Shown: one piece after another, positions 1-32,695 of the stretch
Layout: each line of letters opens with the position of its first letter
Position numbering within the stretch: position 1 is the first letter of the stretch
DNA from: an uncultured Planctomycetales bacterium
GTDB taxonomy: Bacteria; Planctomycetota; Planctomycetia; Isosphaerales; Isosphaeraceae
NCBI GenBank assembly: GCA_903926465.1
Contig: CAIYJE010000012.1
Span: 1 to 32,695, forward strand
Length of the DNA: 32,695 nt
Direction of reading: 5' to 3'
Made by a program: the position numbers and the translations under genes
The notes under the pieces: generated by a model
The model's database searches: none
Told to the model about the DNA's origin: nothing
What the model saw: only the letters and a program-made list of their open reading frames with translations

Positions 1-178
1 ACATCGTAGACATCCCGGAATGTACCGCATTGGGAGGGCCATTTCGATACCCAGGCCAGACAGGCCAGAATTCGCAACTCGTTCATTTTCATTCACATGC
101 GGCGATGTCGCCTTGACCGGAACCGGTAGTTACACCCAAATCAAATCGCCCGCGCGCCGGAGGATCACGATCACCACG

Positions 179-667
179 ATGCTGGTGGCCCAAGGCCTGA
201 TCGCATTGGCGCTCTATGGCGCACGATGGTTTTACTGCCGCCAGCAGGCTGAGCGTTATCAAGACAAGTTCTTGTTCTGGTGCCAGACCGCGGCCATTTA
301 TCAAGGGAAGTCCCTGGAAGAAATTGAAGACCTGGCCGATTGGTATGGGGCGCGGTCTCGCTTGCCCTGGGAAGAAGAGCCGGGGAAACGGCCATTATGG
401 AACACGCTTCTCAGTAACATCATTGAGGTGCAATCTGGCCGAACCACGGTTGGTGGCTTATTGACGTCAGTGAATCGTGCCTTGCGTCAGTCTGGCGATA
501 CGCGTGTGATCGTCTTTTGTACACCACGCCGGGAGGTTGAGGATCTTGCGCTAGATGTCCAGCAAATCACCGGCCCTGCGCGGGAAGTGATCGAAAAGAA
601 CCTGGCTCTTCTGGGGCTTGCTTTGAAAGTCACGAATCATCGTGTTGAGGTTGTGGAGATTGAATGA
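179..667 (+). CDS. Small membrane-anchored hypothetical protein
   Basis: I do not recognise this 162-aa protein. The first ~20 residues (MLVAQGLIALALYGARW) form one hydrophobic segment, consistent with an N-terminal membrane anchor, followed by a soluble, charged domain with Trp- and Glu-rich stretches (DLADWYGARSRLPWEEE) and a beta-rich end (VEVVEIE). The reading frame is open back to position 20. I chose the ATG at 179 because the upstream part is basic and low in structure, and a GGAGG at 159-163 precedes the ATG, although its 15-nt spacing is long. The stop lies 31 bp before the first hipB operator palindrome, so this gene is probably a separate transcription unit from the toxin-antitoxin operon. 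The function is unknown, and the start is uncertain. Confidence 0.5.
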   Translation: MLVAQGLIALALYGARWFYCRQQAERYQDKFLFWCQTAAIYQGKSLEEIEDLADWYGARSRLPWEEEPGKRPLWNTLLSNIIEVQSGRTTVGGLLTSVNRALRQSGDTRVIVFCTPRREVEDLALDVQQITGPAREVIEKNLALLGLALKVTNHRVEVVEIE

Positions 668-698
668 CGCCAGACAAGATGTTCTTTTCGACGGGCTA

Positions 699-712
699 TT
701 CCCGATCGGGAA
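699..712. promoter_or_regulatory. Operator O1, perfect 14-bp palindrome
   Basis: TTCCCGATCGGGAA is a perfect palindrome. An identical copy lies at 760-773, centre-to-centre distance 61 bp, about six helical turns. It sits about 10 bp upstream of the predicted -35 of the hipB promoter. By analogy with other HipB-type regulators, which bind palindromic operators in their own promoter, this is a likely HipB site. The binding is inferred. Confidence 0.75.
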
Positions 713-722
713 AAAATGCTGA

Positions 723-752
723 TTGACCGGGCTGCTTTCTTGGCGATACACT
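723..752 (+). promoter_or_regulatory. Predicted sigma70-type promoter of hipBST
   Basis: TTGACC (723-728) is followed, after 18 nt, by TACACT (747-752). These match 5 of 6 and 4 of 6 consensus bases. The predicted transcription start near 759 falls at the left edge of the second operator. The promoter is therefore enclosed by the two palindromes, an arrangement suited to repression or looping by a dimeric or tetrameric HipB. Confidence 0.55.
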
Positions 753-759
753 GAATATG

Positions 760-773
760 TTCCCGATCGGGAA
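760..773. promoter_or_regulatory. Operator O2, perfect 14-bp palindrome
   Basis: This is a second exact copy of TTCCCGATCGGGAA. It overlaps the predicted transcription start and ends 9 bp before the chosen hipB start codon. A protein bound here would block initiation directly. The flanking bases differ from those of the 699-712 copy, so only the 14-bp core is conserved, as expected for a protein binding site. Confidence 0.75.
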
Positions 774-782
774 TATTTCAGC

Positions 783-1052
783 ATGGCACCTTGTGTTGGT
801 CTGAGCATGGCATCTCCTGAACCTGGTTCCGGCAGCATTGGTGAGTTTGTGCGTCGGCGGCGGAAGGCGAACCGGCTGAGCCAGCGTGACCTGGGCGAGC
901 TGGCCGGGGTGGGAACCCGGTTCGTGTCGGAACTGGAACGCGGCAAGCCCACGCTCAGGATGGACGCCGTGAACAAGGTTCTCCTGGTTTTTGGGAAAGT
1001 GCTCAGCTATACCGAGGCACCAAGGGAGGTGGATCTTGAAGCGGGCACGTAA
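783..1052 (+). CDS. hipB: HipB-like XRE-family antitoxin/repressor
   Basis: This 89-aa protein carries a helix-turn-helix of the XRE/Cro type: IGEFVRRRRKANRLSQRDLGELAGVGTRFVSELERGKP, with the usual LSQ..LA...G....S.LERG pattern. It closes with the short beta region typical of HipB. It most likely dimerises, binds the two palindromes in its own promoter and represses the operon. The frame is open from 723, but the predicted transcription start is near 759, so I chose the ATG at 783; an ATG at 807 is also possible, and neither has a strong ribosome binding site. Its last 17 bases overlap hipS. In the E. coli HipBST system HipB is mainly the DNA-binding component while HipS neutralises the toxin, and the same division of labour is likely here. 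Confidence 0.8.
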   Translation: MAPCVGLSMASPEPGSGSIGEFVRRRRKANRLSQRDLGELAGVGTRFVSELERGKPTLRMDAVNKVLLVFGKVLSYTEAPREVDLEAGT

Positions 1053-1374
1053 GGGACGAGTGAGCCTTTCTGGCCAACCCGCGGGAACGCTTGAAGAAGC
1101 GGGGGACCAGATTCGCTTCACGTACCTGCCGGAATGGCTGGACCGGCCCGATGCCGTACCGGTTTCGCTCACGCTACCGCTCCGGAGTGAGCCGTACATC
1201 TCACATGGGCTGCATCCGTTCTTTGAGAACCTGCTTCCCGAAGGCTGGTTGCTGGAAGTGGCCTCGAAAACGCTGAAAATCTCCAGAGACGATCCCTTTG
1301 GTTTATTGCTGGCGACCTGTGGAGATTGCGTGGGGGCTGTGGAGATTGAGCCTCAGGATCCCGAACAGCCATGA
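1036..1374 (+). CDS. hipS: HipS-like small antitoxin (HipA N-terminal subdomain protein)
   Basis: This 112-aa protein corresponds to the N-terminal subdomain of HipA kinases, here a free-standing gene. Family features are the beta-rich start (GRVSLSGQPAGTL), the core FFENLLPEGW around residues 62-71, and the DPFGLLLATCGDCVGAVEI block near 86-104. I chose the TTG start at 1036 because a GGAGG lies at 1025-1029 with a 6-nt spacer; the upstream ATG at 991 would overlap hipB by far more. The gene overlaps hipB by 17 nt and hipT by ATGA, indicating tight translational coupling. In E. coli HipBST, HipS is the antitoxin and, as I recall, uses a tryptophan to plug the HipT active site. Trp71 in the PEGW motif is a candidate for that residue, but this is inference. 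Confidence 0.78.
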   Translation: MKRARKGRVSLSGQPAGTLEEAGDQIRFTYLPEWLDRPDAVPVSLTLPLRSEPYISHGLHPFFENLLPEGWLLEVASKTLKISRDDPFGLLLATCGDCVGAVEIEPQDPEQP

Positions 1375-2309
1375 CAGCCTGCATGGTCTGCTTATGCCCC
1401 ACCACTGACACCAGCGAATACCATGTTGCCTGCCTTCAGGCATTGTATGGGGCGAAATCTGTTCCCTCATTCCGTTACGACGCTGGCGAACTGTATCGTG
1501 TTGCCGCGCAAATGGCGGGCAAGATGTCGATCTCTGGAATTCAGGAAAAGGTCTCGCTCAGGCTCTCGGCCGATCGTTCCAGGTTGGAGGTTGCCGCGAC
1601 GAGGGGCCGGTACATTCTCAAGCCGGAACCCGCACGTTACTCCGCGCTTCCGCAAAATGAGCATCTGAGCATGAGGCTGGCCACACTGGTGGGAATTGAG
1701 ATTCCACCATGCGGGTTACTTCGACTGAAAGATGGAACAATTACTTATGTGATCAAGCGATTTGATCGGACTGATCGCGGTGAGAAATGGCCCGTCGAGG
1801 ATTTCTGTCAGCTGGCAGAGAAACCCGTTCGTGACAAGTACAATGGTTCGGCCGAGCTGTGTGTTCGGTTGCTGAGAAAGTATGCAAGTGAGCCGGCGAT
1901 CGAGGTGGGGAAGTTTTACAGGTTACTGCTCTTCGGCTGGTGGATTTCCAATGGAGATATGCATCTCAAGAACTTCTCACTGCTGACCGAGCCAGACGGC
2001 TTGCGACGATTGTCGCCTGTTTATGACCTGGTGAGCACTCGACTTGTCATTCCCAACGATATCACCATGGCCCTGACGTTGGGGGGCCGAAATAAACGGC
2101 TCCTTCGAAAGGATTGGCTAGCATTTGGCCATTATTGCGGCCTTCCAGAGAGGCTCGTGAACCGGATGATTGCGGATCAGGTGAAGATCTTGCCGCGCGC
2201 TTCGGAAATGATCCAGATTTCGTACTTGCCTGACTCGATGAAACAACAATTCATCGACATCATTTCAGGAAATACGGCTGTCCTGGTGGAATCTGGTGCC
2301 GAATCGTGA
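1371..2309 (+). CDS. hipT: HipT-like serine/threonine kinase toxin
   Basis: This 312-aa protein is the kinase part of a HipA-family toxin, lacking the N-terminal subdomain that HipS supplies separately. Visible motifs are the Gly-rich loop KMSISGIQEK (residues 51-60; Ser53 and Ser55 match the SIS autophosphorylation motif of E. coli HipT), the ATP-binding lysine in YILKP (Lys84), FDR (131-133), the catalytic loop NGDMHLKN (194-201, Asp196 and Asn201) and the metal-binding Asp219 in SPVYD. All expected kinase residues are present, so the toxin looks active. The known E. coli HipT phosphorylates tryptophanyl-tRNA synthetase; the target here cannot be told from sequence. The N-terminus is cysteine-rich (CMVCLC) and may be a short metal-binding or structural extension. 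The start overlaps the hipS stop (ATGA). Confidence 0.85.
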   Translation: MTACMVCLCPTTDTSEYHVACLQALYGAKSVPSFRYDAGELYRVAAQMAGKMSISGIQEKVSLRLSADRSRLEVAATRGRYILKPEPARYSALPQNEHLSMRLATLVGIEIPPCGLLRLKDGTITYVIKRFDRTDRGEKWPVEDFCQLAEKPVRDKYNGSAELCVRLLRKYASEPAIEVGKFYRLLLFGWWISNGDMHLKNFSLLTEPDGLRRLSPVYDLVSTRLVIPNDITMALTLGGRNKRLLRKDWLAFGHYCGLPERLVNRMIADQVKILPRASEMIQISYLPDSMKQQFIDIISGNTAVLVESGAES

Positions 2310-2338
2310 ACACTGCAGCTCAGTTGGGTGGCTGCATG

Positions 2339-2375
2339 AAAAAAGGCAGGCACTCCGCGTGGGAGTGCCTGCCTT
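2339..2375 (-). terminator. Rho-independent terminator of the 2410-3105 gene
   Basis: A 14-bp perfect stem (2343-2356 pairs with 2362-2375, 5-nt loop) is followed on the minus strand by a run of six T residues (A-run at 2339-2344 on the plus strand). It lies just beyond the stop of the minus-strand gene. On the plus strand it lacks a T-run, but the same stem may slow transcription leaving hipT. Confidence 0.85.
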
Positions 2376-2409
2376 GAGTCACTTGGTTGCCGGATAACCG
2401 CGGCCTGCT

Positions 2410-3105
2410 TCAGATCTTGGCTTCGTCGGCTGGCTTCACGTCTTCGACCTTGGGAGCTTCTTCAACCGGCTTCACTTCTTCGACCTTGGGGGCGTCGGCG
2501 GGCTTGGCCTCTTCAGGCTTGGGAGCGTCTTCGACCTTGGGGGCCTCGGTTGGCGTGGGGGTCACGGGCGGAACCGGTGTTTTCCCCTTGCGAACGTCGG
2601 CAATCAGGGCCGCAAAGATCCGGTTGCGGTCGTCGTACCAGCTTTTGAGTCCCTTGGAAGGGGGGGTGATCCGGATATTCTTTTCGGCCACCACGCCCTC
2701 GGCCTGCCCGTAGCCAGTAAACCAGGCACCAAAAACTTCCGGGCTAACACCGACTTCCGGTGATTCCTTGGTGATGGCTTTCAGCTTGGCCCGATCATCG
2801 GCCCGGCCGGTGATCAGAATGTCAAGGATGGGCGGCGGATCAATGGTGCTATCCACCAGGCCTGCATCTTGGGCCGCCACAATGGCCTCGGCCACGGCGC
2901 GGCGTGCCGCGTCAATCTTAGCCTGAACTTCAGGCGGGATGGGCTTAGGCTCAGCCGGGGCGACCACGGCCTCGGCCGGCTTCTGGTCCGGGCTGGCTGC
3001 CGGAACTGCTTCAGCCTTCTTCTCATCCTGAGCGAACAGCCGGGCAGATCCGCTCAACCCCAGCAACAGGGACGCGGCAACTGCCAGAGACGAAAATCGG
3101 CGCAC
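2410..3105 (-). CDS. Secreted hypothetical protein with repetitive Pro/Glu/Lys tail
   Basis: I do not recognise a family. The 231-aa protein starts with a clear signal peptide (MRRFSSLAVAASLLLGLSGSA, cleavage probably near ARLFAQ). It then has an Ala/Pro/Glu-rich linker, a central region of about 110 residues that looks folded (VQAKIDAARRAVAEAI, GLKSWYDDRNRIFAALIADVRKG), and a C-terminal tail of imperfect repeats of the type APKVEDxKPxEE. The tail is also visible as DNA direct repeats with the core CTTCGACCTTGGG at 2443, 2478 and 2529. The start is GTG, with AAGGAG 7 nt upstream. It probably acts in the periplasm or at the cell surface. The repeat tail may expand or contract by slippage. Confidence 0.7.
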   Translation of the reverse strand: MRRFSSLAVAASLLLGLSGSARLFAQDEKKAEAVPAASPDQKPAEAVVAPAEPKPIPPEVQAKIDAARRAVAEAIVAAQDAGLVDSTIDPPPILDILITGRADDRAKLKAITKESPEVGVSPEVFGAWFTGYGQAEGVVAEKNIRITPPSKGLKSWYDDRNRIFAALIADVRKGKTPVPPVTPTPTEAPKVEDAPKPEEAKPADAPKVEEVKPVEEAPKVEDVKPADEAKI

Positions 3106-3623
3106 TGGAAATCTCCTTCGATCCAGGTGTGCGGCACGGGATCAAAACCGGGAAGGGAAACCGGCTGCCTACCGACCCGTTGACAGCACCCAGCCCCTTC
3201 AACTTGAGCCGAGTTTATCGGGGTTTGTGAACTCTCGCAATCGGTTTAACCCACAGCGCAGACCAAACCGGCGAGATTGTGGCCTCCTGACGTCCCAGAA
3301 GTGGAAACTAGATTGCCAAGATTTCCTGGACTTCCCAGCTTATCTGCCAGGGGCAGGGTCTTGGCGGCAAGCCGCTGCGACTTCGAGCCGCAATATCACT
3401 GGAGGCAGGGTCCTGAACCGGTCGGGAACACGCCCGACCTGGGGTGTACCGGGGTGGGTTTGGAGGGATTCTTCTGAAAACGATGATGTTGTTGTGTGGG
3501 GCGTGCCGATCAGAGGGACTATCGCGATCGTGCGGTTGATGGCGAATCTGCCATTTTCGCATCGAGATCGCCCTCGACGGTCGGCCCTTGGCCGGCAGCG
3601 CCTAGCGCAGGAGATCGGAGAAC
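3106..3623. other. 518-nt intergenic region between divergent genes
   Basis: This lies upstream of two divergently oriented genes, so promoters for both are expected, but I see no convincing consensus pair. A 7-bp hairpin (GGTCGGG at 3420-3426 pairing with CCCGACC at 3433-3439) lies about 185 nt before the plus-strand start. Ribosome binding sites for the plus-strand gene are AGGAG at 3609-3613 and GGAG at 3617-3620. No further gene is supported. Confidence 0.4.
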
Positions 3624-5492
3624 ATGGCGAAGTTCCCGAAGACCGCACGGAAGAACAGTCCGGGGCTTGAGAATCTGGAGAAACGCGAGTTACTCACGGG
3701 GCACGGGCTCCACCTTGCCAAGGGGAACATCCCCATCACCCCCGCTGATTTCGTGCGCATCGTGCGTTATTACACCACGGGCATTCCCGCAAGCGATCGG
3801 CGGATCGTCCAGAAGCTTGGTGATGGAAGCACCGTGGCCGTGACCCTGTATGGGAATGGCACCCTGAAAGATAGTTCGGGTCAGGTGACTACCATCGACC
3901 CCACCACCGGGTCTGTGAATCTGGTCTTCAACGGAACCGATAATCAGACACGGATCATTGCCAATGTCTGGAATGCTGACGGCCGACCTTCCAACAAAAT
4001 GTTGCCGCTGACCGGAATTCGCGATGCGAACAGCCGGGTGGGAAGTCAGACCGGTACGGGCGTGGACCCGGTGTGGGCGATTGTCATGCCCAACTTCAAC
4101 CTGGTGAACGGCTCGTATGTCAACCTGATGGGAGGCATCATCACGGTGCAACTCCAGCAGATTGAGGCGAACACGGTGATGTACCTCAAAGAGGGGGTCG
4201 CACCAGCAACCACCACGCAAACGGTTTCCACCATCACCTCGGGTGGAGCCTCGGTGGGTGGTGTCACCAACGTGACGGCCGTGAATACCACGGTCACCAG
4301 AGACACCGTTCCCCCGGGTGTGGATTTTCAGGTTCAGCGCGTGGTGGCAGGCCCCCTTGGGACCCCGGCACTGGGTGACCCGGCCCTGTTCACCGTGGAT
4401 ACCACCACCGGCCAGCTCATCCGGTTGCGGGTGAACACGGTAACCGGCAATGGTAAGACGGGGATCATTGACCCAACCTTCACGCCGATCACTCTGCCGG
4501 CGCTGGGAACCACGCGACCGTCGTTGGGATTAGCCGCCAACGGCACGGAACGGGTGGTTTTGGTTGGTATTGGATCAACCGTGTATGCCTATGATGCCCA
4601 GACTGGTGCCGCCGCCGGTCAGTTCACGGTGCCCCAGTTGACGAGCGTGGACGGGATTGGTTCCAACGGTACCGGTACCTTGTTCACACAGACCGGTGGC
4701 AACGGCCTCTCGGTTGATGTGAAAGCGAGCCTGGCCAGTGGGACCGCGGTTGGCTTGCTGGTGGTGCCCCAGCGTGAGTTTGTGTTCAACGGCGGCGTGA
4801 CCGGGGTCGCTGGATCGAGTGTGCTTTACGTGGATGGTGCGGCTCACTTTGACACCGCGCAGCCCAACCTGTTCCAGTTTGGTGCCGCCGGCTATTCGCT
4901 GAGTGGCGCGGAGTCGAGCCGGACCGCCATTGCCGGCCCGCTTTCACCGTACATCAACGCCGGTGCCAATGGTCTGAACACCAGCCCATTCACGGGCTCT
5001 GGCAGCCTGGATACCAGGCTGGCCCGCTTGCTTCCCGCAGGAGCACTGGGCAGCACCGATACCATTGAGCTGTTCACCCCCTCAACCGAGGCGGTTGCCG
5101 GTACCATCACGCTGCAAACCAGCGATGCCCTTTACGGGCTGAGCGAGTCTTACCACCCGGAACTGGCGGGTACCTCGAACATTCCCGCCCAGACCGGTGC
5201 GGCGGTCGTGAATATTCAAGGCAATACACGGCGGTTCCTGGGCCTGGATGTTCAAGGGCTGATCTTCAACACCACGGGTACGGTGAACATGGTGGGAGCA
5301 AAACATGCTGCCGATAGCACGTTTATTGGAAACCCATTGAACCATGCCGATATTCCGAACCGGCAGAACGTGCAACTGCTTTCCAACCAGCGCGGGCTCA
5401 ATGGTCGCGTGACCCGAAACGGTGTGAAGATTGTCAGAAATCTCTCGCCCATCGGGCCGCTGTCCATGCCCGTGGTCGCGCCTGGCTCCTGA
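3624..5492 (+). CDS. Planctomycete surface protein with LExLExRxLL N-terminal motif
   Basis: This 622-aa protein begins with a basic stretch and the motif GLENLEKRELLTG (residues 14-26), matching the LExLExRxLL signature found near the N-terminus of many planctomycete extracellular proteins in place of a classical signal peptide. The rest is rich in Thr, Gly, Val and Asn and beta-strand patterns, with recurrent segments such as FTVDTTTGQLIRLRVN and VYAYDAQTGAAAGQFTVPQL that recall beta-propeller or DUF4394-like blades. There are very few cysteines and no enzyme motif. It is likely an exported, possibly cell-envelope, structural or adhesive protein. The gene is flanked by a terminator at 5529-5571 and appears monocistronic. 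Export by this motif is established only by family association, and the beta-propeller idea is inference. Confidence 0.75.
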   Translation: MAKFPKTARKNSPGLENLEKRELLTGHGLHLAKGNIPITPADFVRIVRYYTTGIPASDRRIVQKLGDGSTVAVTLYGNGTLKDSSGQVTTIDPTTGSVNLVFNGTDNQTRIIANVWNADGRPSNKMLPLTGIRDANSRVGSQTGTGVDPVWAIVMPNFNLVNGSYVNLMGGIITVQLQQIEANTVMYLKEGVAPATTTQTVSTITSGGASVGGVTNVTAVNTTVTRDTVPPGVDFQVQRVVAGPLGTPALGDPALFTVDTTTGQLIRLRVNTVTGNGKTGIIDPTFTPITLPALGTTRPSLGLAANGTERVVLVGIGSTVYAYDAQTGAAAGQFTVPQLTSVDGIGSNGTGTLFTQTGGNGLSVDVKASLASGTAVGLLVVPQREFVFNGGVTGVAGSSVLYVDGAAHFDTAQPNLFQFGAAGYSLSGAESSRTAIAGPLSPYINAGANGLNTSPFTGSGSLDTRLARLLPAGALGSTDTIELFTPSTEAVAGTITLQTSDALYGLSESYHPELAGTSNIPAQTGAAVVNIQGNTRRFLGLDVQGLIFNTTGTVNMVGAKHAADSTFIGNPLNHADIPNRQNVQLLSNQRGLNGRVTRNGVKIVRNLSPIGPLSMPVVAPGS

Positions 5493-5528
5493 CGGGACCA
5501 GGCCGTGGCCATCTGTGTGAACCATCCC

Positions 5529-5571
5529 AGCCACCCCGGGGCTCAGTTTTGAGTCACGCGGTGGCTTTTTT
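5529..5571 (+). terminator. Rho-independent terminator after the LExLExRxLL gene
   Basis: AGCCACC (5529-5535) pairs with GGTGGCT (5560-5566), followed by a T-run at 5566-5571. A small inner stem CTCA/TGAG lies around 5542-5553. It is located about 37 nt after the stop codon of the preceding gene. Confidence 0.7.
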
Positions 5572-5688
5572 CGTGGGGCGGTTTGGATGTGCAATCAAGA
5601 TTCAGGCCCTCGGCGGCCCGTGGTCATGCCCGAGCAAACCTGCTCATAACTCTCCGTGTAGCCTTTCCCAAAAAAGCGAGCGCAAGCC

Positions 5689-6204
5689 ATGGCCATGAGT
5701 CGAACCCTGGTGATTCCTGCGGTTTTGGTGGTGATGCTGGGTGGGTTGGCCCGCGGTGCCGAGGGGCCGCTTGATTCCAAAGTTGCGTTTGAAAAGCTGA
5801 AAACCCTGGCGGGAGACTGGACCGTGGAGATGCCAGACGGGGCTCCGCCTGCCAAGTTCAGCTACAAGGTGGTGGGGTCGGGAACGGCCGTGGTTGAAGA
5901 GTTATTCCCGGGAACGGATATGGCGATGCTCTCGGTCTATTACCTGGTGGGCGACGACCTGAGAATGACTCACTACTGCGCGGGGAAGAATCAGCCGCAA
6001 CTGAAGCTCGACCGTGCAGCATCGACTTCTGATGTCTTGGTGCTCGCGTTTGATGGGGGCACCAACTTTGATCCCGCCCAAGATCCACACATGCACGAAG
6101 GGAAAATTGCGTTCCGGGGAACTGGGCAACTGGAGTCAACCTGGATTGGCTTCAACGGTGGCAAGCCGGTTCATACGCAGGTTTTCAAGCTCTCCAGACC
6201 CTGA
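5689..6204 (+). CDS. Small secreted conserved hypothetical protein
   Basis: This 171-aa protein has a signal peptide (MAMSRTLVIPAVLVVMLGGLARGAEG, cut after ARGA). The mature domain is a beta-barrel-like sequence: FEKLKTLAGDWTVEMPDG, FSYKVVGSGTAVVEELFPGTDMAMLSVYYL, LRMTHYCAGKNQPQLKL. That order, with 'LxGxW' near the start and 'G...VEE.F' strands, resembles the DUF1579-type or lipocalin-like proteins common in planctomycetes. The assignment is by pattern only. A second in-frame ATG lies two codons downstream (5695), and no strong ribosome binding site separates them. It is convergent with the methyltransferase gene. Confidence 0.7.
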   Translation: MAMSRTLVIPAVLVVMLGGLARGAEGPLDSKVAFEKLKTLAGDWTVEMPDGAPPAKFSYKVVGSGTAVVEELFPGTDMAMLSVYYLVGDDLRMTHYCAGKNQPQLKLDRAASTSDVLVLAFDGGTNFDPAQDPHMHEGKIAFRGTGQLESTWIGFNGGKPVHTQVFKLSRP

Positions 6205-6236
6205 AATTTCGTGTCGCCCCACACCAGGTCTGGAGA
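6191..6236. repeat. 10-bp perfect inverted repeat between convergent genes
   Basis: TCTCCAGACC (6191-6200) and GGTCTGGAGA (6227-6236) form a perfect stem that spans the stop codon at 6202-6204. It sits between convergent genes and could act as a bidirectional terminator, although neither side has a T-run. Confidence 0.4.
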
Positions 6237-6247
6237 AGGCCGAGGGT

Positions 6248-7213
6248 TCACGTGCGTTTGCGGCCAGCCACGTTCACCCCGCTACCGATGATCAGGTTGT
6301 TCTGGTAGGCCCAGCGATACCAGGAGCCAGACTTGGCCGGGGCCAGTTCCTGGAGGTCGGTGAACCCTTCTTCCTCAAACCAGCGCATCAGTTCAGGAAC
6401 CGTGTGGTGAGACTGGTAGGTGGGGGCGTACCAGTCAAAATTGTCGCACACCCGCAAGGTCCAGTCGGGGTGATTGGAGAAATTGAACACCTTGTTCAGG
6501 GTGCGCTTCAGCACCGGAACCGACCCCAGCGCACCCATGGCCACGCACGCAGGTTCCAGCAACGGGGCCGGCAGGTGGGTGGTGATGGCCCGTAGGCCAG
6601 AGTTCATGCATTCCTGGGGCCAGGTATTTTTCCGGTAAAGCCAGACGGCAAGCTGGCCACCCGGCTTGACCTTGTCGGCTACCTGGCGGAAGGCCAGGCG
6701 GGGGTCTGGGCTGTGATGCAGAACCCCGATCGAGAATGCGACATCAAAGGTCTGAGACGGGATGGGGATGTCCAGAAGGTCGGCCTGGATGATCTGGACG
6801 TTGGGCAGGTTGGCACAGGCCGAGGCGGCCTTCTCTACGGCGTGACTGAGGTCAAGCCCCACCACCCTGGCGCCCTGGGTGCCCAGGAGCCGGCTGTACC
6901 GGCCGCCGCCACACCCGGCGTCCAGAACCAGGCGCCCGGCCAGGCTCGCCGGCTTTAGCCCGGTTTTGGTCAGGAAGACCTCGGCATCTTCTTCAGGACG
7001 CTCAACGTCGTACCGGTTCCACTGGCGGCCGAAGCTCGCCACATAGGGATTGGCGGCCAGCCTGGGAACTCGGCCCTGAACAGGATACCGTTGGCCGCAG
7101 GCCGCACAGGTCAGGCTGTCGGAACTGCTGGCGGCCAGCGGGGCATGGCGGCACTTGGGACACTGCAGGAGCGCGGCAATGTCTAAACTCTCTGCCGTAT
7201 CCAGGTGAGTCAT
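6248..7213 (-). CDS. Class I SAM-dependent methyltransferase with Trm112-like zinc ribbon
   Basis: This protein of 321 aa opens with a zinc-ribbon of the Trm112/UPF0434 type: CPKCRHAPL...CAACGQRYPV..GRVPRL (residues 18-52), with two CxxC pairs. The methyltransferase domain follows: motif I LDAGCGGGRYSRLL (about 95-108), the acidic residue in VVGLDLS, motif II/III NVQIIQADLLDIPIP, and FDVAFSIGVLHHSPDP before a VKPGG loop. This is a typical Methyltransf_11 protein. The C-terminal 120 residues (NFDWYAPTYQSHHTVPELMRWFEEEGF) match methyltransferases often found with glycan or secondary-metabolite genes. The substrate is unknown. The start at 7213 has no clear ribosome binding site. Confidence 0.85.
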   Translation of the reverse strand: MTHLDTAESLDIAALLQCPKCRHAPLAASSSDSLTCAACGQRYPVQGRVPRLAANPYVASFGRQWNRYDVERPEEDAEVFLTKTGLKPASLAGRLVLDAGCGGGRYSRLLGTQGARVVGLDLSHAVEKAASACANLPNVQIIQADLLDIPIPSQTFDVAFSIGVLHHSPDPRLAFRQVADKVKPGGQLAVWLYRKNTWPQECMNSGLRAITTHLPAPLLEPACVAMGALGSVPVLKRTLNKVFNFSNHPDWTLRVCDNFDWYAPTYQSHHTVPELMRWFEEEGFTDLQELAPAKSGSWYRWAYQNNLIIGSGVNVAGRKRT

Positions 7214-7407
7214 AACCGGTAGGGTTCAAAAAAGAGGAGGCTGCAAACAAAACCAGGCGCGGCCCGCAACCGGCCTGGTCCAAAGACCGGCACGTTGCTG
7301 CGGATCACGCCCTCAAACCAAAAAAGGCCGCAGCGGTTCAGAGATCCAGTTTAGTGGACACTCAGACCGCACGCGACCCTAAGTTTTCAACCGGAGCGAG
7401 CGATTGC

Positions 7408-7920
7408 TCAGCCCTTGGTCACAGCCTGAGGAGCTGGAGCGACTGGAACCGACTTGGTTGGTGCAGCTGGGGCGGCCACAGGAGCAGCAACAGCCTGAGG
7501 CGTGGCCACAGGAGCGGCAACCGCCTGAGGAGCGGCGTAGGTCACGGTTGCAATTGCAGCAGGAGCTTCGTAGGTGTAGCTAGGAGCAGGAGCGGCGCAA
7601 GGAGCGGCAACTGGGGCAGCAGGAGCACAAGCGGCAACAGCCTTATTCTTGTGGCAGAGGCCGGCGAACAGCTTGTGGCCGCCGAACAGGTTGCACTTCT
7701 TCTTGGGAGCGCAAGCAGGAGCTGGCTCACAAGCGGCAACTGGGGCAGGCGCAGGAGCGGCACAAGGAGCCGCAACCGGAGCTGGGGCAGGAGCGGCACA
7801 AGCGGCCGTGGCGCCACAGCCACCTTTGAAATGCTTCTTGGCGAAGCAACCAGCCTGTGCATCAGCACCGGCAACCAGACCGAAAACCGCAGCAACCGCC
7901 AGAATCAGAGAACGACGCAT
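7408..7920 (-). CDS. Small secreted Ala/Pro-rich cysteine-containing protein
   Basis: I chose the start at 7920, which has GGGAG just upstream (sequence GGGAGACTCCTATG), giving 170 aa; the frame is open further upstream to 8139 but that part is not signal-like. The protein has a signal peptide (MRRSLILAVAAVFGLVAGADA). It then has a short Cys/Lys-rich segment (GCFAKKHFKGGCGATAAC, CAPKKKCNLFGGHKLF) and long Ala/Pro/Val repeats (CAAPAPAPVAAP, APQAVAAPVATPQAVAAP). Such proteins are abundant in planctomycetes and are probably exported cell-envelope components, but no function is known. The repeats make false antisense reading frames on the plus strand. Confidence 0.6.
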   Translation of the reverse strand: MRRSLILAVAAVFGLVAGADAQAGCFAKKHFKGGCGATAACAAPAPAPVAAPCAAPAPAPVAACEPAPACAPKKKCNLFGGHKLFAGLCHKNKAVAACAPAAPVAAPCAAPAPSYTYEAPAAIATVTYAAPQAVAAPVATPQAVAAPVAAPAAPTKSVPVAPAPQAVTKG

Positions 7921-8174
7921 AGGAGTCTCCCGAACGTGAAGCAAGGGGTGCACATTGACTTCGGCAGGGCTTCTCGGTACCTGCCGATTACGCAATAGCT
8001 TACGGGCCCAATTCGCCGGAAAAAACCCTGGACCGGCGCCCGCATGAATTGCCCAGGTTCCCACAACGGGTCCTGGTTTGACGTAAAGATATACAAGATG
8101 CGGTTTTTCGTAACATTGGTAAACTGTACCGATTGCCAAAAATTTTCTGACAAAGTAGGTGGTAAATTACGACA

Positions 8175-9605
8175 ATGAGCGGAAACCGAACCACCGACCG
8201 GTTGATTGAGCGTGCGGCCAGGTCTCTGCAAGGGTGTGCGGGCGGGAAGTTGATTGTGGCGGTTTCCGGTGGAAGTGACAGCGTGGCCCTGCTCCTGCTG
8301 GTGAACCAACTCAAGCAGCGGTTGGCCCTGGAACCCGAGGTCGGGCATTTCGATCATGGCACCCGGGGAGAGCAGTCCGCAGCCGATGCCCGTTTCGTGG
8401 CGGAACTCTCAAGCCAACTGGCGGTCCCGTTCTGGCTCGAGCGCTGGGCTCCAGGATCGGGAGCGGGGTTCGAAGCACGCGCTCGCCAGGCCCGTTATGC
8501 ATGGCTGGGACGGTTGGCCTTGGAACGGAATGCGGGCGCTGTGCTGGTGGCGCATACCCGTGATGATCAGGCGGAAACCCTCTTTCACCGTCTGGTGCGG
8601 GGCACGGGTCCGCGTGGCCTGTGCGGCATTCCGGTCCGGCGAGAGCTGACGCCGGGGGTTACACTCGGGCGGCCGCTGCTCTGGGCCAGTCGAGAAACCC
8701 TGCGAACGTTTCTAACCGAACAAGGTCAAGGATGGCGCGAAGACGCCACCAACCTGGATCTTTCGCGAACCCGGGCCCGGATCCGCCATGTGCTTTTGCC
8801 GGAACTGGCGGCCTCTTACAACCCACGCGTGATTGAGGCGATTGCCCGGCTGGCCCAATTGCAGAGGGCCGAACGAGGCGTGCTGGAAGCCCAGGTGGCC
8901 AGCCTGCTCAAACGCTGTCTGCTGGAACCGCCGGCCGCGGACCAGGTGCGGCTGGACCTGGCCCGGCTTCGCAAGGCGAGCCTGAATCGGCGGGTTCTCA
9001 TTCTAAGAGCGGTTTGGCAGGCCCAAGCCTGGCCAGAGCAGGGGATGTCTGCCAGGCACTGGATCCAGCTCGCCCGGCTGGTCGATCGGCCCCATTCGGC
9101 CCTGGTGTGCCCGGCGGGGATTGAGGCCCGGTTCCTGGAGACCCAGCTTCTACTCCAGCGACCGGCACCGGGGAGAACCGTGCCTTCCCCGGTTCAGGCC
9201 GTGTTTCTTCCGGTCCCTGGCCGGGTGGATTTTGGTGCTGGCCAGTTCCAGGCCGAGCTAGACCCGGTGGATCTAGACGACTGGGATGAGCGGATTGACG
9301 CCGATCGGCTGACACTGATTCCTGGGCCAGACGGTGCGAATGGCGGTCTGATGGTTCGACCACCCCACGTGGGCGACCGGTTTGACCCCCTGGGCGTGGA
9401 GGTAGGGAGCATGGCCCTGGCAGACTTCTTCAGAGGCCGCAAAATAGCCAGACAGGCTCGGCCCGCGGTCCCCATCGTTTGTGATGCCGGCGGAATTGTG
9501 TGGGTGGCCGGTCAGCGCATCAGCCAGCGGGCGCGCTGTACGCCGGTCACACGCCGGCGGCTGGGGCTGAGGTGGAGCCCCAGGAAGCTTGAGCCGCCCA
9601 GTTAG
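8175..9605 (+). CDS. tilS: tRNA(Ile)-lysidine synthetase
   Basis: This 476-aa TilS converts the wobble cytidine of the CAU anticodon of tRNA-Ile2 to lysidine, using ATP and lysine, in the cytoplasm. The PP-loop motif is VAVSGGSDSVALL (residues 28-40). Other family blocks in order are HFDHGTRGEQSAADARF, EARARQARYAWL, LVAHTRDDQAETLFHRLVRG, RPLLWASRETLRTFL, and W.EDATN.....TRARIRHVLLPEL. The C-terminal TilS domain (about 390-465) includes RPPHVGDRFDPLGV and LADFFRGRKI. The length agrees with full-length bacterial TilS. It is transcribed away from the secreted protein gene on its left and is probably monocistronic. Confidence 0.95.
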   Translation: MSGNRTTDRLIERAARSLQGCAGGKLIVAVSGGSDSVALLLLVNQLKQRLALEPEVGHFDHGTRGEQSAADARFVAELSSQLAVPFWLERWAPGSGAGFEARARQARYAWLGRLALERNAGAVLVAHTRDDQAETLFHRLVRGTGPRGLCGIPVRRELTPGVTLGRPLLWASRETLRTFLTEQGQGWREDATNLDLSRTRARIRHVLLPELAASYNPRVIEAIARLAQLQRAERGVLEAQVASLLKRCLLEPPAADQVRLDLARLRKASLNRRVLILRAVWQAQAWPEQGMSARHWIQLARLVDRPHSALVCPAGIEARFLETQLLLQRPAPGRTVPSPVQAVFLPVPGRVDFGAGQFQAELDPVDLDDWDERIDADRLTLIPGPDGANGGLMVRPPHVGDRFDPLGVEVGSMALADFFRGRKIARQARPAVPIVCDAGGIVWVAGQRISQRARCTPVTRRRLGLRWSPRKLEPPS

Positions 9606-9891
9606 ATTGCCCAACCTGCCAGACCAGGGAGAGCCAGTTGGCGGATTTGAGAGCCCGTCTGGGTTCTGGAACTCGATCGTGAGAGGCTGGCTGGAATGGC
9701 AATAGTTTCCAGGGTTTGGCGTTTCCAGACTGCGGTTGACCGAATGGGGCAACCGTCCTAGCATGCGCAACCTTCTCTTAACGGGATGAGGTACGGGTTG
9801 TGAACGTCTTGGCAACCTCAACGGATAGGGGCAACCGAGGCGGAGCCCGGTTTTGCCTGCTATCCCGATTCCGGCCAAGCTTGGCGAGACC

Positions 9892-11169
9892 ATGGCCGAT
9901 ACCAAAACACCCGATACTGACGCACCTGGTTCGGCCGATCCGGCCTGGCTCAAAGCCAGCCTGGTCCGCTGGGTAGTTGTTGCGTTTTTGGTTCGGCTGG
10001 CGGCCGCCCTGGCGGTTGATTTCTGGGCGCGTCAGCGAGGGGTGCTTTGCCTGTTCGATGACACCCGGATTTACTGGTACCTGGCCGGTCGAATTTGTGG
10101 CTGGCAGAGTTACATGGTGCCGCAGTATGAGGTGCCGCACTTTGCGTTGCGCACCCCTGGGTATCCCTTATTCCTGGCCGGCTGTCGGGCCTTGTTTGGA
10201 GAGAGCACGCTGGCCCCTCGCTTGCTGCAGGCCTTGGCTTGTGCCCTGTCCGTGGGACTGCTGATGCAACTGGTTCGCCGGACGGTGGGACAGGAAGCTC
10301 GGGGCCGCCGGGCAACGGTCTGGGCTGGGCGAATTGCCGCGCTTGAGCCGTTCTCGATTGGGCTGTCTGCGCTGCTGCTTTCCGAGGCGCTCTTTGTTCC
10401 GCTAGTGATGCTGGGGCTTTGTGGCCTGGAGCGGCTGACCCGGCCGGGGTTGGCCGGCAACCGTGGGCTGGGGCTGGCGAGCATCGGGGCAGGGCTTGTC
10501 CAAGGGATCACGGTGCTGGTGCGGCCCTCCTGGCTGCTGTTCATGCCGCTAGCCTGTGTCTGGTTACTGCGAGCGATGACAGCCGAACGACGGATTCGGG
10601 CGCGTGCAGGCATGATCTCGCTGTTCGTACTTGGCTTTGTACTCATTCTGGCTCCCTGGTGGGCACGCAATGCCTTGGTGTTTCAGCGGTTTGTGCCCAC
10701 GGCGCTCTGGATGGGGGCCAGCCTTTATGACGGCCTGAATCCTGCTGCCACGGGTGCCTCGGATATGCGGTTCCTGGATGATCCAGAGATCCGTCAGCTT
10801 GACGAGCAGAGCCAGGACCGCTTCTTGAGGGACCAGGCATGGGCGTTTGTGCGGGATCAGCCGGTGCGTGCGTTGCAGCTTGCGGCGATCAAGTTTGGGC
10901 GGTTCTGGAGCCCGTGGCCAAACGCCGCCGAGTTTCGCTACCCAGGGGTTGCGGTGGTCAGTGCGGTGATCAGCATTCCCCTGTTTGCGTTGATGGCCGC
11001 CGGCGTCTGGGGTTTGCGTAACAACCGACGCGCGTTGTTCTTGATGGCGGCTCCCCTGATTTATGTATCGCTGCTGCATCTGGTGTTTGTGGGTTCAATC
11101 CGTTACCGCCTTGCGGTTCAGGTGCCGGCGTTCGGCCTGGTCGCATTTGCGCTCAGCAAGGAGAAGTAA
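9892..11169 (+). CDS. PMT/ArnT-like membrane glycosyltransferase
   Basis: This 425-aa polytopic membrane protein has about ten hydrophobic segments. After TM1 (VVVAFLVRLAAALAVDF) comes the periplasmic loop LFDDTRIYWYLAGRI, with the acidic-plus-Tyr pattern (D..xY) typical of GT-C glycosyltransferases, then RTPGYPLFLAGCRALFG, another landmark of the GT39/GT83 (PMT, ArnT) group. These enzymes transfer sugars from polyprenyl-phosphate donors to proteins or lipids on the outer face of the membrane. The acceptor is unknown. The frame also allows a TTG start at 9853, but the ATG at 9892 leaves a short N-terminal tail before TM1. The AsmA-like gene begins 3 nt after the stop, so the two are an operon. 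Confidence 0.8.
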   Translation: MADTKTPDTDAPGSADPAWLKASLVRWVVVAFLVRLAAALAVDFWARQRGVLCLFDDTRIYWYLAGRICGWQSYMVPQYEVPHFALRTPGYPLFLAGCRALFGESTLAPRLLQALACALSVGLLMQLVRRTVGQEARGRRATVWAGRIAALEPFSIGLSALLLSEALFVPLVMLGLCGLERLTRPGLAGNRGLGLASIGAGLVQGITVLVRPSWLLFMPLACVWLLRAMTAERRIRARAGMISLFVLGFVLILAPWWARNALVFQRFVPTALWMGASLYDGLNPAATGASDMRFLDDPEIRQLDEQSQDRFLRDQAWAFVRDQPVRALQLAAIKFGRFWSPWPNAAEFRYPGVAVVSAVISIPLFALMAAGVWGLRNNRRALFLMAAPLIYVSLLHLVFVGSIRYRLAVQVPAFGLVAFALSKEK

Positions 11170-11172
11170 CCG

Positions 11173-14100
11173 GTGACCAAGCGGCTCCGCTGGCCTCGGT
11201 TCATCCTTTGGGCATTCGTCTTTGTTGTCGCCGTCATGGCGGGAGCACTGGGGTTTGCTTATACGTACATGACGGACAGCTCCACGCTGGTGGCCATCAT
11301 TAATGCCCGCCTGCCTGAGTTTTTCCCTGGCTGTCAATTGCGGGTCGATAAGGCCGCACTCAGGCCCATGCTGGGCATGTTTGACCTGAAGCAGGTCACG
11401 CTGGTGCAGCCCGTGGATCAGCAGGGTTTCTCCACGGTGCGGATTCCCTGGATCCAGGTTCGGTGTGATCTGCGAGCCTTATGGCACGGGCGTGTGGAGC
11501 CCAGCGAAGTGATTGTGGCGCAGCCGGTGCTGCGTTTGACCCAACGCGCCGACGGGCGCTGGAATCTGGATGGATTACTAGCTGACCCCTGGCCCGTTAC
11601 GCCCCTGTTCACGCCGGTGATCCGGATCAGCAAGGGGGTGGTTGAACTGATCGATGGCCCACGGCCCGTGAAGGTCTTGCATGATGTGGATCTGACGTTT
11701 GAACCGGTACCGCAGGCGCATGGGCTGTTTCAGTTCGAGGGTTCAGGGCAGGGAGATGGCCTCGATCGCTTCGCGCTGGCCGGAACGTTGAACACGTCCG
11801 ATGGCTCGATTTCGCTGACTCGGGGCGATATCAGTGGTTTGACGGTCTCGGAGACTCTGCGAAATCGGTTGCCGTTACGGTGGCAAGGGGCCTGGGATGC
11901 AATTGGCCTGGTTTCGGGCCGGCTTGACCTGGTGCTTGAGCATCTGACTAGCAGCCGAACCTCGAATCCGCCAATTGATTATGCGATTCGATCATCCTTG
12001 CGAGACGGAGTCTGGCGGTGTGACCGCTTGCCGTTTCCGCTGAGCGATGTTTCTGGTTCGACCCGGGTTGAAAATGGCAGGCTGGATGTGACGTGGGCCG
12101 AAGCCCGGTACGGGCGGACGGTGGTGCGTCTGCATCGCGGAGCCTTGGATCTTGGTTTGGAAGAACCGTCAGACGGCCCACTGGACCTGGACATCTCACT
12201 GATTGATCTGGACCTGGATTCCAAGCTGAAGTCGCAACTACCGGCCGACCTTCAAAAAGTGTGGAAAGATTTCACGCGGGAGGGGCAGGACGCGCTGGGG
12301 CGGATCAGCCTGAGGGCCCAGGTTTCAAGATCCGAGGCAGCCCAACCGCTGGCGTACGCCGCCACCATTGACCTGCTTGACGTGGCGCTTTGTTATAAGC
12401 ATTTCCCATTTCCACTTGAGCATGTGCAGGGTCGGATGCTGCTTCAGGGGCCAACCCTGACCATTGTGAACCTGGAAACGTTGCTTGGCCAGGGCGGGCA
12501 ACCGCTGACGGCCACGGGGAAGATTGAGCGGTTGGGGCCAGACCCCGAGGTTCGCCTGCAACTTTTGGCCGCTGCGTTGCCGATTGACGAGGATGGGCAA
12601 CTGGTGCACGCGCTTCCGCCTTCGCTCGCCTCGCTGGTCACCAGTTTTCATCCCAGTGGAACGGTGCGGGGCGAGGCCGAGATTCTTCGCCACTCGATTG
12701 GGGTCGCCAATGGGCCCGACCCCATGCAGGGGGTGGAGGTTCGGGCCACGTTTGACTTGAACACCGATTGTTCCATGCGCTGGCAGGGGCTACCGTACCC
12801 GGTTCGAAAGCTCACCGGCCGGTTGATGCTTGACCCGGCCGGTTGCACGTTCACTGATATGACGGGCGAGAACGGCGTGGCGTTAATCTCTGCGCACGGT
12901 CGGGTGGAGTCTCATAAAGCGAATCAATTTGAAGCCGATGTTGTACTGCATGCCGATCGGCTGCCGTTTGACCAGCAACTCAAAGACGCACTGCCGAACG
13001 CCTGGAAGGCAACCTGGGGTTTGCTCAATCCGGTAGGTACTTGCACGCTAGACGCTCATGTGACGGCCGGCCACCCCGAAAAGCCGGACCGGACCGAACT
13101 CAAGGTTCGGGTGGCCCGGGAAGACGAGGCCCGGGTAAAGCTTTCGCTTTTGCCGGTACCGGGCACGCCGGGGCTTGAGCCTGGGATGCGCATTGAGTTG
13201 CCCGCCATGCAAGCGGTCACGGGTGAGTTTGTGTTCGATAACGGGCCGGTGACCATGACCGACGTGGCCTTTAACTTTCGAGAAGCGCCCGTTCGGTTTC
13301 ACGCTGGCCGTGTCGACTTGCGAGACTCTGGCCAGTTTGACCTCCGCGTGGAGGATTTGCAGGTTCAGAAGCTCAGGCTGGATTCCGAATTACGACGCAT
13401 CATGCCTTCGCTGATGGCTCAGTTCGCAGAGCATCTGGGAGAAGCCAACCAGCTTGCGGTTCGGGGCAACCTTTCCATTGCCTGGGATGGTGAATCGGAC
13501 AATCCGGCCGTTTGTTCCTGGGACCAAGCGTCGGTTTTGTTCCAGGACAGCACGATTCAGGCAGGGGTGCCGTTTGAACATATGCAGGGTCAGCTTGCCA
13601 ACGTGAATGGTCGCTCAGACGGCCGTGGTATCGAGTTCACTGGCCAGGTGCAGATGGACAGTGTGATTGTGGCGGATCAGCAGATCACAAGCCTGACCAC
13701 CCCGTTGATCGTACGGGATGGCAAGGCGACCTTGCCCGATGTCAGCGGCCGATTGCTCGGCGGACTCGTTCGCGGCCAGATGGAACTGCTGCTGGCGGCC
13801 ACCCCCGAGTACCGAGGTTGGGTGGAACTTCAGCAGGCCGACCTCACCAAGTTTACGCAGACACTGCCTGGGCGTCAGACCTTATCTGGCACCTTCTCCG
13901 CGCGCACGGAATTGAGCGGGGTGGGAACCGACCTGCGTCGGTTGCAGGGGAATGGGGCAGCCGAGCTGGTACAGGGCGACCTTGGTAAAATGCCCTGGTT
14001 TTTCCGGCTCATCTCTCCGCTTAACCTCTCACGCGAGAGCCGCGCGGCGTTTGACGCCGGGAATCTTACGTTTGTGATTCGCGATGGCGAAGTGCAGCTT

Positions 14101-14427
14101 GATCCGATCAAGGTCACGGGGAACACCATGAGCCTGTACGGGCGTGGCACAATTCGGATGCCCGGCGATATTGATCTCGAATTCAAACCCCTCTATGGCC
14201 GTGATGAGCGGCTGCACATCCCTGGCTTCAGTGAGATCACCCGTGAGGCCACGGGGCAGGTGCTCTTGATTACCGCCAAGGGTTCACTGGCGAACCCGCA
14301 CGTGGGGGTTGAAGTGTTGCCCGGCCCCACCCGCCGCGCCACCGATTTACTCAAACGTGTGACCGGCCAGCAACCCGGCGAGCCGCAACGCGAACGGATC
14401 CGTCGCCCGCTGTTTCCCAGGCGCTGA
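11173..14427 (+). CDS. AsmA-like membrane-anchored giant protein
   Basis: This is a 1084-aa protein. A single N-terminal membrane segment (FILWAFVFVVAVMAGALGFAYTY, about residues 10-32) is followed by a long, almost uninterrupted beta-rich region, with repeated 'G.....V...DL' patterns and a C-terminal AsmA_2-like region (LSGTFSARTELSGVGTDLRRLQGNGAAELVQGDLG, MSLYGRGTIRMPGDIDLEFKPL, about 900-1040). This layout matches the AsmA/TamB/YhdP bridge-like proteins implicated in moving lipids between inner and outer membranes. The start is GTG at 11173, with AAGGAG 9 nt upstream inside the end of the glycosyltransferase gene. Translational coupling with that gene suggests a shared envelope task. The specific role is unknown. 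Confidence 0.8.
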   Translation: MTKRLRWPRFILWAFVFVVAVMAGALGFAYTYMTDSSTLVAIINARLPEFFPGCQLRVDKAALRPMLGMFDLKQVTLVQPVDQQGFSTVRIPWIQVRCDLRALWHGRVEPSEVIVAQPVLRLTQRADGRWNLDGLLADPWPVTPLFTPVIRISKGVVELIDGPRPVKVLHDVDLTFEPVPQAHGLFQFEGSGQGDGLDRFALAGTLNTSDGSISLTRGDISGLTVSETLRNRLPLRWQGAWDAIGLVSGRLDLVLEHLTSSRTSNPPIDYAIRSSLRDGVWRCDRLPFPLSDVSGSTRVENGRLDVTWAEARYGRTVVRLHRGALDLGLEEPSDGPLDLDISLIDLDLDSKLKSQLPADLQKVWKDFTREGQDALGRISLRAQVSRSEAAQPLAYAATIDLLDVALCYKHFPFPLEHVQGRMLLQGPTLTIVNLETLLGQGGQPLTATGKIERLGPDPEVRLQLLAAALPIDEDGQLVHALPPSLASLVTSFHPSGTVRGEAEILRHSIGVANGPDPMQGVEVRATFDLNTDCSMRWQGLPYPVRKLTGRLMLDPAGCTFTDMTGENGVALISAHGRVESHKANQFEADVVLHADRLPFDQQLKDALPNAWKATWGLLNPVGTCTLDAHVTAGHPEKPDRTELKVRVAREDEARVKLSLLPVPGTPGLEPGMRIELPAMQAVTGEFVFDNGPVTMTDVAFNFREAPVRFHAGRVDLRDSGQFDLRVEDLQVQKLRLDSELRRIMPSLMAQFAEHLGEANQLAVRGNLSIAWDGESDNPAVCSWDQASVLFQDSTIQAGVPFEHMQGQLANVNGRSDGRGIEFTGQVQMDSVIVADQQITSLTTPLIVRDGKATLPDVSGRLLGGLVRGQMELLLAATPEYRGWVELQQADLTKFTQTLPGRQTLSGTFSARTELSGVGTDLRRLQGNGAAELVQGDLGKMPWFFRLISPLNLSRESRAAFDAGNLTFVIRDGEVQLDPIKVTGNTMSLYGRGTIRMPGDIDLEFKPLYGRDERLHIPGFSEITREATGQVLLITAKGSLANPHVGVEVLPGPTRRATDLLKRVTGQQPGEPQRERIRRPLFPRR

Positions 14428-14635
14428 GATGTTGGTTCGATCATCTGAAAAGAGCCCGGAGCGTCAGCGACGGGTTTCTCAGAACGACGTAGCAGGGGCC
14501 TTGATCGCCTTGGTAACTGCCCATGCGATGGTCTTGTGAAAGAGATCGCAAAGCTCAAAGACATCGCCTTGTTCGTGCCGGAAGCGTCCTGCTGAGCAAC
14601 CCGTCACCGGGCTCTGACAGACGGACGTTATTCTC

Positions 14636-15523
14636 TCACCCCTGCGATTTCGTATCACCGGCGGGCATGGTGCCCCAGCCGAGCTTATCTCGCAACGTGC
14701 CGTAAAAGCTGTGATCGGGCAGTCTGACCATGGGGAACGGTGTTTCCCCCTTGCGCACGGTGATCCGGTCCCCTTTCTGGATGGGGATCTGGACCTGCCC
14801 ATCAATGACGAGGTAGGCCGAGCCTTGAGGGCTGCAAGGGTACAGTTCGAACGTCTTGTGGCTGGCATCCACCAGTGGGCGCTGAGTCAGGGCATGGGCA
14901 CAGATGGGGGTGAGCACGAACATCTGGGCGTCGGGCGGCAAAATTGGCCCACCGGCCGAGAGGCTATGCGCGGTGGAGCCCACCGGGGTGGCCACAATCA
15001 GGCCATCGGATCGGTAGGTGATCACATTTTCGCCATCAATGGTCACGCCAATTTCGATCAGGTGGAACGGCGGCGCGGCCCTGAGCACGACATCATTGAG
15101 GCCACGGAATCTTTGACTGGGCCCGTGGACGGGCGTCAGGGTGCATTCCAGGGTCATCAAGTTATCGACCACGAACCGTCTGGCAGCCAGGTCAGGCAAC
15201 CGGTTCAGCACGGCAATGGGGTCAAGTTCGGTGAGGAACCCCAGACGGCCCAGGTTCACGCCCAGCACGGGCGTGGGCCGTTCCTTCATCCGCCGCGCGG
15301 TGTGCAGCACCGTGCCATCGCCGCCCAGCACCAGGGCCAGGTCGGCGCTCAGTTCCGAGAGGTCGCTCTCGCCACTGAGGTCAATGGTGGCTATGACCAG
15401 GCTCGGGTAACTGGAAATGGTACTGGCCAGCCGTCCTGCCTCGGCCTTGACTTCCGGCTTGGTGCCGTTGCCCAGAATCGCAACCCGCAAGGGTGCCTGT
15501 GTGTGCTGTGAAGCGGAGTTCAA
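14636..15523 (-). CDS. nadK: NAD kinase
   Basis: This 295-aa protein phosphorylates NAD to NADP. Diagnostic motifs are LGGDGTVLHTAR (GGDGT at residues 67-71), the LGVNLGRLGFLTEL loop, the NDVVLRAA segment and the TPVGSTAHSLSAGGPIL nucleotide-binding turn. The start is TTG at 15523, supported by GAGG 7 nt upstream; no nearby in-frame ATG fits better. It is on the same strand as, and downstream of, xseA-xseB-ispA-dxs, a position it has in several other bacteria. Here it is separated from dxs by a 137-aa gene and a MITE-like insertion, so it may be transcribed on its own. Confidence 0.95.
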   Translation of the reverse strand: MNSASQHTQAPLRVAILGNGTKPEVKAEAGRLASTISSYPSLVIATIDLSGESDLSELSADLALVLGGDGTVLHTARRMKERPTPVLGVNLGRLGFLTELDPIAVLNRLPDLAARRFVVDNLMTLECTLTPVHGPSQRFRGLNDVVLRAAPPFHLIEIGVTIDGENVITYRSDGLIVATPVGSTAHSLSAGGPILPPDAQMFVLTPICAHALTQRPLVDASHKTFELYPCSPQGSAYLVIDGQVQIPIQKGDRITVRKGETPFPMVRLPDHSFYGTLRDKLGWGTMPAGDTKSQG

Positions 15524-15620
15524 GACACGACCTCAGTATCCGGGAATGCAAATCGAGAGCAAAATCGCAAGCTGCATCATTGCCGGAACTCAGCGGTTCC
15601 TGCAAAAAGATTATGGGTGC

Positions 15621-15637
15621 TTCCAGCGATGCTGGAA
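15621..15637 (-). terminator. Short hairpin, possible original terminator of the 137-aa gene
   Basis: TTCCAGC (15621-15627) pairs with GCTGGAA (15631-15637), loop of 3. If the MITE-like element and one copy of its 10-bp direct repeat are removed, this hairpin lies about 8 nt after the stop of the minus-strand gene at 15946-16359. There is no adjacent T-run, so terminator activity is uncertain. Confidence 0.35.
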
Positions 15638-15640
15638 ACT

Positions 15641-15952
15641 CGGTCAGTCTTAATTATTCAGCCGAATGCAGTAATCCATGAGATAAGGCCGGTTTTCCGG
15701 GCTGAAGGCCCGGTTCTACCAGCCCAGGCCGAAGGCCTGGGTAATGGTATCCCCCCCCAGACCACCCGCCCTTAAGGGGCGGTTCATTCGTGTGCTTGAG
15801 AGACGCCCTTACATGGCTCAAAGACTATGCTATAGGCATGGGCACAAACCCGGGCCTTCGGCCTGGGCTGTGTGAACGACCCCTTCAGGGTCGAGAATTT
15901 CATGCCGTTTGATGACGGTCTCTGGATTCGGCTGAATGCTTACGGTCAGTCT
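15641..15952. mobile_element. MITE-like non-autonomous insertion with TIRs and 10-bp target duplication
   Basis: Direct repeat CGGTCAGTCT at 15641-15650 and 15943-15952 abuts 21-bp inverted termini at 15651-15671 and 15922-15942. The termini agree at 18 of 21 positions and share a perfect 12-bp core, ATTCAGCCGAAT. The body is about 292 bp with no open frame. It is packed with hairpins: CCGGGC/GCCCGG at 15697-15713, an 8-bp stem at 15723-15741, CCGCCC/GGGCGG at 15766-15782, a similar stem near 15850-15868, and CGACCC/GGGTCG at 15877-15893. The right-arm hairpins are near reverse complements of the left-arm ones, so the element is a large imperfect inverted repeat. The insertion point overlaps the stop codon of the neighbouring gene, but the duplication restores it. 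Confidence 0.8.
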
Positions 15953-16359
15953 TTTTCAGTCTCTCCAGAGGCTTTCTGCATAGGCGAGGAGATCTGAATC
16001 ACCACCTCTTCGGCCAGGATGGTACCCACCATGGATCCCTCCAGGTGGACAATGACCAGGGGCCTGAAATCGTCCACGGAGGGAATCACGCCTGGTCCTG
16101 TGAAGGGGTAACTGAGCGAGACAAGGGTCGGACCTGTTTCAGCCGGTTCAACAGGTCGCCAGGTCAGGTCGACAATGACGAACGGAAACCCATCGTCCCT
16201 GGTCTGATAGAGCTGGACAGCATACGTATTCCTGAACGTCAGGAGCGTGGTGTGATGCGGCGGAATGCTATCGATGAGTTCCAGCCGCAGTGATTTACCA
16301 CCCTCGACATACTCAACGCCGACCAGGTTGACGACATTCAAGTGGCCGCTGTGAGGCAT
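15946..16359 (-). CDS. Hypothetical 137-aa protein in the dxs-nadK interval
   Basis: I do not recognise this protein. The ATG at 16359 has AAGGA with a 5-nt spacer, which supports it as real. The sequence is beta-rich with alternating hydrophobic residues (LNVVNLVGVEYVEGGKSLRLELIDSI, FPFVIVDLTWRPV, FRPLVIVHLEGSMVGTI), no signal peptide or membrane segment, and a charged C-terminus (GETEKD). It is probably a small cytoplasmic beta-sandwich or barrel. The stop codon lies inside the right copy of the insertion's 10-bp direct repeat. A 61-nt palindrome lies just upstream. Being enclosed by repeats in an otherwise conserved housekeeping block suggests acquisition, but that is inference. Confidence 0.6.
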   Translation of the reverse strand: MPHSGHLNVVNLVGVEYVEGGKSLRLELIDSIPPHHTTLLTFRNTYAVQLYQTRDDGFPFVIVDLTWRPVEPAETGPTLVSLSYPFTGPGVIPSVDDFRPLVIVHLEGSMVGTILAEEVVIQISSPMQKASGETEKD

Positions 16360-16384
16360 GGTTGGTCCTTGCTGTCTGGCGTGT

Positions 16385-16445
16385 CATAGTAAAAGGGGTC
16401 AGGACTCGTTTTGCCGCAAAACGAGTCCTGACCCCTTTTACTATG
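16385..16445. repeat. 61-nt perfect hairpin with 29-bp stem
   Basis: The 29 bases at 16385-16413 are the exact reverse complement of 16417-16445, with a 3-nt loop (CCG). The arm contains AAAAGGGGTCAGGACTCG. The hairpin lies 21 nt beyond the dxs stop and 25 nt upstream of the 137-aa gene's start codon. It could end dxs transcription, but its length and perfection suggest a repetitive extragenic palindrome or a transposon end rather than an ordinary terminator. From memory, motifs with GGGGTCAGGACTC recur in other bacteria near IS200-like transposases; this was not checked. Confidence 0.8.
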
Positions 16446-16466
16446 TTGATCCCTTTACGTATCGTC

Positions 16467-18404
16467 TCACGCTACGCCGGCGCGGCCGCCGGCGGAGGTC
16501 GTCCGGTCGACTGCCAGTCCCACAGACTGGGCCAGTTCCAGCGCGGCCTTGAGAATGCCGGGCGTATCGAGCCCCACTTCTTCAAGCTGTTCTTCACGCT
16601 CGGCATGCAACACGAAGCGGTCGGGCAGGCCCAGTCGGCGCACGTGCGAAGTGTTCAGGCCCGCGTCATTGGCGGCTTCCAGCACGGCCGAGCCAAAGCC
16701 GCCGTCAAGACATCCTTCTTCGACGGTGAGCACAAATCCGCATTCCTCAACCGCCTTGAGCAGGGTGGCCTTGTCTAGCGGCTTGATGAACCGGGCATTC
16801 ACCACACCTACGCGCAGGCCGTGATCGTCACGCAGGCGGCGGGCCACCTTCAGGCAGGTGCTCAGCAGGGTGCCGCAGGCAATCAGCATGCCGTCGGTTT
16901 CCCATTCCAGCACTTCGGACTGGCCAATTTCGATCGGCTGCACGTTGCGTTCGATCGAGTCAACATCGGCCTTGGGGTAGCGGATGGAGACCGGCCCCGG
17001 GTAGGTCAGCGCGAAATCCAGCATGGGCCTCACGTCCCGCTCGTCGCCGGGCGCCATCACCACCATGTTCGGGAAGATGCGCTGATAGGCGATGTCGTAG
17101 GTGCCGTGGTGGGTGGGTCCGTCGGAGCCCACCAGGCCCGCGCGATCGAGGCAGAACGTGACGGGCAGGTTCTGGAGCGCAACTTCCTGGAAGATCTGGT
17201 CGAACGAGCGTTGCAGGAACGTGCTGTAGATGGCGACAATCGGCCGCGCGCCGGCCTTGGCCATGCCGCCGGCGAACGCCACGCCGTGGCTCTCGCAAAT
17301 GCCCACGTCAAAGAACTGGGTGGGGAAATCTTCGCGGATCTTCTGGAGCTTGTTCCCCTCGCACATGGCGGCGGTGATCACCGCCACCTTGGGGTTCTGG
17401 GCGCAGGCCTCGTGAATCGCCTCGCTGATGGTATTGGTATAGGCTCGGCCGCTGGTGGTTTTGAGCGGGAGGATGGCCGATGAGCTGGGGTCGGTGGGGA
17501 ACTGACCTGCATGGAACTTGACCGGGTCTTTTTCGGCCGGTTCGAACCCGCGTCCCTTGTCGGTGAGCACGTGTAGTAGGACTGGTCCTTCCAGGGCCCG
17601 CACTTTTTCCAGGTACTCGTTCAGGACCGTGAGGTCGTGGCCATCAATGGGACCGAGATAGGTGAATCCCAGCTCCTCAAAGATCATGCCGCCGTGGATC
17701 GAGGCCTTCACGGCGTCTTTGAACTGCTGCAGCCAGCGCTCAGCGGGCTCACCCACCAAAGGGATGGTGGGCAGCATCTTCTTGACCTTGCGATTCAGGT
17801 CATTATAGACGGGCATCATCCGCGTCTTGTCCAGGCACTTGGCCAGGCCGCCCACGCGTGGGCAGATCGACATCTTGTTATCGTTCAGGACGACCAGGAA
17901 TTTGGAATGGTCGTGCGCGTTGTTGAGGGCCTCGTACACGATGCCGCTGGGAAACGCACCGTCGCCGATCACGGCCACGCTGTAGCGCTCGGTCTGGCCC
18001 AGCAACTCGTCGCCGGCCCGCAGGCCGAGCGCGGTCGAGGGGGCACAGCCGGCATGCCCGGTCATGAACAGGTCATATTCACTTTCGCCGGGGTGGGGGT
18101 AGCCCATCAGGCCCCCCTTGGTGCGGATGCCCGAAAGCTCCTTGGCCCGGCCGGTGATCAGCTTGTGGGGGTAGATCTGGTGCCCGGTGTCCCAGATCAG
18201 GCGATCTTTGGCGAAGTCGAACTTCAGGTGCAGGGCCAGGCAGAGCTCAACCACGCCAAGATTACTGGCGAAGTGAGCGGCGCGCCGGCCTACCACCGCG
18301 ATCAGCTCTTCACGCATCTCGCCGGCAAGCTGTTCGAGTTCCTTCTTCGACAGGCCCTTGAGGTCGGCCGGCGAATTAATGCGTGACAGGATCGCTCCAC
18401 TCAT
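16467..18404 (-). CDS. dxs: 1-deoxy-D-xylulose-5-phosphate synthase
   Basis: This 645-aa enzyme condenses pyruvate and glyceraldehyde 3-phosphate with thiamine diphosphate, the first step of the MEP isoprenoid pathway. Motifs: GHQIYPHKLITGR (about 74-86), the ThDP/Mg motif GDGA (147-150) with NDN about 30 residues later, YSTFLQRSFDQIFQEVALQNLPVTF, DRAGLVGSDGPTHHG, and the catalytic glutamate region GICESHGVAFAGGMA. Two blocks differ from the usual E. coli-type sequence: MTGHAGCAPSTALG replaces GHSSTSISAALG, and ICESHGVAFAGG replaces IAEQHAVTFAAG. The start ATG overlaps the ispA stop (TGATG), with GGAAAGGGA upstream, so dxs is translationally coupled to ispA. A TTG one codon earlier is also possible. 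Confidence 0.92.
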   Translation of the reverse strand: MSGAILSRINSPADLKGLSKKELEQLAGEMREELIAVVGRRAAHFASNLGVVELCLALHLKFDFAKDRLIWDTGHQIYPHKLITGRAKELSGIRTKGGLMGYPHPGESEYDLFMTGHAGCAPSTALGLRAGDELLGQTERYSVAVIGDGAFPSGIVYEALNNAHDHSKFLVVLNDNKMSICPRVGGLAKCLDKTRMMPVYNDLNRKVKKMLPTIPLVGEPAERWLQQFKDAVKASIHGGMIFEELGFTYLGPIDGHDLTVLNEYLEKVRALEGPVLLHVLTDKGRGFEPAEKDPVKFHAGQFPTDPSSSAILPLKTTSGRAYTNTISEAIHEACAQNPKVAVITAAMCEGNKLQKIREDFPTQFFDVGICESHGVAFAGGMAKAGARPIVAIYSTFLQRSFDQIFQEVALQNLPVTFCLDRAGLVGSDGPTHHGTYDIAYQRIFPNMVVMAPGDERDVRPMLDFALTYPGPVSIRYPKADVDSIERNVQPIEIGQSEVLEWETDGMLIACGTLLSTCLKVARRLRDDHGLRVGVVNARFIKPLDKATLLKAVEECGFVLTVEEGCLDGGFGSAVLEAANDAGLNTSHVRRLGLPDRFVLHAEREEQLEEVGLDTPGILKAALELAQSVGLAVDRTTSAGGRAGVA

Positions 18405-19327
18405 CAACGGTCCCTTTCCAGCAGAGTCCAGGCCAGGTCGCGAAGTACGGCGGCCTTCTCACCAAGTGGTGCCAGCGCTTTAACGGCGTCGTCGGCCAGG
18501 GCCTGGGCCTTGTCCCGGCTCGCCTGGATGCCCAGGAGGCCGGGGTAAGTCCATTTCCCGAGATCACTATCTTTCTGGGCCCGTTTGCCCAGCTTTGCTT
18601 CATCGCCTTGCACGTCGAGCAGGTCATCGATGATCTGGAACGCCAGGCCGATCGACCGGCCATAACGCTCCAGGCCCTGAGTAACCTCGACCGAGGCTTG
18701 GGCCACGGCCGCCCCCATGCACAGCGGGGCCATTAACAGTGCCCCCGTCTTGCGCCTGTGGATGGCTTCCAACCGCTCAACCGTGCCGTCGGTGCGTCCT
18801 TCGGCTTCCAGATCGGCCATCTGGCCGCCCACCATGCCCATCGGGCCCGAAGCCTCGGCCAGGATCTGGATACAACGTACGGCGGCTGGTGCCGGGTGCG
18901 TGTCTTTGGCCACAATCTCGAACGCCAGTGTCAGCAGGGCATCGCCGGCCAGAATCGCGGTGGCCTCATCAAAGGCCTTGTGGCAAGTGGGACGGCCTCG
19001 ACGTAGATCATCGTCATCCATGGCTGGCAAATCGTCGTGAATCAGCGAGTAGGTATGCACCATTTCCAGGGCACACGCAGAGGCCATGGCGTCTGCTTCC
19101 GAAGCCCCACAGGCTTTGGCTGCCAGCAAGGCCAGCACGGGGCGGAGACGTTTGCCGCCCGCCTGCACGCTGTAGCGCATGGCTTCGGCAAGCCGAGCCG
19201 GGCAGGCCGACTGGCCTTCCGGCTCGACGGCCGGTAGGTACCGGTCGAGCGCGGAGTCGACCTGTTGGCGAGCCCTCTCCATCACGGCTTTCAGGGTGCT
19301 TGGGCTCTGAGTTGTTGTCGTTGGCAT
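18404..19327 (-). CDS. ispA: Polyprenyl diphosphate synthase (farnesyl/geranylgeranyl type)
   Basis: This 307-aa protein is a trans-isoprenyl diphosphate synthase that elongates dimethylallyl diphosphate with isopentenyl diphosphate. Signatures: GGKRLRPVLALLAA, the first Asp-rich motif HDDLPAMDDDDLRRGRPT (DDxxxxD, which suggests a farnesyl/bacterial-type enzyme), KTGALL, and the second Asp motif FQIIDDLLD, then GKWTYPGLLG. The frame is open to an ATG at 19366, but the ATG at 19327 gives the usual family length; neither has a strong ribosome binding site. The gene lies in the order xseA-xseB-ispA-dxs known from E. coli and Bacillus. Product chain length is inferred, not proven. Confidence 0.92.
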   Translation of the reverse strand: MPTTTTQSPSTLKAVMERARQQVDSALDRYLPAVEPEGQSACPARLAEAMRYSVQAGGKRLRPVLALLAAKACGASEADAMASACALEMVHTYSLIHDDLPAMDDDDLRRGRPTCHKAFDEATAILAGDALLTLAFEIVAKDTHPAPAAVRCIQILAEASGPMGMVGGQMADLEAEGRTDGTVERLEAIHRRKTGALLMAPLCMGAAVAQASVEVTQGLERYGRSIGLAFQIIDDLLDVQGDEAKLGKRAQKDSDLGKWTYPGLLGIQASRDKAQALADDAVKALAPLGEKAAVLRDLAWTLLERDR

Positions 19328-19564
19328 GGGAGAGGGTAGGCGAGAGTCCAGCCGGCTAATTTCCATTCGGGGCTTGTGGGCATCCGCCCGTTCAGGGCGT
19401 CACACCCACCCAAGACCCGCGTCATGACCCAGGTATTGTGGACAGGATGAAGGAAAATGTCCATCGAGCCTGAATCCCAGACTTGCCAATCTTTTGCCAG
19501 AGGTTCGTCAGGTTTCCCCAGATTGCCTAGATTCTCGACCGAACGTGCCCAGGACGGAGCGTGG

Positions 19565-19846
19565 TCAGTCGGCTCCGGCGCCGGTTTCAAACGGTGCCAG
19601 TTCCGGGGTCCCCTCGGCATTGGCATTCAGGAGCAGGTTCACGCGTCGTTCGGCCGTTTCCAGCAGGTTATGACACCGGGCCAGCATCTGGACCCCTTTT
19701 TCATAGGCGGAAAGGGCTGCGTCGAGGTCAAGCTGACCAGACTCGAGCGCGGCCACCGATTGTTCCACGAGCTTGAGGGAAGCCTCAAAACCAATCGGTT
19801 CCTCAGCAACCTTGGAATCCGGAACCTGGGCGACTTGCTTTGCCAT
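19565..19846 (-). CDS. xseB: Exodeoxyribonuclease VII small subunit
   Basis: This 93-aa protein matches XseB: GFEASLKLVEQSVAALESGQLDLDAALSAYEKGVQMLARCHNLLETAERRV, the two-helix coiled coil that packs on the C-terminus of XseA. Together they form the single-strand-specific exonuclease VII. The longer frame to 19894 adds a hydrophobic stretch not typical of the family, so the ATG at 19846 is preferred. It lies 90 nt downstream of xseA. The gap contains a T-rich tract and a GC-rich stem (around 19904-19924), which could attenuate transcription between the two subunits. Confidence 0.9.
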   Translation of the reverse strand: MAKQVAQVPDSKVAEEPIGFEASLKLVEQSVAALESGQLDLDAALSAYEKGVQMLARCHNLLETAERRVNLLLNANAEGTPELAPFETGAGAD

Positions 19847-19936
19847 GAATCTGTATCCAAAAAAAACCAAAGGAAAAAAGTTGTGTACCACCACGGAAGG
19901 CCAAGCACCGGCCCAAAGCCGGCGCTGTTTTGCCGT

Positions 19937-21211
19937 TCAGGAACGCTCAGCTGAGGTTGCGGGTCTGGGTTCATCCACCACCTGCTCGACCCGGCTTAAA
20001 ATGGCCCCTTGTGCCAGCCGGGTGCGAATGATGTCGCCGGGTGCCATCTGGCTGGCGGCCAGCACCACCTTTCCGGTGGCCTCGGCCTGGGTCAGGCTGT
20101 AGCCGCGTGCCAAAACCCCCAGCGGGCTGAGTGCTTCCAGCCCGGCGGCCTGCCGGGCAATTTGGTGCTGGCGGCGGTCGAGATCACGCCTGATGGCGTG
20201 GGTCAGCCGCTGTTCCAGCCCAGAGAGCTGGTTCCGCGAGTTCAACCAGCGCCGTTGCAGGGCGTTGGCAAACCGGGCTTCGAGGGTTTTCAAAAGTGCC
20301 CCGGCCCGCTGGGTGCGCAGGTGGAGGAGCCGGCCCAGTCGCTGTTCGAGGTCGTCGAGCCGTTGCTGGACGTCCATCTGGTCGGGCGTGCAGAGGGCGC
20401 CGGCCGCGCTTGGGGTGGGGGCCCGAAGGTCGGCCACCAGGTCGGCAATGGTAGTGTCTACTTCATGGCCAACGGCCGAAACCACGGGCAGTTTGGAGGC
20501 CACGATGGCACGAGCCAGCCCCTCATGATTGAACGACCAGAGATCTTCCAGGCTGCCGCCACCCCGGGCCAGGATCAGAAAATCGACGCCTGGGAGCTGG
20601 TGACACTGCTGGATGGCCGAGATCAGTTCTTCGGCCGACCCGGCCCCCTGAACTCGCGAGGGTACCACCACCAGTTCGGCCAGCGGCCAGCGCTGGCCGA
20701 TCACACGAATCACGTCGCGCACGGCGGCCCCGGTGGGGCTAGAGATGATGGCAATTCGGCTTGGGTAGCGGGGCAGGCGTCGTTTCCGAGCCGGGTTGAA
20801 CAGCCCTTCGGCTTCCAGCTTGGTCACGAGCTGGCGGAACGCCAGGTCGAGCGCACCCAGGCCGGCCGGCTCCAATCGGCTGACTACAAGCTGGTACTCA
20901 CCGCGGGGCTCGTAAACCGAAAGTTTGCCCCGGGCCCGGACCGAAAGTCCATTTTCCATGTCGAAGACGAGCTTCTGGGCGGCACTGCGCCAGAGCACGG
21001 CCTTGATTTGCGCACCTGAGTCTTTCAGCGTGAAGTAGATATGCCCCGACTGGGGGCGGGAGAGGTTGGAGATTTCCCCCTCAACCCCGACCTCGCCGAA
21101 ATCCCCTTCCAGTACGCTCTTGATTCTGGCGGTCAGTTCCGTGACCGAAAAGAGTTGCTCGGTCTCCAGGCCACCCCGACGCGCCGGATTGAATAGTGGG
21201 AAAGACGCCAT
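19937..21211 (-). CDS. xseA: Exodeoxyribonuclease VII large subunit
   Basis: This 424-aa catalytic subunit of exonuclease VII cuts single-stranded DNA from both ends in repair and recombination. The order is as expected: an N-terminal OB-fold (FSVTELTARIKSVLEGDFGEVGVEGEISNLSRPQSGHIYFTLKD), then the nuclease core with ARKRRLPRYPSRIAIISSPTGAAVRDVI, LILARGGGSLEDLWSFNHE and VVSAVGHEVDTTIADLVADLRAPTPSAAG, then a coiled-coil arm and the closing ARGYSLT.....G motif. The start ATG at 21211 has GAAGGG about 10 nt upstream; an alternative start at 21256 adds 15 residues. It is the first gene of the minus-strand housekeeping block. Confidence 0.95.
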   Translation of the reverse strand: MASFPLFNPARRGGLETEQLFSVTELTARIKSVLEGDFGEVGVEGEISNLSRPQSGHIYFTLKDSGAQIKAVLWRSAAQKLVFDMENGLSVRARGKLSVYEPRGEYQLVVSRLEPAGLGALDLAFRQLVTKLEAEGLFNPARKRRLPRYPSRIAIISSPTGAAVRDVIRVIGQRWPLAELVVVPSRVQGAGSAEELISAIQQCHQLPGVDFLILARGGGSLEDLWSFNHEGLARAIVASKLPVVSAVGHEVDTTIADLVADLRAPTPSAAGALCTPDQMDVQQRLDDLEQRLGRLLHLRTQRAGALLKTLEARFANALQRRWLNSRNQLSGLEQRLTHAIRRDLDRRQHQIARQAAGLEALSPLGVLARGYSLTQAEATGKVVLAASQMAPGDIIRTRLAQGAILSRVEQVVDEPRPATSAERS

Positions 21212-21641
21212 GAAGCCATACCCTTCGCTCAGTCGAGTTCGACCAAGAGTTCCCACCCTTGGCTTGCCGCACCGGAACTGAGCTTACCGTTTTTGATTGA
21301 TCAAGGGAATGTGAAATGTGTACGCGTGTTCCGTATTTTTGAGGAGTGGGGTGGTCGATCTGCCCTAACTTGAACAGAGATCAGTCACTCGGGCGGCTGG
21401 CCGGCTGAAACTGGTAGGCTGTGGAGGGTCCATGGCCATGAATCCAGACGGAATCAGGAACGTGACCGGTTCACGCCCGTCCATTTCCATGATTTGGTTG
21501 GCCTGAACGGGTCCAACTGCCCAGTTCGTGACCTGGGTTCAACTTCCTGTGCTAGGGAAAGTGAATCTTCCTGCTCTACAACCAGGATTCCAGCTTTAAC
21601 CAGTTCTTACTTATGGGTTCAGACTATCGAGGAACGCCCCC
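21212..21641. other. Divergent intergenic region between xseA and the sulfatase
   Basis: About 430 nt with no supported gene. It must hold promoters for xseA (minus) and the sulfatase (plus); no clear -35/-10 pair stands out. A 5-bp arm repeat CGTGA-CCGGT-TCACG (21461-21475) is a weak operator candidate. GAGG at about 21629-21632 is the likely ribosome binding site of the sulfatase. Confidence 0.35.
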
Positions 21642-24047
21642 ATGAAACGACCTCTGCTTTTGACGGCCGTGCTTCTGTTTTCCGGCCTGTTTCTTGGCTG
21701 GCTTTCGCCCGGAGGCTTGCGGGCGTTTTCCTTGATGGACCTGGAGCCTGAGACGCCCGCGCAGCGAGGGACCGTTTTGCCGTTTGCGCCCACCCCCTCG
21801 GCAAGCGTTGCCGGTGCCTCGTTGCAGGAATCGACCATGAAGCGCAGGGTAGAGCCTGACAGGCTCAAGCCGGGGTCCCCGAATGTGCTGATCGTGTTGA
21901 TTGATGACGTTGGGTTTGCTCAAACCGATACCTTCGGCGGTGAGATTCACACGCCGAACCTGACCCGGTTGCGTGATTCGGGAATCTCATTCAACAACTT
22001 TCACACCACGTCGATCTGTTCACCAACGCGGGCGGCTTTGCTCACGGGACGCAATCACCATCGTGTGGGCAACGGCACTATTGCCGAGCGAGCGTCGGAC
22101 TGGGACGGCTACACGGGAATCATCCCCAAGACTTCGGCCACCATTGCCGAAACCCTGCATCATTACGGCTACAAGACCTCGGCGTTTGGCAAGTGGCACA
22201 ATACGCCGGCCGATCAGACCACGGCCATGGGTCCCTTCGACCGCTGGCCCACGGGCCACGGCTTCGACTATTTTTATGGATTCCTGGCCGGCGAGACGTC
22301 GCAGTGGGAACCTCGGCTCTATGAGAATTTGAACCCGATTGAGCCACCGCACGACGCGGGTTACCACCTGACGGAGGATCTGGTGGAGAAGGGGTTGGCC
22401 TGGATGAAGCGACACCAGTCGTTCTCGCCCGACAAGCCATTTCTGATGTACTGGGCGCCGGGTGCCACCCACGGCCCCCACCACGTGTTCCGGGAATGGG
22501 CCGACAAGTACCACGGGAAGTTTGATGACGGCTGGGACAAGTACCGTGAGCGCGTTTTTCTGCGACAGAAGGAACTTGGCTGGATTCCAGCCGATACCCA
22601 GCTGACGCCACGCGATCGATCCATGGCTGCCTGGGAGAGCGTTCCGGAGGCCGAGCGGCCGTTCCAACGTCGGCTCATGGAAGTGTTTGCTGGCTTTGTC
22701 GAGCATACCGACGCCCAGGTTGGCAGGCTGGTGGATGGGCTCGAAGAACTCGGTCTGCGAGACAATACCCTTATCCTTTACATCTGGGGCGATAACGGCG
22801 CAAGTGCCGAGGGGCAGAAGGGGACCGTCAGCGAGCTGCTGGCGCAGAATAACCTTGCGAACACGATCGAGCAGCAACTGACCGCGGTTGAGAAGCTGGG
22901 CGGGCTGAACGCCATCGGTTCACCTAAGCTAGACAACATGTATCATGCTGGCTGGGCCTGGGCCGGCAATACGCCGTTCCGGTCGACCAAGCTGGTGGCC
23001 GCGCATTTTGGAGGCACCCGTAACCCGCTGGTGATCTCTTGGCCCAAGGGGATCCAGTCAGACAAAACGCCGCGCTCACAGTTTCATCATGTGAACGATA
23101 TCGTGCCCACGCTGTATGAAGTGATGGGGGTCACGTTGCCCGATGAAGTGAACGGCTTCAAGCAAGACCCGATCGACGGGGTGAGCATGGTCTATGCGTT
23201 TGGAGATGCCCATGCACCAGGCCGAAAGACGACGCAGTATTTTGAGAACAATGGCAGCCGGGCGATTTATCATGACGGCTGGTTCGCGTGCACGTTTGGC
23301 CCACTCATTCCCTGGGATACGGCCGGCTCTGTGCCCAGGTTGAAATCCTGGGACCCGAACAAAGATGTGTGGGAACTTTATAACGTTACCAAAGACTATT
23401 CTCAATTTCAGGATCTTGCAGGAGATCAATCGGAACGATTGAAGGCGATGAAGGAACTCTTCCTGGCCGAGGCCACGAAGAACAAGGCATTACCAATCGG
23501 CGGCGGCTTGTGGACAAGGTTTCATCCCGAAGACCGAATTGCGTCTCCTTACAGATCTTGGCAATTTGATACCACCACCACAAGAATGCCCGAGTTCACG
23601 GCCCCAGGGTTGGGTCGTGAAAGTAACCACGTGTCGATTGACGTGGAGTCGGGCCAAGACAGTTCCGGGGTCCTTTACGCCCTGGGAGGCGCAAGCGGTG
23701 GCCTGACCCTGTACATGGACAACGGTAAGCTTGTTTATCTGTACAACATGATGATCATTGAGCAGTACACCGCAAAGAGTGTCGATCGAATTGCCCCTGG
23801 TCCGCATAAGGTCGAAGTGGATACCACCATTGCCAGGCCTGGGGGAGCTGCGGAAGTTGTGCTCACTGTAGACGGAAGAGAGGTGGCCCGCACCACGGTG
23901 AACCGGACCGTGCCGGCGGCATTCACCGCCAGCGAGACGTTTGACGTGGGCGTTGATCTCGGCTCGCCGGTCGCTCTTGATTACTTTGACCGTGCGCCGT
24001 TTGCGTTCAAGGGTAAGATCAAGAAGGTACTGGTCGAGTTGAAGTGA
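21642..24047 (+). CDS. Exported arylsulfatase (formylglycine type)
   Basis: This 801-aa protein is a type I sulfatase that hydrolyses sulfate esters. It has a signal peptide (MKRPLLLTAVLLFSGLFLGWL). The first metal-binding pair is IDDVGF (Asp88, Asp89). The modification site is ICSPTRAALLTGR, where Cys126 fits C-x-P-x-R and would be converted to formylglycine. GKWHN, GATHGPHH and IWGDNGAS provide further active-site residues. After the catalytic domain (to about residue 600) a beta-rich C-terminal domain of about 190 residues follows (SWQFDTTTTRMPEFTAPGLG..., ending KIKKVLVELK), as in large arylsulfatases of the AtsA/S1_4 type. Planctomycetes are rich in such enzymes, used on sulfated polysaccharides. 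No partner gene (for example a formylglycine-generating enzyme) is in the window. Confidence 0.9.
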   Translation: MKRPLLLTAVLLFSGLFLGWLSPGGLRAFSLMDLEPETPAQRGTVLPFAPTPSASVAGASLQESTMKRRVEPDRLKPGSPNVLIVLIDDVGFAQTDTFGGEIHTPNLTRLRDSGISFNNFHTTSICSPTRAALLTGRNHHRVGNGTIAERASDWDGYTGIIPKTSATIAETLHHYGYKTSAFGKWHNTPADQTTAMGPFDRWPTGHGFDYFYGFLAGETSQWEPRLYENLNPIEPPHDAGYHLTEDLVEKGLAWMKRHQSFSPDKPFLMYWAPGATHGPHHVFREWADKYHGKFDDGWDKYRERVFLRQKELGWIPADTQLTPRDRSMAAWESVPEAERPFQRRLMEVFAGFVEHTDAQVGRLVDGLEELGLRDNTLILYIWGDNGASAEGQKGTVSELLAQNNLANTIEQQLTAVEKLGGLNAIGSPKLDNMYHAGWAWAGNTPFRSTKLVAAHFGGTRNPLVISWPKGIQSDKTPRSQFHHVNDIVPTLYEVMGVTLPDEVNGFKQDPIDGVSMVYAFGDAHAPGRKTTQYFENNGSRAIYHDGWFACTFGPLIPWDTAGSVPRLKSWDPNKDVWELYNVTKDYSQFQDLAGDQSERLKAMKELFLAEATKNKALPIGGGLWTRFHPEDRIASPYRSWQFDTTTTRMPEFTAPGLGRESNHVSIDVESGQDSSGVLYALGGASGGLTLYMDNGKLVYLYNMMIIEQYTAKSVDRIAPGPHKVEVDTTIARPGGAAEVVLTVDGREVARTTVNRTVPAAFTASETFDVGVDLGSPVALDYFDRAPFAFKGKIKKVLVELK

Positions 24048-24061
24048 GTGAGCCTTTACCT

Positions 24062-24102
24062 GGCTGCAACGTCGATTCTTGCTTGGCGTTGCAGCCGGTT
24101 TC
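24062..24102 (+). terminator. Probable terminator after the sulfatase
   Basis: GGCTGCAACG (24062-24071) pairs with CGTTGCAGCC (24087-24096); the loop is 15 nt. The stem is followed by GGTTTCTT rather than a clean T-run. It lies 15 nt after the sulfatase stop. The position and 10-bp perfect stem support a terminator; strength is uncertain. Confidence 0.55.
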
Positions 24103-25033
24103 TTGGAAATTGAGACTTGGCAGGAAGAGTGAGGGTCCTTGATAGCGGTTCATTTTGCATTCCACACGCCTTGACCAGCGGATCGAACGGGAATAGAAGC
24201 CTGAATCGCAAGAGTTGAAGTTGGGAGTTCTGGGGTTTTTCTGGGTAAGACGCCGGGAATATAAGCCCGACACGCGAGCCTGGGTTTCTTCTCCGAATAC
24301 GAGCCCGACGCGCAACTTCAAAGCTCACGCGTCGGGCTAACAGGAGTACCCCGTCCGCTGCGATTGTGTGGGCTTTGGACCCAAATCGCAACTTCCAAAG
24401 AGCGACGGCGAGTGGATCTTGTACGGCTTCTCTGGGTTCTAGCCGCAACCCCTGTGTAATGGCCAAGGAGGCAGAATCTCTCGCCTCGATCGCTGTTGAT
24501 TACGCGGTTGCAGTGCGAGATGAAAGGGCTCAGGGACGCTGACGTGCAGAACGCATGGCGTCACGAGCTGCGAGGATTACGCGTTTTGCTCCTTCCGCAC
24601 GTTTCCCAGATTCACGTTGCTGCTTGACGGCCGCTTGCGGTTTTGCCTCATCCGGCTTGTGGCGTGGAGCGGTCGTTCGCGTGCTGGTCTTATTCGCCTG
24701 ATCCGCTCTGGACAGGGTTGGGGCTGCCCGGTATGGTCCCACCTGCACGTCGGCTGGAGCGGCTTGAGACTTGAATCTACTTTTTTGACACACACCAAAT
24801 AGTCTCTGGCAGCCTGGTTGATTTGCGGCCGTTCGGTTCGGGCTGGGCACGGAAGCCTGTATGCCAGTCCGTGCGGTTTTCGACCAGACCGCTGTGAACA
24901 TGGATGTTCGCCGGTCTGCGTCGTCTTTCCTCACCTGCATCAACGGCTCTGACCTCTGGCCTGAATTCTGGCCTTTCTGGTCACTTGCTCAGTTGCCACC
25001 ACCGCCGGCCTTGGCGGATTTTCGGAGGACCGG
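24103..25033. other. Gene-poor region upstream of flhA
   Basis: About 930 nt with no gene I can support. Two frames of 136-137 codons on the minus strand (24056-24466 and 24530-24943) are Arg/Ala/Gln-rich and lack start signals or family features, so I do not call them. The left part holds extragenic palindromes (see 24302-24338). GGAGG at 25024-25028 is the flhA ribosome binding site, but no flhA promoter is evident. Confidence 0.4.
24302..24338. repeat. Extragenic palindrome with AGCCCGACGCG arms
   Basis: AGCCCGACGCG (24302-24312) is the exact reverse complement of CGCGTCGGGCT (24328-24338), loop of 15. A degenerate third copy, AAGCCCGACACGCGAGCCTGGG, lies near 24266-24288. The sequence resembles the AGCCCGA.GCG...AGCGAGGG extragenic repeats that I recall from planctomycete genomes. 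Confidence 0.5.
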
Positions 25034-27220
25034 ATGCCTCCTGAGTCGCTCGACTCTCCCTTCTGGGATCGCCTGGCCCGCGTTGCCTTACCGGCAACCT
25101 TGATCGGTGCGCTTTTCATCTTCATTGTGCCGCTTCCCGCGGTGATCTTGGACCTGCTGCTGGCAGCCAACATCACGCTGGCGGTCCTGATCTTGCTTAC
25201 CGTGCTTTCCATTCGCACGCCGCAAGACTTTAGCGCCTTTCCCACCATTCTGCTGGCGAGCACGCTCACACGCTTGGTGCTGAACGTGGCCAGTACGCGG
25301 TTAGTGCTTACCGAAGGCGGTCGGCAGGGGGTGCAGGCGGCGGGCGGCGTCATTCGTGCGTTTGGTGAGTTCGTGGCCGGCGACCAGATTCTGGTTGGCG
25401 TGGTCATGTTCGCCATTCTGGTGATCATCCAGTTCGTGGTGATCACCAAGGGGGCCACGCGTATCAGCGAAGTGGCCGCGCGGTTCATGCTCGACGGCTT
25501 GCCCGGTCGGCAGATGGCCATTGACTCCGACCTCCATGCCGGCCTGATTGACCAGCACGAAGCGGCCCGCAGGCGTGATGCCGTGTATCGCCAGGCCGAC
25601 TTCTTTGGCGCGATGGATGGTGCGGGTAAGTTTGTCCGCGGTGATGCCGTGGCCGGCGTGATCATCATTCTGGTGAATCTGGCCGGCGGTCTGTACATGG
25701 GCATTGTCAATTACGGGATGCCCGCGGCCGAGGCAGTGGGGGTGTTCACCAAGCTCACGATTGGTGACGGCCTGGTGAGCCAGGTGCCTGCATTCTTGAT
25801 CTCGCTCTCGGCCGGTCTCATCGTCACACGCTCAAGCTCAGACAGCGACCTGAACCGCGATGTGAGCCATCAGCTCTTCGGGCGTCCCTCGGTGCTCGCG
25901 GCCGCCGCCGTGTTTCTGGCGTTGCTGGCGCTGACGCCGCTGCCCAAGATTCCGCTGCTCGGCCTGGCCAGTTTGCTGGCCATGGGGGCGTTCATGGGCC
26001 GGGGTAAAGTGGCCAGTGAGTCGACCAGCCGGGTTTCTGTTACGCCCCATCATTCATCGTCAGGATCACCGGCCGCCGACCCAGGCCCCGCGCCTGCGGC
26101 GCAGCTGGCCAAGCCCGGCCATGAAACACCCGTGGATCACGTGGATGAACTGCTGCAGGTTGATCCGCTTGAGCTTGAGATTGGCTACCGGATGATCGGC
26201 CTGGCCGATCCCACGCGGGGCGGCGATCTGCTGGATCGCATCCGTGGGGTGCGCCAGCGTGTGGCTCGCGAACTGGGCCTGATTGTTCCACAGGTCAGGA
26301 TCAGGGATGAGGTTGGGCTGGGCCCGCATCAGTACCGGGTCAAGATCCGGGGTGCCGAGGTTGGGCAGGGGGTTGCCTACGCCGGCCGCCTTCTGGCCGT
26401 GCCGCCTTCCGGCCTGGTCCAGCGCCCTGATGGACGCGATGGTATTGACCCAATCACCGGTCAGGCGGCCGTCTGGATTCATGCCGATGGCCGCGAACTG
26501 GCCGAACTGGCCGGTTGCCGCATCCTTGAAGCCTCAGCCGTGGTGGCCGGTCACTTCGGTGAGATTGTGCTTAATCATGCCGATGAGTTGATGACTCACG
26601 AGCAGGTCCGGAAACTGCTGGAACATGCGAGGACCACCGCCCCTGGTCTGGTTGATGAGGTGGTGCCAGGGCTGCTTCGTCCTGGTGAAATCCGCCGCGT
26701 GTTTCAGAACCTGGTCCGGGAACGGGTTAGCATTCGCGACCTTGAAGCCATTCTTGAAGCGCTGGCTGAGCATGCCGGCCGTACGCGAGACGTGGATCTG
26801 CTGACCGAGTGTGTCCGGCAGGCGCTGGGACGGCAGATTACGCAGGCCTTCCGCCAAGCCGATGGCCGGCTTGCGGTGGTGACCCTGAGCCGGGCGCTGG
26901 ATTTCCGGCTGAGTTTGGTGGGCCGCCCAGAGGATCAGCGGCTCCAGAGCCCGCTGGATTCCGAAGCGTCACGGGCCATCATCCGGGCGGTGGCGCTGGC
27001 GGTTTCGCCATTGCTGGAGGCTGGCCGGCCACCGGTGATTCTGTGCTCAAGTGAGGCCAGGCCGATTCTCAAAGATCTGACCCGTACCGACCTGCCCAGG
27101 TTGGTGGTGCTGGGCCAGGGTGAGATCCCCCGCGATACGCCGATTGAGGTCATGGGCACGGTGAGCGATGACGTGCTTGTCCCAACGCACCGATCGGTGC
27201 CGGCCGCCACGCTGGCCTGA
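25034..27220 (+). CDS. flhA: Flagellar export apparatus protein FlhA
   Basis: This 728-aa FlhA/FHIPEP family protein forms the large inner-membrane ring of the flagellar type III export gate. The N-terminal half has about eight membrane segments, with the family signatures LSIRTPQDFSAFPTILLASTLTRLVLNVASTRLVL and the cytoplasmic FHIPEP loop region ARFMLDGLPGRQMAIDSDL....ID...A..RR. The C-terminal cytosolic half (about 370-728) begins DELLQVDPLELEIGYRMIGLADP, then LLDRIRGVRQRVARELGLIVPQVRIRDE, as in flagellar FlhA. The linker between the halves (about 330-365) is long and Pro/Ser-rich. ATG at 25034 has GGAGG with a 5-nt spacer. Usual length is about 690-700 aa. No flhB or flhF is adjacent, so this gene is detached from a classical flagellar operon. 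Confidence 0.95.
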   Translation: MPPESLDSPFWDRLARVALPATLIGALFIFIVPLPAVILDLLLAANITLAVLILLTVLSIRTPQDFSAFPTILLASTLTRLVLNVASTRLVLTEGGRQGVQAAGGVIRAFGEFVAGDQILVGVVMFAILVIIQFVVITKGATRISEVAARFMLDGLPGRQMAIDSDLHAGLIDQHEAARRRDAVYRQADFFGAMDGAGKFVRGDAVAGVIIILVNLAGGLYMGIVNYGMPAAEAVGVFTKLTIGDGLVSQVPAFLISLSAGLIVTRSSSDSDLNRDVSHQLFGRPSVLAAAAVFLALLALTPLPKIPLLGLASLLAMGAFMGRGKVASESTSRVSVTPHHSSSGSPAADPGPAPAAQLAKPGHETPVDHVDELLQVDPLELEIGYRMIGLADPTRGGDLLDRIRGVRQRVARELGLIVPQVRIRDEVGLGPHQYRVKIRGAEVGQGVAYAGRLLAVPPSGLVQRPDGRDGIDPITGQAAVWIHADGRELAELAGCRILEASAVVAGHFGEIVLNHADELMTHEQVRKLLEHARTTAPGLVDEVVPGLLRPGEIRRVFQNLVRERVSIRDLEAILEALAEHAGRTRDVDLLTECVRQALGRQITQAFRQADGRLAVVTLSRALDFRLSLVGRPEDQRLQSPLDSEASRAIIRAVALAVSPLLEAGRPPVILCSSEARPILKDLTRTDLPRLVVLGQGEIPRDTPIEVMGTVSDDVLVPTHRSVPAATLA

Positions 27221-27436
27221 GCCGTCTCGCCGGCGTTTTGCTTGAGCGGTTCGCAATTGGGGTGCGGACACCAACAAGCTCAAGGGACAGACGAGGGCGG
27301 TTGTCCCAGCTGTGCCACCCAATCGAAAGCCGGCCGCCTCCACGTGGGAAGTACGCCCTCGGTTTGGAATCCGTGTTCCGGCCAAACAGGGTACTGGGAG
27401 AGGCACTGGCCCATCCCAGTGGGGTTTGTCCGCAGA

Positions 27437-28468
27437 TCAAACGGGGAACGGGTTCCGTTCCTGGAACCCTTGCTGGTGCCAGTAGGGATAGGCTGGTTTC
27501 CGGGCGCTGGCGTCATCGAGTTTCTGTATTTGGTCAGCGGTCAGGTTCCAGCCCACGGCCCCGAGGTTGTCTTTGAGTTGCTGTTCGTTGCGGGCCCCAA
27601 TGATGACGTTGGCCACCGTGGGGCGCTGAAGCAGCCAGTTGAGGGCGACCTGGGGCACGGTTTTCCCGGTCTCCTGGGCAACCGCGTCGAGTGCATCGAC
27701 CACGGAGTAAAGGTAATCTTGAGGGACAGGCGGCCCACTGTCGGCCACCAGTTTGCTTTGGAGCCGACTCACTTCCGGCAGGCTTGCGCCCCTGCGAATT
27801 TTGCCGGTCAGGCGGCCCCAGCCCAGCGGGCTCCAGACCACGGCCGAAACCTTCTGGTCGACGCCCAGGGGCATCAGTTCCCATTCGTAGTCTCGGCCCA
27901 CCAGCGAGTAATAGGCCTGATGGGCCACATAGCGGGCCAGGCCGTACTTCTCAGAAATTGCCAGCGACTTCATGAGGTGCCAGCCCGAGAAGTTCGAGCA
28001 GCCGATGTAGCCGATTTTGCCTGCGCGCACCAGATCGTCCAGCGTACCCAGGGTCTCTTCGATCGGGGTCTGGGCGTCAAACCCATGGAGCTGGTAGAGG
28101 TCGATATGGTCGGTGCCGAGCCGCTTCAGGCTTGCATCCACTGCGCGGGTCAGATGGAACCGAGAAGATCCGACCTCGTTGGGGCCTTCGCCCGACCGGA
28201 AGGTGGCCTTGGTGGAAATCAGAACCTTGTCGCGGCGTCCCTTGATGGCCTGGCCCAGGATCTCTTCAGCCATACCCTGAGAGTAGATGTCGGCCGAATC
28301 GAACAGGGTGAGCCCGGCTTCCAAGCAGATATCGACCAGCCGGGTGGCCTCGGCCACGTCGGTGGCGCCCCAGGGCTTGAAAAAGTCTCCGCCGCCGCCA
28401 AAGGTGCCGGTTCCCAGACTGAGGACGGGAACCTTGAAACCAGAACCGCCAAGAAGTCGGTATTCCAT
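27437..28468 (-). CDS. Aldo/keto reductase
   Basis: This 343-aa protein is an NADPH-dependent aldo/keto reductase with a TIM barrel. Motifs: the N-terminal LSLGTGTFGGG, the catalytic Asp/Tyr segment GLTLFDSADIYSQGMAEEILG (Asp and Tyr of the tetrad), the lysine in VLISTKATF, the histidine in IDLYQLHGFD, and the cofactor-binding end VANVIIGARNEQQLKDNL. The large-loop pattern and WSPLGWGRLTGK place it among YajO/Tas-like reductases, substrate unknown. The frame also allows an ATG at 28483; I prefer 28468 because GGAG lies 9 nt upstream. It converges with flhA and has no evident functional link to flagella. Confidence 0.88.
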   Translation of the reverse strand: MEYRLLGGSGFKVPVLSLGTGTFGGGGDFFKPWGATDVAEATRLVDICLEAGLTLFDSADIYSQGMAEEILGQAIKGRRDKVLISTKATFRSGEGPNEVGSSRFHLTRAVDASLKRLGTDHIDLYQLHGFDAQTPIEETLGTLDDLVRAGKIGYIGCSNFSGWHLMKSLAISEKYGLARYVAHQAYYSLVGRDYEWELMPLGVDQKVSAVVWSPLGWGRLTGKIRRGASLPEVSRLQSKLVADSGPPVPQDYLYSVVDALDAVAQETGKTVPQVALNWLLQRPTVANVIIGARNEQQLKDNLGAVGWNLTADQIQKLDDASARKPAYPYWHQQGFQERNPFPV

Positions 28469-28754
28469 TGTCTGCTGCTCCATTGGGTGTGTGTGCGGGG
28501 GGAGATCAGGCCGGTTGAGGCAGGCCGATCATTCCAGGAACGAGACAGCCTCGCTCGGGTCCAATGACTTTGATCATGACAGCTTTTGCGGTCTGATCAA
28601 CAGCATGAGCCGATCATTTCCCCCAAGGCGATCAGCCCTGACCAGGGCTTTGCTGGGCCAGTTCAATCGGTGAACGATTGCCTTGCACCCGTGGGATCGC
28701 CGCTCTCGGCTGTCTCTCTGACTCGATTCTCTCTGCTAAGCAGGCGTGAACCGT

Positions 28755-29303
28755 TTAGTTCCGGTAGAAGTCCACCCACTTAACCGTCAGGGTGTTGCCG
28801 GCCGCGTTGAGGAGGGCGGGCGTGAGTTGGAACCGGAACCGGCGGAGCGGCATTGCCTCTTCTGTGGCAGGCTTCTCGGGCGGCTCGTTGGTGCTGACTG
28901 TGAGGGTTGGCCACAGGGGACTGGACTGATCGATCGGCATCTCCTTGCCGTCCGGAAGGCGTTCGGCAAACCGTTGCACGGGTGGAGTGTCGTGGCTCAT
29001 GGAGCCAATCAGGATCCGCTTACCAGCGTGCAGGGTCAGGCCTTCGAGCCCGCGGAGTGGCAGTTCGACTTCCAGGTGCTCGGGCCAGGCGATGGCGGGG
29101 TCGGTTCTGGTCAGGGTTGCTGCCCCGATGCCGCCTGGAGAGTTCAGGCAAACCAGGGTGCGACCGGGTTCGCGCTGGATGGTGGCGGTGTCATTCTCGC
29201 GCCGGAGCTTGATTTCAAACGGGGCAGGCGGGGGCTCATCGGCGGGTGCGGCCCAGCAGATGGTTGCCAGCACGATCAGTCTACTGGGCAATCCAATTGG
29301 CAC
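28755..29303 (-). CDS. Secreted hypothetical protein coupled to the permease gene
   Basis: I do not recognise this 182-aa protein. It begins with a short signal peptide (MPIGLPSRLIVLATICWAAPA), then a beta-rich mature part (FEIKLRRENDTATIQREPGRTLVCLNSPGGIGAATL, WPEHLEVELPLRGLEGLTLHAG) ending in VKWVDFYRN. Such a strand-rich, cysteine-poor exported domain is common in planctomycetes. The start is GTG at 29303, only 3 nt after the permease stop, with GGAG about 10 nt upstream inside the permease gene, so the two are translated together. Any functional link to the permease is unproven. Confidence 0.65.
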   Translation of the reverse strand: MPIGLPSRLIVLATICWAAPADEPPPAPFEIKLRRENDTATIQREPGRTLVCLNSPGGIGAATLTRTDPAIAWPEHLEVELPLRGLEGLTLHAGKRILIGSMSHDTPPVQRFAERLPDGKEMPIDQSSPLWPTLTVSTNEPPEKPATEEAMPLRRFRFQLTPALLNAAGNTLTVKWVDFYRN

Positions 29304-29306
29304 GGT

Positions 29307-30407
29307 TTATTTCTCCGCCATGAGTCGGGCCAGGCCACGGGTGATTGGCACATTCTCCCAGATGATCTTGAGTACCACCGTCAGCGGTACTGCCAGTAAC
29401 ATGCCGATCAGGCCCCAGGAGAGGCCCCAGAACGAGAGAGCAATCAGCACCACCAGGGGGCTCAGGCCCACGGCGCGTGCCGTCAGTACGGGCTCGATCA
29501 CGTTATTGTTCACAAACAGGTTCACGAGCAGGGCGGCCGTCACAATGGCGGCCCGGCCGGTGGACTCAAGGTCCAAGAAGGCGAGCAGCACCGGTAGGGT
29601 GACTGCGATCAGGCTTCCCAGGTACGGGATAAAGTTGCCCACAAACGCGAGCATGCCCCACATCACGGCGAATTTGACCCCCATCGCCCAAAGAATCAGT
29701 GCGTGGGGAATGGCCATGCAGAGGCTGGCCAGCACCTTCACCCGAAGGTAGTCGATGATCCGCTGGTTGATCGTTCCCACAATGGTGAGCAACTGGGAGG
29801 CATGTTGCGTGGAGAATCCCTCCCGGATCCGGCCCGGGAACCGGTGCACTTCCATGAGTAGGAAGATCATGTAGAAGCCAACCAGCAACGCTTCGCCCAC
29901 GGCGGCGGCCGCGGAATCGGCCACGCTGCGCATGGCGGCGCTCAGCCGTTGCGCGGTATCGATTTCGGTGGCATCCGACCCTCTGGTTGAGTGGATCAGC
30001 CAGGAAGGGAGCCAATCGCTGATCAAGCCGCGCAGGTGTTCCGCAATTTTCTGGCCCCTGGCAATCAGCCGGGGCAAGTCGGCGTTCAGGCTGACAACAT
30101 TGGAAAACACCAGCAGGGCCAGGCCGTAAAGGGCGGCCGCCGTGGCCGTGGCCAGCAGGGCGATGGTGATGGTGGGGGAAAGCCGGCGCCTGAGCCAACC
30201 GTAGATTGGCAAAATGGCGTAGCTGAGCAAGATGGCCAAGACCAGCGGACGCAGCAAGCCGCCAAGTTCTTTGAGCAGGTACCAGGTGGTCGAGGCAATG
30301 ACCAGGCTGGCGGCCGTGGCGTACAGGGGGCCCCAGTCTCTCCAGCTCTTGAGCAGGGAGGGATCGCCCGTGGATTCATCGGACTGGAGGCTGATCGGGT
30401 GTGGCAT
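29307..30407 (-). CDS. AI-2E family transporter (PerM/YdiK-like permease)
   Basis: This 366-aa membrane protein of the AI-2E transporter superfamily has an N-terminal pair of membrane helices (LYATAASLVIASTTWYLLKELGGLLRPLVLAILLSYAILPIYGWL), a central amphipathic region (about 100-170), and a C-terminal bundle of helices containing the family signature MWGMLAFVGNFIPYLGSLIAVTLPVLLAFL and VNLFVNNNVIEPVLTARAVGLSPLVVLIALSFWGLSWGLIGMLLAVPL. The frame is open back to 30986, but the upstream 193 codons are Arg/Pro-rich and not family-like, so I chose the ATG at 30407. Substrates of most members are unknown despite the name. It forms a two-gene unit with the secreted protein downstream. Confidence 0.88.
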   Translation of the reverse strand: MPHPISLQSDESTGDPSLLKSWRDWGPLYATAASLVIASTTWYLLKELGGLLRPLVLAILLSYAILPIYGWLRRRLSPTITIALLATATAAALYGLALLVFSNVVSLNADLPRLIARGQKIAEHLRGLISDWLPSWLIHSTRGSDATEIDTAQRLSAAMRSVADSAAAAVGEALLVGFYMIFLLMEVHRFPGRIREGFSTQHASQLLTIVGTINQRIIDYLRVKVLASLCMAIPHALILWAMGVKFAVMWGMLAFVGNFIPYLGSLIAVTLPVLLAFLDLESTGRAAIVTAALLVNLFVNNNVIEPVLTARAVGLSPLVVLIALSFWGLSWGLIGMLLAVPLTVVLKIIWENVPITRGLARLMAEK

Positions 30408-31110
30408 GAGTTCAAGAGCCAGCGGGGCCAAGCAGGGCAAGACCGGACTGAAGAATTCTTTTTGCCGTTGACCCCACAGGAATTGTAAAGGTTTCCGTTG
30501 CCTGATTGCTACCGACTGGTTACAAGGAAAACCCACCTGGAACCTGGCAGCATTCGAGACAAGTTTGGTACGGCGTATCGGGTCTTTCCCCCCAGGCCTG
30601 GCACGCTTTTCCCGTTCGCAAGGATGCGAGGGGTACTGGACTGTCTGAGTGGTGAACTTGTCTGTGCGTGACTGGATAGCGCATGGCTTGGTTCTCAAGT
30701 GTTTCTGGTCAGGCTTTGGCCTGGGCAGGCACTGAGCAGGGTTTCGGTCGGTTTCCGGACGGCAGAGCGTGTTACGTTCTGGCGAACTGGGAATCGTTGA
30801 AGCTTGGATTTGCGAGGCAAGTTTGTCTCGCACCTGAGCGAGTGGAACGATTTTTGGGGTTAGGGTAAAAATAGGGCTCAAGCCGGCTGTCACGATTCTC
30901 CGATAAGACGAGTGGAGATTGTGGTGGTTGGAGCCACGAGCCCGGGGGTCGGATCGAGCGAGTCCGCGTAGCTGGACTCTTGGCAAACGCTTCGGCGGTT
31001 GCTGCCCGATCTGTCGACCGAGGGAGATTGAGCCTTTGGCTTATACCCTCTGGTTGCCCTTGGAATCGACCGTGCGCAGGAGGCGCCGAGTCACGGACAT
31101 GGAGGTCAGG
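30408..31110. other. Intergenic region upstream of the flagellar sigma factor
   Basis: About 700 nt between the divergent permease and sigma genes. A 61-codon frame at 30683-30868 has no supporting signals. A sigma28-like promoter candidate lies at 30877-30906. Otherwise I see nothing definite. Confidence 0.35.
30877..30906 (+). promoter_or_regulatory. Candidate sigma28 (FliA-type) promoter
   Basis: CTCAAG (30877-30882) and TCCGATAA (30899-30906) resemble the flagellar sigma28 elements TCAAG and GCCGATAA. The -10 matches 7 of 8 bases. The spacer (16 nt) is about 2 nt longer than usual. It lies about 200 nt upstream of the FliA-type sigma gene, so autoregulation is possible. Confidence 0.35.
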
Positions 31111-31887
31111 ATGCCGACCAAAACGGACGTGGATGTCGCAGAACTCTGGCCTGAGTTCAAGGCAGAACCCACGACCGAATTGCGCAATCAGCTTGTCGAG
31201 CGTTACCTCCCCTTGGTGAAGTACAACGCGGAGCGAATCTGGCAGCGATTGCCAGAAGGCGTCGATCTCGACGACCTGATCTCCGCGGGTGTCTTCGGTC
31301 TGATGGACGCAATTGATGCGTTTGACATGACCAGGGGAGTGAAGTTCGAGACCTACTGCGTCCCGCGCATTCGTGGCGCCATGCTCGATGAGCTACGCAC
31401 CATGGATTGGGTACCCAGGTTGGTCCGATCCAAAGCCTCCAAGATGGAGGAGGCCCGCAAGGCGTTGGAGGCCAAGCATGGCCGCCCGCCCACGGGTCCC
31501 GAACTGGCCGAACAGCTTGGGATTCCTCTCGAAGAATTCGAGAAGATGGCCCAGGATGCGAGCGCCGTCGGTTTGATCTCGCTCAATAAAAAATGGTATG
31601 AGACAGATAGCTACAAGGATGTCCGTGAAATCGACATCCTTGAAGATAAAAAAGGCGAGGATCCGACCAAACGGCTCCAGCGCAAAGACCTCATGCGGAT
31701 GGTGACCAAGGGGCTCAACCGCAACGAGCGTTTGATTATTATCCTGTATTACTACGAAGAACTCACGATGAAAGAGATCGGCGCAACTCTCGATCTTTCC
31801 GAATCGCGAGTTTCTCAAATGCACTCATCAATCATTCAGCGTCTCCAAGGGCAGCTTTCCCAGCGGCGCCCTGAATTTGGAACCTGA
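31111..31887 (+). CDS. fliA: FliA/WhiG-type RNA polymerase sigma factor
   Basis: This 258-aa group 3 sigma factor directs transcription of flagellar or developmental genes. Region 2 is LPLVKYNAERIWQRLPEGVDLDDLISAGVFGLMDAIDAFDMTRGVKFETYCVPRIRGAMLDELR, where the VKFETYxxPRIRGAMLDELR block is characteristic of FliA/WhiG. Region 3 is ARKALEAKHGRPPTGPELAEQLGI. Region 4 is NERLIIILYYYEELTMKEIGATLDLSESRVSQMHSSI, with the helix-turn-helix. The ATG at 31111 has GGAGG with a 5-nt spacer; an in-frame ATG at 31099 lies just ahead of that site. The frame continues upstream to 30919 but without sigma-like sequence. No anti-sigma FlgM is visible nearby. Together with flhA it indicates a motile stage. Confidence 0.93.
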   Translation: MPTKTDVDVAELWPEFKAEPTTELRNQLVERYLPLVKYNAERIWQRLPEGVDLDDLISAGVFGLMDAIDAFDMTRGVKFETYCVPRIRGAMLDELRTMDWVPRLVRSKASKMEEARKALEAKHGRPPTGPELAEQLGIPLEEFEKMAQDASAVGLISLNKKWYETDSYKDVREIDILEDKKGEDPTKRLQRKDLMRMVTKGLNRNERLIIILYYYEELTMKEIGATLDLSESRVSQMHSSIIQRLQGQLSQRRPEFGT

Positions 31888-31923
31888 GGATCATTCCTCC
31901 GGTACAATCTGTCTAAACACAGT

Positions 31924-31984
31924 GCCATCGCACTCCAGGCTGACGTCCTCTTCAAACGAGGGTTTCAGCACGGTGTGCGATGGC
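31924..31984. repeat. 10-bp inverted repeat between fliA and the NRPS gene
   Basis: GCCATCGCAC (31924-31933) is the exact reverse complement of GTGCGATGGC (31975-31984). The 41-nt interval contains an inner CCTC/GAGG pair. It lies just after the sigma gene and ends 9 nt before the extended -10 element, so it could be a terminator structure or a bipartite operator for the NRPS promoter. Confidence 0.5.
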
Positions 31985-31993
31985 TCTTTGTGT

Positions 31994-32002
31994 TGCTATA
32001 AT
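31994..32002 (+). promoter_or_regulatory. Extended -10 promoter upstream of the NRPS gene
   Basis: TGCTATAAT is a perfect extended -10 element (TG-N-TATAAT). No good -35 is seen at the usual distance, as is common for extended -10 promoters. The predicted start near 32009 leaves a leader of about 190 nt before the NRPS start codon; I see no riboswitch or small ORF in it that I can support. Confidence 0.55.
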
Positions 32003-32197
32003 TTGGAGTGATTGGTTTTCAGTCGGCACCACCGTGATTCCGAGCCCCGTTGCCTCAGATCTGATCGCCTGTCTGACTCAGACGTTTGAGAACCTTGAAG
32101 CCCGCATCTGGTGAGTGGGTCCATTGTTCTGTTGTTGAGAAGGGACTCTTGTCCCTTGGTTTTTCGAGCAGAGACCTCATAGCGACAGCATTACAAG

Positions 32198-32695
32198 ATG
32201 AAGAAGCAAGACCGGATGTCAGAGGATCAAGCCCCAGATCCAGCTACACCTTTAACCGAATCAGAGCTTGAGCAACTTTTGCGATGCTGGAATGGCACGG
32301 ACGTGGAGTATCCAGAGCGCGACGGCACCATCCATGCGCTGTTTGAGTTGGCCGTTGATCGAGCGCCAGATCGTGTTGCCGTGGAATTTGAAGGCCAAAC
32401 ACTCACTTATGCGGAACTAAATAAGCGGGCCAACCAGTTGGCGCGATGGCTTCGGGGCACTGGGGTTGGCCCCGATGTCCCGGTGGGGCTCTGTGTAGAG
32501 CGGTCGCTGGAAATGGTGGTGGGGTTGCTGGGAATTTTGAAGGCGGGCGGCGCCTATGTGCCGCTTGACCCCGATTATCCGGCCGAGCGGTTGTTGACGA
32601 TCCTGGAAAGTGCCCGGCCACCGCTGGTGCTCACTCAGCAGCATTTGCGAGATCGACTCTCGGCTGTCCCCGTTCCCTGCTTGGAGCTGGATGCA
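32198..32695 (+). CDS. Nonribosomal peptide synthetase, N-terminal adenylation domain (partial)
   Basis: The 166 codons visible to the window end encode the start of an AMP-dependent adenylation domain, which activates an amino acid as its adenylate for loading on a carrier protein. After a hydrophilic leader (MKKQDRMSEDQAPDPATPL) comes the linker-like WNGTDVEYPERDGTIHALFELAVDRAPDRVAV, then core motif A1 LTYAELNKRANQLARWLR and A2 LKAGGAYVPLDPDYPAERL. No condensation domain precedes it, which suits an initiating module or a stand-alone adenylation enzyme. The frame shares no stop with the upstream sequence. An ATG at 32216 is an alternative start; neither has a strong ribosome binding site. 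Module number and amino acid cannot be told from this piece. Confidence 0.88.
   Translation, partial: MKKQDRMSEDQAPDPATPLTESELEQLLRCWNGTDVEYPERDGTIHALFELAVDRAPDRVAVEFEGQTLTYAELNKRANQLARWLRGTGVGPDVPVGLCVERSLEMVVGLLGILKAGGAYVPLDPDYPAERLLTILESARPPLVLTQQHLRDRLSAVPVPCLELDA

Follow-up and report, generated by a model that had tools for sequence, protein, structure and literature searches.

The window, by which we mean the whole analysed stretch of 32,695 nucleotides from an uncultured Planctomycetales bacterium, makes up one entire contig (C12). On its plus strand, three adjacent genes follow one another in the order hipB-hipS-hipT, as is characteristic of HipBST systems. The genes and the elements around them are as follows:

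699 to 712, no strand assigned: upstream palindrome TTCCCGATCGGGAA with perfect 7-bp arms, proposed HipB operator O2
723 to 752, plus strand: sigma-70-like promoter TTGACC-N18-TACACT, between the two palindromes
760 to 773, no strand assigned: repeat occurrence of the palindrome TTCCCGATCGGGAA, 61 bp from O2 and close to where transcription is expected to start, proposed HipB operator O1
783 to 1052, plus strand: hipB, open from ATG 783 with ATG 807 as the likelier start, XRE/HTH DNA-binding protein
1036 to 1374, plus strand: hipS, TTG start, free HipA N-subdomain-1 and proposed antitoxin, with Glu69 ahead of Trp71
1371 to 2309, plus strand: hipT, ATG start, HipA-type Ser/Thr kinase core and proposed toxin
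1371 to 1493, plus strand: N-terminal mini-domain of HipT (residues 1-41), C4-x2-C7...H18-x2-C21, proposed metal-binding knuckle
1527 to 1535, plus strand: SIS motif of the Gly-rich loop (Ser53, Ile54, Ser55), proposed autophosphorylation sites, low model confidence
2343 to 2375, minus strand: terminator-like hairpin of 14 pairs with a T tail, between hipT and the convergent gene 2410-3105

The three overlapping genes lie where the sequence-only reading had placed them, except that hipB may begin at 807 instead of 783. This in-frame ATG fits the relatives better, leaving 10 residues ahead of the IG-F motif as compared to 8 in the HipB of one relative (L004). The TTG start of hipS is located inside hipB, giving an overlap of 17 bp, and aligns with the ATG of hipS from the same relative, while the ATG of hipT overlaps the end of hipS by 4 bp (ATGA). 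Between 600 and 2500, four terminator-like sites were found against 2.1 expected. The planctomycete-like character ascribed to the genome is indirectly supported by 49 PSCyt2 matches, 48 of them above the cut-off; among 14 control genomes none had a match above the cut-off and one had a match below it.

Searches of family models and PDB sequences with all three proteins returned the HipB, HipS and HipT families. HipB matches HTH_31/HTH_3 of Pfam and, with 72.4 bits slightly above the cut-off of 71.65, couple_hipB of NCBIfam (TIGR03070), in agreement with its earlier assignment to the XRE family; its best solved match is Legionella HipB (HipB(Lp), 1e-6). HipS is recognised by Couple_hipA of Pfam (8.5e-31) and the couple_hipA domain of NCBIfam (2.6e-32), and its PDB matches are HipS(Lp) (1e-17), H. 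influenzae HI_0666 (5e-13) and E. coli HipS (5e-10). The predicted HipS structure (pLDDT 92.3) matches HipS proteins and HipA N-subdomains with TM-scores of 0.66-0.82 (21 hits, E ≤ 0.001). Thus, the claim that HipS is a free HipA N-subdomain stands in both family model and fold. HipT, 312 amino acids in length, matches HipA_C of Pfam (1.5e-48) and, in the PDB, HipT(Lp) (3e-51) followed by E. coli HipT (5e-23). Its predicted structure (pLDDT 94.6) aligns over the whole chain with the HipT structures 7wcf, 7vkc and 7ab3-5 at query-normalised TM-scores of 0.85-0.92, and reaches 0.78 with the shorter HipS-bound chains. HipT is therefore a HipA kinase core, as proposed, that does without N-subdomain-1 and keeps its catalytic residues. 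The match to HipBST proteins in sequence and predicted structure is far above chance. Since the family models concur with the sequence matches in the PDB and with the predicted folds, the locus is, judging from these sources, a HipBST tripartite toxin-antitoxin operon.

To place the operon among its relatives, we used a set of 129 loci comprising the window, 80 loci from named genomes, 4 from plasmids, 11 from viral contigs and 33 from further genomes of the same phylum; four copies from the window's own genome were excluded. In 112 of these loci hipS is a separate gene upstream of hipT, whereas 10 encode a fused HipA and 7 gave no HipS. Among the 110 distinct split loci, an HTH gene (hipB) lies directly upstream in 106, and in the remaining four hipS starts at most 53 bases from a contig end. 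HipBST is favoured over HipBA, in which HipA is a single fused protein, by the gene order, by the matching family models and predicted folds, and by these relatives; in the window, hipS and hipT are separate genes.

The residues that the sequence-only reading had singled out in HipT are all in place, namely Ser53-Ile54-Ser55, Lys84, Asp196, Asn201 and Asp219, and so is R130-F-D132-R133. K84, D196, N201 and D219 are invariant across 63 aligned HipTs, and all four are present in 108 of the 110 distinct split loci, the other two having an X or a gap there. The Gly-rich loop is more variable: it reads SIS in 19 of the 110 loci, SLS in 6, SVS in one and mostly T/A/S-x-T in the rest. As its pLDDT in our HipT model is below 50, the state of this loop is not predicted. 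According to the accessible part of the Legionella study, serine-to-alanine exchange in the loop abolished toxicity of E. coli HipT but not of Legionella HipT (PMC10653801).

A closer inspection of HipS localises Trp71 to the codon at 1246-1248, and it aligns, as claimed, with the Trp of E. coli HipS (Trp65 in the accessible part of the eLife paper, PMC10627512). Glu69 is kept in all 110 distinct split loci and the Trp in 95. Within our sample, biased as it is towards the window, having the Trp is thus the common state and no peculiarity of E. coli. The available text of the same paper describes the Trp as necessary in E. coli (PMC10627512). Because Legionella HipS neutralises its toxin with an Ile at this position, as stated in the accessible part of PMC10653801, a role of Trp71 in the window can only be presumed. 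For Legionella HipT, six residues have been published at which mutation weakened or abolished the binding of HipS. Five of them are identical in the aligned window HipT (D132, R133, E143, K156 and K200), and the column of Legionella R154 is occupied by V153.

Next to the solved systems, the window is nearest by score to the Legionella type. HipT scores 177.5 bits with Legionella HipT versus 85 with E. coli HipT, and a profile of the window and its relatives 296 versus 147 bits. The earlier call of an E. coli-type HipBST rather than HipBA is hence upheld for HipBST, but not for the E. coli type. We speak of a Legionella-type branch because of these scores and because Legionella-type HipBST is described, in the part of the report available, as occurring widely across distant taxa and particularly in the FCB group (PMC10653801). 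Legionella pneumophila HipBST (Lpg2368-70; accessible parts of PMC10653801 and PMC9325769) shares the gene order with overlaps and provides the best solved matches for HipB, HipS and HipT. It differs from the window in its loop (SVQ instead of SIS), in the Ile in place of Trp71, and in a degenerate form of the N-terminal C-x2-C...H-x2-C motif that is intact in the window. E. coli O127:H6 HipBST, in the accessible parts of PMC10627512 and PMC6581861, has the three-gene order and the SIS loop in common with the window, overlaps hipB and hipS by 16 nt (17 bp in the window), and carries a Glu-Gly-Trp in HipS that aligns with that of the window. Its sequence similarity is far lower than that of the Legionella system, its HipT has 335 amino acids with an insertion absent from the window, and its mini-domain lacks the full C-x2-C...H-x2-C. 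In sequence, then, the window joins the Legionella-type lineage to features of the E. coli type, the SIS loop and the HipS Trp.

HipBST-like operons on Bacteroidota plasmids and genomes (e.g. L008-L011 and most of L012-L091) resemble the window in their HTH-HipS-HipT order, in carrying the C-x2-C...H-x2-C motif and the HipS Trp in nearly all cases, and in having CCC-N4-GGG-type operators in many. Unlike the window, their loop is often T/A-x-T or S-x-T, and their operators have TATA...TATA flanks and spacings of mostly 40-42 bp. HipBA of E. coli and Shewanella and the fused HipA proteins of the same phylum (e.g. L121-L128) share the kinase core and the N-subdomain fold, but form one fused protein, match more weakly, and their profile match begins past the mini-domain. 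The window's own genome encodes a second HipA_C protein, a HipH/YjjJ kinase on another contig (C22; 1303-2613 of locus L002), with 436 amino acids and 428.5 bits against the YjjJ cut-off of 401; its 3,026-base locus gave no hit with the HipS profile.

The N-terminal cysteines of HipT (CMVCLC), which had been called unusual, turned out to be the family norm. They begin the motif C4-x2-C7-x10-H18-x2-C21, which, allowing H or C at position 18, is complete by column in 91 of the 110 split loci including the window, and in 88 under a stricter spacing pattern. All four ligand positions are at least 90% conserved in the 63 aligned HipTs. In a profile alignment, E. coli and Legionella HipT extend over the mini-domain with the first cysteine alone retained. 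Since the motif is kept in 91 loci and degenerate in both solved HipTs, a putative metal site was likely lost in these two proteins. In our model, two short strands are followed by a helix from residue 19 (pLDDT 92-97 over residues 1-40), an order that we take to be the one expected of a treble clef. Going further, one might picture a treble-clef-like module that binds zinc, is an ancestral trait of most HipBST and was lost in the two studied systems, with metal loss or cysteine oxidation as a signal altering HipS binding or target choice; we hold this idea to be speculative and rather doubtful, although, if true, HipBST would be a kinase switch gated by metal or redox. The main texts of the freely accessible HipBST and Hip papers searched contain no statement on zinc in HipT, the single mention of zinc being a reference title. 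Speaking against a metal switch, the mini-domain is dispensable in places, because some HipTs without the segment or its ligands still keep the HipS Trp (L053, L066, L084, L108 and L110, of which L066 is broken and L053 maybe mis-started). Mini-domain and HipS Trp occur both in 90 of the 110 loci, neither in 14, and mixed in 5 and 1. Shared ancestry explains this correlation, which leaves 2 supported independent pairs.

The operon is sporadic and, judging from the genomes compared, rare in the window's own family. Among 58 other relatives, three match at E ≤ 0.001 and two of these over the full length, one of another family with 52% identity (G048) and one of the same family with 35% (G009). 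A survey of 392 genomes of the phylum, among them the own genome, gave 31 with a match at E ≤ 1e-20. The other genomes of this survey contributed 29 loci, 16 of which are split. We built a HipT tree of 115 rows without the Legionella proteins; 108 rows are HipTs from split loci, one is E. coli HipT and six are fused HipA proteins. The window falls into a six-row set (SH-aLRT 99), the other five rows being four genomes from its own phylum and a MAG with the label Deltaproteobacteria. This set adjoins a large, mostly Bacteroidota set. The branch of E. coli HipT is very long and uncertain in position; it lies outside a 93-row set that contains the window (support 83). At least two other deep HipBST sets include genomes of the same phylum, one with an SIQ/SVQ loop and one with an SIS loop and no HipS Trp, each with viral contigs; in none of the loci of these sets (L005, L107, L109 and L111-L119) does the weight matrix described below detect an operator site. 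One HipBST operon placed among the Bacteroidota rows (L089) comes from a contig labelled as the archaeon Methanimicrococcus, which suggests inter-domain transfer or a mislabelled contig. Eleven IMG/VR contigs carry a Hip kinase relative (L092-L102), nine of them split and HipBST-type (seven distinct) and two fused, and weak matches occur in 3 of 50,697 phage records. An anti-phage family was considered and dismissed, the PADLOC matches being weak and partial.

Upstream of hipB, the exact 14-bp palindrome occurs twice, and these are its only copies in the whole 6.89-Mb genome. The promoter between them is weak on its own (one found versus 0.6 expected in shuffles). For 106 hipB genes, the 200-bp upstream stretches contain 157 matches in total to the related class [AT]CC[CT]N4[AG]GG[AT], compared with one match inside hipT over equal lengths and an average of 2.07 (maximum 7) in 100 shuffles, with at least one site in 71 and at least two in 51 of the 106; the pattern was picked after viewing these upstream stretches, and the counts are descriptive and not a test. 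A weight matrix built from the same sites detects CCC-N4-GGG-type sites in 79 of the 106 and none in 27, among which L012 has two by the looser pattern. By this matrix, adjacent sites are spaced by 31, 40-42, 61, 71-74, 79-81 or 123 bp. The 143 adjacent spacings give a resultant of 0.90 at 10.2-10.4 bp and 0.89 at 10.0 and 10.5 bp, and the 13 distinct values 0.72 at 10.2 bp, so that the sites appear to lie mostly about whole helical turns apart; the period is poorly fixed because 121 of the 143 spacings are 40-42 bp, and relatedness also inflates the figure. Legionella too has evenly spaced inverted repeats upstream of hipB, reported in the accessible part of PMC10653801 as 18-nt sites with 53-bp gaps; the resulting spacing of 71 bp, against 61 bp in the window, agrees with the series of the relatives.

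The recognition-helix segment of the window HipB is GVGTRFVSEL. An Arg at the fifth place of this segment (GVGxR) and the operator motif occur both in 79 of the 106 loci and neither in 21, with Arg alone in 4 and the motif alone in 2. With relatedness allowed for, the link is suggestive only and not significant (5 supported independent pairs, agreement in 2.9 on average, median p of 0.25 in a sign test). Some HipBs with Asn at this place (L016, L025) have, by eye, another inverted repeat upstream, TTACAT-N8-ATGTAA, and some with Cys (L068, L082) a half-site related to it. The HipBST system as such is already known and the window operon is ordinary in kind; new here are, at the level of DNA sequence, the paired palindromes flanking a candidate promoter and the candidate operator code shared among relatives.

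From the work on E. coli and Legionella we infer, by analogy, kinase activity, toxicity, neutralisation and autoregulation for the window operon. HipS, the detached N-subdomain of HipA, would cover the nucleotide cleft of HipT, with Glu69 and Trp71 placed beside the Gly-rich loop to keep it out, and autophosphorylation at Ser53/Ser55 may tune the activity of HipT and its binding to HipS. HipB would act as repressor and not as the main antitoxin, its dimers sitting on the two identical palindromes on either side of the promoter, at a distance of 61 bp from each other, and HipT would bridge HipB and HipS in an autoregulated operon. The precedent for the HipT target is the tRNA-synthetase class.

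An E. coli-type HipBST targeting TrpS would suit the SIS loop and Trp71 of HipS, which match the E. coli protein as given in the accessible part of PMC10627512, and a trpS gene is present in the genome. We nevertheless consider this reading unlikely in view of the twofold higher score of HipT with the Legionella chains, the best solved match of HipB in Legionella and the distant, unsure place of E. coli HipT in the tree; moreover, neither TrpS nor GltX rescued cells from Legionella HipT in the available part of that study (PMC10653801). Still less probable is a silent or domesticated remnant that has lost its toxin function: sporadic distribution in the family, the contig end and the nearby repeat would be compatible with it, whereas intact catalytic residues, the retention of most interface residues and a pair of perfect, mutually identical palindromes argue against it. 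Least of all do we expect a split form of hipBA, with HipS and HipT, by homology the two halves of HipA, jointly acting as HipA and HipB still serving as the antitoxin. Separate hipS and hipT genes are the rule (112 of 129 loci), the overlapping intact frames speak against decay, and the window HipB contains no Trp, reportedly the hydrophobic C-terminal HipB residue proposed as the HipA inhibitor. Such an inhibitory residue is missing in HipBST according to the accessible part of PMC10627512.

Overall, the locus is best explained as a tripartite toxin-antitoxin operon of HipBST type, located on the chromosome and belonging to the same branch as the Legionella-type systems, with a probability of roughly 80%. 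The HipBST structures solved are those of the E. coli and Legionella systems, apart from a single HipS of H. influenzae, and the window belongs to a larger branch whose toxin has a conserved C-x2-C...H-x2-C module and many of whose proposed operators obey one simple code. Both this code and the putative metal site would be useful, testable additions to the known system. The window may therefore serve as a compact test case for HipT release, with metal or redox sensing as an option, and for the essential target of Legionella-type HipT kinases, left unsettled in the accessible part of the Legionella study (PMC10653801).

With respect to the surroundings, positions 1-144 of the window hold a repeat, perhaps an insertion sequence, that breaks the assembly and ends 555 bp ahead of the first palindrome. 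Seven more near-complete copies (98-100% identity), each at most 5 bases from a contig end of the own genome, and shorter pieces were found. A mobile-element origin was discarded, as the window is a whole contig with what we take to be ordinary chromosomal genes from about 6 kb onward. ORF 20-667 (ATG 179 likelier) lacks a match in Pfam as well as in the 58 other relatives; its other matches in the own genome are confined to the repeat part. In three relatives (G011, G026, G004), the homologue of gene 2410-3105 has a conserved downstream neighbour, presumably diadenylate-cyclase-like, that is 66-74% identical among them. In the window, hipBST occupies the place of this neighbour, for which the own genome has one match elsewhere (41% identical). 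This fits an insertion or replacement by hipBST, with no clean empty site in evidence because the contig starts in the repeat. Genes 2410-3105 and 3624-5492 have no Pfam match; their homologues occur in 33 and 30 of the 58 other relatives, respectively, all of the same family, and lie near each other in four of the five stretches examined.

What the first reader, a model, noticed from the sequence alone, without database searches (positions are those of the whole stretch)
15641..15952. MITE-like element with reconstructable empty site
A 10-bp direct repeat (CGGTCAGTCT) directly abuts 21-bp inverted termini (18 of 21 identical, 12-bp perfect core). The body is about 292 bp, non-coding and full of hairpins. 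Removing the element and one repeat restores a plain sequence in which the stop codon of the 137-aa gene is followed closely by a hairpin. A 10-bp duplication is in the range reported for some IS4-group elements, so a resident transposase could move it in trans.
Basis: partly seen in the sequence, partly recalled or inferred. Interest (0 to 1): 0.68.

Follow-up and report, generated by a model that had tools for sequence, protein, structure and literature searches.

The report
IS66-ended mobile element carrying hairpin array
This is a short, gene-less jumping DNA element whose ends are those of an IS66-family insertion sequence abundant in the same genome, and its body is an ordered set of hairpins that was catalogued elsewhere as an orphan "RNA" (Acido-Lenti-1) but which here looks like the ends of a different class of transposon.

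Summary
The element is real: 15650-15943, 294 bp, with 22-bp IS66-type inverted ends and an 8-bp target duplication (GGTCAGTC). The parent is not IS4. The 12-bp end core occurs 55 times in the genome. The 33 contig ends that run into a full-length element include nine left/right pairs sharing exactly 8 bp of flank and none sharing 9. Complete relatives (about 1.52 kb, one IS66 transposase gene) occur in related genomes.
The body is not deleted IS66. It is a six-hairpin array: two inverted copies of the Rfam motif Acido-Lenti-1 (RF01687) around two more hairpins, with strong compensatory base changes. The array recurs without IS66 ends in other genomes of the phylum. Elsewhere the same motifs bracket IS200-type Y1 transposase genes in outward orientation, so I read Acido-Lenti-1 as ends of a Y1 element. 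In this genome IS66 ends enclose the array and moved it. In another genome it sits between unrelated ends with 9-10 bp duplications.
Shown: ends, duplications, families, arrays. Inferred: movement in trans, direction of capture, and the Y1 origin of the array. No exact empty allele was available.

The parts
15642..15649 (.). left copy of the 8-bp target site duplication GGTCAGTC
   Evidence: sequence; 8 bp is the length in other copies and in the parent
15650..15671 (+). left end TTAATTATTCAGCCGAATGCAG (IS66-type; 19/22 identical to the resident IS66 right end, outermost G mutated to T)
15697..15713 (.). hairpin h1
15723..15741 (.). hairpin h2
15698..15741 (-). Acido-Lenti-1 (RF01687) match, h2+h1 read on the minus strand; 23.7 bits, below gathering (37), while sister copies reach 41.2
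15766..15782 (.). central hairpin h3
15805..15817 (.). central hairpin h4 (stem imperfect in this copy)
15849..15893 (+). second, inverted Acido-Lenti-1-like unit: hairpins h5 (15849-15867) and h6 (15877-15893)
   Evidence: assigned by alignment to sister copies that score in Rfam
15922..15943 (-). right end GTAAGCATTCAGCCGAATCCAG (21/22 identical to the resident IS66 left end)
15944..15951 (.). right copy of the target site duplication GGTCAGTC; contains the TGA stop of the 137-aa ORF
15621..15637 (.). host hairpin TTCCAGCGATGCTGGAA that would follow the 137-aa ORF in the empty site
   Evidence: sequence
15946..16359 (-). 137-aa ORF whose 3' end received the insertion (no Pfam or NCBIfam match)

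Best explanation
A non-autonomous IS66-family (ISBst12-type) element. Its two 22-bp ends are those of a resident, recently active, single-gene IS66 element, whose transposase most likely moved it in trans and made the 8-bp duplication at the 3' end of the 137-aa gene. Its body is not a deleted IS66. It is a captured six-hairpin array (h1-h2-h3 | h4-h5-h6) made of two inverted Acido-Lenti-1 motifs, which elsewhere form the outward-facing ends of IS200-like Y1 transposase elements. The array was most likely enclosed by IS66 ends once in this lineage and then spread as a unit. Shown: ends, duplication, parent, family of copies, array identity, covariation, Y1 genes bracketed by the motif. Inferred: transposition in trans, the order of capture, and the Y1 origin of the array.
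For: IS66 ends: core 55 times genome-wide, many about 120 bp from contig ends. The outward ORF fragments match full-length relatives of 482 aa with PF03050 (E 2e-40) and NCBIfam IS66 (E 2e-80). Duplication of exactly 8 bp: nine left/right contig-end pairs, none at 9; intact elements in relatives with CGAAAAGG and CGCTTTCC; sister copies GAATCCTG and GCGGATTT, and 7/8 matches at two more. A family of about 300-bp copies with the same body; 25 of 29 body matches elsewhere in the genome have an IS66-type end within 350 bp, against a background of 0.025 per kb. Body: Acido-Lenti-1 in sister copies up to 41.2 bits, as inverted pairs about 160 bp apart, at a fixed 48-50 bp from the IS66 end. Motif in 96 of 392 genomes of the phylum (79 over the curated cut-off), 0 of 14 controls. 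Twenty arrays: 24 of 36 pairs with double changes, covariation 0.389 against 0.145 +/- 0.013. Y1 genes bracketed by outward motifs in five genomes, plus one-sided cases in two other-phylum contigs.
Against: No strain with the exact empty site is held; the nearest relatives lack the 137-aa gene as well. The window copy is diverged (81% to its best sister; left outermost base mutated; h4 imperfect), so it may no longer move. The window's own Acido-Lenti-1 score is below the gathering cut-off. The resident IS66 body is not in the assembly, so its intactness is inferred from its two ends and from relatives. I did not search this genome for its own Y1 gene. The excess of Y1 genes near the motif over control loci is only suggestive by count (6 of 47 against 0 of 29); the bracketing geometry carries the argument.
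Confidence: 0.88

Rival explanations
1. A MITE of an IS4-group element with a true 10-bp duplication.
For: The literal repeat in the window is 10 bp; IS4 elements can make 10-bp repeats (PMC11946415).
Against: Duplications are 8 bp in two independent sister copies, in nine parent pairs and in two intact relatives. The parent transposase is IS66. DDE_Tnp_1-type genes found in the genome did not carry these ends, apart from an IS1380 insertion nested inside one copy.
Confidence: 0.03
2. The hairpin array is the primary mobile unit: it moves by a Y1 (IS200/REP-type) transposase, and the IS66 ends are an old, now passive shell.
For: The array occurs without IS66 ends in many genomes, and the motifs bracket Y1 genes.
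Against: In this genome the IS66 ends sit at fixed distances from the array, with 8-bp duplications outside the IS66 ends, so the last movements were by IS66.
Confidence: 0.07
3. The array is a host-useful RNA or DNA module (3'-end hairpins, terminator or mRNA stabiliser) kept by selection, and the compensatory changes reflect that function; transposon ends merely distribute it.
For: Very strong covariation; Weinberg et al. 2010 scored the motif as probably RNA; the insertion lies at a gene's 3' end.
Against: Quasi-palindrome correction during replication, or recognition of the hairpins by a Y1 transposase, would give the same covariation; no expression data.
Confidence: 0.15

Closest known systems
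IS66 family, ISBst12 group (for example ISDge4 of Deinococcus geothermalis, PMC12898284)
   Same: Ends GTAA..TTCAGCC (ISDge4: GTAACTGCTCAGCA), 8-bp duplication, single IS66 transposase gene in the parent
   Different: The window element has no transposase and a body unrelated to the IS
Bacterial MITEs in general (for example MITEPsy1, MITEAba12, NEMIS, Nezha)
   Same: About 300 bp, inverted ends shared with a resident IS, target duplication, non-coding, folds strongly
   Different: The body is not an internal deletion product of the parent but a separately distributed hairpin array; I found no open paper describing an IS66 MITE of this kind
Acido-Lenti-1 RNA (Rfam RF01687; Weinberg et al. 2010, PMC2864571)
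   Same: Hairpin pairs h2+h1 and h5+h6 match the model; sister copies exceed its curated cut-off
   Different: Described as a single orphan RNA of Acidobacteria and Lentisphaerae; here it comes in inverted pairs inside mobile elements
REP/BIME/REPIN and Y1 (TnpA_REP, IS200-type) systems (PMC3733652, PMC6006769)
   Same: Inverted pairs of tagged palindromes, (G)TAG before h2 in many copies, bracketing Y1 genes
   Different: Nearby Y1 proteins pass the IS200/IS605 cut-off but not the REP-associated one; the array has six hairpins, not two

Membership tests
IS66 family (as a non-autonomous member) | 8-bp target site duplication | tested here: met
   window, two sister copies, nine parent contig-end pairs, two intact relatives
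IS66 family (as a non-autonomous member) | terminal inverted repeats of about 20-30 bp beginning GTAA | tested here: met
   right end GTAAGCATTCAGCCGAATCCAG; left end has T for the first G
IS66 family (as a non-autonomous member) | parent encodes an IS66 transposase | tested here: met
   PF03050 and NF033517 in complete relatives whose termini match; resident copies matched at both ORF ends only
IS66 family (as a non-autonomous member) | moved in trans by that transposase | not testable with these tools
   needs a transposition assay
IS4 family | 10-bp duplication as element property | tested here: not met
   8 bp in all independent cases with exact duplications
MITE | short, non-coding, inverted ends shared with an autonomous element, several copies | tested here: met
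Acido-Lenti-1 (RF01687) | covariance-model score above the curated cut-off | tested here: inconclusive
   window copy 23.7 bits (cut-off 37), sister copies 41.2 and 38.8
REPIN / REP-RAYT | inverted pair of palindromes tagged GTAG at the foot | tested here: inconclusive
   inverted pairs yes; (G)TAG tag in many arrays (C168 GGTAGCCC, G069, G049) but CCAG in the window copy
REPIN / REP-RAYT | cognate REP-associated tyrosine transposase | tested here: inconclusive
   bracketed Y1 genes match Y1_Tnp and IS200/IS605 over cut-off, RAYT model below cut-off; not searched for in this genome

The most novel reading that the evidence does not exclude
The six-hairpin array is a module that unrelated transposases repeatedly pick up: IS66 ends with 8-bp duplications and a second end type in this genome, and CTTGTCTTTGCACACA ends with 9-10 bp duplications in another genome. 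An orphan structured-RNA family (Acido-Lenti-1) would then really be the end sequence of a Y1 transposon that has become a promiscuous hitch-hiker, perhaps kept because its hairpins act at gene 3' ends or are themselves a preferred landing site.
Probability: 0.4. Interest if true: 0.75.

Novelty: new variant of a known kind. Interest (0 to 1): 0.58.

Why it matters
It gives an identity to an Rfam family with no known function. The motif is found in about a quarter of the genomes sampled in this phylum, often in many copies, comes as inverted pairs, and brackets IS200-type transposase genes, so tools that annotate it as a small RNA are probably marking transposon ends. It also shows a cut-and-mix route to new MITEs: one transposon's ends enclosing another's hairpins. 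And it corrects a rule of thumb: a 10-bp repeat in one copy can hide an 8-bp duplication, which only other copies reveal.

Tried and rejected
DDE_Tnp_1 (IS4/IS5/IS1380-type) genes as parent: twelve found, none with these ends, except an IS1380 element with CTAG duplication inserted inside one copy at C193. The PF03050 genes recovered whole or in part in the assembly were other IS66 elements, not the parent. Type-A and type-B contig ends as two different ISs: rejected by the nine matching 8-bp flanks. Pfam on the 42- and 30-residue ORF ends gave nothing useful. Close relatives for an empty allele: none in the same genus; nearest NAD kinase about 70% identical, and where dxs and nadK lie close together there, neither the 137-aa gene nor the element is present. 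Plasmid and exact-pattern scans of other collections: no match. miRNA-family Rfam matches at 16383-16447 are artefacts of a perfect palindrome.

Full report
Observation. The repeat, the inverted ends and the hairpin-rich non-coding body are present exactly where stated. The 12-bp core ATTCAGCCGAAT occurs 55 times in the 6.9-Mb genome and its reversed control 0 times. With up to three mismatches the 22-bp end occurs 86 times, control 0. Pairing left flanks of one array with right flanks of another gave no inverted arms plus direct repeat of 8 bp or more in 506 trials, while the window and six other arrays of 23 do have one.

The parent. Many of the 55 core matches lie about 120 bp from the end of a contig, reading into the contig end, as happens when an assembly breaks at a long multi-copy element. 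There are two kinds of contig end: A, 19 examples, and B, 14 examples. A opens an ORF (MAPLGTDTHDLTSLLDILGPQMTAEQAMLI), and B carries the end of one, whose stop lies in the inverted repeat. Nine A/B pairs share exactly 8 bp of outside flank, none shares 9 or more, and A/A pairs share none at 8. So A and B are the two ends of one element that makes 8-bp duplications. The C-terminal peptide finds 476-490-aa homologues in related genomes. Complete elements of 1520 and 1519 bp there have ends such as GTAAGCCTTCAGCCGAATTCAG, 8-bp duplications CGAAAAGG and CGCTTTCC, and one 482-aa transposase matching PF03050 and NCBIfam IS66 well over cut-off. A single transposase gene, GTAA ends and an 8-bp duplication are what the literature gives for the ISBst12 group of IS66 (PMC12898284; PMC11946415).

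Boundaries in the window. Aligning to the parent puts the element at 15650-15943 and the duplication at GGTCAGTC. The left outermost G has become T, which happens to match the base after the right duplication, and a C before the left duplication happens to match the C that ends the element. That is why the repeat reads as 10 bp. Sister copies at C41:9381-9701 and C168:44042-44342 have exact 8-bp duplications that stop at 8; C5 and C130 match 7 of 8. The right end is 21/22 identical to the parent's left end, the left end 19/22 to the parent's right end. Beyond the ends there is no significant similarity to the IS.

The copies. At least eight copies of about 290-303 bp or their deletion forms share the body, in two subfamilies. 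Of 29 body matches elsewhere in the genome, 25 have an IS66-type end within 350 bp, against 0.025 per kb in shuffled sequence. One copy (C193) was split by an IS1380 element with a CTAG duplication. One IS66-ended element (C41) has a different body.

The body. Folding gives z = -9.2. Six hairpins, three and three in mirror order, are conserved among seven copies with 9 of 41 pairs changed on both sides. Rfam matches h2+h1 on the minus strand to Acido-Lenti-1 weakly in the window (23.7 bits) but above the curated cut-off in sister copies (41.2, 38.8), and finds the second, inverted copy h5+h6. Genome-wide there are 24 matches with E below 0.01, often as minus-then-plus pairs, 48-50 bp from the left IS66 end. 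In the phylum the motif is in 96 of 392 genomes, 79 over the cut-off, 0 of 14 controls, again in inverted pairs about 135-160 bp apart. Reading these loci shows the same six hairpins without IS66 ends. An alignment of 20 arrays from this genome, four other genomes and a Verrucomicrobiia contig keeps 91% of pairs, with 24 of 36 pairs changed on both sides and a covariation score of 0.389 (shuffles 0.145 +/- 0.013; slid controls up to 0.148).

What the array is. In five genomes of the phylum a Y1 transposase gene lies between outward-facing Acido-Lenti-1 motifs: L348, L349, L350, L351 and L295. Six Y1 proteins near the motif were scanned: all match PF01797 and the IS200/IS605 model over cut-off. 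In L266 (Hydrogenedentota) and L274 (Verrucomicrobia) the motif lies on one side. The orientation is the same as in the gene-less arrays, where h3-h4 takes the place of the gene. I infer that Acido-Lenti-1 is the end of an IS200-like element and that the array is its non-autonomous form, comparable to REP pairs (REPINs). The counting evidence alone (6 of 47 loci against 0 of 29 controls) is only suggestive; the geometry is the argument. The REP-associated transposase model stays below its cut-off, so I do not file it under RAYT.

Other shells. In this genome a second type of end (TCGTTGTACTACACAAG) encloses the same hairpins at C141 and C185 and probably C171. In genome G104 two arrays lie between CTTGTCTTTGCACACA-type ends with 9- and 10-bp direct repeats. 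Two further G104 loci and one G220 locus show inverted arms with 11-12 bp repeats, which I have not resolved. So capture by unrelated ends seems recurrent, but the number of independent events is not established.

Effect on the host. The insertion falls on the stop codon of the 137-aa ORF and restores it through the duplication, so the protein is unchanged. The ORF is now separated from its following hairpin by 302 bp of hairpin-rich sequence. An effect on the message is possible and untested.

Limits. No exact empty allele exists in the data. The resident IS66 is known only by its two ends; its middle is missing from the assembly. Covariation can also come from quasi-palindrome correction.

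Noticed in passing
16386-16444: A near-perfect palindrome with long arms (TAGTAAAAGGGGTCAGGACTCGTTTTGC..) between dxs and the 137-aa ORF; only two other partial copies of the arm in the genome. Its GGGGTCAG fits the GGGGWSAS motif reported for inverted repeats around Y1 transposase genes (PMC3733652).
   Followed up: partly
L010 1536-3440 (C193): A sister copy interrupted by an IS1380-family element with a CTAG duplication; its transposase frame has an internal stop.
   Followed up: yes
L248, L231, L235, L238, L242: A second class of elements with ends TCGTTGTACTACACAAG that repeatedly begins right after GCCC of a REP-like hairpin (in L242 flanked by GGGCGCAGCCC on both sides), and carries the same hairpin array.
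   Followed up: partly
L163 1982-2302 (C41:9381-9701): An IS66-ended 321-bp element with a perfect 8-bp duplication but a body unrelated to the hairpin array.
   Followed up: no
L335 and L339 (G104): Acido-Lenti-1 arrays in 262-bp elements with CTTGTC..TTGCACACA ends and 9-10 bp direct repeats.
   Followed up: partly
L277 1-300: A Verrucomicrobiia contig start in which the six-hairpin array sits between long, nearly perfect inverted repeats.
   Followed up: no
15946-16359: The 137-aa ORF has no Pfam or NCBIfam match and is absent between dxs and nadK in the relatives examined.
   Followed up: partly
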